Positions 1 through 56,577 of a stretch of 56,577 bases of DNA are shown piece after piece. Every line of letters begins with the position of its first letter. The stretch's first letter is position 1. The notes below the pieces were generated by a model, which was not told where the DNA came from, did not search any database, and saw only the letters and a program-made list of their open reading frames with translations. The stretch lies in the NCBI GenBank assembly GCA_949299395.1, contig CASGAB010000002.1, positions 177,051 to 233,627 on the forward strand. The letters are read 5' to 3'. The stretch is from an uncultured bacterium. Lineage in GTDB: Bacteria; Bacillota_I; Bacilli_A; RFN20; CAG-826. A program made the position numbers and the translations under genes.

Positions 1-784
1 TATTTTCACAAACATTAATTAGGTTAGTTCCTTGCATTGATTTGCCATAATTATTAATATCAGCAGCAGTAGAAAGTTTAACTAATGATGACCATGCATC
101 ACTACCTTCTAAAGTATCTTGGAAAATTGGTTCATCAATAAATGGAGGAATTTCTCCATTAAATTCGCTACGTGGATATTGAATTAAAATTCCAGGTGGG
201 TAGAAAATAAGTTTAAAATTCTTTAAATATCCGGTTGATGGAACCATTTTTCCATACATATAGTTAAAATATCCATCAACTTTATAAAAGTGAACAGTTC
301 TTTCTGGTCTATATGGAAGAATTTCTAATTTATCTGTTAAATTAAATTCTTGATAGATTTTCGAAGCTTCTTCATTAGAAACTATAATTCTCTCAAAAGC
401 ATAGTCATTATCGACTATTTTTTTCATTTCTCGATAAATATCTTCAACTACCTGAGTAGTTATTTGTTTTTTCCCAATTTCAACGTTGGCAAAAATTGAA
501 CGAGAAACTGAATATGAAAAACGGAATTTAATATCTGGATAAAGACGATGGGCAGCCATCGCAAATAAATATCTAATTCCTCTCTCATAAATTCCTGCTG
601 CAGGTTGATCAGCACAAGTTAAAAATTTAACATTGGCGTCATAATGTAAATCATAATCCAATTCTCTAACTCTACCATTAACAAGAGCTGAAATAATTGA
701 ATAGTCTCCATTTGTAAGATCTTTTAATTTGATTTTTTTATCAAATTCAAGTTCTTTGGAGTCTAAAAAAACTTTAAAACTCAT
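1..784 (-). CDS. Nucleoside (uridine-type) kinase, N-terminal part; runs off the window
   Basis: About 261 codons read leftwards from an ATG at 784; the 3' end lies outside the window. The visible part matches the N-terminal TGS/threonyl-tRNA-synthetase-like region of the roughly 550-residue Firmicutes nucleoside kinases, recognisable by 'HRLYPDIKFRFSYSVSRSIF' and 'FYPPGILIQYPR'. The P-loop uridine kinase domain would be off the edge, so kinase activity is inferred from the family. The start is supported by an AAGGAA ribosome site 8-10 nt upstream. A TATAAT box lies at 820-825. The gene is divergent from the ATP synthase operon. It contains no in-frame stop. Confidence 0.75.
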   Translation of the reverse strand, partial: MSFKVFLDSKELEFDKKIKLKDLTNGDYSIISALVNGRVRELDYDLHYDANVKFLTCADQPAAGIYERGIRYLFAMAAHRLYPDIKFRFSYSVSRSIFANVEIGKKQITTQVVEDIYREMKKIVDNDYAFERIIVSNEEASKIYQEFNLTDKLEILPYRPERTVHFYKVDGYFNYMYGKMVPSTGYLKNFKLIFYPPGILIQYPRSEFNGEIPPFIDEPIFQDTLEGSDAWSSLVKLSTAADINNYGKSMQGTNLINVCEN

Positions 785-819
785 ATTATTATTTCCTTTT
801 CTTTTTGTTTTGCTTAATT

Positions 820-825
820 ATTATA
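820..825 (-). promoter_or_regulatory. -10 box for the nucleoside kinase gene
   Basis: On the minus strand the bases read TATAAT, about 35 nt before the start codon, leaving room for the AAGGAA ribosome site. A weak -35 candidate (TTGGAA, 845-850) sits 19 nt further upstream, inside an inverted repeat arm. Confidence 0.4.
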
Positions 826-841
826 ACTAATAATTAAATTC

Positions 842-890
842 TATTCCAATAAAAGAGTTTGAGGTATCTCTTTTTGCAAGAATTGGAATA
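842..890. repeat. Nested inverted repeat between nucleoside kinase and atp operon
   Basis: TATTCCAAT (842-850) and ATTGGAATA (882-890) are perfect 9-bp inverted arms. Inside them AAAAGAG (851-857) pairs with CTCTTTT (868-874). Together they give a stem of 9+7 bp with a 7-nt one-sided bulge (875-881) and a 10-nt loop. A tandem 9-mer TTTCTATTC follows at 891-899 and 900-908. It lies in the 197-bp divergent gap and could be a protein-binding site or an RNA structure; the function is unknown. Confidence 0.5.
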
Positions 891-969
891 TTTCTATTCT
901 TTCTATTCTTTTTAGAAAAAATAGTTCATAAAGTAATGAAAATCTAGTTATTTTTTAATACTAATAAGG

Positions 970-975
970 TAAAAT
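970..975 (+). promoter_or_regulatory. -10 box of the ATP synthase operon, adjacent to the start codon
   Basis: TAAAAT with only 6 nt before the ATG at 982. No clear -35 element is seen. It implies a leaderless or nearly leaderless operon mRNA. Confidence 0.35.
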
Positions 976-981
976 ATTTGC

Positions 982-1359
982 ATGGCGAAAAGTAAGATTA
1001 AAGCCCAAATACTTTATGGAATTATTTCTTTAACATTGATATTAATTTCGCTTATTGGTTTAGCATTTAATTCAATTGAAGCAGTAGTTATATTAAGTAT
1101 TTGTTCTGTTTTTTGTTATTTTGCCCTTTTAATTAATCTATATAGCGGAACAAATAGAGAAAAGAATACATTATTTAGTGTTTTATTAATTTCATTTGTT
1201 AGATTTTTATTACTTGGGGCTGGCTTAATTTTAAGTGCCATCTTTCTTTATTTTAATAATAATGAAGGTGATAATTATCGATATTTATTCCTTTTATTTG
1301 GATTAATACCAATTTTTATTTCAAATTTAACTTTTTATTTAGGGAGCAAGGATGAATAA
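982..1359 (+). CDS. AtpI-like small membrane protein at the head of the ATP synthase operon
   Basis: A 125-residue, very hydrophobic protein with four predicted membrane helices (about residues 8-27, 30-52, 64-88, 98-118) and an acidic-basic tail. Its place directly ahead of atpB, overlapping it by 8 bp, is that of AtpI/UncI, which helps assemble the c ring; sequence similarity is too weak to prove that. There is no good ribosome site. A TAAAAT box (970-975) ends 6 nt before the ATG, so the operon transcript may begin at the start codon itself. It could also be an unrelated membrane protein carried with the operon. Confidence 0.6.
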   Translation: MAKSKIKAQILYGIISLTLILISLIGLAFNSIEAVVILSICSVFCYFALLINLYSGTNREKNTLFSVLLISFVRFLLLGAGLILSAIFLYFNNNEGDNYRYLFLLFGLIPIFISNLTFYLGSKDE

Positions 1360-2167
1360 ATTTATTGTTTTAGCAATAAGTGAAGAACAAATTAATGACA
1401 TTATAAACTTTCGCGTTAATGCTGAAGTTTTTTGGTCTTTAATTGTAATGTTATTCCTTGTTATTTTCTTTTTTGTTATTGGATTATTGTTTAAAAAAGC
1501 AAGTGAAGATCCATTAAAAACACCAAAAGGATTGCTTTTATTAATTTATAATTTTGTTAATTCTCTAGAAGCGTTTCTTGTTTCAATAATGGGTGAAAAA
1601 GGAAGAAAATTAACCGGTTATTTTTTAGGCTTAACTTTTTATTTATTCTTAACCTTTGCTTTTGGTTTAACTGGTTTAGCATCTCCATTTACTTATATAG
1701 TTATGCCTTTATCCGTTTCTGTTGCTACTTTTTTACTTATACATATTACTGCGGTTAAAGAACAAAGATGGGGATATTTTAAGCGATTTGTTGATCCGTT
1801 CCCTATTTTCTTACCTATAAATTTGATTACGATGTGGGCTCCACTTTTATCTCTTACCTTACGTCTTTTAGGTAATGCTTTAAGTGGATATTGTATTATG
1901 GCTTTAGTTTATGCTGCTTTAGAAGCTTTATCAGCAGATTTATTTAGGCCATTATTTGGTTTAGTTGGAGTAAATGGAATTCAAGGAAGCGATATTTTAC
2001 TCGCTCCATTAATTACTCCAATATTACATCTTTACTTTGATTTATTCTCTTCATTTATACAAACATTAGTTTTCTCGATGTTAACGATGATTTTCATCTC
2101 TCAAGAGCAAAATGAAGATGTTGAAGAGAATATTTTAGAAAATGTTCAATTAGAAGTTGGCAAATAA
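1352..2167 (+). CDS. atpB: F1Fo ATP synthase subunit a
   Basis: Fo stator subunit that forms the ion half-channels against the c ring. The 271-residue membrane protein has about six helices. The essential arginine is visible in 'LTLRLLGNALSG' (Arg171; E. coli Arg210 equivalent). 'PINLITMWAPLLSLTLR' and the C-terminal 'LHLYFDLFSSFIQTLVFSML' are typical of the family. The start overlaps the preceding small membrane gene by 8 bp, with GGAGCAAGG as ribosome site. Second gene of the atpI-B-E-F-H-A-G-D-C operon. Confidence 0.93.
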   Translation: MNKFIVLAISEEQINDIINFRVNAEVFWSLIVMLFLVIFFFVIGLLFKKASEDPLKTPKGLLLLIYNFVNSLEAFLVSIMGEKGRKLTGYFLGLTFYLFLTFAFGLTGLASPFTYIVMPLSVSVATFLLIHITAVKEQRWGYFKRFVDPFPIFLPINLITMWAPLLSLTLRLLGNALSGYCIMALVYAALEALSADLFRPLFGLVGVNGIQGSDILLAPLITPILHLYFDLFSSFIQTLVFSMLTMIFISQEQNEDVEENILENVQLEVGK

Positions 2168-2180
2168 AAAGGAGGACACT

Positions 2181-2456
2181 ATGAACTTTTTAGTAAATTT
2201 ATTACCAGCTCTCAGTGTATTAGCAGAATTCACTGATAAAGGACTTGCATATATTGCAATCGGTATGTGCGGTCTTTCAATGATGGCTTCAGGTTTGGGA
2301 GAAGGATATCTCTGTTCTCAAGCTCTTTTAGCTATGGGAAGAAATCCAGAAATGTATTCCAAACTTAGAACTGGTATGATCTTAGGCTGTGCTTTAACTG
2401 AAACAACCGCTATTTATTGTCTCTTACTCTCAATTTTCTTATTCTTCTTAGTCTAA
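2181..2456 (+). CDS. atpE: F1Fo ATP synthase subunit c, two-carboxylate type
   Basis: A 91-residue hairpin of two membrane helices; ten or so copies form the rotor ring. The start at 2181 is chosen over upstream options because GGAGG lies at 2171-2175. Helix 1 contains 'SGLGEGY', with Glu41 where the classic Na+ ring has Gln; helix 2 contains 'LTETTAIY', with the essential Glu74 followed by Thr75. The 33-residue spacing equals that between Glu32 and Glu65 in the two-carboxylate Na+ ring known from Fusobacterium nucleatum. The loop 'AMGRNPE' is the usual F1-contact loop. Na+ coupling is inferred from this pattern. Confidence 0.93.
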   Translation: MNFLVNLLPALSVLAEFTDKGLAYIAIGMCGLSMMASGLGEGYLCSQALLAMGRNPEMYSKLRTGMILGCALTETTAIYCLLLSIFLFFLV

Positions 2457-2464
2457 TTTTGAAA

Positions 2465-3055
2465 ATGAAAAAGTTAAAAAACATCTTAAAAATATCACCT
2501 CTATTTTTAATTTTAATTAGCATTACTAGCTGTAATATCGATGATTATTTAAATTTAGGAGAAGATATTGCTAGCAAGATTTTTCCTAATGTTTGGGATT
2601 TTTTAGTCCAATTTATTGCTTTTATTTTAATGATTGTTTTAATAATTGTTTTTGGTTACAAACCAATTAAAAAATTTATTGAAAAAAGAAAATCATTAAT
2701 GGAAGAAGAAGTAAATGAAGCAAAAAGGAAAAATGATGAAGCTAATGCTAATCTTTTAGCATCTCAAAAAGAAATAGCTTTAACTCATGAAAAGGCTTCA
2801 AAAATTATTGAATCAGCCGTAAAAGAAGGCAATGATCGTAAAGATTTAATTATTGCTGATGCTAATAAACAAGCAGAAATGAAGATTAAAGAAGCAAATA
2901 TTATTATTGAAAAAAATAAAGAAGAAGCTAAAAAAGAAATTAAAAATGAGATATCGGATGTTGCACTTAATCTTTCTAGCAAAATTTTAGAAAGAGAAGT
3001 TAATGAAGAAGACAATAAAAAATTAATTGATGATTTTGTTGAAAAAATGAAATAG
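2465..3055 (+). CDS. atpF: F1Fo ATP synthase subunit b, lipoprotein form
   Basis: Peripheral stalk subunit of 196 residues. The N-terminus 'MKKLKNILKISPLFLILIS' is a lipoprotein signal peptide ending in the lipobox I-T-S-Cys23. A second membrane helix follows (about 48-68, 'FLVQFIAFILMIVLIIVFGY'), then a long charged coiled coil to the C-terminus. Ordinary bacterial b subunits lack the signal peptide; a lipoprotein b subunit is known from Mycoplasma pneumoniae. Start 2465 is preferred over a TTG further upstream because it places the signal peptide at the N-terminus. There is no clear ribosome site, so coupling to atpE (8-nt gap) is likely. Stop is TAG. Confidence 0.9.
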   Translation: MKKLKNILKISPLFLILISITSCNIDDYLNLGEDIASKIFPNVWDFLVQFIAFILMIVLIIVFGYKPIKKFIEKRKSLMEEEVNEAKRKNDEANANLLASQKEIALTHEKASKIIESAVKEGNDRKDLIIADANKQAEMKIKEANIIIEKNKEEAKKEIKNEISDVALNLSSKILEREVNEEDNKKLIDDFVEKMK

Positions 3056-3061
3056 AAACTT

Positions 3062-3595
3062 ATGGATTCAAATGTTTTTAATGTTTATGCGAATGCTCTT
3101 CTTGAAATAGCTATCGAATCAAATAACGAAAGACTAATTCGAGATGAAGTTAAATCTTTAAAAGAAATCATTAAGAAAAACAATGATTTTATTTTAATCA
3201 TGCATTCAAAAAACCTTAAAAACGAAGATAAATATGAAATTGTCGATAAAATTTTTTCAACCTGTCACCCAGATTTAATAGCTTTTTTAAAAGTTTTGAT
3301 TAAAAATCACTTATCTTTTTATATATATGAAGTTTTAAAGGAAACCTTATTTAGATTTGATGATTATTTAAATATTGAAGAAGGGACCCTCTATTTATCT
3401 AAAGAATTGAGTGATGAAGAAGTAGAAAAAATTAAAACTATCGCTGAAGAAAAAACTAATAAAACAATCGATTTAAAAGTAGTTATCGATAAAAGTCTTG
3501 TTGGCGGATTTAAATTATCATTAAGAAACGATATTTATGACACCTCGATCTTAACCAAGATTAACCATATTAAAAAGACACTAGTAAAGGAGTAA
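3062..3595 (+). CDS. atpH: F1Fo ATP synthase subunit delta
   Basis: A 177-residue soluble stator subunit linking the b stalk to the top of F1. It has the helical N-terminal domain ('VFNVYANALLEIA') and the short C-terminal motif 'IDKSLVGGFKLSLRNDIYDTSILTKI', of which the part around VGGF is the family signature. It lies 6 nt after atpF and 3 nt before atpA. It diverges from better-known homologues but has the expected length and position. Confidence 0.88.
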   Translation: MDSNVFNVYANALLEIAIESNNERLIRDEVKSLKEIIKKNNDFILIMHSKNLKNEDKYEIVDKIFSTCHPDLIAFLKVLIKNHLSFYIYEVLKETLFRFDDYLNIEEGTLYLSKELSDEEVEKIKTIAEEKTNKTIDLKVVIDKSLVGGFKLSLRNDIYDTSILTKINHIKKTLVKE

Positions 3596-3598
3596 ATT

Positions 3599-5111
3599 AT
3601 GGCAATAAATGTTGAAGAAATTTCATCTTTAATTAAAGAAGAAATCAAAGGCTTTAAAAACGAACTCGAAGTTGCAAATGATGTTGGAACCGTTGTTACT
3701 GTTGGCGACGGTATTGTTTTAATTTATGGTCTTAAAAAAGGAATGCTTGGTGAGTTATTAGTTTTTAATGATGAAGATTATGGTATGGTCATGAATCTTG
3801 AAGAAGAATCTGTCTATGCTGTTTTATTGAAAAATTCAAATAAGATTAAAGAAGGTGACAAGGTAAAAAGAACTGGAAAAGTAGTTGAAGTTCCTGTTGG
3901 AGATGCACTTTTAGGCAGAGTTATTGACTCTTTAGGTAATCCATTAGATGGAAGAGGAAAAGTTGAATATACAAAAACTGCTCCTATAGAAAGAATTGCT
4001 CCTGGAGTTATTGCTAGAGAATCTGTTAATGAACCAATCGAAACTGGAATCCTAGCAATCGATTCACTTATTCCTATTGGAAAAGGACAAAGAGAATTAA
4101 TTATTGGTGATAGACAAACTGGTAAAACTGCGATAGCTATCGATACAATTATCAATCAAAAAGGGAAAGACGTTTATTGTATTTATGTTGCTATTGGTCA
4201 AAAGAATTCAACTGTTGCTTCAATTTATGAAAAATTAAAAACAAGTGGAACAATGGATTATACAGTTATTGTTAATGCTAGTGCTTCAGAAATTACTCCA
4301 CTTCAATGGTTAGCACCATTTTCTGGTGTAACTATGGCTGAAAAGTGGTGCCAAGAAGGTAAAAATGTCTTAATAGTTTTTGATGATTTATCAAAACATG
4401 CTATTGCTTATCGTACTTTATCCTTATTATTAAAGAGAAATCCAGGTAGAGAAGCTTATCCAGGTGATATTTTCTATCTCCATTCAAGATTATTAGAAAG
4501 ATGCGTTAAGTTAGATAAAAAAAGAGGCGGTGGATCGATTACTGCTCTTCCAATTGTTGAAACTTTAGCTGGTGATATTTCTGCATATATTCCAACTAAC
4601 GTTATTTCAATTACCGATGGTCAAATATTCTTAACAACCGGTTTATTTAATAGAGGTCAAAGACCTGCAATTGATATTGGTCTTTCTGTTTCTCGTGTTG
4701 GTAGTAGTGCTCAATATAAAATTATTAAAAAAGCGTCAGCTTCCTTAAAGATGGAAATTTCTAACTATCATGATTTAGCTGCTTTCAACCAATTTGGTAG
4801 TGATATTGATGCTTCAACAAAAGTTATTTTAAAACATGGTAGTGTCTTAGAAGAAATTTTAAAACAAAATCAATATGAATCATTAAAAACAAGTGAAGAG
4901 GCTATCTATTTATTCGCTGCAAAAAACAACTTCTTAGATGATTTAGAGATTAAAGATGTTAAACCATTCTTATCATCTTTATATAGATATATAAACGATT
5001 TCCATAATGAATTAATTGAAGAAATTGATAATAATCACATTTTAAGTGATGAAAAGATTAATGAACTTGTTGAGGCAATTGCTTCATTTAAAAAGGAACA
5101 ATCATTAGGTA

Positions 5112-5122
<11 letters not shown>
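3599..5122 (+). CDS. atpA: F1Fo ATP synthase subunit alpha
   Basis: Non-catalytic nucleotide-binding subunit of the F1 hexamer, 507 residues, full length. The P-loop 'GDRQTGKTA' begins at residue 170, and 'ALPIVETLAGDISAYIPTNV' plus 'SVSRVGSSAQ' (with the catalytic-site arginine) are intact. 'AGVIARESVNEPIETGI' is typical. The ribosome site AAGGAG lies inside the end of atpH. Stop is TAG and overlaps atpG by 11 bp. Confidence 0.97.
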
Positions 5123-7790
<2,668 letters not shown>

Positions 7791-7821
7791 AATATTTATA
7801 GAATATTTTTGGAGATTTTCT

Positions 7822-9027
7822 ATGCGCAATTTTGTTTTTGTTTCACCTCATTTTCCAGATTCATACTGGAAATTTTGTCTTGCTTTAAAGAATCATGGTT
7901 TTGATGTTTTAGGTATTGGAGATGCTCCTTATAATGAAATTCCTGAACAATGTAAATTCGCTTTAACTGAATATTATCTTTGTTCTTTTATGGATAATTT
8001 CGATAATGAAAAAAGAGCAGTTCAATATTTTAGAGATAAATATGGATCAATTGAATATATTGAATCCAACAATGAATATTGGTTAACAAAAGATGCAAGA
8101 TTAAGAGATATTTTCCAAGTTGGAACATCATTTAGCGAAGAAGAAATTACTTATAGAATGAAAAAATCTAACCAAAAAGAATTCTATGAAAAAGAAGGAA
8201 TTAGATGTGCTAGATATGTCGTTAGTAAAAATTTAGATGAACTCAAAAATTTTGCTAATGTAGTTGGTTACCCAATTTTTGCTAAACCAAACGTTGGTGT
8301 CGGTGCTCAAGGTACTAAAAAGATTGATAATGAAATTGAACTTAATGATTTTGTTTTATCAATCCCGTCTGAATTGGAATATATTTTTGAAGAATATATT
8401 AATGGTGATTTAATTTCATTTGATGGGATTACAAATTCAAAAGGGGAAGTCGTTTTTGAAACATCTCACGTTTTTGCAGTTAATACAGCTGATGTTGTTA
8501 ATCAAAATTTAGACGATATGTATTGTTGTCTTCCTGCTGTTCCTGAAGATTTAAAAGATATCGGTGAAAGAAGTGTTAGAGCATTTAATTTAAGAAGAAG
8601 ATTCTTCCACTTCGAATTCTTTAGATTAAGAGAAGATCATCCATATTTAGGACCAAAAGGTACAATTGTTCCTTTAGAAGCTAACTTTAGAGTAGCTGGA
8701 GGATATACTCCTGATTTAATTAACTTTGCTAATTCAATTGATGTTTATAATTTATATGCTGACATTATGGCTTATGATGAAAATAGACAAAAAATGGATT
8801 ATGAAAAATATTATGCAGCATCATCTCACAGAAGAAACGAATTCAATTATGCTCATTCTAAAGAAGATATTTTAGAAAAATATAGAAATAATATCTGCTA
8901 TTTTGGAGATTTTCCAAGAGCATTAAGAGATGATATGGGAGATTACTTCTTCGTTGCTAAATTTAAAACATTTGAAGAAGTTATCGAATATGATAATTAT
9001 GTAAGAGAAAAGGTAAAAGAGTATTAA
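7822..9027 (+). CDS. ATP-grasp family carboxylate-amine ligase of unknown substrate
   Basis: A 401-residue protein with the ATP-grasp fold: lysines of the ATP clamp in 'VGYPIFAKPNVGVGAQGTKK', an adenine-site strand 'YIFEEYINGDLISFDG', and a Mg-binding C-terminal part 'FHFEFFRL...VPLEANFRVAGGYTPDL'. The N-terminal part looks like a pre-ATP-grasp domain ('FVFVSPHFPDSYWKF'). Such ligases join a carboxylate to an amine or thiol with ATP hydrolysis; the substrate cannot be read from the sequence. The ribosome site GGAGA lies 6 nt upstream, and two tandem 11-bp copies of TAGAATATTTW (7788-7809) precede it. The pyrophosphatase gene starts 3 nt after it. Confidence 0.75.
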   Translation: MRNFVFVSPHFPDSYWKFCLALKNHGFDVLGIGDAPYNEIPEQCKFALTEYYLCSFMDNFDNEKRAVQYFRDKYGSIEYIESNNEYWLTKDARLRDIFQVGTSFSEEEITYRMKKSNQKEFYEKEGIRCARYVVSKNLDELKNFANVVGYPIFAKPNVGVGAQGTKKIDNEIELNDFVLSIPSELEYIFEEYINGDLISFDGITNSKGEVVFETSHVFAVNTADVVNQNLDDMYCCLPAVPEDLKDIGERSVRAFNLRRRFFHFEFFRLREDHPYLGPKGTIVPLEANFRVAGGYTPDLINFANSIDVYNLYADIMAYDENRQKMDYEKYYAASSHRRNEFNYAHSKEDILEKYRNNICYFGDFPRALRDDMGDYFFVAKFKTFEEVIEYDNYVREKVKEY

Positions 9028-9030
9028 TAT

Positions 9031-9567
9031 ATGAATCCAACAGATAAAAGATTTGCTAAATTAAAATTTGATGAAAATTGTTTTCCAGTAATGATTGAGA
9101 TTTCAAAAGGAATGAAAAATAAATATGAAATCGATAAAAAAACTGGATTATTAAGACTTGATAGAATTTTATATACATCAACCCATTATCCTCAAAACTA
9201 TGGTTATATTCCTTTAACTTTATGTGGAGATGGTGATGCGCTTGATTGTTTAGTAATTTCTAGTGAAGAAATTATTCCATTTTCATTTGTTATGGTTAAA
9301 CCAATTGGTGTAATTAATATGATTGATAGTGGAAAAGAAGATTATAAGATTTTAGCGGTTCCAATTAACGATCCATTTTATAATATGGTCGAAAATTTAG
9401 TTGATTTACCATCACATCTTGTTGATGAAATTAAGCATTTCTTCTCCGTTTATAAATATTTAGAAAATAAAGAAACTGAAATTACGGATATTGGAGATAA
9501 AAAAATGGCGAAAGAAGTTATTCGCCAATCACTAGTTGATTTTAAAAAGAGTGAAGGAATTATTTAA
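9031..9567 (+). CDS. ppa: Inorganic pyrophosphatase, family I
   Basis: Hydrolyses pyrophosphate to two phosphates in the cytoplasm, pulling biosynthetic reactions forward. The 178-residue protein carries the metal-binding motif 'DGDALDCLV' and 'DSGKEDYKI', with 'YPQNYGYIP' ahead of them. Three nt separate it from the ATP-grasp gene, so the two are probably co-transcribed; removing PPi would suit a PPi-forming ligase, but this is only suggestive. It converges with the choline-kinase-like gene with an 8-bp overlap of the 3' ends. Confidence 0.92.
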   Translation: MNPTDKRFAKLKFDENCFPVMIEISKGMKNKYEIDKKTGLLRLDRILYTSTHYPQNYGYIPLTLCGDGDALDCLVISSEEIIPFSFVMVKPIGVINMIDSGKEDYKILAVPINDPFYNMVENLVDLPSHLVDEIKHFFSVYKYLENKETEITDIGDKKMAKEVIRQSLVDFKKSEGII

Positions 9568-10387
9568 AATTAACTTTAATTCTTTCTAATTTTTCTTTAG
9601 CAATATCGAGGAAAACTTCTTCCTTTAAAGCTAAAAAATAAGCCATTGCCCAATAATAGAAGAGTAGATCTAAAAAAGAAATAAAAGTATCTACTCTTTT
9701 TTTCTTTAAGGAATTATATTTATAACCAAAATATTTTTTTAAGAAATATTCTTCTTGAGAAGCGGTTAAATTATTTTCAGAAATAAAAGAAGCAAGATCA
9801 AAAAGTGGATTATTCATTCCGGAAGTTTCCCAGTCAATTATAAAAGAAGTGTTAAATCTAAAAAGAAGATTTCCTTTAACTAAATCGTTATGACAGAAAG
9901 TTAATGGCTCTTTTGGGAATATTTTTTGAACATTTTTTATAACTGATTGTTCATAAACATCGCTAATATAATATTTTGGATCGATAACTTCTTTATAATT
10001 TTCTAATCTTTTAAACATTTGATAGCCATAAGGAACTTTGATATTTGAATTATGAAGTTTACGAAGCATTTTAGCGACATTATTCATAACTTCTTCATTA
10101 ATTACGCTATAAGTATGAGCATTATGAATATATTTTGTGATTTTAAAGCCGTTTTCATCATCTAAATATAAAAGTTTTTCACTAATTTTAAGTGGTTCAA
10201 TAACTTTATAATTATTCTTTTCGTTTGTATAATTTGTAGCTTTTTCTTTATTATCTTTTGGTACTCTTAAAACATAGGCATCGTTAATTAAATAATTGGA
10301 ATTTGAAATTCCTTGATCAATATATGAGATAGTCCTAACATCCTTTGATGTAATTTCTTTAAATAGTTGTTTTAAATCAATTGCCAT
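9560..10387 (-). CDS. Choline/ethanolamine-kinase-like phosphotransferase
   Basis: A 275-residue member of the aminoglycoside/choline kinase fold. The Brenner-type motif is 'FCHNDLVKGNLLF' and the metal-binding motif is 'FIIDWETSGMNNPLFDLASF', both intact. The N-terminal lobe has 'DQGISNSNYLI' and 'YVLRVPK'. The closest match by eye is the LicA/choline kinase group, which phosphorylates choline for lipid or surface decoration; related thiamine or fructosamine kinases cannot be excluded. A TATAAT box (10396-10401) ends 8 nt before the ATG and there is no ribosome site, so the mRNA looks leaderless. Confidence 0.7.
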   Translation of the reverse strand: MAIDLKQLFKEITSKDVRTISYIDQGISNSNYLINDAYVLRVPKDNKEKATNYTNEKNNYKVIEPLKISEKLLYLDDENGFKITKYIHNAHTYSVINEEVMNNVAKMLRKLHNSNIKVPYGYQMFKRLENYKEVIDPKYYISDVYEQSVIKNVQKIFPKEPLTFCHNDLVKGNLLFRFNTSFIIDWETSGMNNPLFDLASFISENNLTASQEEYFLKKYFGYKYNSLKKKRVDTFISFLDLLFYYWAMAYFLALKEEVFLDIAKEKLERIKVNFK

Positions 10388-10434
10388 ACAAAAACATTAT
10401 ACTAAAAATAGGTCTTTATGATAATATCATTAAT
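10388..10434. promoter_or_regulatory. Compact divergent promoter region, both sides leaderless
   Basis: Forty-seven bases serve two divergent genes. On the minus strand TATAAT (10396-10401) lies 8 nt from the kinase ATG. On the plus strand GATAAT (10420-10425; overlapping TATGAT at 10417-10422) lies 9 nt from the trmL ATG. Neither side has a Shine-Dalgarno sequence. Confidence 0.45.
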
Positions 10435-10947
10435 ATGATTAAAATTGTTTTATATCAACCAGAAAAACCTGGAAATATTGGAAATATTTTAAGAACTGCT
10501 AATGCAACTGAAATAAAGGTAATAATTATTGGTCCTTTATCTTTTACTTTAGATGATAAATCACTTAAAAGAGCTGGAATGGATTATATTCCTCTTTCAT
10601 CTTTTGAAATATACGATAGTTATGAAGATTTCTATAAAGATTATAAAGATAAAGAAATTTATTATGTAACTCGATATGCTTCAAAAGCTTATTCATCTTT
10701 TGATTTAAGTGATGTTACTAAAGAATATATTTTTATGTTTGGAAGAGAATCAACTGGAATTCCTTATGATATATTAAAAGCTCATTTAAATCATTGCATG
10801 AGAATTCCAATGGCTCCTCAAGCAAGAAGTTTAAATTTATCAAATTCAGTTGCGATTATAGTTTATGAAGCTTTAAGACAAGTTAATTTTTACAATTTAT
10901 CAACAAAAGAAGTTTTAAAAGGAGAAGATTTTTTAACTAAAGATTAA
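10435..10947 (+). CDS. trmL: tRNA (cytidine/uridine-34 2'-O)-methyltransferase
   Basis: SPOUT-class methyltransferase that methylates the wobble ribose of tRNA-Leu. The 170-residue protein begins 'MIKIVLYQPEKPGNIGNIL', has the family motif 'NIGNILRTAN', and the knot region 'FGRESTGIP' and 'RIPMAPQARSLNLSNSVAI'. The start at 10435 is chosen because it gives the family N-terminus; an upstream in-frame codon at 10381 would add 18 residues across the promoter. It converges with the NFACT gene, overlapping by 11 bp. Confidence 0.9.
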   Translation: MIKIVLYQPEKPGNIGNILRTANATEIKVIIIGPLSFTLDDKSLKRAGMDYIPLSSFEIYDSYEDFYKDYKDKEIYYVTRYASKAYSSFDLSDVTKEYIFMFGRESTGIPYDILKAHLNHCMRIPMAPQARSLNLSNSVAIIVYEALRQVNFYNLSTKEVLKGEDFLTKD

Positions 10948-12328
10948 ATCTTTTAGCGTTTTTAATTTCGCTAGTTAAATTTTTTTCTTTTTTATAAAAA
11001 TAAGTTTCATATTTTAAAAGATTGACTTCTCCAACATAGGAGCCTTTTTTTACGTCTTTTATTTTTGCTAAATAAATTGTAGCGTCATCTTTTTTAGTTA
11101 AATTAAGTAATAAATCCATAGCTACTTTTAAATATTCATCTTTTAAAGGCGAACCATTTAAAATAATTAAAATATGAGGGCTATGTTCATTTGCTAAATG
11201 TAGATAATAATCGTCTTTTTTAGCAATTTTAAAAGTTAATTCATTGTTTTGAACATTGTTTTTTCCGAAACCAATTTTGATATTTTCGTATTCAATAAAA
11301 TAAGGCGAAATTGCTTTAATTTTATTTTCTTTAATGTGTTTATTTTTAATTTTTATTAAGTTTCTTTTTTTAAGCTCATCGATAAGTTCATTGTAATCCG
11401 ATTCATTATAGATATCTTTTAAAGCCATAATATTATCGATATAGCCGATTTCTTCATTAGTTTCACTTAAAAAGTTTTGAGCTAAATTAATGGTTTGTTT
11501 TGCTTTTTTATATACCTTATATAAATAAGAAAGATTGCTTGAAGCATTATAGTTAACTTTTAATGGTATTTCTTTATCGTCATAAGTAAAAGAAGACGCG
11601 CCTTTAGGAATATCGTTCATGATTGTTAAAAAATAATCAGCATATTCTCGATAAGCAAGGTTCTTTTTAGCTTTTTCGATATCTTTTTCTAAGGTTTCTT
11701 TTTTAGTTTCTAAACTTTTTCTTTTTCTTTTAAGTTGAGAAATTAAAGAATTGTATTTTTCTTTTAAATATTTATTTTCTAAATTCTCGATATATTCATT
11801 TTCTTTTTTTAATTCATTTGTAACATCAAATTCTTTTGTAAATTCAATTCTTTGAGGAGGAAGATAAATTGTATTTTGAATTAATGGGTGAGAAGTTTCT
11901 AAAGAATGATAGCGATAAGCAATTTCAATTCTGTTTTTATTTAATAAAATTAAGTTTGTATTGCCTTTAAAAACTTCAAAAAGAAGATGATATTCGATTT
12001 TATCGTATGTATCAGTAGTTTTAATAAATTTAAAATCTATAATTGAATCAGAATTATAAATTGATGCTTCAATAAAACAGGAATTTAATAATTTCGATTT
12101 TAAGTTATGTAAAAATAAAGAAGATAAAGTTTCTTTATATTTTTTATCGATTAAAGAAACGAAAGGAAGTTGAGAAGTTAAAGATAATAAAAGATGTTTA
12201 GCGTTTGATCTAGAAAAAGAAAATAAATAATCAAGCGATGATAATTCGTTGATTTTATTTAAATAAGCACCTTTTAAATTCTCGTTGATTTCCTCGATTC
12301 TATTCTTCAAAAAGTCGATTTTATTCAT
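10937..12328 (-). CDS. RqcH/NFACT-family protein, shortened
   Basis: Related to RqcH/Rqc2, which binds stalled 50S subunits and recruits tRNA-Ala for tailing. It has 463 residues against about 570 in Bacillus-type proteins. The N-terminal NFACT-N domain, a central coiled coil ('YNSLISQLKRKRKSLETKK') and NFACT-R ('IGFGKNNVQNNELTFKIAK') are visible. By eye alignment the DR pair needed for tRNA binding reads Asp-Ser ('NSDSIIDFKF'), and the helix-hairpin-helix region seems reduced. Start 12328 is preferred over an ATG at 12346: TATAAT (12338-12343) lies 9 nt before it, inside the longer reading. Stop is TAG. Confidence 0.8.
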   Translation of the reverse strand: MNKIDFLKNRIEEINENLKGAYLNKINELSSLDYLFSFSRSNAKHLLLSLTSQLPFVSLIDKKYKETLSSLFLHNLKSKLLNSCFIEASIYNSDSIIDFKFIKTTDTYDKIEYHLLFEVFKGNTNLILLNKNRIEIAYRYHSLETSHPLIQNTIYLPPQRIEFTKEFDVTNELKKENEYIENLENKYLKEKYNSLISQLKRKRKSLETKKETLEKDIEKAKKNLAYREYADYFLTIMNDIPKGASSFTYDDKEIPLKVNYNASSNLSYLYKVYKKAKQTINLAQNFLSETNEEIGYIDNIMALKDIYNESDYNELIDELKKRNLIKIKNKHIKENKIKAISPYFIEYENIKIGFGKNNVQNNELTFKIAKKDDYYLHLANEHSPHILIILNGSPLKDEYLKVAMDLLLNLTKKDDATIYLAKIKDVKKGSYVGEVNLLKYETYFYKKEKNLTSEIKNAKRFNL

Positions 12329-12408
12329 ATAATTAGTATTATACATTGTTTTAGGTTGATATTCTTTTTTTAATTGTTGTAATATTAATGAAATTAAAAG
12401 GGAATTTA

Positions 12409-12978
12409 ATGAAAAAAGGTTTACTTATTATTATTAGTGGCCCTAGCGGGGTTGGAAAAGGTACAGTTCGTTCATATATTATGGATGATATTTCTTTAAA
12501 CCTTGCTTTTAGCGTATCTTGTACAACTAGAGCTCCTAGAGAAGGAGAAGTCGATGGGAGAGATTATTTTTTCATTTCTAAAGAAGAATTCGAACAAAAA
12601 ATTAAAGAAGATAGATTTTTAGAACATGCTTATTTCTGCGGTAATTATTACGGAACTTTAAATGATTACGTTGAAAAATTAAGAAATGAAGGTAAAAACG
12701 TTATTGTTGAAATTGAAACTCAAGGCGCAAGACAAATTCTTGCAAAATTAAATGGCGATGATGAAATTTCAATCTTTATTATTCCTCCATCTTTAGAAGA
12801 ACTAGAAAGACGTATTAGAGGAAGAAAAACTGAAACTGAAGAAAAAATTAAAGAAAGATTAGCAAAAGCTGAAGAAGAATTAAAACTCGCCCCTTTATAT
12901 GATTATGTTGTTCAAAATGTAACTCCAAAAACATGTGGAGAAGAGATTAAACAAATCATCAAAAATAAATTAAAATAA
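12409..12978 (+). CDS. gmk: Guanylate kinase
   Basis: Converts GMP to GDP with ATP. The 189-residue protein has P-loop 'GPSGVGKGT', GMP-site motifs 'TTRAPREGEVDGRDYFFI' and 'EIETQGARQI', and the lid 'RRIRGRKTE'. Start 12409 is chosen over ATG 12388 because AAGGGA lies 5-7 nt upstream. It is the first plus-strand gene of the cluster and is divergent from the NFACT gene; TAATAT at 12380-12385 may be its -10 box. It is followed after 4 nt by priA; rpoZ and coaBC, which sit between them in Bacillus, are absent. Confidence 0.95.
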   Translation: MKKGLLIIISGPSGVGKGTVRSYIMDDISLNLAFSVSCTTRAPREGEVDGRDYFFISKEEFEQKIKEDRFLEHAYFCGNYYGTLNDYVEKLRNEGKNVIVEIETQGARQILAKLNGDDEISIFIIPPSLEELERRIRGRKTETEEKIKERLAKAEEELKLAPLYDYVVQNVTPKTCGEEIKQIIKNKLK

Positions 12979-12982
12979 TAGT

Positions 12983-15166
12983 GTGAAATATTTACTTTCC
13001 ATTGTTACTGAACATAAAGTTTTAAGATTAGATAGGAATTTCCTATATTTTTCTAATGAACCGGTAAGTGTTGGATCACGTGTTTTTATTAATTTTAATG
13101 GTCAAAATTTGATAGGCTTCGTTTTAAAAACTGAAGGATTTGAAAATTTAGATGAAAAAACAAAGGAATTAGGTTTCAAAATCAAAGAAATTAATGGAAT
13201 TATCGATGAAAAACCTATTATTAATTCTAAATTATTGAAACTTGCCTCTATTTTAAAGGATCGATATGTTTATCCTTTAATCGGAGTTTTAAATACAATG
13301 CTTCCGCCTTCTTTAAGAAGTGAGAAGTCTTTTATTAATAAACCAAAAATCTCATATATTACTTTTTATGAATTGGTCGATGAAACTTATCAAGCGAAGA
13401 ATAAATATGAAGAAAATTTATTAAATAAATTTAAAAATAGTAGCTCACGATTAGTTTTAAAATCTGAAGTTAATGATAGTAAAACATTAGATAATCTTAT
13501 TTCTCTTGGGGTCATTCAAGAAAAGACTGAAGAAAAATATCGTTTTAATACTAAACAAATATTTAAATTTGAAAATGAGTTTGAGTTAAATGAAGAACAA
13601 CAAGGAGTTTTTGATAGAATATGTGTTTCACGTGAAAACATCTATCTTTTAAAGGGTGTCACAGGAAGTGGCAAAACTTTAATTTATATTAAATTAATTG
13701 AAGACGGATTAAAAAATGGTGGTGGAACATTAATTTTAGTTCCTGAAGTTGCTTTAACTCCATTAATGATTTCGCATATTAAATCTTATTTTTATGAAGA
13801 AATTGCAGTTTTACATTCTTCTTTAACAAGTGCAGAAAGATATGATGAATATCGTAAAATTTCATCAGGTAAAGCTCGAATTGTTGTTGGAACTAGAAGT
13901 GCTATTTTTGCTCCTATTTCAAATTTAAAATATATCATTATAGATGAAGAACATGATGAAAGTTATAAACAAGAACAAGATCTTACTTATAATGCAAAAG
14001 AAGTAGCTTTTTATAGAAGTCAAATTGAGGGGTGCAAGGTAATTTTAGGTAGTGCAACTCCATCCGTTGAAACAATGGCTAAAGCAAAAAGCGGAAAATA
14101 TAAACTACTTGAACTACATCAAAAATTTTATAAACAAGAAATCGATATTTCTCTTGTAGATTTTAAAAATAAACTCGTTTTTAAAAAAGGTTCCTCTATC
14201 TTTTCGGATGTTTTAATAGATAAGATAAAGAAATGCATCGATAATAACGAACAAGTTATTTTGATGATTAATAAAAGAGGTTTTTCAACTTCTTTAATTT
14301 GCGATGATTGTGGATATGTTTATAAATGTCCAGACTGTAATATTCCGCTTGTTTATCATAAAGATAATAATGTTTTATTATGTCATCACTGCGATTATAG
14401 AGTTAAATACACTCATAAATGCCCAATTTGTGGATCAATAAACCTTAGATTTAATGGTTATGGAATCGAAAAAGTTAAAGAAGAATTCGAAAGATTATTC
14501 CCTCTTGTACCTTATTTAACTTTAGACTCAGATACATCACCTTCTTTAAATCAAATTGAAGATGTTTTAAATCAATTTAACCTAAAAAAATGTAATGTTT
14601 TAATTGGAACTCAAATTGTTGCAAAAGGACACGATTTTAAAGATGTTTCTTTTGTTGGAATTATTAACGCCGACACACTTTTAAATATTCAATCTTATAA
14701 AGCAAATGAATATACCTATTCTTTACTTGTTCAAACAATTGGAAGAAGTGGAAGATTTAAAAAAGGTGAAGCCGTTGTTCAAACATATAAAAAAGATAAT
14801 AAAGTTATTAATTATGCGATAAATAACGATTATGATGGCTTCTTTGATTATGAAATGAAGGTTAGAAAAAAGTTTAATTATCCACCATTTTCTAACATTA
14901 TTTCTTTAAGAATTGCTTCGCCAATTATCTATGATTTAAAAGTAAAAACTATTGAAATAAAAAGAGAAATAGAGAAAAAATTACCGAATGACTTAGTTGT
15001 ATTAAGTTATGCTCAACAAAAGTTTAAAAAATATTACTCTTATGTTGTTTATATTAAAACTAAAAATTATGGCGTAACAAAGTCATTCCTACAAGCCCTA
15101 TTATTTAAATACCAAACCTTAAAAAACATCCATTTATACCTAAATATTTCACCTTACGACCTATAA
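12983..15166 (+). CDS. priA: Primosomal helicase PriA
   Basis: Superfamily 2 DNA helicase that restarts replication at abandoned forks. The 727-residue protein starts with GTG 4 nt after gmk. Walker A 'GVTGSGKTLIY', DEAH-type 'IIDEEHDESY', and 'LGSATPSVETM' are intact. The zinc-binding insert has paired cysteines in 'CDDCGYVYKCPDC' and 'CHHCDYRVKYTHKCPICGS'. Motifs V/VI read 'VLIGTQIVAKGHDF' and 'QTIGRSGRF'. Length and motifs are typical. In Bacillus the next genes are def, fmt and rsmB; here def and fmt are missing. Confidence 0.95.
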   Translation: MKYLLSIVTEHKVLRLDRNFLYFSNEPVSVGSRVFINFNGQNLIGFVLKTEGFENLDEKTKELGFKIKEINGIIDEKPIINSKLLKLASILKDRYVYPLIGVLNTMLPPSLRSEKSFINKPKISYITFYELVDETYQAKNKYEENLLNKFKNSSSRLVLKSEVNDSKTLDNLISLGVIQEKTEEKYRFNTKQIFKFENEFELNEEQQGVFDRICVSRENIYLLKGVTGSGKTLIYIKLIEDGLKNGGGTLILVPEVALTPLMISHIKSYFYEEIAVLHSSLTSAERYDEYRKISSGKARIVVGTRSAIFAPISNLKYIIIDEEHDESYKQEQDLTYNAKEVAFYRSQIEGCKVILGSATPSVETMAKAKSGKYKLLELHQKFYKQEIDISLVDFKNKLVFKKGSSIFSDVLIDKIKKCIDNNEQVILMINKRGFSTSLICDDCGYVYKCPDCNIPLVYHKDNNVLLCHHCDYRVKYTHKCPICGSINLRFNGYGIEKVKEEFERLFPLVPYLTLDSDTSPSLNQIEDVLNQFNLKKCNVLIGTQIVAKGHDFKDVSFVGIINADTLLNIQSYKANEYTYSLLVQTIGRSGRFKKGEAVVQTYKKDNKVINYAINNDYDGFFDYEMKVRKKFNYPPFSNIISLRIASPIIYDLKVKTIEIKREIEKKLPNDLVVLSYAQQKFKKYYSYVVYIKTKNYGVTKSFLQALLFKYQTLKNIHLYLNISPYDL

Positions 15167-15170
15167 AGTT

Positions 15171-15199
15171 TTGATTTTATGGTTATTATCATATATGAT
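15171..15199 (+). promoter_or_regulatory. Promoter of the DUF1904-like / rsmB / rlmN / prpC / prkC / rpe operon
   Basis: TTGATT (15171-15176), a 17-nt spacer and TATGAT (15194-15199) match a housekeeping promoter. The -10 box lies inside a perfect 22-bp palindrome (15183-15204; half-site TTATTATCATA), so a repressor bound there would block initiation. Confidence 0.6.
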
Positions 15200-15204
15200 A
15201 ATAA
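15183..15204. repeat. Perfect 22-bp palindrome over the -10 box
   Basis: Half-site TTATTATCATA repeated inverted with no spacer, centred between 15193 and 15194. It overlaps the -10 element of the promoter at 15171-15199 and ends 26 nt before the start codon. It is operator-like; AT-richness makes chance palindromes more likely than usual. Confidence 0.5.
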
Positions 15205-15230
15205 AGTCAATAAAACGAGGTAGATAAAGA

Positions 15231-15764
15231 ATGATTACAATTAAAATTTTTGGTGTTGACCCATATTTATTAAGAAATATTTCAAAGGATGCAACAAAAA
15301 AGATTGCTGATTTATATGAAATTAGTGCTGATGAAGTTAATTTTTTAGCACCAGAATGTTTATATGTTCATAATGGAATCGAACAAAATACTTGGAACAT
15401 TTTAGTCGAAGTTCATGCTCCTAAAAAAGTTTCGGTTTTAGAAGAAGATGCATTTAAAATCATCAAACAATATTTAAAAGATGTTGCGATAAATATCGAA
15501 TGTATTTTCTATTATTTTTCTAGCGATAATTATCATTATTCATTTAATACTGATTATCCTCGTTTTATGAGCGAAGAAAATTTAGTCAATGTCGATTATG
15601 ATGAAACTGATGATTACTATGAAGAAGAAGATGATGATGAATGCGAATGTGAACATTGTCGTCATGATCACGATGATGGAGATGAAGAAGAACCAAGTGA
15701 AGACGATTTATATTTAGGAAACGCTTTTGAAGGTTTTGAAGATAAAATTAATAAAAAGAATTAA
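15231..15764 (+). CDS. DUF1904-like protein with an acidic Cys/His tail
   Basis: A 177-residue protein of unknown function. Residues 1-110 resemble the DUF1904 family, a tautomerase-like fold ('FGVDPYLLRNISKDATKKIA', 'ILVEVHAP'). Residues 121-160 are strongly acidic and hold a cluster Cys138, Cys140, His142, Cys143, His145, His147, which could bind a metal. A conserved tail 'LYLGNAFEGFEDKIN' ends the protein. The ribosome site GAGGTAG is 9 nt upstream. It occupies the place of def/fmt between priA and the rsmB homologue. The family call is by eye. Confidence 0.55.
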   Translation: MITIKIFGVDPYLLRNISKDATKKIADLYEISADEVNFLAPECLYVHNGIEQNTWNILVEVHAPKKVSVLEEDAFKIIKQYLKDVAINIECIFYYFSSDNYHYSFNTDYPRFMSEENLVNVDYDETDDYYEEEDDDECECEHCRHDHDDGDEEEPSEDDLYLGNAFEGFEDKINKKN

Positions 15765-15772
15765 GAATTTGT

Positions 15773-17011
15773 ATGGATGTTTATAAAGTAGCTTTTCAAG
15801 TAATCAAAAATGTTATCGATAAAGAATTTGATTTAAAAAATTCTTTAAAGAAAGAAACAAAAGAAGCAACTAGAGGTGAAAGTATTGAAATCTCTCAAAT
15901 TGCTGGTGTTTTTTTTCGTAACTTTTTTACTATTAAACATCTTGCTGAAATTTTAAATTTTAAAGATGAAGAAGAAATCATTCATTTAGGTTTACTTTAT
16001 GTAAATAATGCCTTTAGAAAAAAAGTTGATCCAAATAAGATGTTCAATGACTTTTTAATGTTTATTATTCAAAAGAAACATCAATTATCAAAAGATGAAA
16101 TTTTCTATATTAAAGATGTCATTTCTAAAAAGAGAAGTTTTGATTTCTTTGATATTAAAAAAGGAACTTTAAAATTTTATTCTTTAAGATTTAATAAACC
16201 TGAATGGTTAATCAAACTTATTACTAAACAATTTGGTAAAAAAGATGGTTTAGCAATAATTTATGAAATGTCAGCTATGCCTCAACAATTTGTTAGAGTA
16301 AGTTATGCAAAATCTTTTACTCCAACAATGGCTTTTAAAAGAATAAACGATGATACTTATGAATATACAAATCCAACTTCAATAAGAAAAGAAGACGCTT
16401 TTCATGATGGAAAAATTTATTTAACTCAACTTGCAATTTTTGGAATTTTTTCTTCAATCGATTTTCAAAATTCTAATTTAACTTGCTATTTAGGCGAATC
16501 AAATACAATTGCTTTAGATTTTTTTAAAAAGTTTGTCGATAAAAACAATACTTTGAATTTTGTTAGTAAAAATAATCGTTTAACTTATAAAGTTTTTGAT
16601 GAAATTAAATCTCATAAATTAAATGAAACTCATTTCTTTGAAACTGAAGAAACAGGTTTAATGTCTGTTTTATCAACTAAACAAGATTTAATTTTATATG
16701 TACCTAAATCTTCAAACTTTGAACTTTTTAGAAGAAATCCTGAATATGGCGTTTATTTTGATATTGATTCTTTAGATAAAATCATTTCTGAAATGAGAAG
16801 TGGCCTTAAAGAAATTTCTTCTTATTTAGAAGTTAATGGAACTTTATTTTATGTTGTTCCTACAATTAATCAAAAAGAAACTAGAAACATTGTTTCTGAA
16901 TTTATCGAAAATAATAATGGAAACTTCGCTTTAGAAGAAGAAAAAATGTTCTTACCAAATAAAGAAGGTAATTCTATTCTTTATTTTGCAAAAATTAGGA
17001 GAGTTAAATAA
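15773..17011 (+). CDS. RsmB-family protein lacking the catalytic cysteines (probable pseudo-methyltransferase)
   Basis: A 412-residue homologue of the 16S rRNA m5C967 methyltransferase RsmB by synteny (directly before rlmN) and layout: a NusB-like N-terminal domain (1-125), a linker 'NKPEWLIKLITKQFG' and a Rossmann-like C-terminal domain. The active-site motifs are gone. The SAM loop reads 'LTCYLGESNT' (236-245) instead of a CAAPGGKT-type loop. The PC motif reads 'VPKSSNFELFRRNPE' with Lys312 at the cysteine position. The TC motif reads 'LFYVVPTINQKE' with Pro at the cysteine. The frame is fully open, so this is a conserved protein rather than an obvious pseudogene. It may bind RNA without methylating. 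Confidence 0.75.
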   Translation: MDVYKVAFQVIKNVIDKEFDLKNSLKKETKEATRGESIEISQIAGVFFRNFFTIKHLAEILNFKDEEEIIHLGLLYVNNAFRKKVDPNKMFNDFLMFIIQKKHQLSKDEIFYIKDVISKKRSFDFFDIKKGTLKFYSLRFNKPEWLIKLITKQFGKKDGLAIIYEMSAMPQQFVRVSYAKSFTPTMAFKRINDDTYEYTNPTSIRKEDAFHDGKIYLTQLAIFGIFSSIDFQNSNLTCYLGESNTIALDFFKKFVDKNNTLNFVSKNNRLTYKVFDEIKSHKLNETHFFETEETGLMSVLSTKQDLILYVPKSSNFELFRRNPEYGVYFDIDSLDKIISEMRSGLKEISSYLEVNGTLFYVVPTINQKETRNIVSEFIENNNGNFALEEEKMFLPNKEGNSILYFAKIRRVK

Positions 17012-18060
17012 TGTATAATCTTTACGATTTTAAAATAGAAAAATTAGAAGATTTACTTGTTAATAAATATTTCCAAAAGAAATATCGTGCAACTCAACTT
17101 TTCAAATGGATCTATGAAAAAAGAGTTAATGATTTTGATAAAATGAGTGATATTTCTCTTGCTTTTAAAGAAATTTTAAAAACTGATTTTTGTTTAGATA
17201 AACCTAAAATTTTTAAAAAACAAGTTAGTAAAGACGGAACAATTAAGCTTCTACTTGAAATGAAAGATGGAAACTTAGTTGAAACTGTTTTAATGAGATA
17301 TAACTATGGAAATGTTGGCTGTGTTTCTTCTCAAGTTGGATGTAATATGGGCTGCGCCTTCTGTGCTTCAGGTTTTTTAAAGAAGAAAAGAGATTTAACT
17401 GCTGGAGAAATGGTCGGTGAAATCTTAATTTTAGATGAATTATTAAAAGAAGAAGATGAAAATAAAAGAGTTACTCATGTTGTTGTTATGGGAACTGGCG
17501 AACCTTTTGATAATTATGATAACGTTTTAGATTTTATTCGAATTTTAAATCACCCTTATGGATTTGCAATTGGTGCAAGACATTTAACTGTTTCAACATG
17601 CGGACTTGTTGAGGGAATTAGAAAATATGCTGAAGAACATCTTCAAATTAATTTAGCTATTTCTTTACATGCTCCAAATGATGAAATTAGAAATAAACTT
17701 ATGCCAATTTCATTAAAATATCCATTAAATGAACTTATGGATGCAGTTAAATATTATGAAAAAGAAGCGGGAAGAAGAGTAACTTTTGAATATATTCTTC
17801 TTAAAGGTATTAACGATTCTAAAGAAAATGCAAAAGAATTAGCAAAATTAATCAAAGGAACATTAGCTTACGTTAATTTGATTCCTTATAACCCAATTAA
17901 AGAATTGGTTTATCAAAGAAGTGATGAAAGTAGTGTTCATGATTTTTTAGATACATTAACAAAATTAGGTGTTACTGCAACTATTAGAAAGGAATTTGGA
18001 ACAGATATAGATGCCGCATGTGGTCAATTGAGGGCTAAAAATGAAAACAAAAATTTATAA
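17011..18060 (+). CDS. rlmN: Dual-specificity 23S rRNA / tRNA adenosine-C2 methyltransferase RlmN
   Basis: Radical SAM enzyme methylating A2503 of 23S rRNA and A37 of some tRNAs. The 349-residue protein has the [4Fe-4S] motif CxxxCxxC in 'GCNMGCAFCASG', the methyl-carrier cysteine in 'DIDAACGQL' near the C-terminus, and 'MGTGEPFDNYDNV'. Ribosome site AGGAGA. It overlaps the last base of the upstream stop codon and overlaps prpC by 20 bp, so it is translationally coupled on both sides. Confidence 0.96.
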   Translation: MYNLYDFKIEKLEDLLVNKYFQKKYRATQLFKWIYEKRVNDFDKMSDISLAFKEILKTDFCLDKPKIFKKQVSKDGTIKLLLEMKDGNLVETVLMRYNYGNVGCVSSQVGCNMGCAFCASGFLKKKRDLTAGEMVGEILILDELLKEEDENKRVTHVVVMGTGEPFDNYDNVLDFIRILNHPYGFAIGARHLTVSTCGLVEGIRKYAEEHLQINLAISLHAPNDEIRNKLMPISLKYPLNELMDAVKYYEKEAGRRVTFEYILLKGINDSKENAKELAKLIKGTLAYVNLIPYNPIKELVYQRSDESSVHDFLDTLTKLGVTATIRKEFGTDIDAACGQLRAKNENKNL

Positions 18061-18802
18061 GGGAAAATATTCCTTTTTATGCGATATAGGAAAGGTTAGA
18101 AAAACAAATGAAGATCGAGTAAAAGCTCTATCTAATTCTTTTAATAATGTTTTACTTGTTGTTGCTGATGGAATGGGCGGGCATCGAAAAGGCGAATTTG
18201 CTTCAAGTGAAGTTGTTGAAACTTTAGGAAAAGAATTCCTCAAAAAAGGTCATTTCACTTCCTTTTTCGATGCTCATTATTGGCTTTGTTCAACAGTAAA
18301 AAAAATTAATAAAAGAATTTTCAATCTTCAAGATAGTGATGAAAAATATCGTGGAATGGGTTCAACTGTAACAGTTGTTTTAATTTACAAAAGAAGACTC
18401 ATGGTTTTAAATGCTGGCGATTCGAGATGCTATGCAATTAAAGATGGAAAACTTGAACTTTTAACTGAAGATCAAACTTATGTTAGATATTTAATTAACT
18501 CTGGTCAAATTAGTGAAACTCAAGCTTTAACTCATCCTAAAAGACATTATTTAACGAATGCAATCGGACTTTTCCCAACATTCTCATATGATTTAAATAT
18601 TTATGAATATCGTGGTGAAACACTCTTTTTATGTAGCGATGGACTTTATAATAATGTTTCTGCATCTGATATTGAAGCAAACTTAAAATCAAACAATTCT
18701 GTTGATGATAAAGTACGTTCGCTTGTTAATTTAGCTAATTATAATGGTGGAAGCGATAATATTTCCTGTGTTTTATGGGAGCCTATAGATGATAAAGATT
18801 AA
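18041..18802 (+). CDS. prpC: PP2C-type serine/threonine phosphatase
   Basis: Dephosphorylates targets of the neighbouring kinase. The 253-residue protein has the PP2C metal motifs 'VVADGMGGHRKGE', 'LNAGDSRCYAI', 'LCSDGLYNNVS' and 'GGSDNISCVL', and the start motif 'CDIGKVRKTNEDR'. It overlaps rlmN by 20 bp and the kinase by 14 bp. Complete and expected to be active. Confidence 0.95.
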   Translation: MKTKIYKGKYSFLCDIGKVRKTNEDRVKALSNSFNNVLLVVADGMGGHRKGEFASSEVVETLGKEFLKKGHFTSFFDAHYWLCSTVKKINKRIFNLQDSDEKYRGMGSTVTVVLIYKRRLMVLNAGDSRCYAIKDGKLELLTEDQTYVRYLINSGQISETQALTHPKRHYLTNAIGLFPTFSYDLNIYEYRGETLFLCSDGLYNNVSASDIEANLKSNNSVDDKVRSLVNLANYNGGSDNISCVLWEPIDDKD

Positions 18803-19685
18803 TGATTTAATCGATGATAGATATAAAATCAAAGCTAGCATCGGTCATGGTGGTATGAGCGATGTTTTTGAAGGCTATGATATAGTCATGAAAAGACCTG
18901 TAGCTTTAAAGATTTTAAACGAGGAATCTGTTAATAGCCCTCAAAATTTAATTCGTTTTGAAAATGAAGCTCGAATTGCTGCAAGTTTATATCATCCAAA
19001 TATTGTAAGAATTTATAATTACGGAAGTTATGAAGGCGCACTATTTATTGTTAACGAACTTCAAAAAGGTCAAACAATTAGAGATACATTAAACTTTAAA
19101 AAATTTCTCTCTTTACCTGAAAGTTGTCAAATAATGATTCAAATTCTTGAGGCATTAAGTTTTATTCATTCAAAAGGAATAATTCATAGAGATATTAAAC
19201 CTCAAAATATCTTTTATGGAAGTGATGGAATAGCTAAAATTGCTGATTTTGGAATTTCAATGTTTAAACACTATAACTTAAATATTGATGAACCAAAAAA
19301 AGTTGTTGGAACTCCTCAATATTTAGCTCCAGAGGTTATTAAAGGATATAAACCAAACGAGCAATCAGATATTTATGCAGCCGGAGTTACTTTTTTTGAA
19401 CTTTTAACTGGATATTTACCTTATGATGATGAAAATGCAAATAAAGTTGCGCTTGATCATGTTAAAAAAGATATTCCTTCACCACTTCAATATATGCCTG
19501 ATTTACCACAAAAATGTGAGGATATTGTATTAAAAGCTACTTCAAAAGATTTAACTTTCCGTTATCAAAGTGCTGAAGAAATGTTAGATGATGTTAAAGA
19601 ACTTTATGAAGATAAAGAAATCATTAAAAAATCGACTCCGCTATTTAATCGTTTATTTGGAATGATTAAGAAAAATATTGGATAA
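18789..19685 (+). CDS. prkC: PrkC-like Ser/Thr protein kinase, catalytic domain only
   Basis: Hanks-type kinase of 298 residues. The glycine loop 'IGHGGMSDVFEG' (18-29), Lys41 in 'VALKIL', 'HRDIKPQN' (133-140), 'DFG' (153-155) and 'GTPQYLAPEV' are all intact, so it should be active. Bacillus-type PrkC is about 650 residues with a membrane helix and extracellular PASTA repeats; this protein stops 20-25 residues after the kinase domain with a basic tail and has neither. It is therefore predicted to be cytosolic. It overlaps prpC by 14 bp and rpe starts 7 nt downstream; rsgA, found here in Bacillus, is missing. Confidence 0.92.
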   Translation: MIKINDLIDDRYKIKASIGHGGMSDVFEGYDIVMKRPVALKILNEESVNSPQNLIRFENEARIAASLYHPNIVRIYNYGSYEGALFIVNELQKGQTIRDTLNFKKFLSLPESCQIMIQILEALSFIHSKGIIHRDIKPQNIFYGSDGIAKIADFGISMFKHYNLNIDEPKKVVGTPQYLAPEVIKGYKPNEQSDIYAAGVTFFELLTGYLPYDDENANKVALDHVKKDIPSPLQYMPDLPQKCEDIVLKATSKDLTFRYQSAEEMLDDVKELYEDKEIIKKSTPLFNRLFGMIKKNIG

Positions 19686-19692
19686 TATTAAT

Positions 19693-20352
19693 ATGAAAGA
19701 AATTTATATAGCTCCATCAATTTTATCTGCTGATTTTTCTAAACTTTATGATGAAATCAAATCATTAAAAAAAGAAGGAGCAACTTATTTACATTTTGAT
19801 GTTATGGATGGACATTTTGTTCCTAATATTTCATTTGGAAGTTATGTTTTAAGTTGTATTTCTAAAAAAGTGGATTTAATAAAAGATGTTCATTTAATGA
19901 TTACTGATCCAGAAAAATATTTTATGGATTTTATTAAAGCTGGAGCAGATTTTATTACTTTCCATTATGAAGCAATAAAAAAAGAAGAAGTTTTACCTTT
20001 AATTAAAAAGATTAAAGAAAATAATTGTAAGGTTGGGCTTTCAATAAAACCAAAAACTGATCCAAAAGAAATAGTTGAGTTTTTACCTTATTTGGATTTA
20101 GTTCTTGTGATGAGTGTCGAACCAGGATTTGGTGGACAAAGTTTTATGGAAAATTCTCTAAATAAAATAAAATTCTTATCTACTTTAAAAGAAAAAAATA
20201 ATTATCACTACCTTCTAGAAGTTGATGGTGGTATAAATAATTTAACTGCTAAAAAAGTTATTAAAGCTGGAGCAGAAATTTTAGTTTCAGGGTCTTATAT
20301 TTTTAAAAGTGAAAACCGTAAAAACGCTATTAATTCATTGAAAGAGGAATAG
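19693..20352 (+). CDS. rpe: Ribulose-phosphate 3-epimerase
   Basis: Interconverts ribulose 5-phosphate and xylulose 5-phosphate in the pentose phosphate pathway. The 219-residue TIM barrel shows 'IAPSILSADFS', 'HFDVMDGHFVPNISFG', 'VMSVEPGFGGQSFM' and 'LEVDGGIN', covering metal and phosphate ligands. Start ATG 19693 is preferred to a TTG at 19678; neither has a ribosome site, so coupling to the kinase stop is likely. Stop is TAG. Confidence 0.95.
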   Translation: MKEIYIAPSILSADFSKLYDEIKSLKKEGATYLHFDVMDGHFVPNISFGSYVLSCISKKVDLIKDVHLMITDPEKYFMDFIKAGADFITFHYEAIKKEEVLPLIKKIKENNCKVGLSIKPKTDPKEIVEFLPYLDLVLVMSVEPGFGGQSFMENSLNKIKFLSTLKEKNNYHYLLEVDGGINNLTAKKVIKAGAEILVSGSYIFKSENRKNAINSLKEE

Positions 20353-20353
20353 T

Positions 20354-21028
20354 ATGGGTGTTTTGGAAAGTTTAATTTTAGTTTTATTTATAGTAGGAGC
20401 GCTTGTTTTTGTCTTCTCATTTTTAGCAATGACTTTATCTTTTAATAAAACTGGAAGCGGAAAATATAGTTTTATTTCTTATTTCCCTTTTGAACTTAAT
20501 CAATTTAAAAGAAATAGTGCAAAAAGTTGGATTTATGAAATATTGATTATTTTTGGATCATTACTTTTAGGTTTTTCACTTATTTTTTATATTCTTTATA
20601 ATCACTTTGAATTAGGTAATATTTATCAATTATATTTACTTGTTTCAGTGATATTTATCGCACTTTTATCATTTAATTTATTATTTTTTATTAAATTAAG
20701 TGCTTATAGATTACATCTAGTTTTTGCAATTATTTTTTCTTTTTCAACACTTTTAAGTTTAGTTTTAGAACTTTTACTTTTATGTCGAAATGACGTTTTA
20801 GGTTTAACTATGTCAACACCTATTATCAATATAATAATCATTGTTATTGCAATAGTATTTATGATTATTTTAATTTGTAATCCTTCTTATAAAACCTGGG
20901 CAAAACTAGTTAAAGTTGATGCTCAAACTTATAATCGTCCTCGTTTTAATTATTTAGCAATTTTAGAATGGGGATCATTTATTACATTTTTAATCACTTT
21001 TATCCCAATTATTGTTTCATTATTTTAA
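20354..21028 (+). CDS. Six-helix membrane protein of unknown function
   Basis: A 224-residue protein with about six hydrophobic segments (near 5-28, 57-80, 86-107, 116-138, 150-170, 200-222). I recognise no family motif. One nt separates it from rpe, so it ends this operon; the bidirectional terminator at 21057-21080 follows. The conserved-looking hydrophilic part is 'CNPSYKTWAKLVKVDAQTYN', between the last two helices. Confidence 0.7.
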   Translation: MGVLESLILVLFIVGALVFVFSFLAMTLSFNKTGSGKYSFISYFPFELNQFKRNSAKSWIYEILIIFGSLLLGFSLIFYILYNHFELGNIYQLYLLVSVIFIALLSFNLLFFIKLSAYRLHLVFAIIFSFSTLLSLVLELLLLCRNDVLGLTMSTPIINIIIIVIAIVFMIILICNPSYKTWAKLVKVDAQTYNRPRFNYLAILEWGSFITFLITFIPIIVSLF

Positions 21029-21056
21029 TAAAATCATTATTTAATAAATAAAAAAA

Positions 21057-21080
21057 ACTGCAATTACGCAGTCATTTTTT
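21057..21080. terminator. Bidirectional terminator between the rpe operon and rpmB
   Basis: ACTGC (21057-21061) pairs with GCAGT (21068-21072) around a 6-nt loop. A T run follows on the plus strand (21075-21080) and seven A's precede it (21051-21057), giving a T run on the minus strand. It serves two convergent genes. Confidence 0.65.
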
Positions 21081-21110
21081 ATATTTAAAAGTTAATTAGT
21101 CTTTTTTTAA

Positions 21111-21302
21111 TTATTTTGCATTAGATTTATTGAGGCTTCTATATGCTCTAGCACTCATTCTAACTTTAACAATTTGACCATTAATTTCAATTTTATATGT
21201 ATGGAGATTAACATCCCATCTTCTTCTTGTAGCTCTTAAAGAGTGTGAGCGTTTATTTCCACTAAGAGGGTGTTTACCGGTAATTGGACAAACTCTTGAC
21301 AT
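21111..21302 (-). CDS. rpmB: 50S ribosomal protein L28
   Basis: A 63-residue basic protein starting 'MSRVCPITGKHPLSGNKRSH' and containing 'LRATRRRWDVNLH', typical of L28. Start 21302 is chosen over an upstream ATG at 21344 because AAGGAGG lies 7 nt before it and the family begins here. In Bacillus rpmB also lies opposite to the surrounding genes just after rpe, so the order is conserved up to this point; the SMC operon follows instead of yloU/yloV. Confidence 0.95.
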   Translation of the reverse strand: MSRVCPITGKHPLSGNKRSHSLRATRRRWDVNLHTYKIEINGQIVKVRMSARAYRSLNKSNAK

Positions 21303-21548
21303 TTCTTTTACCTCCTTAACTTCAATGCTTATAGATATTATCATAAAAAAATATTATAAGCAAATGTAAATTTATATTCCTTTTAAGGAAAAGTATCGAA
21401 TATTTTTGTCTATTTTTAAAAGTTTTCACGTATAAACTTTTATCTTTTCGACTTTCTCTTATTCTTTAAAATATAATTTTAAAGAAAAATGCCCATTTTA
21501 TCTTTTTTTAAAGATATATTTTTGTTATAATTTTTCTTGGTTTTAACT
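21303..21548. promoter_or_regulatory. Divergent control region of rpmB and the JetABC-like operon, with four dyads
   Basis: Dyads seen: TTCCTT/AAGGAA (21377-21390); AAAAGTTT (21418-21425) with AAACTTTT (21434-21441), whose spacer contains ACGT so that 10 of 12 pairs match; 11-bp arms at 21462-21472 and 21476-21486 around TATAATT; TATCTTT (21499-21505) with AAAGATA (21510-21516) around a T4 loop. A TATAAT box (21526-21531) lies 17 nt before the operon ATG, with no ribosome site. Such density in 246 bp suggests regulation, although the sequence is AT-rich. Confidence 0.45.
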
Positions 21549-22979
21549 ATGAATTTATTTGATATTGTACCATCTAATTATTTTTCAATATTTGCTGGAA
21601 AAAATAGAGAGATTTATATAGAAAGTTTAGCTTTACTTTACTCACTTCTTCAAAATGATGAAGCAGTTATTAAAAAAAGTGATTTTTTGAATGCTTTAAA
21701 AGAAAAAGAGAAGAACTTAGCTCTTTTTAGTTTAGATGACGAAGAATTAAGTGAAGATGAAAAAAATAATTTAACTATGGATAGTGCTTCTTCAAAAGCT
21801 TCTTTTGTTATTAGAAGACTTGAAGAAACCGGTTGGATAGATATTTCAATGGATATTGATAATTATGAAGAAGTTATTGTTCTTCCTGCTTATACAATTT
21901 CTTTAATTAAAACATTTAGTGATATTGTTAGCGATGAAGAAGCTCCATATTTATCACTTGTCCATTCAACCTATAGTGAACTTAAACTTGAAGATGAAGA
22001 TATGGATGAACTTTTATATCCAACACTTTTAAGATGCTATGAAAATACTAAAAAGTTAAAAGTTGAACTTATAACTTTAGTCCATTCAATTAGAATCTTC
22101 CAAAATAAATTAACAAAATTATTCGATACTAATGATGTTTTACATAGTTATTTTGATGTTTATAAGAAAAAAATTAGTGATCGATACTATCATCCACTTA
22201 AAACTTTTGATAGCGTTGCTAAATTTAAAAGACCAATTATTAGAATCTTAAATAAGTGGCTTAACGATAAAGAAATTAGAGATCGCCTTATTGTTCAAGC
22301 TTCAATTAGTGCTAAAAACAATAATAAAAAAGAAATTGAAAACGATATTATCACTAAAATTAACTATATTAGCGACACTTATGAAAGTTTAAATACTTTA
22401 ATCTCATCAATCGATAGAGAAAATAACCAATATACAAAATCTTCAACTCAAAAGATTTTATATCTTAATAACACCGATCGTACGATTAAAGGACATCTTG
22501 ATAACATCTTTAAGCATTATGCATCAAATGTTAATGATAATCGTGCGTTAGCTGAAATTTTATCAAAAATGCAAGAATCCTCTTCATTTTATGAACAAGG
22601 ATTTATCGATAGTGAATCAATAACTCTTCCAGTTCTTAAAAAATATCGCGAAAGCGGTGTTCCAATGGAAATTGTTAATTTTGAAAATGATGATTTCTTA
22701 ATGGATAACTTCTTGGAAGAAACAAAAAATATCTATACCGATGAAAGAGTTTATTCATTTATGGAAAGATCTTTTGATAATAACAACAAAATTGAATCAA
22801 AAGATTTAAGAATTAAAAATTATGATTCACTTATTTGCTTAATTCTTGCAACTGTTAAAGGTGAAGATGAAGCTTCTTTCTATACAATTGAAGAATTATT
22901 ACCAAAACAAATCGAAAATAATGAATTTATCATTCCTAACTTTGCATATATTAAAAAAGATAATAAGGAGGAAAAATAG
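21549..22979 (+). CDS. JetA/MksF-like kleisin subunit of an SMC complex (DUF5716 type)
   Basis: A 476-residue protein that looks like the kleisin-type subunit A of Wadjet/Mks complexes: N-terminal 'LFDIVPSNYFSIFAGKNREIYIE' (quoted in part as NYFSIFAGKNREIY), a winged-helix-like start and long helices after residue 190. The call rests on the DUF5716/JetA-like N-terminus, its length and on lying directly ahead of a small MukE-like and a large SMC gene. It would bridge the SMC heads. Start ATG 21549 is chosen over a TTG at 21537; there is no ribosome site and TATAAT is 17 nt upstream. Stop is TAG, 3 nt before the next gene. Confidence 0.72.
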   Translation: MNLFDIVPSNYFSIFAGKNREIYIESLALLYSLLQNDEAVIKKSDFLNALKEKEKNLALFSLDDEELSEDEKNNLTMDSASSKASFVIRRLEETGWIDISMDIDNYEEVIVLPAYTISLIKTFSDIVSDEEAPYLSLVHSTYSELKLEDEDMDELLYPTLLRCYENTKKLKVELITLVHSIRIFQNKLTKLFDTNDVLHSYFDVYKKKISDRYYHPLKTFDSVAKFKRPIIRILNKWLNDKEIRDRLIVQASISAKNNNKKEIENDIITKINYISDTYESLNTLISSIDRENNQYTKSSTQKILYLNNTDRTIKGHLDNIFKHYASNVNDNRALAEILSKMQESSSFYEQGFIDSESITLPVLKKYRESGVPMEIVNFENDDFLMDNFLEETKNIYTDERVYSFMERSFDNNNKIESKDLRIKNYDSLICLILATVKGEDEASFYTIEELLPKQIENNEFIIPNFAYIKKDNKEEK

Positions 22980-22982
22980 TTT

Positions 22983-23627
22983 ATGTTTGAAGAAAAATAT
23001 AACGAACTATCATATGGAGAAAAAAACCAATTCGGAAGCGTCATCAACCGCCTTCTTTTAAAAGGTTTTGTTGTTAGAGATTTATATGATAATAAAGAAA
23101 AAATCGTCAAAATTTCCCCTGATTATCGTTTTATTGAAAAATATTATGAATTAATTAATGACTATTTATCTTTTTCAAACTGGCGTATTGAAATCGATAA
23201 AATTTTAGGTGTTGTTTCTTTATTTAATGATAACGATGAAAATAGAATTCGTTTAGATAGAGAATCTTCACTTGTTTTATTTGTTTTAAGACAAATTTAT
23301 GAAAATGAAAGAAATCAAACTTCATTAAGTGGGGAAAGCATTTATATTACAACCCCAATTTTAATTAGAACAATGCTTGAACATGGTATTACTATGCCAG
23401 GCAAAAAATTAACCGGAAGAAATATTGCTAAAGCTTTAAGATTTTTAGCAAATCACAATATTATTACTAAAGTTAGTGGAAATTATGATGAAGGTAACGT
23501 TGCTTTTTATATTTTACCTTCCATTGTTTATGCACTTGATAATGAAAAAATCGCTGCAATGTCTCAAGCTTTAGATAACTTAAATAGAAGAGAAGACGAG
23601 GTACTTAACGATGAAAATATTGACTAA
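22983..23627 (+). CDS. JetB/MksE-like accessory subunit of an SMC complex
   Basis: A 214-residue winged-helix-rich protein of MukE/MksE/JetB size. 'FEEKYNELSYGEKNQFGSVI' starts a first domain and 'ITMPGKKLTGRNIAKALRFL' lies in a second. It sits between the kleisin and SMC genes, the order A-B-C of Wadjet and F-E-B of Mks. An AAGGAGG ribosome site lies about 11 nt upstream inside the end of the first gene, and it overlaps the SMC gene by 17 bp, so the three proteins are made together. The call is from context and length more than from motifs. Confidence 0.68.
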   Translation: MFEEKYNELSYGEKNQFGSVINRLLLKGFVVRDLYDNKEKIVKISPDYRFIEKYYELINDYLSFSNWRIEIDKILGVVSLFNDNDENRIRLDRESSLVLFVLRQIYENERNQTSLSGESIYITTPILIRTMLEHGITMPGKKLTGRNIAKALRFLANHNIITKVSGNYDEGNVAFYILPSIVYALDNEKIAAMSQALDNLNRREDEVLNDENID

Positions 23628-26600
23628 AATTAAACTTATCAATTGGCATTATTTTTGGAATGAAACAATTGATATTAAACCAATCGTCTTTTTAACAGGT
23701 TTAAATGGTAGTGGTAAATCAACCTTAGTTGACGCTTTTGAAGTTGTCATGCTTGGTGATACAACTGGAAGAAGCTTTAATAAAGCAGCTTTAGAAAAAT
23801 CTGCTCGTAGTTTAAAGGGCTATCTTAGGGGTGAAGTCGGCGATGATCTTGAAGGCGGCTTTAAATATTTAAGAAATGGAAGATTTACTTCCTATATTGT
23901 ATTAGAATTCCATGATGATTTAGCAAATAGCGATTTTGCTATGGGTATTGTTTTTGATTGTTTTGATGATGGGAGCGAAGAACATCGTTTCTTCTGTTTA
24001 GAAGATAAAATTCCTGAAAATGAATTTATCGAAAATAATGTTCCGCTCGATTATAAAGGATTAAGTGGCTTCTTTAACACAAATTATAAAGATAAATATC
24101 GTTTCTTTGATTCAAATAAACAATATCAAGAATTCTTAAAGAAAAAGATGGGTGGTTTAAAAGATAAATATTTCTCACTTTTAAAGAAAGCTACATCATT
24201 TACTCCAATCACAGATATCACAACTTTTATTACAGAATACGTTTGTGATCCTCAACAAAATTTAGATTTAACAGTTCTTCAAGATAACATTGCTCAATAT
24301 CAAAAATTACAAGTTGAAAGTGAAAATTTAAAGAAAAGAATCACAAAACTTGATGAAATTAAAACAAGTTATGATCTTTATAAAACTCAAGAAAGAGACT
24401 TCACTTTAACAAGATATTTAATTGAAAGATGTGAACTTTATAATGATGAAGAGAAATTAAAAGCCTTTAAAAATGAAGTTATCGATTCTTCAAAAAGACT
24501 TGCTGAAATCGATGGCGAACTTGATGAATATAAATCAACTTTAGATGAACTTGAAAAAAGAAAAATCCACATTATTCAAGATAGAATGAATAATGATGTT
24601 GCTAAAATAACTGAAGATTTATATGAACAAAAAAAGAGTGTAACAGCTGAAATTAAAGAAATTAATGATGAAATTAATGAAGTTAAAGTAAGTTTAACTC
24701 GTTACATTAGTGAATTTAGCGATGAAGCAAATAAATTATTAATTGATTTAAATGAAATCGACAAAGATGTTCTTGATGAAGATAAAGAAGAAGATATCGT
24801 CCAAATCTTACATTCATCAAATAAAGTTTTAGAAGTTTCAAAAGCTTTAGAAGCAAAAATTAATAAAAATGTTTTAGATTTAACAAAAGAAGATTTAAAT
24901 AACTATAAAGATGCTTTAAAAGATTTCAAAAATAGTGTTTCTACATTAGCAATTTCTTTAGCAAGACAAATTCATAATCTTGAAAAAAGAATCGCTTCAA
25001 TTAAAGAAGAAGAAGCATCAATTAAAAAAGGAACAAAACCATTCAATGCTCGTTTAGTTTATGTTCGTGATCGTTTAAAAGATGAATTAAGAATTAAATT
25101 TAATAAAGAAATTGATGTCGAACTTTATTGTGACTTAGTTGATATTAAAGATAAATCCTGGTCAAATGCAATTGAAGGATATTTATCAAGCCAAAAATTT
25201 AATATCTTTGTTGCTCCAAAATATTATTTAGAAGCTTATAAAATTTTAAAAAGATTATTAGAAGAATATTCTTTCTATGGAACAGCTTTAGTTGACCAAG
25301 AAAAGATTATTGATAGAGATTATCAAGCAGATAGCGATTCACTTGCTACTGAAATTGATACCGATCATGAAGGAGCAAGAGCTTATACTAACTTCTTAAT
25401 TGGTAGACTTCATAAGAGCGAAGATGTCGATGAAGCTAGAGAAAGTGGTAATGGTATTACAAGAGAATGCGATTTATATCGTAATTTCACACTTTCTAGA
25501 ATCAATCCTCGTTTATATCAAGAAATTTATATTGGTCGTAATTTAGATGAAAGATTCTTAGAAGATAAAGCTCGCCAAATGAAAGCAATTATGGCAAATT
25601 TAGCTTCTTATAAGAAACTTAATTCTTTAATTACTGAAGCAAATAACTTAGAAGTTATTTCTAATGGTGAAATTGATCACTTATTATCATCTTTAACAAG
25701 AGGGAACGAACTTAAAGGTTATCAAAAAACTCTTGAATATATTGAAGGTGAACTTAAAGAACATGACACCGCTTTACTTGCTTCACTTGATAAACGTTTG
25801 GAAGATGTTAATGACGATATTGCTGATATTACTCGTCAAAGAGAAGATTTAATTTTAGAAAAAGGTAACTTAACTAAACAAATTGAATCTTTAAAAAACG
25901 AAAAAATTACTTATGCTGAATCATTAATTGAAACTAGAAAAAATAATTTAGTTTCAAATTATGATGAAACATTAATTAATGAAGCAGGAATCCCACTTTT
26001 TGAAGAAAAAGTTAATAGTGGATTATCATATTTTGATATTTTAAGTGAAGCAAATGCATCATTAACCCGCTTCCAATATTTATATAACAATTCATTTAAT
26101 CAACTCTGTAAATTAAGAAGAGATTATGTCCATGAATATCATCTTTCTTATGATGCAGATAGCAGAGAAAATAAAGCATTTGATGAAGAATTAGTTGAAT
26201 TTAGAGATGTAAAACTCCCTGAATATAATGACCAAATTCATGACGCATATTTAAAAGCAACCCAACAATTTAAAGATGACTTTATCTTCAAATTAAGAGG
26301 TGCAATTGAAGATGTTGAAGATCAAATTGAAAATTTAAATGAAGCATTAGCTCAATCTTCATTCGGAAGAGATTCTTATAAATTTACAGTAAAACCATCT
26401 CAAGTATTTAAAAGATACTATGACATGTTAAAAGATGATATAATTTTAGAAGGTGGCGAAGATGAATCCTTATTCTTAGAAAAATATAAGGATGTCATGG
26501 AAGATCTATTTAGACAAATTGTCGATGTAAATGATCCTGACAATTCATCTGAAGAATTACTTAATAATATTATAAGATTTACCGATTATCGTTCTTATCT

Positions 26601-26982
26601 CGACTTTGACTTAATCGTTTATAATAAAGATTCAGGCAAAGAAGAAAGATTATCTATAATGATTAAAAAGAAGAGTGGTGGCGAAACTCAAACCCCATTC
26701 TATATCGCAGTTTTAGCATCATTTGCTCAACTATATCACGTTCATGAAGAAGGCGAAATCGCAAATACTTCAAGATTAATTATTTTCGATGAAGCTTTCT
26801 CTAAGATGGATAGAGGTAGAATTAAAGAAGCTGTTAAACTCTTAAGAAAATTCAATTTACAAGTTATTATCTCTTGTCCAACTGATAAAGTTGCTGATAT
26901 TACCGAACTCGTAGACGAAACATTAGTTGTATTACATCATAAGAACTCTAGTTCAGTTCGTATGTTCTCAAAAATTTCCTAA
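23611..26982 (+). CDS. JetC/MksB/MukB-like SMC ATPase
   Basis: Motor subunit of the complex, 1123 residues. Walker A 'GLNGSGKST' (30-38), the signature 'KSGGETQTPFYIAVL' (from about 1021) and Walker B 'RLIIFDEAFSKMD' (Asp1060-Glu1061) are intact. Two long coiled-coil stretches (about 230-470 and 690-930) flank a hinge-like globular region containing 'DKSWSNAIEGYLSSQKFN'. The C-terminal 'LQVIISCPTDKVADI' matches the JetC type. It should dimerise and hydrolyse ATP on DNA. The next gene is glgC; no JetD/MksG (TOPRIM-containing nuclease, DUF3322/DUF2220 type) is present. Without it the complex resembles a condensin rather than plasmid defence. Confidence 0.85.
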   Translation: MKILTKIKLINWHYFWNETIDIKPIVFLTGLNGSGKSTLVDAFEVVMLGDTTGRSFNKAALEKSARSLKGYLRGEVGDDLEGGFKYLRNGRFTSYIVLEFHDDLANSDFAMGIVFDCFDDGSEEHRFFCLEDKIPENEFIENNVPLDYKGLSGFFNTNYKDKYRFFDSNKQYQEFLKKKMGGLKDKYFSLLKKATSFTPITDITTFITEYVCDPQQNLDLTVLQDNIAQYQKLQVESENLKKRITKLDEIKTSYDLYKTQERDFTLTRYLIERCELYNDEEKLKAFKNEVIDSSKRLAEIDGELDEYKSTLDELEKRKIHIIQDRMNNDVAKITEDLYEQKKSVTAEIKEINDEINEVKVSLTRYISEFSDEANKLLIDLNEIDKDVLDEDKEEDIVQILHSSNKVLEVSKALEAKINKNVLDLTKEDLNNYKDALKDFKNSVSTLAISLARQIHNLEKRIASIKEEEASIKKGTKPFNARLVYVRDRLKDELRIKFNKEIDVELYCDLVDIKDKSWSNAIEGYLSSQKFNIFVAPKYYLEAYKILKRLLEEYSFYGTALVDQEKIIDRDYQADSDSLATEIDTDHEGARAYTNFLIGRLHKSEDVDEARESGNGITRECDLYRNFTLSRINPRLYQEIYIGRNLDERFLEDKARQMKAIMANLASYKKLNSLITEANNLEVISNGEIDHLLSSLTRGNELKGYQKTLEYIEGELKEHDTALLASLDKRLEDVNDDIADITRQREDLILEKGNLTKQIESLKNEKITYAESLIETRKNNLVSNYDETLINEAGIPLFEEKVNSGLSYFDILSEANASLTRFQYLYNNSFNQLCKLRRDYVHEYHLSYDADSRENKAFDEELVEFRDVKLPEYNDQIHDAYLKATQQFKDDFIFKLRGAIEDVEDQIENLNEALAQSSFGRDSYKFTVKPSQVFKRYYDMLKDDIILEGGEDESLFLEKYKDVMEDLFRQIVDVNDPDNSSEELLNNIIRFTDYRSYLDFDLIVYNKDSGKEERLSIMIKKKSGGETQTPFYIAVLASFAQLYHVHEEGEIANTSRLIIFDEAFSKMDRGRIKEAVKLLRKFNLQVIISCPTDKVADITELVDETLVVLHHKNSSSVRMFSKIS

Positions 26983-27037
26983 GTTACAAAAATAAAATTT
27001 TAAGATAAATATTTTTACTTAAATTAAGGAGGAAACT

Positions 27038-28171
27038 ATGGGTAGAAATGTTGTTGCGATGATCTTAGCGGGAGGTAAAGGCACCAGACTCCATGCCCTT
27101 ACTAAAAAGATTGCAAAACCTGCAGTTTATTTTGGTGGAAAATATCGTATTATCGATTTTTCCTTATCAAATGTAGCTAATTCATCGATCGATTCTGTTG
27201 GTGTTTTAACTCAATATGAATCAGTAGTTTTAAATAACTACATCGGTAACGGATCAAAATGGGGATTTGATGGGGTTGATTCAACCTGTGTTGCATTAGC
27301 ACCACGTCAAACCGAACAAGGCGCAAACTGGTATAAGGGAACTGCTGATGCTATCTATCAAAATATTGATTTCTTAGATGGCGAAGATCCAGAATACGTC
27401 CTTATTCTTTCAGGAGATCATATTTATAAAACAAGTTATGATCAAATGATTGATTTACATATCAAGTCAAAAGCAGATTGTACAATTTCTGTTTTAGAAG
27501 TTGATATTAAAGAAGCATCACGTTTTGGTATTTTAGAAGTTGATTCAACTGATACAATTACAAAATTCGTTGAAAAACCAAAAGAACCAAAATCAAATTT
27601 AGCTTCAATGGGCGTTTACGTTTTTACCTATAAAACATTACGTCAAGCACTTTTAGAAGATGCTAAAGACGAAAAAAGTGAACACGACTTTGGGAAAAAT
27701 ATCATTCCAAAGATGTTAAAAGAAAAAAGAAAATTAGTCGCATATAGATTTAAGGGATATTGGAGAGATGTTGGAACTTTAGATTCCCTCCATCAAGCAA
27801 ATATGGAACTTCTCCCTTCTCAAAGAAGTGAAGAAACCATTAATTTTGATGTTTCTCCAAAAATTTATAGTGAAGATACTAACTCCTATCCACAATATAT
27901 TTCTCCAAAAGCAAAAATTAGAGATTGCTTAATTAATCAAGGTGCTACAATTTTAGGAACTTGTATTAAATCAGTTATTTCTAATGAAGTAAGAATTGAA
28001 GAAGGTGCAACAGTCACTAATTCAGTCTTAATGCCAGGAGTCATTATTAAAAAAGGCGCTTATGTTGAAAACGCAATTTTAGGTCCTGACACTGTTATTA
28101 AAGAAAAAGAAGTTATTAATAAAGATAGTGGAAAAATAGTCTTACTTGACTATGAAAGGAATTTACAATAA
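27038..28171 (+). CDS. glgC: Glucose-1-phosphate adenylyltransferase, catalytic subunit
   Basis: Makes ADP-glucose for glycogen. The 377-residue protein has the nucleotide loop 'AGGKGTRLHALTKKIAKPA', 'YRIIDFSLSNVANS', the catalytic aspartate in 'LSGDHIYKTSY' and 'YWRDVGTLDSLHQAN', followed by a left-handed beta-helix C-terminus. AAGGAGG ribosome site. The 55-bp gap after the SMC gene has no clear terminator, so read-through is possible. One base of its stop overlaps glgD. Confidence 0.95.
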   Translation: MGRNVVAMILAGGKGTRLHALTKKIAKPAVYFGGKYRIIDFSLSNVANSSIDSVGVLTQYESVVLNNYIGNGSKWGFDGVDSTCVALAPRQTEQGANWYKGTADAIYQNIDFLDGEDPEYVLILSGDHIYKTSYDQMIDLHIKSKADCTISVLEVDIKEASRFGILEVDSTDTITKFVEKPKEPKSNLASMGVYVFTYKTLRQALLEDAKDEKSEHDFGKNIIPKMLKEKRKLVAYRFKGYWRDVGTLDSLHQANMELLPSQRSEETINFDVSPKIYSEDTNSYPQYISPKAKIRDCLINQGATILGTCIKSVISNEVRIEEGATVTNSVLMPGVIIKKGAYVENAILGPDTVIKEKEVINKDSGKIVLLDYERNLQ

Positions 28172-29301
28172 TGAAAAACGTTGTCGCATTAGTTAATCTT
28201 CATACTTCCCCATCTTGTGGACTTTTAACAGAAACTAGACCATTAGCTTCCACCACAGTTTTAGGAAGGTATGCATTTATAGACTTTACATTATCAAATT
28301 TAACAAATAGTGGTATTGATGATATTGGAATTTTAATTAAGGATCACTTTAGAAGTATTATCAAACACATGAGAAGTGATAATAAATATTTAAAAAATTC
28401 CAAAACCGGTTATTTAAATTACATGATTAATGAAAGAGGTATCCACAATCCTTTCTATAATACTGATTTAAATACTATCGCTCAAAACGACTATTTCTTA
28501 TATGAACCTGACTGTAAATACGTTATTGTCTGTCCTGTTGGAATCGTTTATAAAGCTGATTACGCTCCAATTATTCAAGAACATATTAAAAGCGGAAAGA
28601 ATTTCTCAATAGTTTATTCAAAAGTTAGTAATGCTGGAAAAGAATACTTTGGTTTAAATAAAATTACAGTCAATGCTTTAGGAAATGTTCAAAAAATTGA
28701 AAAAGTCGATCCAAAAGATAAAGAAGCATTAGTTGGTTTAAAAACTTATATCTTTAATTCCCATGCTTTAAGAGAAGCATTAAAGAGAGTTTCCTCATTA
28801 TCAAACGTTTTTACAATCGATGAATTAATTCTTTATATTCAAAAATTTGGCGACGTTGATGTTCATGCAATCGAATATAAAGGAAATGTTTCTTATGTCG
28901 ATTCACTTGAAAAATATTTCAACATTTCAATGAAATATAAAGATTTACTTACTAATACAAGTTTAGGAAATGAACCATTCAACCAAGCTTGGAAAATTTA
29001 TACAACAACTCATGATACTAGACCAGTTTATTATGGTGAAAAGAGTGATGTTAAAGATTCAGTTGTTGCTAATGGTTGTTCAATCTATGGTACAGTTAAA
29101 AATTCTATTCTCGCTCGTAATGTTACTGTTGAAGAAGGAGCAGTTGTTGAAAATTCAATTATCTTCTCTGATTCAGTAATTAAAAAAGGCGTTCATTTAG
29201 ATCACGTCGTAGCTGATAAACTTACAACTTTTGGAACAAAAGAAGAAGTTAAAGGCGAAAATGGTGAAATTATTTATATTCCACAAGGAGAATCAATTTA
29301 A
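28171..29301 (+). CDS. glgD: GlgD, non-catalytic partner of glucose-1-phosphate adenylyltransferase
   Basis: A 376-residue paralogue of GlgC that forms mixed tetramers and tunes activity in Firmicutes. It keeps 'GRYAFIDFTLSNLTNSGI' but lacks the glycine-rich catalytic loop: the N-terminus reads 'VNLHTSPSCGLLTETRPLA', and the catalytic aspartate segment reads 'CPVGIVYKADY'. The beta-helix repeats ('NSILARNVTVEEGAVVENSI') are present. It is directly coupled to glgC (1-bp overlap). Confidence 0.93.
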   Translation: MKNVVALVNLHTSPSCGLLTETRPLASTTVLGRYAFIDFTLSNLTNSGIDDIGILIKDHFRSIIKHMRSDNKYLKNSKTGYLNYMINERGIHNPFYNTDLNTIAQNDYFLYEPDCKYVIVCPVGIVYKADYAPIIQEHIKSGKNFSIVYSKVSNAGKEYFGLNKITVNALGNVQKIEKVDPKDKEALVGLKTYIFNSHALREALKRVSSLSNVFTIDELILYIQKFGDVDVHAIEYKGNVSYVDSLEKYFNISMKYKDLLTNTSLGNEPFNQAWKIYTTTHDTRPVYYGEKSDVKDSVVANGCSIYGTVKNSILARNVTVEEGAVVENSIIFSDSVIKKGVHLDHVVADKLTTFGTKEEVKGENGEIIYIPQGESI

Positions 29302-29304
29302 TTT

Positions 29305-30750
29305 ATGAATATCGTGATGGTTACTAGCGAATGTTTACCTTTTTCAAAAACTGGTGGATTAGGTGATGTCGCTTATGCATTATCTAAAGAATTTATTGCA
29401 AAAGGTCATAACGTGGCTATCATTTCTCCATACTATAAAAAGATAAATTTCGATAAATTCGAAGAAAAACCTCATAAATTATATTCTTATGAAGTTAGAA
29501 TGAATTGGCGAAATCCAAATGCTGAAGTCTATCATCTTTTACACGAAGGAATGGATTACTTCTTTATTAAAAATGATCAATATTTCTCAAGAGATGGTGG
29601 ATTATATGGCTTTTATGATGATGGAGAAAGATTTGCATTCTTTGCAAATGCTTCAATCTTATTATTAAAAGAACTTCCATTTAAAGTTGATATCGTTCAT
29701 GTCCACGATTGGCAAGGTGGAATGATTCCTTGTATTTTAAAATGTAGATATTGGGACGATAAAGATTTAGGAAGAATCAAAACAGTTTTAACTATCCATA
29801 ATCCGCTCTTTAAAGGATATTTAAATAGAGATAGTTTATATGATTTATTTAATCTTCCAACCTCCCTTTTTGATGATGGTTCCGTTAGATTAGAAAATCA
29901 AGTTTCAACACTTAAAGCAGGTATTAAATTTGCTGATAAAATTACTACCGTTTCACCAACTCATGCTTATGAACTTACAACTGTTGAAGGAAGTAAGGGT
30001 TTATGGTATGACCTTGTTTTAAGACAAAACGATTTCGTCGGTATACTTAACGGTATGGATCAAGATGAATTTAATCCTGAAAAAGATAAGACAATTTATC
30101 ATCAATATAATGTTAAAAATTATAAAACTGATAAAAAACTCAATAAAATTGAGTTCTGTAAACAAAATGGCTTAGATCCTGAATTACCACTTTTTGCTGT
30201 TGTTTCTCGTCTTACTGATCAAAAAGGCTTAGATTTAATCTATGCTATGGCAGATTTTTTAACTCATGAAGGTGGAAACTTTGCTGTTTTAGGAAGTGGC
30301 GAGCAATATGCTGAAGATATGTTTAATGGACTTTATGCTAGAAATAGCAATCATACCTATGTCTATATTGGATATAGCGATGATATAGCTCACAAATTAT
30401 ATGCTTCAAGTGATTTCTTCATTATGCCAAGTGCTTTTGAACCTTGTGGATTAGGTCAAATGATTGCTCAAAGATATGGTTCTTTACCTCTTGTTAGAAG
30501 AACAGGTGGTTTAAAAGATAGTGTTATTTGTTATGACCATGAAAGAAGTAATGATGATATTGCTAATGGTTTTGGATTTGATGATTATTCAATTATGGAA
30601 GCTATTAAATGTGTTGCTTCCGCAATGAATGTTTATAACTTAAAAAAAGATGTCTTTGATAGACTTGTTAAAAACGCTTTAACAACTGATCACAGTTGGA
30701 ATGAATCAGCTGATAAATATTTAGAAGTTTATAGTTCAATTGTTAAATAA
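29305..30750 (+). CDS. glgA: Glycogen synthase (ADP-glucose type, GT5)
   Basis: Transfers glucose from ADP-glucose to the glycogen chain. The 481-residue protein has the ADP-glucose motif 'SKTGGLGDVAYALSKEF', 'HVHDWQGG', 'VSRLTDQKGLDL' and the C-terminal catalytic motif 'PSAFEPCGLGQMIAQRYGS'. It follows glgD by 3 nt. No branching enzyme, phosphorylase or debranching gene is in the window, so the pathway must be completed elsewhere or the product is linear. Confidence 0.95.
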   Translation: MNIVMVTSECLPFSKTGGLGDVAYALSKEFIAKGHNVAIISPYYKKINFDKFEEKPHKLYSYEVRMNWRNPNAEVYHLLHEGMDYFFIKNDQYFSRDGGLYGFYDDGERFAFFANASILLLKELPFKVDIVHVHDWQGGMIPCILKCRYWDDKDLGRIKTVLTIHNPLFKGYLNRDSLYDLFNLPTSLFDDGSVRLENQVSTLKAGIKFADKITTVSPTHAYELTTVEGSKGLWYDLVLRQNDFVGILNGMDQDEFNPEKDKTIYHQYNVKNYKTDKKLNKIEFCKQNGLDPELPLFAVVSRLTDQKGLDLIYAMADFLTHEGGNFAVLGSGEQYAEDMFNGLYARNSNHTYVYIGYSDDIAHKLYASSDFFIMPSAFEPCGLGQMIAQRYGSLPLVRRTGGLKDSVICYDHERSNDDIANGFGFDDYSIMEAIKCVASAMNVYNLKKDVFDRLVKNALTTDHSWNESADKYLEVYSSIVK

Positions 30751-30784
30751 TTTGTGATAAATTACTGTATACGATTAATTTATT

Positions 30785-30954
30785 ATTCTTATTTATAGAG
30801 AGTTGTCGAGATTGGTGTAAGACAATAATAAGATGATAAAGTCTCACGTATATTTAATTAAAAACATCGATAAAGTGCATTGTTTTTAAACTAAAACAAT
30901 GAAATAAGGTGGTACCGCGTTAATTAAACGTCCTTATGTATTAAGGGCGTTTTT
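30785..30954 (+). promoter_or_regulatory. T-box riboswitch for leuS (Leu, specifier CTC)
   Basis: The 226-bp leader holds a stem I region starting near 30795 ('GAGAGTTGTCGAGATTGGTG'), a probable specifier CTC at 30843-30845 in the 3' strand of stem I, the T-box core AAGGTGGTACCGCG (30906-30919), and a terminator with a 9-bp stem (30928-30936 with 30942-30950, one G-T pair) and T run (30950-30954). Uncharged tRNA-Leu would stabilise the antiterminator and allow leuS transcription. This is a known mechanism; the specifier assignment is by alignment. Confidence 0.93.
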
Positions 30955-30976
30955 ATATGGTAAAAAGGAGGAAAAT

Positions 30977-33376
30977 ATGGCTTACAATCATATTGAAGTT
31001 GAAAATAAGTGGAGAGAATATTGGTTAAAAAATAATGAATATAAAACCGATGTTTACGATTTTTCTAAACCAAAATATTATGCTTTAGATATGTTCCCTT
31101 TCCCAAGTGGAGAAGGTCTTCACGTTGGTCATCCTGAAGGATATACTGCAACAGATATCATTTCAAGAATGAAAAGAATGCAAGGATTTAATGTTTTACA
31201 CCCAATTGGATGGGATTCTTTTGGTTTACCTGCAGAACAATATGCAATGAAAATGAATCGTCCACCACTTGAATTTACTTTAAAAAATATTGCTAACTTT
31301 AGAAGACAACTTCAAATGTTAGGTTTTTCTTATGATTACGATAGAGAAGTTACAACCTGTGATCCATCTTACTATAAATGGACTCAATATATTTTCTCTT
31401 TAATGTTTGAAGAAAAACTCGCATTTGTTGATTATAAACCTGTTAATTTCTGTCCAGAACTTGGAACAGTTTTAGCAAATGAAGAAGTTATTGATGGTAA
31501 GAGTGAAAGAGGTGGTTATCCAGTAATTAGAAAACCAATGAGACAATGGAATTTAAAAATTACTGCTTATGCTGATAGACTTGATGAAGATTTAAATGGC
31601 TTAGATTGGCCTCAATCAACCATTGATATGCAAAGAAACTGGATTGGAAAATCTCAAGGAACAGAAATTATCTTTAAAATTAAAGGATTCGATGAAAGTT
31701 TCAAGGTTTATACAACTAGAGCTGATACTTTATTTGGTTCAACATTTGTTTCACTTGCTCCTGAACATCCATTAGTTAAAAAGATTACTACAAGCGATTG
31801 CTTAGAAAGTGTTGAAAAATATGTTAAAGAATGTGAATCTAAATCCGATTTAGAAAGAACTGGATTAAATAAAGAAAAAACCGGTGTTTTCACAGGAGCT
31901 TATGCTATAAATCCTATTAATAATAAGGAAGTTCCTATTTTTATTGCTGATTATGTTTTAGGTTCATATGGAAGTGGCGCTGTTATGGGTTGTCCAGCTC
32001 ATGATGCTAGAGATTATGTCTTTGCTAAAAAGCACGATATTCCAATTATTCAAGTTTTAGAAGGCGATATCTCAACTGAAGCTTTTGAGGGTGATGCAAA
32101 ACATATTAATAGTGATTTTATTAATGGAATGTATATTGAAGATGCAAAAAAAGCAGTTACTGATAAATTAATCGAACTCGGTGCAGGAAATTATAAGATT
32201 AACTATAAATTAAGAGATTGGTTATTTTCACGTCAAAGATATTGGGGTGAACCTATTCCTGTTATCAATATGGACGATGGTTCTCAAGTTTTAGAGAAAA
32301 ATTTACCATTAACTTTACCTGAATTAAGTGAATATAAACCTTCAGGAACTGGTGAATCTCCACTTGTTCATGCTACCGATTGGTTAAATGTTGAAGTTAA
32401 TGGAAAACACGGTTTAAGAGAAACTAACACAATGCCTCAATGGGCTGGAAGCTGTTGGTATTATATTAGATATATTGATCCACATAATGATAATGCAATT
32501 GGTGATAAAAAATTATTAGATCACTGGTTACCAGTCGATCTTTATGTTGGTGGTCAAGAACATGCAGTTTTACATTTACTTTATGCTCGTTTCTGGCATA
32601 AGTTCTTATACGATAAAGGCATCGTTTCATCAAAAGAACCATTCAAAAAATTATTCCATCAAGGCATGATTTTAGGTGAAAATGGTGAAAAAATGTCTAA
32701 ATCTAGAGGAAATGTTATTAATCCAGATGATGTTGTTAAACAATTTGGTGCTGATACATTAAGACTTTATGAAATGTTCATGGGGCCACTTGAAGCTTCA
32801 CTCCCTTGGTCATCAGGTGGGCTTGAAGGTTCAAGAAAATTTATCGATAGAGTTTATAGATTATTTAGTGAAAACGAATATTTATCTAAATATAGCAATG
32901 AAAATAGTGGTGAACTTGATTATTCATATAATTTTTTAGTAAAGAAAGTTACATCTGATTTTGAAAATTTACAATTCAATACTGCAATTTCTCAAATGAT
33001 GATCTTTATTAATGATGTTTATAAAGCAAAAACAATTTATAAACCTTATTTAGAAGGATTTATTAAGATGTTCGCATGTATTTGCCCATTTATTGGTGAA
33101 GAAATTTATCATATGTTAGGTCATAATGAAACAATTACATATGCTTCTTGGCCAACATGTGATGAAACAAAATTAGTTAAAAATACCGTAAAAATGGCGG
33201 TTCAAGTTAATGGTAAACTTAGAGATACAATCGAAGTTAACTTAAATGAAGACGATGAAAAGGTAAAAGAAATTGCTCTTAATAGTGAAAATGTTAAACG
33301 CTTCACTGAAGAAAAAGAAATCGTCAAAGTCATTGTTATTAAAAATAAAATTGTTAGTGTAGTTATCAAAGGATAA
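30977..33376 (+). CDS. leuS: Leucyl-tRNA synthetase
   Basis: Charges tRNA-Leu. The 799-residue class I enzyme has the HIGH motif as '[17 protein letters not shown]', KMSKS in '[14 protein letters not shown]', the editing domain region with '[19 protein letters not shown]', and '[19 protein letters not shown]'. AAGGAGG ribosome site. It is controlled by the T-box immediately upstream and ended by the terminator at 33391. Confidence 0.97.
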
Positions 33377-33390
33377 TTTTATTAAAAAGA

Positions 33391-33414
33391 AAGCCTCTTA
33401 TACGAGGCTTTTTT
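33391..33414 (+). terminator. Rho-independent terminator after leuS
   Basis: AAGCCTC (33391-33397) pairs with GAGGCTT (33404-33410) around a 6-nt loop; the T run is at 33409-33414. Confidence 0.9.
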
Positions 33415-33415
33415 G

Positions 33416-33443
33416 TTGCATTTTATCGCTAAAATGGTATGAT
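33416..33443 (+). promoter_or_regulatory. Promoter of coaX and the ECF S component
   Basis: TTGCAT (33416-33421), a 16-nt spacer and TATGAT (33438-33443) with an extended TGn element. The leader of about 44 nt contains a short hairpin CTCT/AGAG (33466-33475). It starts directly after the leuS terminator. Confidence 0.6.
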
Positions 33444-33493
33444 AATTTCGTGAAATTTAACGGCACTCTTTAGAGGCTGGAAAAGGAGAACTT

Positions 33494-34246
33494 ATGATTT
33501 TATGTGTTGAATGTGGTAATACTGCAATCAAACTCGGTTTTTATGATGAAGATGAACTTAAATATCGTTATTCATTACAAACCATTGATAACTTAAGTAG
33601 CGATGATTATGCAGTAAAAGTCAAAATTTTATTAGATGGGAAGATTAATGAAATAGAAGGAGCAATTGTTTCTTCTGTTGTTCCAACTTTAACTAATGTT
33701 ATCGTTAGAGCAGTTAAACAATTATTTAACTGTGAGGTTAAAGTTTTAAATAACTCACTAAAAACTAAAATACCAATCAAGATTGATAATCCAAAAGAAC
33801 TTGGAACAGATTTTTTGTGTACAGCAGTAGGCGCTTTAAGAAAATATAAAGCTCCTTTTGTAGTTGCTGATTTAGGAACAGCTACAAAACTGTCTGTAAT
33901 TGATAAAAATGGCGCACTTATTGGTGGAATTATTACGGCTGGTATGAAAGTTTCGATGAATTCTTTAGTTGGAAGCGCTGCTCAACTTTATCAAGTTGAA
34001 ATTGCTGCACCTAAAAAGATTGTTGGAAAAAATACAATCGAATGTATTCAATCTGGAATAGTTTATGGTCAAGCTTATATGGTTAGCGAATTTGCTAGAA
34101 GAATTGAAAGCGAACTTGGCTATAAAATAGAAAGAATTTTAACTGGTGGATATGCAAAAATTATTCGTAATGAAATCATTTGCTTCCACTATGAAGAAGA
34201 TCTTGGTTTAGATGGTCTTTATCAAATTTATTTAATTAATAAATAA
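33494..34246 (+). CDS. coaX: Type III pantothenate kinase
   Basis: First step of coenzyme A synthesis. The 250-residue protein of the ASKHA fold has 'VECGNTAIKLG' (Glu6 instead of the usual Asp in D-x-GNT), 'KELGTDFLCTAVGA' with its Asp, 'VADLGTATKLSVID' and 'GGIITAGMKVS' (Ala where the family has Pro). The changes are conservative but unusual. A GGAG ribosome site and a promoter at 33416 precede it. The ECF transporter gene follows after 9 nt. Confidence 0.85.
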   Translation: MILCVECGNTAIKLGFYDEDELKYRYSLQTIDNLSSDDYAVKVKILLDGKINEIEGAIVSSVVPTLTNVIVRAVKQLFNCEVKVLNNSLKTKIPIKIDNPKELGTDFLCTAVGALRKYKAPFVVADLGTATKLSVIDKNGALIGGIITAGMKVSMNSLVGSAAQLYQVEIAAPKKIVGKNTIECIQSGIVYGQAYMVSEFARRIESELGYKIERILTGGYAKIIRNEIICFHYEEDLGLDGLYQIYLINK

Positions 34247-34255
34247 GGAGTCTTT

Positions 34256-34909
34256 ATGCAAAACAAAACAAAAATGATTGCGATAGATGCTCTATTTATC
34301 GCTTTAATTATAATTTTTACTTTCACAACTTATTTAGGATATATTCCAGTTGGTCCTGTTACTTTTACTACAATGCATATTTTAGTTATTTTAGGAGCGA
34401 TGCTTTTTGGATATAAAAGAGGGCTATTATATGGCTTTGCTTTTGGATTATCTTCTTTAATTAGAGCAGCAGTTATGCCAACTGGGGCAATGGATACAAT
34501 TTTCGTTAATCCATTTATTAGTATTTTACCAAGAATGCTTTTTGGCTTTTTGGCTGGCTATTTATTTGAATTAATTCGAGGTTTTGAAAACAAGAAGATT
34601 ATCCATGTTTTTAACATTATCTTACCAATAGTTTTAACTGTTCTTCATACAGTTTTAACTATAACTTGTTTATATTTATTTGGTGTTTTAGATCCATTTG
34701 GAATAACAAATTTGTTAGGAATTAGTGATTTCTTCTCATCTTATATTTCACTTACTGCTTTCTTTACATATTTAGGAATAGTTACAGTATTTGGAATGAT
34801 TGGAGAAGCAGTTCTAGCAGGAATTTTATGCCCAAGTTCATATCTTATTTTAACTAAATATGTTTTTAAGGATATGGAACCTCCTACAAGACATAAAAAA
34901 GTCTTATAA
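34256..34909 (+). CDS. ECF transporter substrate-binding (S) component, probably for pantothenate
   Basis: A 217-residue membrane protein with about six helices and the S-component look: 'MIAIDALFIALIIIFTF' with the usual short N-terminal helix, 'GYIPVGPVTFTTMHILVILG' and 'GAMLFGYKRGLLYGFAFGLS'. It delivers a vitamin to the shared EcfA/A'/T module, which is not in the window. The location 9 nt after coaX suggests pantothenate; that is context only. AAGGAG ribosome site. Confidence 0.75.
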   Translation: MQNKTKMIAIDALFIALIIIFTFTTYLGYIPVGPVTFTTMHILVILGAMLFGYKRGLLYGFAFGLSSLIRAAVMPTGAMDTIFVNPFISILPRMLFGFLAGYLFELIRGFENKKIIHVFNIILPIVLTVLHTVLTITCLYLFGVLDPFGITNLLGISDFFSSYISLTAFFTYLGIVTVFGMIGEAVLAGILCPSSYLILTKYVFKDMEPPTRHKKVL

Positions 34910-34963
34910 ATGTGATAGAATAGACAAGGTTTTGATTTAACTTATTATTTGAAAGGGGAAAAT

Positions 34964-36328
34964 ATGAGTGAAATTAATTTTAAAGATTTAGTTAAACCAT
35001 ATTTTAATGAAGCATTAAAAACATTAAAAAAAGATGTTTCTATTAATAGTATTTATGATGCATCAACAATTAGTGAAGATGCTCCTTATGGAAAAGGCGT
35101 TAAAGAATGTTTCGATTTTTTAAAGGAAATTGCTTTAAAAGATGGATTTAACGTTGATACTTGTGATGGAAGAGCTTTAGAAATTTCTTTTGGTGAAGGT
35201 AAGAATTTAATTTATGTTTTAGCTCACCAAGACGTTGTTCCTGTTTCTGGAAAATGGAAATTTGGTCCATTTAATCCAACAATTGAAGATGGAAAATTAT
35301 ATGGAAGGGGAACAAGTGATGACAAAGGCCCTGGAATTAGTGCTTATTATGCTTTAAAAGCATTAAAAGATAATGGATTAATCAAAAATTATCGTGTTAG
35401 ATTAGTTTTTGGTGGTGATGAAGAAAGAGGTTCGTCCTGCTTAAAATATTATTTTGAAACATTAAAAAAAGAAGATCCAACTTATGGATTTACTCCTGAT
35501 GCTGAATTCCCTCTTATTTATGGAGAAAAAGGAATCACTGACTATAAATATGTTGGTGATATTAATTTAGAAAATATTGAATATATTAAAGCTGGTGTTG
35601 TTTCAAATAGCGTTATTGATAGAGCAGAAGTTAGAGTTAAAAAACCTGAATTACTTGATGAATATCTTAAAAAACACGATTTAATTAAGTTTGAAAAATT
35701 AGACTCAAATACTTTTGTTTTCTTAGGAAAAGCAGCTCACGGTTCAACACCTGAAATCGGAATTAATGCTGGAATTATCGCACTTTCTACTTTAGGAGAT
35801 TGTTATAACGAATCATTACTTTCTCTTTTAGCTAATGAATATGGTGATGTTAATGGTAAGAATTTATATTGTTACTATGAAACAAAAAATATGGGTAAAA
35901 CCACATATAATGTTGGCCTGATTGATTATTTAAATGGTCATTTTGAAATGACAGTCAATTTTAGATACCCAGAAAATGTCGATGTTGTCTCTACTATTGA
36001 AAAAATTAAGAGTGCATCTCCTTTAAATATTGAATATAAAAAAGGAAGCGATGTTTTATATTTTGATCCAGAAGAAAATAAATTCATTCAAGAACTTGCT
36101 AAAGTTTATGTTGAAGAAACTGGTGATACAGTTAATAAGATGATGACTATTGGCGGTGGAACTTATGCAAAAGAAGCAAAAAATACTGTTGCTTTTGGTA
36201 GCTGCTTTCCGGGAAAAGTAGATCATATTCATGAAGAAAATGAAAAAATTGATCTTGAAGATTTCTATAACTCAATGTCAATTTATGCACACGCAATTTA
36301 TAGTTTAGGAAATTTAAATGAGAACTAA
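34964..36328 (+). CDS. pepV: PepV-type dipeptidase (M20 family)
   Basis: Zinc dipeptidase of 454 residues. Metal ligands are visible in 'VLAHQDVVPVSGKW', 'YGRGTSDDKGPGI', 'FGGDEERGSSCLKYY', 'TPDAEFPLIYGEKG' and the final histidine in 'PGKVDHIHEENE'. It cleaves dipeptides in the cytoplasm. The AGG codon at 35306-35308 encodes the invariant arginine of the GRGTSDDK motif. Start 34964 has GAAAGGGG upstream. It overlaps the next gene by 11 bp. Confidence 0.93.
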   Translation: MSEINFKDLVKPYFNEALKTLKKDVSINSIYDASTISEDAPYGKGVKECFDFLKEIALKDGFNVDTCDGRALEISFGEGKNLIYVLAHQDVVPVSGKWKFGPFNPTIEDGKLYGRGTSDDKGPGISAYYALKALKDNGLIKNYRVRLVFGGDEERGSSCLKYYFETLKKEDPTYGFTPDAEFPLIYGEKGITDYKYVGDINLENIEYIKAGVVSNSVIDRAEVRVKKPELLDEYLKKHDLIKFEKLDSNTFVFLGKAAHGSTPEIGINAGIIALSTLGDCYNESLLSLLANEYGDVNGKNLYCYYETKNMGKTTYNVGLIDYLNGHFEMTVNFRYPENVDVVSTIEKIKSASPLNIEYKKGSDVLYFDPEENKFIQELAKVYVEETGDTVNKMMTIGGGTYAKEAKNTVAFGSCFPGKVDHIHEENEKIDLEDFYNSMSIYAHAIYSLGNLNEN

Positions 36329-38021
36329 ATTTAAACAATGGGCGGTTGATTATTTAAAAGAAGGTAAAAATATCTTTTATTTAAATGAAGCAGAAAAAAT
36401 TATCGATTTTGTTTCAAAAAAAGAATGTTACCTTGAAATTGGACCAGGAAAAGGGCAATTTATTTTAGAAATTGCTAAAAAATATCCTGATTTCAATTTT
36501 TTAGTTGTCGAAATTAATGAAACTGTTGCGGGTATTGCTTTAAAAAAGATTGATGAAGAAAATTTAACAAATGTTAAATTAATTGCTGAAGATTTTTATA
36601 AATTAGTCGATATTTTAAAACCAAATTCTTTAAGCGGAATCTTTTTAAACTTCTCTGACCCATGGCCAAAGAAAAGACATGAAAAACGTCGATTAACATC
36701 ACCAAATTTCTTAAAAGCTTATATAAAAATATTAAAAGAAAACCATTATATTTATTATAAAAGTGATAACTATGATTTCTATTTATATAGTAAAGATCAA
36801 TTTGAAAAATTCGGATTTGATATTTTAAAAAACGATACAAATTATCAAGATGATGAAGAATTTGATGCTTTAACTGAATTTGAAGCTCGTTATAAAAATG
36901 AAGGAATCAAAATAAATCGATTAATTTTAAGAAAAGGAGAAAATATTAAGATGAATAAATTAAATGCTCTTGAAGATAAATATTTTAAAGATTTAACTCA
37001 GCTTGATGCTGTTAGCGGTCAAGAAAAAGAAGTTGCTCACTATCTTTTAGAAGAATATAAAAAATTAGGATTAGAGATTTATAAAGATTATTCCGGCAAT
37101 ATTTTTGGACTTAAAAAAGGAAAAGATTCATCTATAAAAGTCATGATTGATGCTCATATGGATGAAGTCGGATTTATTGTTAAAGATATTAAACAAAATG
37201 GTTTAGTTATTCCTTTCCCATTAGGTGGATTTAATTATCAAACTCTTTTATCAAATAGAGTAAAATTAACTACAAAAAATGGTGAAAAATTTATTGGTGC
37301 AATTGATTCAACTCCTCCACATTTATTAAATGCTTCACAAGAAGTTAATGCTTCAAATCTTTTATTCGATTTCGGTTTTAAATCAAAAGAAGATGCCTTA
37401 GCAAGTGGTGTTGAAATCGGTGATATGATTACTTTAGTCGGTGAATTTGAATATTTAAATAACGAAACTAGAATTTTATCAAAAGCTTTAGATGATAGAT
37501 ATGGTTTAATTTTAGGCTTATCAGTTTTAAACGAACTTAAAGATAAAGAATTACCATTTGATCTTTATGTTGGTGGATCAGTTCAAGAAGAAGTCGGTTT
37601 AAGAGGTTTACCTGCAGCGATTAAAAATATTAAACCTGATTTCTGTTTTATTTTAGATTGTTCAACAGCAAAAGATTCAATTTCTCCAACTGAATATGGA
37701 AGAATTGGAGATGGAGTTTTACTTAGATTTGTCGATAGAACATTTATTGCAAATAGAGCTTTATTATCGTTCCAAAAAGAAGCAGTTGAAAAAACTAATG
37801 GTAAATATCAATATTTTGAAACAGCTGGTGGAACAAATGCTTCTGTTGCATTTAGTTCTGATTGCTTAACTTTAACACATTGTATTGTTGCTCGTTCAAT
37901 TCATACAGCTTCATCTATTATGGATATTGATGATTTTATTTCAGCTAAAAATTCTTTATTATATATGCTAGAAAATTTAACTAAAGAAAAGGTCGAAGAA
38001 TTTAAGGAAAGTAAATATTAA
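36318..38021 (+). CDS. Fusion of tRNA (guanine-N7)-methyltransferase (TrmB) and M42 aminopeptidase
   Basis: A single 567-residue frame. Residues 1-206 are a complete TrmB (m7G46 of tRNA): 'LEIGPGKGQF' (39-48) and 'NFSDPWPKKRHEKRRL' (111-126). Residues 212-567 are a complete M42 metallopeptidase: His280 and Asp282 in 'IDAHMDEVGF', 'ALDDRYG', 'VQEEVGLRG' and 'HTASSIMDIDD'. In Bacillus the same two activities are neighbouring separate genes (trmB and ytoP). Met212 (ATG 36951) has its own AAAAGGAGA ribosome site 10 nt upstream, so a free peptidase may also be made. The join has no in-frame stop, only a five-residue linker 'GENIK'. Confidence 0.88.
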   Translation: MRTKFKQWAVDYLKEGKNIFYLNEAEKIIDFVSKKECYLEIGPGKGQFILEIAKKYPDFNFLVVEINETVAGIALKKIDEENLTNVKLIAEDFYKLVDILKPNSLSGIFLNFSDPWPKKRHEKRRLTSPNFLKAYIKILKENHYIYYKSDNYDFYLYSKDQFEKFGFDILKNDTNYQDDEEFDALTEFEARYKNEGIKINRLILRKGENIKMNKLNALEDKYFKDLTQLDAVSGQEKEVAHYLLEEYKKLGLEIYKDYSGNIFGLKKGKDSSIKVMIDAHMDEVGFIVKDIKQNGLVIPFPLGGFNYQTLLSNRVKLTTKNGEKFIGAIDSTPPHLLNASQEVNASNLLFDFGFKSKEDALASGVEIGDMITLVGEFEYLNNETRILSKALDDRYGLILGLSVLNELKDKELPFDLYVGGSVQEEVGLRGLPAAIKNIKPDFCFILDCSTAKDSISPTEYGRIGDGVLLRFVDRTFIANRALLSFQKEAVEKTNGKYQYFETAGGTNASVAFSSDCLTLTHCIVARSIHTASSIMDIDDFISAKNSLLYMLENLTKEKVEEFKESKY

Positions 38022-38022
38022 T

Positions 38023-38631
38023 ATGAAATACGGATGTTATTATAACCATAAAACTATTGGAGACGTTTTATTAATTGAAATTGAACCAAGTGTTTTCCCT
38101 AATAAAGAAGTAAAAAACGACGATGTCGTTGCTTTATATAAGGATGAAAAGCTCGTTGGAATCAACATTTTTAATATTTCTGATATTGTAAAAATTAAAG
38201 CTGATGGATTTATTCATCATTTAAATAAAGAAGTTTTAGATGTAATTAATACAAAAATAAAAAATGCAGGTTTAGAAGAACTTCCTTATCAAGAAGGAAG
38301 CGGCTTTAAGGTAGCTAAAATTATTGATATTGAAGAACATCCAGATAGTGATCACCTTCATATTTGTAAAGTTGATGTTGGTGAAAAAGAACCTCTTCAA
38401 ATTGTTTGCGGAGCTTATAATGCTAAACTCAATTTAAAGTGTGTTTGTGCTTTACCTTATACCTTCATGCCTGATGGTAAACAAATTGCTCCAGGAAAAT
38501 TATTAAAAATCGATAGTTACGGAATGCTTTGTTCTGGAAGAGAACTAGGTTTACCAGGATATGAAAAAATCCACGGTTTATTAGAACTTGATGATACTTA
38601 TACCGTTGGAAAAGATTTTTTCTTAGATTAA
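38023..38631 (+). CDS. YtpR-like protein with a C-terminal tRNA-binding (EMAP II/OB) domain
   Basis: A 202-residue protein. Residues 92-200 form a tRNA-binding OB fold as in the N-terminus of PheT ('KVAKIIDIEEHPDSDHLHIC', 'IVCGAYNAKL', 'SYGMLCSGRELGLPG'). Its order after pepV-trmB-M42 matches ytpR in Bacillus. Function in vivo is not settled; free RNA binding is inferred. It lies 1 nt after the fusion gene. Its stop interlocks with that of the convergent gene in a 14-bp palindrome (38623-38636). Confidence 0.85.
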   Translation: MKYGCYYNHKTIGDVLLIEIEPSVFPNKEVKNDDVVALYKDEKLVGINIFNISDIVKIKADGFIHHLNKEVLDVINTKIKNAGLEELPYQEGSGFKVAKIIDIEEHPDSDHLHICKVDVGEKEPLQIVCGAYNAKLNLKCVCALPYTFMPDGKQIAPGKLLKIDSYGMLCSGRELGLPGYEKIHGLLELDDTYTVGKDFFLD

Positions 38632-40250
38632 TCTAAATTATTAAAAAAGTTTATTAATGAATGGGCCGCTTCAATTGGTCCATTTTCTTTATCAAAAGAA
38701 AGAGAAGTTAAAATTCTTCCGATTGGAACATTATTATTTTTTAAAGCATTAAAGTAGTTATTTATAAAAGATTCTACTTTTTCTTTTTCTTGCATTGGTC
38801 CAAATGGATTAGCAAAGTATGTTGAAACTTTTCCCTTTTCATTAGTTGTATTTAAAGCAACTCTTTCGGCATTTTTAAAAGTTTCAATTGATTCATCTAT
38901 ATTGTCATAAATAAATAATTTATTTTGATCAGTAGAGAAGTTATCGGCGATAAAAAATGCATGAACTTCGTATTTTTTAATACTATCCGGATATGAAAGA
39001 AGTGGAATAACGACTCTTGAATTTGGTTTATCAATATTAAAATAAATCGCTCTATCGATATTGTTTAATGAATAAGATGTTTCTAAATCATCGAGTCGAA
39101 CAAAAGCACCGATCTCAGTTCCAGAAGTATAAACTTTATTCTCTTTTAAGAAGAATGTTCCCATATCATCAAATATTGGTTTGATTTCATATTTTCCATG
39201 ATAGACAGTTTTAACAGCTTCTAAAGTTTCGCTTTTTCCAGCTCCACTATCACCTAAAATAACGATATTTTTAGTCTTTTTGCCATCATATATTTGGAAT
39301 CCAGCACCATGGATTGGAAGATTTCCTTCTTTAATCATTAATAAATTATATTCGGTTAAAATCATCTTTTTCATGTAACCAAAATAATCAATATTATAGT
39401 CATCTCCTAAGACGCCAACTAATAGATTATTATCCAAATAATAGTAGCAGTCATCGACATTTTTTAATCCATAAAGAGTGATAAAATCGACATTATCAAC
39501 GCTTTCATCAAATGAAGTAACTTCAAAAAGGTTTCCTACTGAAGCTAAAAATGAAATGTAGTCTTTATGAGTAACAATAAGACCATGTTTACCATTTATC
39601 TTGATTAAAACAGAGTAAAAATCTTCTAAATTTAACTTAGAAATATCAATTTTTTCATTTTTTTCATGATAAAAACCTTTTCTAGTATTTTGCTTAGTTC
39701 CAATCATAAAAGGAGGTTGATTAACTATTGATTCTAGAACAGGAATTTTATTCAAAAGTTCATAATTTTGAGGTAAAGGTAAGCTTTCTTTACTAAAAAT
39801 AATTCCTACGTTACCACCAGAAGGTAAGATACGGTAAACAGTTTGTTCTTTATTTAAAATTCCTTCATAAATATCACGATAAAAATCAACAACTAAATTT
39901 GAAAAATGCATAAATTTTTTAACGAATTCTCTATGTGATAAATTTTCTTTTGAATCATCTTTTATATAAATAAGATATCTTTCTTTTGTACGATAGTAGT
40001 CGTAAATATCGTTAATTATAGATAAAATTTGTTCTCTTGTTTCTTCGTTTAAATTAGTAACGTAATCTTTGATTGATTCATCTTTATTTATTAAACTTGC
40101 AAGTTGAGGTAAAACATTAAAATTGTCATTTTTAAAAGGCTTTGAAGCTAAATATGATTCGATAATCCACTTTAAAAAACGGGAATCTAAGATATCCTGT
40201 TTTGTTAAATGTTCTAATTCTCTAAAATTTAAAATAATTTTTTCGCTCAT
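38628..40250 (-). CDS. Divergent PEP carboxykinase-like protein
   Basis: A 540-residue protein, the same length as E. coli PckA but with very low identity. The C-terminal half keeps what look like catalytic residues in order: Lys294/Lys295 ('GYMKKM'), His314 ('PIHGAGF'), the P-loop 'GDSGAGKSE' (333-341), 'FDDMG' (Asp361/362) and Arg412 ('NSRVVIPLLSYP'). These align by eye to PckA Lys212, His232, Lys254, Asp268/269 and Arg333. The P-loop itself is more like HPr kinase. The N-terminal half is unrecognised and the GRSPKDK loop is not clearly present. It follows the aminotransferase by 1 nt, so conversion of oxaloacetate to PEP is plausible but unproven. Confidence 0.6.
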   Translation of the reverse strand: MSEKIILNFRELEHLTKQDILDSRFLKWIIESYLASKPFKNDNFNVLPQLASLINKDESIKDYVTNLNEETREQILSIINDIYDYYRTKERYLIYIKDDSKENLSHREFVKKFMHFSNLVVDFYRDIYEGILNKEQTVYRILPSGGNVGIIFSKESLPLPQNYELLNKIPVLESIVNQPPFMIGTKQNTRKGFYHEKNEKIDISKLNLEDFYSVLIKINGKHGLIVTHKDYISFLASVGNLFEVTSFDESVDNVDFITLYGLKNVDDCYYYLDNNLLVGVLGDDYNIDYFGYMKKMILTEYNLLMIKEGNLPIHGAGFQIYDGKKTKNIVILGDSGAGKSETLEAVKTVYHGKYEIKPIFDDMGTFFLKENKVYTSGTEIGAFVRLDDLETSYSLNNIDRAIYFNIDKPNSRVVIPLLSYPDSIKKYEVHAFFIADNFSTDQNKLFIYDNIDESIETFKNAERVALNTTNEKGKVSTYFANPFGPMQEKEKVESFINNYFNALKNNNVPIGRILTSLSFDKENGPIEAAHSLINFFNNLD

Positions 40251-40251
40251 C

Positions 40252-41412
40252 TTATAAATTTTCCCTCAAGTATTTTAAATCAGATAATTTTATTGAACAG
40301 ACTGCAATTCTGATTTCGTTTTTACTCATTAAAGTGAAGAAGATGTTTTTATTTTCAAGTTCTTCGAGATATTCTTCGGCATTTTCTTTAATTAAAGTGA
40401 TATAAAAACCTGATGAATATGGGTAATATTTAATATTCTTTTCATCTAAAATCTTACAAATTTCAGTTCCGATTTTATAAACTCTTTCAGTTTGTTCTAA
40501 TATTTTTCTTTTGACGATTTTTATATCGTTATCGTTTTCAAAAAATAAAGATAATCCACCGCTTGCTAAGTGGTTAGTTGAAGAAATTGTTCCTCTAATT
40601 ATCTTTTTGTAATTAGCTAAATAGTGATCTTCACTCTCTTTATTTGTAATGGTAATTAAAGCGCCCATTCTTAAACCATAATATCCAAAAGATTTTGAAG
40701 CAGATATAGCTAAAAATAATGGATTTTTAAAATCAGAGTTAATTATTTTTTCAATAACCATACTTCTAGAATGTGAATAATCTAAATATGCTAAATCTAA
40801 TAAAAGTGCTATTTTATTATCGTTTTTGTTAATTATTTTAAATAATTCATCATATTCATCACTTGAAAAATTATATCCAGTAGGGTTATGACAAGGATCG
40901 TTAATTACTAAAAGGATTTTTCCTTCAATTGAAGTTATTTTTTCTTTTAAAGCATCAAAATCAAATTTATTTTGAAAGTTAAATCTATTAAAAGTTTCAA
41001 AATTAATATTAGCCATTTCAGCAATAGTATCGTAATTTGGCCATCTAATTGATGGAAGAAGAAGTGTATGATCTTTAGTCAATGTTTTAAAAGTTAAAAA
41101 TAACGCTTCACTTCCACCACTTGAAGCACAAACGGATACAATTTTTCTATTTTTTAATAAAGAAAGTTTATCTTCGAAGAGCCACTTTAAGACTCCATCT
41201 TTATATTTTTCTGAACCATCTTGAGAAGAGTAGCCTAAAAATTTTGCAAAATTTTCTGTTAAATATTTATTTGCTTCTTTATAAGAAACAACTTCACCGT
41301 TTTCATCATATAAAGTTCCGCTAGAACCATTAACAACGTATTTTCCACTAGCTTTTGCTTTAAACGCTCTTTCGCTTACGGATAGTATGTCAAACTTGTC
41401 AAAACTACTCAT
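40252..41412 (-). CDS. Class I aminotransferase, aspartate/aromatic type
   Basis: A 386-residue PLP enzyme. Lys240 in 'SASKSFGYYGLR' is the PLP lysine; Arg248 binds phosphate; 'DPCHNPTGY' (172-180), 'LLDLAYLDYS' and 'SIRWPNYDTI' (121-130) are standard. 'WPNY' favours the type I aspartate/aromatic group. A C-terminal 'NEIRIAVCSI' holds the substrate arginine. TATAAT (41419-41424) lies 6 nt from the ATG with no ribosome site, so the mRNA looks leaderless. It forms a unit with the PEPCK-like gene. Confidence 0.82.
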   Translation of the reverse strand: MSSFDKFDILSVSERAFKAKASGKYVVNGSSGTLYDENGEVVSYKEANKYLTENFAKFLGYSSQDGSEKYKDGVLKWLFEDKLSLLKNRKIVSVCASSGGSEALFLTFKTLTKDHTLLLPSIRWPNYDTIAEMANINFETFNRFNFQNKFDFDALKEKITSIEGKILLVINDPCHNPTGYNFSSDEYDELFKIINKNDNKIALLLDLAYLDYSHSRSMVIEKIINSDFKNPLFLAISASKSFGYYGLRMGALITITNKESEDHYLANYKKIIRGTISSTNHLASGGLSLFFENDNDIKIVKRKILEQTERVYKIGTEICKILDEKNIKYYPYSSGFYITLIKENAEEYLEELENKNIFFTLMSKNEIRIAVCSIKLSDLKYLRENL

Positions 41413-41585
41413 GAAAATATTATATCATTGATATGATTTTTAGCCTAATTTATATAATGACATTTATAACTTTTTCTAATAAAAAATACGATTTTTATCG
41501 ATATAAATTGAAAAATATTGTAACATATAAAAAATAATGAAAATATTTTCATTTTATTTTCATAAAAATGGTAAAATAGTGGTGT
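41413..41585. promoter_or_regulatory. Divergent promoter region with a cre-like operator
   Basis: Minus strand: TATAAT at 41419-41424, 6 nt from the aminotransferase ATG. Plus strand: TAAAAT at 41572-41577, 8 nt from the regulator ATG. Between them is the perfect palindrome AATGAAAATATTTTCATT at 41536-41553, ending 18 nt upstream of the plus-strand -10 box, that is over its -35 position. Confidence 0.55.
41536..41553. promoter_or_regulatory. Probable operator of the LacI/CcpA-like regulator
   Basis: A perfect 18-bp palindrome. Its inner 14 bases TGAAAATATTTTCA match the cre consensus TGWAANCGNTNWCA except that the central CG is TA. It overlaps the -35 region of the regulator gene, so autoregulation is likely; it may also act on the divergent aminotransferase gene. 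Confidence 0.6.
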
Positions 41586-42587
41586 ATGAATAACGATTTT
41601 AAAGAAAGAGTAACGATTTATGAAGTTGCAAAGGCAGCTGGTGTTTCGCTTGCTACAGTTTCTAGAGTTATAAATAATACTTCAACCGTTAAAGATGAAA
41701 CCAAAAATAAGGTTTTATCAGTCATTAAAAAGTTGGGCTATAAACCAAGTGGATTAGCTCAAGCTTTAGCAACAAATAAAACGACAACCATCGGTATTAT
41801 TATTCCTAGTGCTAACTATGTTTATATTGCAAACATGTTAAACGGAATTATTGAAATTTGTAAAAATAAGAATTTTTCAGTTTCTTTATATACAACTTCA
41901 CATTCAAGAAGTGACGCTATTGAATCAATTGAGAAGATCATTAAATCTCATGTTGATGGCGTCATTGTTTTTGATGATGAATTAAATGAAGAAGATATCG
42001 AACTTTTCAATAATTATTCAGTTCCAGTTGTTGCTGTTAATAATAAAATTAAAGCTTCAAAAATTGCTTGTATCCCATTTGGGTATGAACATTTAATTAA
42101 AAAAGTTATTACAGATTATTTTACAAAAGGCGATAAAAAGATGAACTTCTTGCATGTTCATAATGCAGGTCGTCTTCTTTCACGTGTTGAAAATGCATTC
42201 ATTCAAACTCATTTAGAAAATGATAGAGAATATGATATTACTAACTGCGATGACTCATATCAAAGAACTTATTTAGATTTTAAAGAAAGATTTAAACGTG
42301 TTAAAAAAGAATATGTTATCGCTTATCGTGATTCAATTGCTGCTGCAGTAATGAATGCTGCTATAGATAGTGGTCTTTCAATTCCTGAAGATATTGAAGT
42401 TATTTCAATTATTGGAACTAAATATTCTTCAATTATCCGTCCAAATATCACCAATCTTTATATTGATATGCAAGAGGTTGGTAAACGAGCTATGTATATG
42501 TTAGTTGATTTAATTAATGGTCAACTTGCTGATAAAGAATATAAATTTGAGTCGGTTTACGTTAAAAAAGATTCAACCAAGTTTTAA
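41586..42587 (+). CDS. LacI/CcpA-family transcriptional regulator
   Basis: A 333-residue repressor. The helix-turn-helix is 'TIYEVAKAAGVSLATVSRVI' (9-28) and the hinge helix 'KPSGLAQALATNKTTTIGII' leads into a periplasmic-binding-protein-like effector domain. It most resembles CcpA and related global sugar regulators, but ligand and HPr contact residues cannot be judged. No ribosome site; TAAAAT is 8 nt before the ATG, so it looks leaderless. It probably binds the palindrome at 41536. Confidence 0.85.
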   Translation: MNNDFKERVTIYEVAKAAGVSLATVSRVINNTSTVKDETKNKVLSVIKKLGYKPSGLAQALATNKTTTIGIIIPSANYVYIANMLNGIIEICKNKNFSVSLYTTSHSRSDAIESIEKIIKSHVDGVIVFDDELNEEDIELFNNYSVPVVAVNNKIKASKIACIPFGYEHLIKKVITDYFTKGDKKMNFLHVHNAGRLLSRVENAFIQTHLENDREYDITNCDDSYQRTYLDFKERFKRVKKEYVIAYRDSIAAAVMNAAIDSGLSIPEDIEVISIIGTKYSSIIRPNITNLYIDMQEVGKRAMYMLVDLINGQLADKEYKFESVYVKKDSTKF

Positions 42588-42635
42588 TTTTTTATTATAT
42601 AATAATAAAGTTGTTAAATAAGGAGCACGAAATTT

Positions 42636-43346
42636 ATGGATATTTATGAAGAATATATTCGTACTATCAATGATTTTCCTATTGAAGGAATAAAATTTAG
42701 AGATATTACACCTTTACTTGCAAATGGCGATGCTTATCACCAAGTTATTATGGATTTAAATAAGGAACTCCCTTCTTATGATAACTGGGATAAAATCATT
42801 GCAGCTGAAAGTAGAGGATTTATTTTTGCTGCCCCACTTTGTTCTATGAATAATAAAGGATTAGTTTTAGCTAGAAAAGCAGGTAAACTTCCTTTAGTTG
42901 GTTATAGAAAATCATATGATCTTGAATATGGTCAAAATACAATCGAAATTCCTAAAGATGCAATTAAAAAAGGCGATAGAGTTATCATCATGGATGATTT
43001 AATTGCAACTGGCGGAAGCGCTAAAGCTATGGTTGATTTAGTTTTAGAAGCTGGTGGAATCCCTATCTTAGGCTTATTCTTAATTGAATTACGTTCCTTA
43101 GAAGGCTATAAAAAACTCGGAATTCCTGTTGTTTCTATCGTAAATTATGGCTTACATGCTGGTGATTTACTTATGATCAAAGATCATAAAGAAAGAATGT
43201 GTAAATATAGAGAAAAAGTAAACGAAAACGAAATCAAGGTTTATTATGAAGATGGAAGCGAAGAAGTAATTCATAAAAATGATATTATTTCTATCGTTCA
43301 AATTGAAAAAAACGGAAGACAAACTTATATCAAATACCGTGATTAA
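42636..43346 (+). CDS. apt: Adenine phosphoribosyltransferase with a C-terminal extension
   Basis: Salvages adenine to AMP using PRPP. Residues 1-175 are a complete Apt: 'FPIEGIKFRDITPLLANG', 'AAESRGFIFAAPL', 'RKAGKLP' and the PRPP loop 'VIIMDDLIATGGSAKA'. Typical Apt ends near 170-180 residues; this one has 236, with an extra charged tail of about 60 residues ('EIKVYYEDGSEEVIHKNDII') that may form a small beta domain. Ribosome site AAGGAG; a TATAAT box at 42598-42603 suggests its own promoter 48 nt after the regulator gene. Confidence 0.92.
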   Translation: MDIYEEYIRTINDFPIEGIKFRDITPLLANGDAYHQVIMDLNKELPSYDNWDKIIAAESRGFIFAAPLCSMNNKGLVLARKAGKLPLVGYRKSYDLEYGQNTIEIPKDAIKKGDRVIIMDDLIATGGSAKAMVDLVLEAGGIPILGLFLIELRSLEGYKKLGIPVVSIVNYGLHAGDLLMIKDHKERMCKYREKVNENEIKVYYEDGSEEVIHKNDIISIVQIEKNGRQTYIKYRD

Positions 43347-43364
43347 TAATTGAAAGGAAAAATT

Positions 43365-44615
43365 ATGCCAAATATTATTGACGAATTAAACTGGAGAGGA
43401 CTCATTAAAGATTATTCAAATGAAGAACATTTAAGAGAAATGTTTGATAAAAAACAAACAATCTATTGTGGTTTTGATCCTAGTGCTTCATCTATGCATA
43501 TCGGTAATTTCGTTATGATTTCAATCTTAATGAGATTACAAAAAGCTGGCCATAGAATTATTGCTATTGCTGGAGGAGCTACCGGAATGATTGGTGATCC
43601 TTCAGGAAAAAGTAAAGAAAGAAGCTTCTTAACTCCAGAAAAAGTAATGGAAAATACAGAAGGTATTAAAGCACAATTATCAAGATTTTTAGATTTAGAT
43701 GATCCTGAAAAAGGAATCATGTTAAATAACTATGACTGGATTTCTAAAATCTCACTTTTAGAATATCTTAGAGATTACGCTAAATTTTTTAACATCAACT
43801 ATATGTTAAATAAAGATATTATCTCTTCTAGACTTGAAGCAGGAATTTCTTTAACAGAATTTTCCTATATGACTCTTCAATCAATCGATTTCTATACTTT
43901 ATGGAAAAAATATAATTGTCATATTCAAATTGGTGGAAGTGATCAATGGGGTAATTTAACAGCTGGTTTAGAGTTAATTAGAAAACTTGAAGGTGTTGAT
44001 GCTGAAGCTGAATGTATGACAGCTCATTTAATTACTCGTAGTGATGGTAAAAAATTCGGTAAAAGTGAAGATGGCGCATTATTCTTAGATAGAAACTTAA
44101 CTTCACCTTATAAACTCTATCAATTCTTTATCAATCAGAGTGATGAAGATGCAATTAGATATTTAAAAGTTTTCACTTTCTTAAGTAAGGAAGAAATTGA
44201 AAATATTGAAAGAGAACATTTAGCAAATTTAGGCCAAAGAATTGGACAAAAAGCATTAGCTTATGAAGTTGTTAAAACTGTTCATAGCGAAAATGATGCT
44301 ATTGAAGCTAAAAAAATGAGCGAAGTTTTATTTTCAGGAGATGTTTCTGGATTAAGCGAAAGTGCTATTGAAGAATTATTTGGAGCTATGAAAGTAGAAG
44401 TTACTCCAATGATTTTAGAAGATTTACTTATTACCCTAAAAGCAGCTGCTTCAAAACGTGAAGCAAGAGAATTTATTAAAAATAATGCTGTTTCATTAAA
44501 CGGAAATAAAATTACTGAAGCAACAGCAATGATTGATGCAACCCATGCTTTACATGGTAAATATCTCATTTTAAGAAGAGGTAAAAAGAATTACTATTTA
44601 GGTGAATTAAAATAA
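43365..44615 (+). CDS. tyrS: Tyrosyl-tRNA synthetase
   Basis: Charges tRNA-Tyr. The 416-residue protein has the HIGH-type motif 'FDPSASSMHIGNFVMI', the KMSKS-type motif 'KKFGKSEDGALF', tyrosine-site 'IGGSDQWGNLTAG' and a C-terminal S4 domain ('KREAREFIKNNAVSLNGNKI'). Start 43365 is chosen over a TTG at 43350 because AAAGGAA lies 5-6 nt upstream. It has no T-box of its own. Confidence 0.96.
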   Translation: MPNIIDELNWRGLIKDYSNEEHLREMFDKKQTIYCGFDPSASSMHIGNFVMISILMRLQKAGHRIIAIAGGATGMIGDPSGKSKERSFLTPEKVMENTEGIKAQLSRFLDLDDPEKGIMLNNYDWISKISLLEYLRDYAKFFNINYMLNKDIISSRLEAGISLTEFSYMTLQSIDFYTLWKKYNCHIQIGGSDQWGNLTAGLELIRKLEGVDAEAECMTAHLITRSDGKKFGKSEDGALFLDRNLTSPYKLYQFFINQSDEDAIRYLKVFTFLSKEEIENIEREHLANLGQRIGQKALAYEVVKTVHSENDAIEAKKMSEVLFSGDVSGLSESAIEELFGAMKVEVTPMILEDLLITLKAAASKREAREFIKNNAVSLNGNKITEATAMIDATHALHGKYLILRRGKKNYYLGELK

Positions 44616-44636
44616 TAAAATTACTTAAAAAAGTTG

Positions 44637-44665
44637 TTGTTTTAAAAAGTCACCTATGGTATATT
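44637..44665 (+). promoter_or_regulatory. Promoter of the tRNA-Asp/tRNA-Phe unit
   Basis: TTGTTT (44637-44642), a 17-nt spacer and TATATT (44660-44665) with an extended TGn element. Transcription would begin near 44672. Confidence 0.55.
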
Positions 44666-44668
44666 ATT

Positions 44669-44687
44669 AAAGCACGTTAAGTGCTTT
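44669..44687 (+). repeat. Hairpin just upstream of tRNA-Asp
   Basis: AAAGCAC (44669-44675) pairs with GTGCTTT (44681-44687) around GTTAA. It ends 2 nt before the tRNA. It could be a short tyrS terminator or part of a tRNA precursor leader. Confidence 0.4.
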
Positions 44688-44689
44688 GC

Positions 44690-44765
44690 GGACCAGTGGT
44701 GTAGCGGTTAACATGCCACTCTGTCACAGTGGAGATCGCGAGTTCGATTCTCGTCTGGTCCGCCA
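44690..44765 (+). tRNA. tRNA-Asp (GTC)
   Basis: A 76-nt cloverleaf including an encoded CCA. Acceptor GGACCAG (44690-44696) pairs with CTGGTCC (44755-44761); discriminator G. The anticodon stem CCACT/AGTGG encloses CTGTCAC with anticodon GTC at 44723-44725. T-loop GTTCGATTC is standard. Confidence 0.97.
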
Positions 44766-44788
44766 TTTTTTATAAAAAGATACATATT

Positions 44789-44864
<76 letters not shown>

Positions 44865-44877
44865 TTAATGAAGAAAT

Positions 44878-44907
44878 AGCGATGTTAGTAATAATTTCGC
44901 TTTTTTT
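44878..44907 (+). terminator. Weak terminator after the tRNA pair
   Basis: AGCGA (44878-44882) pairs with TCGCT (44897-44901) around a 14-nt loop, followed by seven T's (44901-44907). The stem is short. Confidence 0.4.
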
Positions 44908-44974
44908 GTTACAATTTTTACGTCTTGTCTAATTTAAAAAAAGCCCTTTCTTCTATATAATATTAGTAGCATTT

Positions 44975-46408
44975 ATGATTATTGATATCACGATTACCTT
45001 AATAATAATTTTTGGCCTAATAATCGGCTTTTTTAGAAATCCTTTGATGAGTATAATTCATCTAGTGCTTTTCGTTGCTTTTACTTTTGCATTTTATCCA
45101 CTATACGCTTATGTTATTCCTCTTATTTTAGAAATACATAGTCAAAGCTTAGCTGATTTAGCTTCAAATTGTGCAAATGCAATTGCAATTGCTAATAATG
45201 AAATTTATGGATTTGGACAAAGTATTGGAATTAATTTAGATCTTTTTAATTCACTTTATGCTAGTCCAGCATTTTTAGAAGCCGCATTTAAAAGTGCTAT
45301 TTCATCTTTCTTGTTTTTAATTTCTGCAGTCATATCTTTAGTTGTTTCTTATGGTTTAGCTTGGATTATTTATTATTTAATTAAAAACCATAGCGATTTA
45401 TATAAAAAAATTACGATTAAACTTCCTCTTAGAGTTACTATTTCTTTTGTTTCGACGACATTATTCTTATTTTTCGCTCTTTCTTGTATAGGTTCTCCTT
45501 GCCATATTATGGTCTATAATTATCGAAAAGTTGTTGATAAAGTTAATACTATTCATTTAATGGAAGAGGTTGAAACTGAATACCATGATGTCCAAAATCT
45601 TATTTATAAAATTAGAGAAATGAGTAATGAATTAGCTATTTATGAAGATAAATTGATCAAGCTGAAAGAAACAAGTGAATCAGAATATTTTTTTAATTTT
45701 GCTTCTTTAATAACTATTGGTGAATTTGAAAACGATATTAATCTTTTATTAAAAGAAATTGATAAATCAAATCTTCCTTATAATGAAAAAAGAGATTTAA
45801 AAAATGAGTTGAATACTTTAACTTCTTTATTTGATGAAAAGAAAAAATTGATTGAGGAAAGTAGTACAATTTTTTTCACTTACGAAACTGAATTTGATTT
45901 AAGTTTAGAAAAAATTAGTTCAGAAAAAGAAAATTTTCAAAACGGAATTAATGCGTTTGATTCAACTGTTCAAACGCTTACTTCCTTAGATAGTGATATC
46001 GCTAAATATCGTGATATTTTAAATGGAATAGAAAATAAAATACCACGAACTTATTGGTATAATTTCCTTTTTTCAATCAACTATGGTTTCTTAGATTTTA
46101 AATATGAAGGTGAAATTTATAACTTCAATATCGAGTTAAATAAATTTATTGATGAAATAGATACAACATTAGATACCGATTTAGAGTTAATTAAATCATT
46201 TATTGTAGAAGAAGTTGTTAAAAATAAAGAACGATTAGAAGAGGTTAATAATAAATTAGATGATTATGAAGAAGATTTTTATGATAAACAAAATGAATTT
46301 GATAATTATTTAAAAGAAAATGATGTATATAAAGAAGACTTAAAAGAATTCATTGAGTCGACAAACACTCGACTTGAAGAGATAAAAAAAGAGTTAGGAC
46401 TTGCCTAA
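44975..46408 (+). CDS. CvpA-like membrane protein with a long cytoplasmic-type coiled coil
   Basis: A 477-residue protein. The N-terminal 190 residues hold about four hydrophobic segments ('IIDITITLIIIFGLIIGFF', 'MSIIHLVLFVAFTFAF', 'FLFLISAVISLVVSYGLAW', 'ISFVSTTLFLFFALSCIG') and resemble CvpA/colicin V production proteins. Residues 195-477 are charged and mostly helical, ending in a coiled coil ('NNKLDDYEEDFYDKQNEFDN'). The combination is not a family I know. TATAAT (44956-44961) lies 13 nt from the ATG without a ribosome site. Its stop codon lies inside the terminator stem shared with the convergent gene. Confidence 0.6.
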   Translation: MIIDITITLIIIFGLIIGFFRNPLMSIIHLVLFVAFTFAFYPLYAYVIPLILEIHSQSLADLASNCANAIAIANNEIYGFGQSIGINLDLFNSLYASPAFLEAAFKSAISSFLFLISAVISLVVSYGLAWIIYYLIKNHSDLYKKITIKLPLRVTISFVSTTLFLFFALSCIGSPCHIMVYNYRKVVDKVNTIHLMEEVETEYHDVQNLIYKIREMSNELAIYEDKLIKLKETSESEYFFNFASLITIGEFENDINLLLKEIDKSNLPYNEKRDLKNELNTLTSLFDEKKKLIEESSTIFFTYETEFDLSLEKISSEKENFQNGINAFDSTVQTLTSLDSDIAKYRDILNGIENKIPRTYWYNFLFSINYGFLDFKYEGEIYNFNIELNKFIDEIDTTLDTDLELIKSFIVEEVVKNKERLEEVNNKLDDYEEDFYDKQNEFDNYLKENDVYKEDLKEFIESTNTRLEEIKKELGLA

Positions 46409-46416
46409 CTCTTTTT
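46390..46416. terminator. Bidirectional terminator containing both stop codons
   Basis: AGAGTTAGG (46390-46398) pairs with CCTAACTCT (46404-46412) around a 5-nt loop; T run at 46412-46416 and an A run before the stem. The plus-strand TAA (46406-46408) and minus-strand TAG (46405-46407) both lie in the right arm. Confidence 0.85.
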
Positions 46417-47781
46417 ATTTTCATCATCTTCATCGTCATCTTTAATGAAGATTTTCATTAATTGATTTGCTCCGGATTCTTCTTTTTTTTCAACAAGTAA
46501 TTTTTCGATTGTATGGTTATCATCTACAGCAATAACTTCGATTTTTAAATTTTTAAATTCGATTTTATCACCAATTTTAGCGAATTTATCATCTAATAAT
46601 TCAATACAATATCCGCCAATTGTAACGTATTCGGTATCAAGTTCATCGAAATCAATATCAAATAATTCACAGAAATCTTCTAAGTTTAACATGCCGTCAA
46701 TAACATATTTCCCATCTTTTCTTTGAGAATATGCAGCATTTGGATCATCTTGTTCATCCCAAATATCACCAACTAATTCTTCTAAGATATCTTCCATGGT
46801 AATTAAGCCTTCAATTCCACCATATTCATCGATAACTAAGCCGAAATGTTGTTTTTCTTTTCTAAAGATATTTAAGATTTCATTAATTTCAATGGAACGA
46901 GGGAAACGAAGTGGTGTAATAAGTAAACTTCTTAAGTCGATTTCTTTATTTTGAAGTGAAAGAAGCATTAAAGTTTTTGTATTAACATATCCAATAATAT
47001 TATCGATTGTTTCTTCATAAACTGGAATTCTAGTATATCGATACATATTTGGATCTTTAATATATTCATTAATATCATCATCAATATCTATCGCATAAAT
47101 ATCAACTCTAGGAGTCATAATTTCATAAGCTTTTGTAGTCGTGTAATCAATTGTATCGTGTAAAAGATCAGCTTGTTTTTCATCAACGCTTCCTTGAGCT
47201 TCAATATCATCAATCATTTCATGTAAATCATCTTCAATAATTCTTACGTCTTCAACATTATGAGTGATTGGGTAAGTTACAATTTTTCCAAATCCTGAAA
47301 CTAAGAAAGTTACTGGAATAAAGATATAATCTAATATTCTAATAGTTTTTGAATATCCAACTGCTAAACGATAGTTATAAATTTTACCAATTGATTTAGC
47401 GATAATTTCACCAAAAACAATTTTAGTAATTAAACAAATTAATGAAGCAATTAAACCCCATGTTTCAGCAATCGTTTCAATATTTTCGGTTGATGAACCT
47501 AAAATTAAGAAAGCTAAATTAACACCTAAAAGGGTCGAAATAGAATCTAAACCAGCATTAACTGTATCGTTTAAAAATAAGATAGTTGAGATTGTTTTAT
47601 CGTAATTTTCACTTAATTTATGAGCATATTTAACGCTTTTTTTATTTGATGTATCTCTTTCAAAACGTAAAATATCAACACTTCCATAAGCCATATCACT
47701 AGAAGAGAAGAAGAATGAAAGGAAAAGTAAAATTACTAATGAAACGGAATAAACTATGATTAAAATTTCACGATTACTCAT
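46405..47781 (-). CDS. CNNM/CBS-domain membrane protein (CorC/HlyC type), complete
   Basis: A 458-residue protein: N-terminal DUF21/CNNM region with about four membrane helices (1-170), a CBS pair ('YEIMTPRVDIYAIDID' to 'LITMEDILEELVGDIWDEQD') and a C-terminal CorC_HlyC domain ('DGMLNLEDFCELFDIDF'). Related proteins move or sense Mg2+ and other cations. The ribosome site GGAGG is upstream; it overlaps the paralogue's stop by 8 bp, so both are one operon. Stop is TAG. Confidence 0.88.
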   Translation of the reverse strand: MSNREILIIVYSVSLVILLFLSFFFSSSDMAYGSVDILRFERDTSNKKSVKYAHKLSENYDKTISTILFLNDTVNAGLDSISTLLGVNLAFLILGSSTENIETIAETWGLIASLICLITKIVFGEIIAKSIGKIYNYRLAVGYSKTIRILDYIFIPVTFLVSGFGKIVTYPITHNVEDVRIIEDDLHEMIDDIEAQGSVDEKQADLLHDTIDYTTTKAYEIMTPRVDIYAIDIDDDINEYIKDPNMYRYTRIPVYEETIDNIIGYVNTKTLMLLSLQNKEIDLRSLLITPLRFPRSIEINEILNIFRKEKQHFGLVIDEYGGIEGLITMEDILEELVGDIWDEQDDPNAAYSQRKDGKYVIDGMLNLEDFCELFDIDFDELDTEYVTIGGYCIELLDDKFAKIGDKIEFKNLKIEVIAVDDNHTIEKLLVEKKEESGANQLMKIFIKDDDEDDENKKS

Positions 47782-48901
47782 GTTTAGCCCTCCATTTCAA
47801 AGAATTTGAAGGTGTTTCATCAATGTTATCGATTAATTCTTCTAAAATATCTTCCATTGAGATAATGCCAACCATTTTATCTTTATCATAAACCATTGCT
47901 AAATGGACTTTTTCTTTATTAAGTTTAGTAAAAACATCATCGATTTTTTCACTAACATCGACTTTAATATCATCTTCTAAAATAGATCTAATTTCTAAGT
48001 GTGGATCTTTTGAATATTCTTCAAAATAAGTTTTTAAAACTAAAATTCCGATAATATTGTCTTTTTCTTCTTCATAAATTGGAATTCTAGAATATGGGAT
48101 TTCAATTAACTTTTTATTTAAAGATTTAACAGTTAATCCTTCGATATTTAAAGAAACAACTTTTTCATTTGGAGTATAAACATCTTTAACGGTCATTGTA
48201 TCGAAAGTAAATGCATTAGAAAGAATCTCCTTTTCATTATTTTCGAATAATTTTTCATCACTTTCTTCATCTTCATTATCGTTTTCATCATTAATTGCAA
48301 GACCTGCACTATGAATTAAATCTTCTTTAGAAAGTAAGCTTTCATCTTTGATTTTAAAGATTTTATGAACTAAGAATAAAATTCCTTTAAAAATAAGGAT
48401 GACTGGATAAAGAATTATATTTGTAAATGTAACTGGGAAAACAAGTATATAAGCCATTCTATTTGGAATTGCTTTAGATAAAATTTTTGGACAAGTATCA
48501 GAAACGATATAAACTAAAGCCGCCATAACAACAGTAGAAACGATTGCTTCTAAACCATCGCTCCATCCATAAGCAAGCGACATATTAAAAAATAACATTG
48601 CTGAAAGGAAGCTCATTAATGTTTGAATAATATTATTTCCTATTAAAACAGTAATAAGAGTATTATCGAATTTTTCGATTAATCGAACGATTAATTTTGC
48701 AACAAAAGAGCCTTTATTTGCTAAGGCTTTAAAATGATATTTGTTGCAGTTTGTATAAGCATTTTCACTAGCACTATATAAAGCACTAACAAAAAGTAAA
48801 ATTACAATGATAATCCAAGCTACCCAATCAGGCATTCCTAAGACGGTAGTGGTGTTAATATTTATTGAATCAGTTAATATCAGATACGATAACGGGTCCA
48901 T
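47774..48901 (-). CDS. CNNM/CBS-domain membrane protein, short paralogue without CorC_HlyC domain
   Basis: A 375-residue paralogue of the downstream gene: four-helix DUF21 region ('SALYSASENAYTNCNKYHFK') and a CBS pair ('MTVKDVYTPNEKVVSL' to 'GIISMEDILEELIDNI'), ending directly after the second CBS domain. Start ATG 48901 is preferred over a TTG at 48919; GGAG lies 12-13 nt upstream and TATAAT about 30 nt upstream. The pair may form a heteromer, with this subunit lacking the regulatory tail. Confidence 0.85.
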   Translation of the reverse strand: MDPLSYLILTDSININTTTVLGMPDWVAWIIIVILLFVSALYSASENAYTNCNKYHFKALANKGSFVAKLIVRLIEKFDNTLITVLIGNNIIQTLMSFLSAMLFFNMSLAYGWSDGLEAIVSTVVMAALVYIVSDTCPKILSKAIPNRMAYILVFPVTFTNIILYPVILIFKGILFLVHKIFKIKDESLLSKEDLIHSAGLAINDENDNEDEESDEKLFENNEKEILSNAFTFDTMTVKDVYTPNEKVVSLNIEGLTVKSLNKKLIEIPYSRIPIYEEEKDNIIGILVLKTYFEEYSKDPHLEIRSILEDDIKVDVSEKIDDVFTKLNKEKVHLAMVYDKDKMVGIISMEDILEELIDNIDETPSNSLKWRAKHE

Positions 48902-49033
48902 TTCTTTAATAATCTCCAATAATAAAAATAATTATATATTGTTTTCGATATTTTTCAATAATAATGAAAGCGTTAAACTTTTATTCTATCTCTAAAGATG
49001 TAAAATATTTAATAATTAAACGAGGTTAAAAAG

Positions 49034-49501
49034 ATGTTAAAGATAAATGAGAAAGCAAAAGATTTTGTTTTAAAAAATCAAAACAATGAAGAAATTAAGT
49101 TATCATCTTTTTTAGGGAAGAAGGTTATTTTATATTTTTATCCTAAAGATGATACCAGCGGGTGTACTTTAGAAGCGATTGGATATAAAAATTTATATGA
49201 AGAATTTTTAAAAGAAAATACGATAATTATCGGTATTTCTAAAGATAGTGTAAAATCTCATGATAAGTTTAGTTGTAAATATGATCTTCCTTTTCACATT
49301 TTAAGTGATGAATCTTTAAATGTTTTATATGATTATGATGTTTATAAAGAAAAAAGTATATATGGAAGAAAATATAAGGGAATTGTTAGAACTACCTATT
49401 TAATAAATGAAAAAGGAAACATCGTTTTTGCTAATGATAAAGTTAAAGCAAAAGATGATGCTTTCGAAATGTTAAAAATGATTAAAGAAAATAAATTTTA
49501 A
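49034..49501 (+). CDS. Peroxiredoxin, Bcp/PrxQ type
   Basis: Thiol peroxidase of 155 residues. 'YFYPKDDTSGCTLEAIGYKN' has the peroxidatic cysteine in the TxxC motif. The resolving cysteine usual five residues later (ACGFRD) is Ile here, so it may work as a one-Cys enzyme or use Cys81 in 'FSCKYDLPF'. 'VRTTYLINEKGNIVF' is standard. GAGGTT ribosome site; TAAAAT at 49001-49006 may be its -10 box. Its stop interlocks with the convergent GNAT gene. Confidence 0.88.
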   Translation: MLKINEKAKDFVLKNQNNEEIKLSSFLGKKVILYFYPKDDTSGCTLEAIGYKNLYEEFLKENTIIIGISKDSVKSHDKFSCKYDLPFHILSDESLNVLYDYDVYKEKSIYGRKYKGIVRTTYLINEKGNIVFANDKVKAKDDAFEMLKMIKENKF

Positions 49502-49746
49502 CTGTTTAATTTTTCTAAATATTTGATTCCATAAGAACAGATTGAGTCAACTTCAAGATTATTATTTTTAGCATAAACCATGATTTCATCCATCATTTTT
49601 CTTGCTAAACCTTGTCCTTGATAATCTGCGGAAACAACAGTAGAAATAACTGTTAAAATTTCATCTTTAATACTAAATTTGATGTATCCAATAATTTTTG
49701 ATCCATCATAAAGATTTAATAAGTTTTCTTCAAATTTTAATTTCAT
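49498..49746 (-). CDS. Small GNAT acetyltransferase, YjdJ-like
   Basis: An 82-residue protein corresponding to the GNAT core. 'VVSADYQGQGLARKMMDEIM' carries the acetyl-CoA pyrophosphate loop QGQGLA. It is of the short GNAT type found as single-domain proteins; substrate unknown. GATAAT (49755-49760) lies 8 nt before the ATG and there is no ribosome site. It shares a 4-bp interlocked stop with the peroxiredoxin gene. Confidence 0.8.
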   Translation of the reverse strand: MKLKFEENLLNLYDGSKIIGYIKFSIKDEILTVISTVVSADYQGQGLARKMMDEIMVYAKNNNLEVDSICSYGIKYLEKLNS

Positions 49747-49864
49747 ATAAAAATATTATCATTTATTTATCTTTTATTATATTTTTATGCTTAAAATAAC
49801 TCATTTTGCTTTACTAATATTTTAATTTAGATATAGTATTATTTGGAAATAGGAGGAAATTATT

Positions 49865-51232
49865 ATGTACGGAAAAAATGCTTGGAAAAAATATGATAAT
49901 TACGATGCAATTTTTTCATTCAATGAAGAATATAAAAATTTCTTAACTAATGGTAAAAATGAAAGATTAGTTGTTAAAGAATCAATTGAACTTGCTGAAA
50001 AAGCTGGTTTTAAAAATATTGATGCATTTGAATCTTTAAAAACTGGTGATAAAGTCTATGTTTTAAATAGAAATAAGAATATCTTACTTTTTGTTATTGG
50101 TGAAGAAAGTTTAACAAAAGGTTTAAATATTTTAGGTGCTCATATTGATTCACCACGTTTAGATTTAAAACAAAATCCATTATACGAATCACAAGAATTT
50201 GCACTTTTAGATACTCACTATTATGGTGGTATTAAAAAATATCAATGGGTTACAATTCCGCTTGCTTTAATTGGTGTTGTTATTAAAAAAGATGGCACAG
50301 TTATCGATATTAATATTGGCGAAGATAAAAATGATCCAGTTTTAGGAATTAGTGATTTACTCGTTCATTTATCTGCTGATCAACTTCAAAAGAAAGCTGC
50401 AACTGTTATTGAAGGTGAAAAACTTGATGTTACAGTCGGTTCAATTCCTTTAAAAGATGGCGAAAAAGATGCAGTCAAATCAAATATTTTAAGATTATTA
50501 AATGAAAAATATGGAATTGAAGAAGAAGATTTCTTATCTGCAGAAATTGAAGTTGTTCCAACTGGAGAAAGTAGAGACTATGGTTTAGATAGATCAATGG
50601 TTGCTGGTTATGGACATGATGATCGAGTTTGTGCATTTACTTCTTTTAAAGCTATTTTAGATATTGAAAACCCATTTAGAACAGCTTGCTGTGCTTTAGT
50701 TGATAAAGAAGAAGTTGGAAGTATTGGTGCAACTGGTGCTCAATCAAAATTCTTTGAAAATACAATTGCAAAACTTATTAATTTAACCGAAGGCAATTAT
50801 AGTGACTTAAAATTAAGAGACGCATTAACAAATTCATATATGCTTTCAAGTGATGTTAGTGCTGGAGTTGATCCACTTTTCTTAGAAGTTAACGAACTTA
50901 AAAATAGTGCTTTTTTAGGAAGAGGTATTGTTTTTAATAAATATACTGGAAGTAGAGGAAAAGGTGGATGTAATGACGCAAATCCTGAATTTATCGCTAA
51001 ATTAAGAAATATTTTAGATGCAAATAATGTTCATTTCCAAACTGCTGAACTTGGTAAAGTTGATCAAGGGGGCGGTGGAACAATCGCTTATATTTTAGCT
51101 AATTTAAATATGAACGTTATCGATGCTGGCGTTGCAGTTTTAAATATGCATTCACCAATGGAAATTGTTTCAAAAGTCGATGTTTATGAAGCTTATTTAG
51201 CTTATAAAACATTCTTAAAAGAAATTAAATAA
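49865..51232 (+). CDS. Aminopeptidase, M18 family
   Basis: A 455-residue zinc aminopeptidase that removes N-terminal residues from peptides. Metal ligands are seen in 'GAHIDSPRLDLKQNP', 'GYGHDDRVCAFTS', 'VDKEEVGSIGATGAQS', 'SSDVSAGVDP' and 'NMHSPMEIVSKVDVYEAY'. AGGAGG ribosome site. The terminator at 51267 follows. Confidence 0.94.
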   Translation: MYGKNAWKKYDNYDAIFSFNEEYKNFLTNGKNERLVVKESIELAEKAGFKNIDAFESLKTGDKVYVLNRNKNILLFVIGEESLTKGLNILGAHIDSPRLDLKQNPLYESQEFALLDTHYYGGIKKYQWVTIPLALIGVVIKKDGTVIDINIGEDKNDPVLGISDLLVHLSADQLQKKAATVIEGEKLDVTVGSIPLKDGEKDAVKSNILRLLNEKYGIEEEDFLSAEIEVVPTGESRDYGLDRSMVAGYGHDDRVCAFTSFKAILDIENPFRTACCALVDKEEVGSIGATGAQSKFFENTIAKLINLTEGNYSDLKLRDALTNSYMLSSDVSAGVDPLFLEVNELKNSAFLGRGIVFNKYTGSRGKGGCNDANPEFIAKLRNILDANNVHFQTAELGKVDQGGGGTIAYILANLNMNVIDAGVAVLNMHSPMEIVSKVDVYEAYLAYKTFLKEIK

Positions 51233-51266
51233 TTTATCTATAAATAATAGATTTATTTTAAAAAAG

Positions 51267-51296
51267 AAAAGGCCAAAAAATAATGGCTTTTTCTTT
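51267..51296 (+). terminator. Terminator after the M18 aminopeptidase gene
   Basis: AAAAGGCCA (51267-51275) pairs with TGGCTTTTT (51284-51292), with one G-T pair and an 8-nt loop; more T's follow to 51299. Confidence 0.8.
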
Positions 51297-51319
51297 TTAT
51301 ATTTATATAATTATTAAGT

Positions 51320-52264
51320 ATGAAAAAAATTATTTGTCCAAGTTGTTCAACATTAATTGAAGTTGATGAAAAAGTAGAAGAAGATAAGGTTTGTCCTACA
51401 TGTGGAATTAAATTTCCAGTTATTGAAGGAGAAAAAGCTTTAGCAAGAAGTTATAAATTATTAAAGAAAAAAGGATTTAGTGCTTACACTCACTTAAAAT
51501 TTGAAAAATCAAATGAATATTATGAAGAAGCATTAAAAATTAATCCTAATGATTTTGATATTTTAACAAAATACATTTTAAATTTATGTTACTTAAATAC
51601 TTATTTAGAAGATAATTACGATAAAATTATTCCTCTTTTTGAAGAACATGAAATCGTTTTAAATTCAACAAATACCTATTTATTTTTAGCATTTTTAAAA
51701 GATTTTGTTCAAAATGTTTCGGTTTATTTTAATGAACTTGATATTCGTTTAATGAAAGATGGCTCATTTATTAATGAAAAATATGTTTTACCATTTTTAA
51801 ATGTTTTAAATCATTTAAAAGATGATTTTGCATATTTTGATGAAGTAGTTTCAATGGTTAAACAAGAAGAAAAAGCCCTTTATATTGAAGATAATCCTAA
51901 TTTTGTTGAAAGATATAATAAATATAAAAACAAAGTTTTAGAAAATTTAACTAAAACCCATAATCTTATTAATAAAGGTGATTTTATTTTTGAAAATGGT
52001 GAAGTTAAATATTTAAATACCAATATTAAAAATGGTGAAATAAGTGAAGCAAGTGAAGAAACTATCATCGTTCCAAATAAAGAATTTAAAAAAGAGATAA
52101 GAAATCTTTATATTGTTGGAGGAGTTTCAATTCTTCTTGCCTTAATCCTTTTAATTATTGGATTTAGTTTAGAGAACGAAATAGTAAAATATTGCGCAAT
52201 TATTCCAGCAGCAGTTTTGATAATTTATTTAATTATCTTTGTTAGAAAAATTAATAAAGAATAA
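51320..52264 (+). CDS. Zinc-ribbon / helical-repeat protein with a C-terminal membrane anchor
   Basis: A 314-residue protein of unknown function. The N-terminus is a zinc ribbon with CxxC pairs in 'IICPSCSTLIEVD' and 'KVCPTCGIKFPV'. Residues 45-220 are helical, including a TPR-like stretch 'SNEYYEEALKINPNDFDILT'. Two membrane helices close the protein ('NLYIVGGVSILLALILLIIG' and 'YCAIIPAAVLIIYLIIFV'). TATAAT (51306-51311) is 8 nt before the ATG with no ribosome site. It may sense or scaffold at the membrane. Confidence 0.65.
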   Translation: MKKIICPSCSTLIEVDEKVEEDKVCPTCGIKFPVIEGEKALARSYKLLKKKGFSAYTHLKFEKSNEYYEEALKINPNDFDILTKYILNLCYLNTYLEDNYDKIIPLFEEHEIVLNSTNTYLFLAFLKDFVQNVSVYFNELDIRLMKDGSFINEKYVLPFLNVLNHLKDDFAYFDEVVSMVKQEEKALYIEDNPNFVERYNKYKNKVLENLTKTHNLINKGDFIFENGEVKYLNTNIKNGEISEASEETIIVPNKEFKKEIRNLYIVGGVSILLALILLIIGFSLENEIVKYCAIIPAAVLIIYLIIFVRKINKE

Positions 52265-52265
52265 T

Positions 52266-52853
52266 TTATAAAATATTCTTTTCTTTAAAAAATTTAATTA
52301 AACTCTCAACGGCTTTTGCTCGGTGAGAGTTTTTATTTTTAATTTCTTCACTATAATAAGCGTTTGGATGATCAAATCCATCAATAATAAAAATAGGATC
52401 ATAACCAAAGCCATTATTTCCTTCACATTCTTTAGCGACTGTTCCATTAACTTTACCTAAAAAAGTAAAGGTTTCTTTTTTAGGAGTAATTAAAGCTAAA
52501 GCACAATAAAAAGTTCCTTTCGTTCCACCGATTTCTTTAGCAAGTTTAGGATTTAAAAGTTTATTACCACCATTTTCTATGGCATATCGATGAGTATGAA
52601 TTCCAGGGAAATGTTCTCCAAGTGCTTCAAATTCGACTCCACTATCGTCAGCTAAAATATAAAGATTAGTTTTATCTTTAAGAGCATTAGCTTTAATTAA
52701 GGCGTTTTCAATATATGTTTTTCCATTTTCTTCTGGATCAGAAACAATATTTAAATCTTTTAATAAGTATAATTTAATGTCCAATCCTTCAAACATTTCT
52801 TCGTATTCTTTAATTTTTCCTTCGTTATTTGAAGCAAGTAAAATTTCAATCAT
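52266..52853 (-). CDS. rdgB: XTP/dITP diphosphatase (RdgB/HAM1)
   Basis: House-cleaning enzyme removing ITP/XTP. The 195-residue protein has 'ILLASNNEGKIKEYEEMF', 'LADDSGVEFEALGEHFPGIH', 'GFGYDPIF' and 'NSHRAKAVESL', all family signatures. GGGGA ribosome site. It converges with the zinc-ribbon gene with a 1-nt gap; a plus-strand terminator lies inside its 3' coding end. Confidence 0.95.
   Translation of the reverse strand: MIEILLASNNEGKIKEYEEMFEGLDIKLYLLKDLNIVSDPEENGKTYIENALIKANALKDKTNLYILADDSGVEFEALGEHFPGIHTHRYAIENGGNKLLNPKLAKEIGGTKGTFYCALALITPKKETFTFLGKVNGTVAKECEGNNGFGYDPIFIIDGFDHPNAYYSEEIKNKNSHRAKAVESLIKFFKEKNIL
52300..52334 (+). terminator. Terminator of the zinc-ribbon gene, inside the rdgB coding sequence
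   Basis: AAACTCTCA (52300-52308) pairs with TGAGAGTTT (52324-52332) around a 15-nt loop, with a T run from 52330. It lies in the part of rdgB that encodes the conserved SHRAKA motif. Confidence 0.6.
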
Positions 52854-52928
52854 ATTTTTCCCCTATTTATTCCTTAAAAATATTAAATTTATGGTTAAAA
52901 AAAGTCAAATTAATTATAATTAATAGTA

Positions 52929-53618
52929 GTGAATATAGATTTAAGAACAAAAGCTTTATATAAAGAAAAATTCGATAAAATCAAGGATTTAAAAGTTGCT
53001 GTTATCGGAATTGGAGGAGTAGGAAGTATTATTCCTCTTTCTTTAGTTAGGAGTGGAGTTAAAACTATTGCTTTAGTTGATAAAGATAAGGTTGAAGAAA
53101 GCAATATCAACCGTCAAGAAGCTTATAATTTAGATGATATTAATCAATATAAATGCGATGTTTTAAAAGAAAAACTTAATAAATTAAATAAAGATTTAAA
53201 TATCAAGATAAAAAATGAACGAATTGATGAAAATTTTGATTTTTCTTTTTTATTAGATAACGACTACATTATCGATTGTATTGATGATATAAAAGCAAAG
53301 ATTTTATTAATCAAATTTGCCTTAAAAAATAATATAAAAATCATTTCTTCTTTAGGCATGGGAAAAAAGTTTTTTCCTTCAAAAAATGAAATTACTACTT
53401 TAAATAAAACATATAACGATCCACTTGCTAAAAAAATAAGATATGAAATTAAAAAAGAAGGTTTAGAATTAAGTGGAGTAAGGGTTTGCTTTTCAAGCGA
53501 ACAAGTTAAAGAAGATTTTGATAAAAACGTGATAGCATCATCGTTTTTTGTACCAAATAGTGCAGGAATTTTGATTGCTGCGCATGTTTTAAATGATTTT
53601 TTAGATATTAAAGAATAA
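52929..53618 (+). CDS. tcdA: tRNA threonylcarbamoyladenosine dehydratase (TcdA/CsdL, E1-like)
   Basis: Makes cyclic t6A at position 37 of tRNAs using ATP. The 229-residue ThiF-fold protein has 'VAVIGIGGVGSIIPLSLVRS', 'DKDKVEESNINRQEAY', 'IIDCIDDIKAKILL', 'SSLGMGKKFFPS' and 'FFVPNSAGILIAAHV'. The GTG start is supported by TATAAT (52915-52920) 8 nt before it; no ribosome site, so it looks leaderless. fhs follows after 20 nt. Confidence 0.9.
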   Translation: MNIDLRTKALYKEKFDKIKDLKVAVIGIGGVGSIIPLSLVRSGVKTIALVDKDKVEESNINRQEAYNLDDINQYKCDVLKEKLNKLNKDLNIKIKNERIDENFDFSFLLDNDYIIDCIDDIKAKILLIKFALKNNIKIISSLGMGKKFFPSKNEITTLNKTYNDPLAKKIRYEIKKEGLELSGVRVCFSSEQVKEDFDKNVIASSFFVPNSAGILIAAHVLNDFLDIKE

Positions 53619-53638
53619 AAGTAGGAGGTTGTTTAACT

Positions 53639-55249
53639 ATGGAATTATTAAATATTGATAAAGTTGCTAAAAAGTTAAATATAAATAGTGAAGATTTAAT
53701 CCATTATGGTGATTATAAAGCTAAATTAAAACCGACTTTATATGAAAAAATTAAAAATAACGAAGATGCTAAATTAATTTTAGTTACCGCAATTACTCCT
53801 ACAAAAGCAGGAGAAGGAAAAACTACGACAACTATCGCATTATGTGATGCTTTAAATAAAATTAATCAAAAGTGTTTGCCTCTTTTAAGAGAACCTTCTA
53901 TGGGTCCAACTTTTGGCCTTAAAGGTGGTGCAACTGGTGGAGGAAAAGCAACTATTGAGCCAACAATGGATATTAACCTCCATTTTACTGGTGATATGCA
54001 TGCTTTAACTTCATCAATTAATTTAATTAGTGCTGTTATTGATAACTCAATTTATCAAGGAAATCCTTTAAATATCGATAAAGATCGTATTTTATGGAAA
54101 AGAGCTTTAGATGTTAATGATCGTGAATTAAGAGAAGTTGAAATAGGTTTAGGCCCTTCAATAAATGGAATAAGAAGAACAGAAAATTTTGTAATTACAG
54201 TTGCTAGTGAACTCATGGCAATTTTATGTATTGCTAAAGATGAAGAAGATTTTATCGATCGAGTTAACAACATTTTAGTTGCATATTCTTTAGATAATAA
54301 GCCAATCTACCTTAAAGCTTTACATATTGAAAACGCTATTTATCTTTTAATGAAAGAAGCACTTTTACCAAACGTTGTTCAAACCGCCGAAGGAAATCCA
54401 TGCTTAGTTCATGGTGGTCCTTTTGCTAATATTGCCCATGGTTGTGCATCTTTAATTGGAACAAAATATGCATTAAAACTTGCTCCTATTATTTTAGAAG
54501 AAGCAGGTTTTGCAGCTGATTTAGGTGCTGAAAAATTCTTAGATATCAAATGTAGAGAAGGTAATTTAAAACCTTCAACAATAGTTTTAGTTGCAACAAT
54601 TAGAGCCTTAAAAACCCATGGTGGTCAAGCTTTTGAAGATTTAGCTACAAAAGATTTAAAAGCTTTAGAAGTTGGAAGTGAAAATTTACTTAAACACTAT
54701 TCAAATTTAAAGAAATTTAATATTCCAATTGTCGTTGCTTTAAATCATTTTGCTACTGACAATGAAGAAGAAATCGCTTTTTTAGAAAATATTTTAAATA
54801 AAAATAATATTAAATTCGCTTTCTTAGATGGCTTTATTAAAGGAAGCGAAGGTTCAATTGATTTAGCAAATAAAGTTATGGAATCTTTAGATACAAATTT
54901 AAATAAAGATATGACTTTTACATATGATTTTAATGATTCAATTAAAGAAAAAATCGAAAAAATTGCTAAAAATATTTATGGCGCAAAAGATGTTGAATAT
55001 AGCGAATTAGCTTTAGAAAATATCAAAAAATTAGAGGAAGAAGGAAGAAGAAATTACTATATTTGTATGGCAAAAACACCACAATCTTTAAGTGATGATC
55101 CTAAATTAATTAATGTCCCTAAAGATTTCACCTTACACGTAAAAGATGCTTATGTTTCAAATGGGGCTAAGTTTATTGTTGTACTTTGTGGTAATATATT
55201 AACGATGCCAGGTTTACCAAAAGAACCAAGAGCTGTAGATTTTAAATAA
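53639..55249 (+). CDS. fhs: Formate-tetrahydrofolate ligase
   Basis: Makes 10-formyl-THF from formate, THF and ATP. The 536-residue protein (family about 556) has the P-loop 'TPTKAGEGKTTTTIAL', 'REPSMGPTFGLKGGATGGG' and 'NLHFTGDMHALTSSINLISA'. AGGAGG ribosome site. It supplies one-carbon units for purines and formyl-Met; def and fmt are not in the window. The response regulator follows after 5 nt. Confidence 0.96.
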   Translation: MELLNIDKVAKKLNINSEDLIHYGDYKAKLKPTLYEKIKNNEDAKLILVTAITPTKAGEGKTTTTIALCDALNKINQKCLPLLREPSMGPTFGLKGGATGGGKATIEPTMDINLHFTGDMHALTSSINLISAVIDNSIYQGNPLNIDKDRILWKRALDVNDRELREVEIGLGPSINGIRRTENFVITVASELMAILCIAKDEEDFIDRVNNILVAYSLDNKPIYLKALHIENAIYLLMKEALLPNVVQTAEGNPCLVHGGPFANIAHGCASLIGTKYALKLAPIILEEAGFAADLGAEKFLDIKCREGNLKPSTIVLVATIRALKTHGGQAFEDLATKDLKALEVGSENLLKHYSNLKKFNIPIVVALNHFATDNEEEIAFLENILNKNNIKFAFLDGFIKGSEGSIDLANKVMESLDTNLNKDMTFTYDFNDSIKEKIEKIAKNIYGAKDVEYSELALENIKKLEEEGRRNYYICMAKTPQSLSDDPKLINVPKDFTLHVKDAYVSNGAKFIVVLCGNILTMPGLPKEPRAVDFK

Positions 55250-55254
55250 TAATT

Positions 55255-55947
55255 ATGGAAAAACAATCTAATAAGACAATTTTAGTTATTGACGAAGACA
55301 AAATTAATCAAGTTCATCTTAGAGGCGCTCTCGGTGAAAGAGGTTTTCATGTTTTTGCTGTTGATAATGCTCAAGAAGGCGTAGATTTTTGTATTAAAAA
55401 TATTGTTGATTTAGTAGTTTTAGATCTTAATTTACCAGATAGAGATGGCATGAGTGTTATCGAATTTTTACGTAGTTTTAATAATAAAATTTCTATTATT
55501 GTTTTAACAAAAAGAAGTAGTATCGATGATAAAGTTTTAGCTTTAGATGCTGGAGCTAACGATTATATGACTAAGCCATATAATTTCTTAGAACTTTTAG
55601 CTCGTATTAAAAAAGAATTTAGATATAAAAAAGAAGAAGATGAACACCTTTTAACTAATGGTCCTTTAACAATTGATTATGGTGGAAAGACAGTTTACGT
55701 TAACGGAAAACAAGTTCATTTAACAAATTTTGAATATAAGATTCTTTTAATTTTAGCAACAAATATCGGAAGAACTTGTTCATACGAATCTTTAATTGAT
55801 GCTGTTTGGGGAACAAATGGGCAAGATCAAAATGGTTTAAGAGTCTTTATGGCTGGAATTAGAAAAAAGATTTGTGTTGATGAAGCAAGTAAAAATATCC
55901 TTCGTACCTGTGTAGGAATGGGTTATCGAATGGATTATGTTGAATAA
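55255..55947 (+). CDS. OmpR/PhoB-family response regulator, orphan
   Basis: A 230-residue regulator: receiver domain with acidic pocket 'VIDEDK', phospho-Asp in 'VVLDLNLPDRDG', 'VLTKR' and 'YMTKPY', then a winged-helix DNA-binding domain ('LTNFEYKILLILATNIGRTC', 'VWGTNGQDQNGLRVFMAGIR'). It looks KdpE-like. No histidine kinase is in the window. It has no ribosome site and starts 5 nt after fhs, so it is probably coupled. Confidence 0.9.
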   Translation: MEKQSNKTILVIDEDKINQVHLRGALGERGFHVFAVDNAQEGVDFCIKNIVDLVVLDLNLPDRDGMSVIEFLRSFNNKISIIVLTKRSSIDDKVLALDAGANDYMTKPYNFLELLARIKKEFRYKKEEDEHLLTNGPLTIDYGGKTVYVNGKQVHLTNFEYKILLILATNIGRTCSYESLIDAVWGTNGQDQNGLRVFMAGIRKKICVDEASKNILRTCVGMGYRMDYVE

Positions 55948-55949
55948 AA

Positions 55950-56432
55950 ATGAAATATATAAAAATTTATAAATCAATTATTGGTGAACTTCATTTAATA
56001 AGCGATGGTGAATTTTTAAATGAATTATATTTGAAAAAAGAAGATGTAGATTTAGGTAAATTTATTGAAAAAGATTTACTTATTTTTGATGAGGTAACTA
56101 GTTGGTTAGATGAGTATTTTAGCGGTAATATCCCTTCTTTTTTACCAAAAATAAAATTAGAAAAAATCTCTTCTTTCCAAAAAGAAGTTTATGATGAACT
56201 TATTACTACTCCTTATGGAAAGAGTATAACTTATGGCGAATTAGCTTCTAAAATTGCCTTAAAAAGGGGAATAAAAAGAATGTCTTCTCAAGCAATTGGC
56301 GGTGCTTTAAAAAGAAATCCAATTATTTTAATTATTCCTTGTCATCGAGTATTAGCTAAAAACTCACTAGGTGGATTTAATCTAGGACTAGAAAATAAGA
56401 AAATATTATTAAAATTAGAGAAAATAATATAA
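55950..56432 (+). CDS. ogt: Methylated-DNA-protein cysteine methyltransferase
   Basis: Suicide repair protein for O6-alkylguanine. The 160-residue protein has the active-site motif 'IIPCHRVL' with the acceptor cysteine, 'TPYGKSITYGELASKIA' and the helix-turn-helix 'AIGGALKRNPI'. Two nt separate it from the regulator gene. The operon probably ends shortly downstream. Confidence 0.94.
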   Translation: MKYIKIYKSIIGELHLISDGEFLNELYLKKEDVDLGKFIEKDLLIFDEVTSWLDEYFSGNIPSFLPKIKLEKISSFQKEVYDELITTPYGKSITYGELASKIALKRGIKRMSSQAIGGALKRNPIILIIPCHRVLAKNSLGGFNLGLENKKILLKLEKII

Positions 56433-56577
56433 AAAGTGCAATAAAAAACCCCAGATAGATTTCTGGGGATAATTGACATTTTTGAGCAGTACCCAAATCT
56501 CTAGACCTATTTTTATACTATCATATTGAACCGAAAAGTAAACGATATTGAACCGGTGACAAATAGTTTGTCTTTTC
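56433..56577. other. Right-edge non-coding stretch with direct repeats
   Basis: No gene is seen. It holds the hairpin below, a TTGACA at 56473-56478 without a matching -10, and two direct copies of ATATTGAACCG (56523-56533 and 56545-56555) 22 bp apart. The sequence continues off the window; a mobile-element end is possible but unsupported. Confidence 0.35.
56443..56468 (-). terminator. Terminator for a minus-strand transcript from the right
   Basis: CCCCAGA (56449-56455) pairs with TCTGGGG (56462-56468) around a 6-nt loop. The A run 56443-56448 gives a T run on the minus strand; there is no T run on the plus strand. It implies a leftward gene beyond the window, although it may also stop the ogt transcript. 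Confidence 0.65.

Follow-up and report, generated by a model that had tools for sequence, protein, structure and literature searches.

A type I Wadjet motor without JetD as a probable housekeeping condensin in Bacilli lacking Smc-ScpAB

In Wadjet systems, JetABC is an extruding, size-sensing motor, and JetD becomes active only once extrusion has run its course (PMC10586767, PMC12647877). MukBEF, also a kleisin-KITE-SMC complex, has replaced Smc-ScpAB in a bacterial lineage, and reviews merely speculate that MukBEF originated from Wadjet-like defence complexes (PMC10586767). In Borrelia burgdorferi, the SMC-like MksB affects chromosome folding, as seen by Hi-C (PMC10406323). A search of open PMC papers found no earlier report of a Wadjet motor replacing Smc-ScpAB.

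The locus described here lies in a stretch of 56,577 nucleotides from an uncultured bacterium (hereafter the window). It resembles type I Wadjet (JetABCD; EptABCD; MksBEFG) in the full-length homology of JetA, JetB and JetC, in gene order and in matching the same PADLOC models, but differs in the lack of jetD, the housekeeping location, the vertical, near-universal presence in the order and a host without Smc-ScpAB. The last feature is shared with hosts of a MukBEF-like housekeeping condensin, and the JetC and JetA models match the MukB and MukF folds. MukBEF is the precedent for a replacement here, although the family is JetABC rather than MukB/MukF, the phylum is another one and the origin is separate. 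Borrelia differs in having Smc and ScpA and lacking MksE and MksF, whereas a full three-subunit complex without Smc is found here. The likeness to Smc-ScpAB itself, a different family that is absent from the host genome, lies only in the proposed cellular role. With a probability of about 83%, this JetABC is a type I Wadjet motor without JetD, kept as a housekeeping condensin in place of Smc-ScpAB.

The jetABC locus and its subunits

The features of the locus are as follows.

21354-21548, + strand: intergenic region between the divergent rpmB and jetA, a candidate promoter region (from sequence)
21549-22979, + strand: jetA, type I Wadjet kleisin subunit, 476 aa, ATG start (PADLOC, Pfam, AlphaFold2 model)
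22983-23627, + strand: jetB, type I Wadjet KITE/MukE-like subunit, 214 aa (PADLOC, Pfam)
23611-26982, + strand: jetC, type I Wadjet SMC ATPase, 1123 aa (PADLOC, AlphaFold2 and Foldseek)
23698-23724, + strand: JetC Walker A, GLNGSGKST, intact (alignments)
25048-25545, + strand: JetC hinge domain, approximate, residues 480-645 (AlphaFold2 secondary structure between two coiled-coil arms)
26674-26703, + strand: JetC ABC signature, SGGETQTPFY (within KSGGETQTPFY), intact (alignments)
26773-26799, + strand: JetC Walker B, RLIIFDEAF, intact (alignment)

The three + strand genes are tightly coupled, with a 17 nt overlap between jetB and jetC, and an in-frame TTG is present at 21537 besides the ATG of jetA at 21549. 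Upstream, rpmB lies on the opposite strand (about 21111-21353), and downstream, glgC starts 56 bp past the end of jetC; these are the flanks named by the initial annotation, and the window holds no JetD gene, as it had stated. The promoter-like TCGACT-18-TATAAT at 21448-21477 does no more than agree with the consensus, as chance alone would allow in this region.

The kleisin-like, MukE-like and SMC labels first given to these genes were right, and in the profile search proposed at that stage the best matches of all three proteins, each full-length, were to type I Wadjet models: JetA with JetA1 (PDLC00449, 400 bits, 3.4e-120), JetB with JetB1 (PDLC00502, 216 bits, 1.1e-64) and JetC with JetC1 (PDLC00519, 1098 bits, E=0). 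Pfam matches were to the JetA family PF18982 in JetA (298 bits), to DUF4194 in JetB and to SbcC_Walker_B. Compared with the JetC1 score, the match of JetC to the Pfam MukB N-terminal model is just 23.6 bits, at a cut-off of 23. Judged by these profiles, the best family for the three subunits is type I Wadjet. In the AlphaFold2 model of JetC (mean pLDDT 84), a head can be recognised together with two long coiled-coil arms and, between these, a central hinge; in the PDB, Foldseek matched this model best to Wadjet-II JetC, MukB and E. coli JetC. JetA was modelled with less confidence (pLDDT 75), and its best matches are Wadjet JetA and MukF chains. The alignments bear out that Walker A, the signature and Walker B are intact, as noted at the outset.

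JetD and Smc-ScpAB in the host genome and the order

The host genome is 1.24 Mb in size and 97% complete. Profile searches of this genome, window included, found no JetD (PF09983), no ScpA and no ScpB; nor was a full-length Smc present, the best match (E=7e-6) covering no more than coiled coil or ABC. In B. subtilis and other control genomes, Smc, ScpA and ScpB were detected by the same searches, and the JetD search matched in 17/144 relatives; thus, the absences are not a failure of the search. JetD is also recognised in the control Geosporobacter subterraneus (JetD1, 401 bits). A JetD elsewhere in the genome, which would have spoken against the initial annotation, was looked for and not found, and since smc, scpA and scpB are likewise missing, JetABC would replace rather than assist Smc-ScpAB. 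Because no other SMC condensin was found in the cell, chromosome compaction and segregation is the most economical role.

The same result bears on an unlikely alternative, a defence module in which JetABC still detects small DNA circles and calls in a nuclease other than JetD, or a toxin, in trans. The strong matches to Wadjet defence models fit such a module, and a trans effector or a nuclease of another family could escape a sequence search, about 3% of the genome being missing. However, the genome has no other SMC condensin, and no conserved fourth gene accompanies the motor: jetC is followed by glgC in most loci of family f1 and by other genes in other families. Furthermore, the copy found here is near-universal, syntenic and vertically inherited in the order, unlike the patchy true jetABCD.

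This distribution was examined in 144 relatives, whose named loci belong to uncultured Bacilli, Mollicutes and Erysipelotrichales MAGs, including UBA4855; the order and family are presumably GTDB order RFN20 and family CAG-826. In a study of these orders, they are described as having small genomes without peptidoglycan genes (PMC10868615). Profile searches found JetC in 98/144 and JetA in 99/144 relatives, and about 90/144 carry a nuclease-less JetABC of the same clade as the window copy (the main clade), with JetC 33-85% identical to that of the window. ScpA and ScpB scored above the cut-off in only two of the 144, both outside the order. One genome of the order without ScpA and ScpB carries the C-terminal half of an Smc (390 bits) on a lone contig (G127:C55:381-1463), which is probably contamination.

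JetD scored above the cut-off in a patchy set of 16-17 of the 144 relatives. In the JetD genomes of the order, the jetC on the same contig, where found, is a diverged copy of 24-29% identity, so that these jetABCD resemble normal Wadjet systems with a patchy distribution. Beside main-clade jetABC, a local JetD profile found no JetD neighbour in any examined locus of families f1-f6 and f8; the same profile matches beside the second, diverged jetABC copies and in two Clostridia. An ORF adjoining jetC in G142 was considered as JetD and ruled out. Main-clade JetABC and a separate full jetABCD occur together in G002, G006, G060 and G117, among others, and this coexistence implies that the two kinds do different jobs.

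Two further groups were observed in the order. Genus g25 (L105, L106, L164, L165) lacks the main-clade copy; its own JetABC is a different one, diverged (25-27% identity) and likewise not accompanied by JetD, and is possibly a second replacement. In addition, several genera of family f1 (g7, g13, g18, g19, g23, g27, g31 and g33; G042, G043, G037, G057, G051 and others), at 96-100% completeness, gave no match to full Smc, ScpA, ScpB, JetA or JetC, i.e., they apparently have no SMC condensin. Since so many f1 genera have neither Smc nor JetABC at this completeness, such small genomes may be able to do without a condensin.

Inheritance and phylogeny of JetABC

In family f1, the gene context rlmN-PP2C-STK-rpe-rpmB-jetABC-glgCDA-leuS is largely kept wherever the contig reaches (28 named loci), apart from occasional insertions or the absence of some glg genes in more distant genera, and the glg neighbourhood of jetABC is also found in families f3 and f5. 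The question raised at first, whether related genomes keep the operon between rpmB and glgC, is thereby answered in the affirmative for the family. The PP2C phosphatase and Ser/Thr kinase pair (window 18041-19685), which adjoins rlmN and rpe, is syntenic with jetABC family-wide. The distances of JetA, JetB and JetC follow those of leuS (Mantel r 0.88, 0.75 and 0.86, respectively), and NG86 estimates of dN/dS against the two nearest relatives are 0.13-0.15 for jetABC, compared to 0.12-0.13 for both leuS and glgA. Main-clade jetABC is thus shown to have been passed on vertically, with a purifying selection comparable to that on leuS; synteny and selection of this kind point to a core gene set rather than to a defence island in decay or on the move. 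The initial annotation had leaned towards a core chromosome-organising role, a function that we likewise infer from the lack of JetD and of Smc-ScpAB and from the family-wide context.

That the locus is a decaying Wadjet remnant left after jetD loss is very improbable. The absence of JetD and the reduced genomes would suit decay, but the three genes are intact, the ATPase motifs are kept in nearly all JetD-less JetC copies in the alignment, and the genes are retained over whole families under a selection equal to that on neighbouring core genes.

The closest JetABC outside the main clade are those of Geosporobacter subterraneus (L084) and a Peptococcaceae MAG (L082), whose JetC are 37-38% identical and nearer to the main clade than the true Wadjet copies within the order (24-29%). 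In both, jetD directly follows jetC. Since these nearest relatives carry JetD, the main clade descends from, or shares an ancestor with, four-gene systems. In JetC trees, both Clostridia fall within the JetD-less rows of the order, and because of this nesting a topology that unites all JetD-less JetC of the order in one clade was weakly rejected (AU p 0.024). The JetD-less copies of f16, f26-f28 and f10, the second copies of f14 and those of one f1 genus stand separately among JetD-bearing lineages. Altogether, 8-9 changes between JetD-less and JetD-bearing labels were counted, a provisional number from a quick tree in which JetD-bearing systems outside the class are thinly sampled. This scatter argues for repeated events, and the tree suggests several separate losses of JetD.

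When conservation was contrasted between JetD-less and JetD-linked copies, no site in JetC, JetA or JetB stood out as clearly diagnostic. A review describes an IFDR motif at the JetB N-terminus; it is not recognisable in the JetD-linked JetB sequences of Bacilli. The JetB N-terminus is longer in many JetD-linked copies, but short in L082 and long in the JetD-less copies of f16 and f14.

Link with ScpA loss and proposed mechanism

At the class level, 336 genomes, each at least 90% complete, were compared, with ScpA in 165, JetC in 99 and JetD in 26. JetD-less JetABC occurs in 84/171 ScpA-negative versus 6/165 ScpA-positive genomes (Fisher p 2e-23, from a hand tally of the tables; the p value is not phylogeny-corrected and is inflated by relatedness). 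Among genomes with JetC and without ScpA, 84/85 carry a JetC unaccompanied by JetD, whether genome-wide or on its contig (only G256 departs from this), and other JetD-less JetABC clades sit in families likewise without ScpA. Where JetC and ScpA occur together, JetD-less copies are found in 6 of 14 genomes, namely five of f14 and one with a very diverged copy (G235, f20).

This linkage to the loss of Smc-ScpAB is left unexplained by non-cutting silencing, in which JetABC would compact incoming circular plasmid or foreign DNA without cleavage. Wadjet size and shape sensing comes from JetABC (PMC10586767), which agrees with such a role, but we regard it as slightly less likely even than the trans-acting defence module. 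On balance, type I Wadjet motors seem to have been domesticated several times independently in Bacilli as sole condensin, each time with loss of JetD and Smc-ScpAB: in this order, in the probable Acholeplasmataceae f16, in f26-f28 and in f10. In these extant lineages, a defence SMC motor seems to have turned into a housekeeping condensin, sometimes in a cell that also has a full Wadjet. In phytoplasma relatives, the partition repertoire is described as sparse (PMC3322544), and if f16 is Acholeplasmataceae, the finding bears on chromosome organisation in this group. In defence catalogues, Bacilli JetABC without JetD should not count as an anti-plasmid system.

The five f14 genomes (L150, L151, L152, L157, L158) have ScpA together with JetD-less JetABC, in some cases beside a full jetABCD. 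The combination of Smc-ScpAB and JetD-less JetABC in f14 is possibly an intermediate state.

For the housekeeping condensin, the following mechanism may be envisaged. An ancestral type I Wadjet would have lost JetD while the cell retained the motor; with JetD removed, a motor of the MukBEF type remains. Dimers of JetA (kleisin) and JetB (KITE) would bridge the JetC heads, and, if they behave like known JetABC and MukBEF, two such motors may pair via the JetA N-terminus and extrude loops of chromosomal DNA with ATP. With no JetD to cut, DNA would be compacted and sisters separated where a full Wadjet would destroy a plasmid. Loop extrusion, the binding of a chromosomal substrate, the role in segregation, essentiality and any loading by the retained ParB are what we infer for this motor.

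The parA and parB genes are kept in the host genome downstream of an rsmG-like gene (parAB at L178:8660-10313). In f1 genomes, ParB retention goes with main-clade JetABC (34/38 versus 15/32, p 1.7e-4, a hand tally with p uncorrected for kinship). Canonical parS was not found in the loci examined. The parS-like sequence TTTCACGTGAAA occurs near dnaN/recF (L179:1538 and 9743) and at window position 13626, inside priA, which is commoner than chance (0.02 expected in the window).
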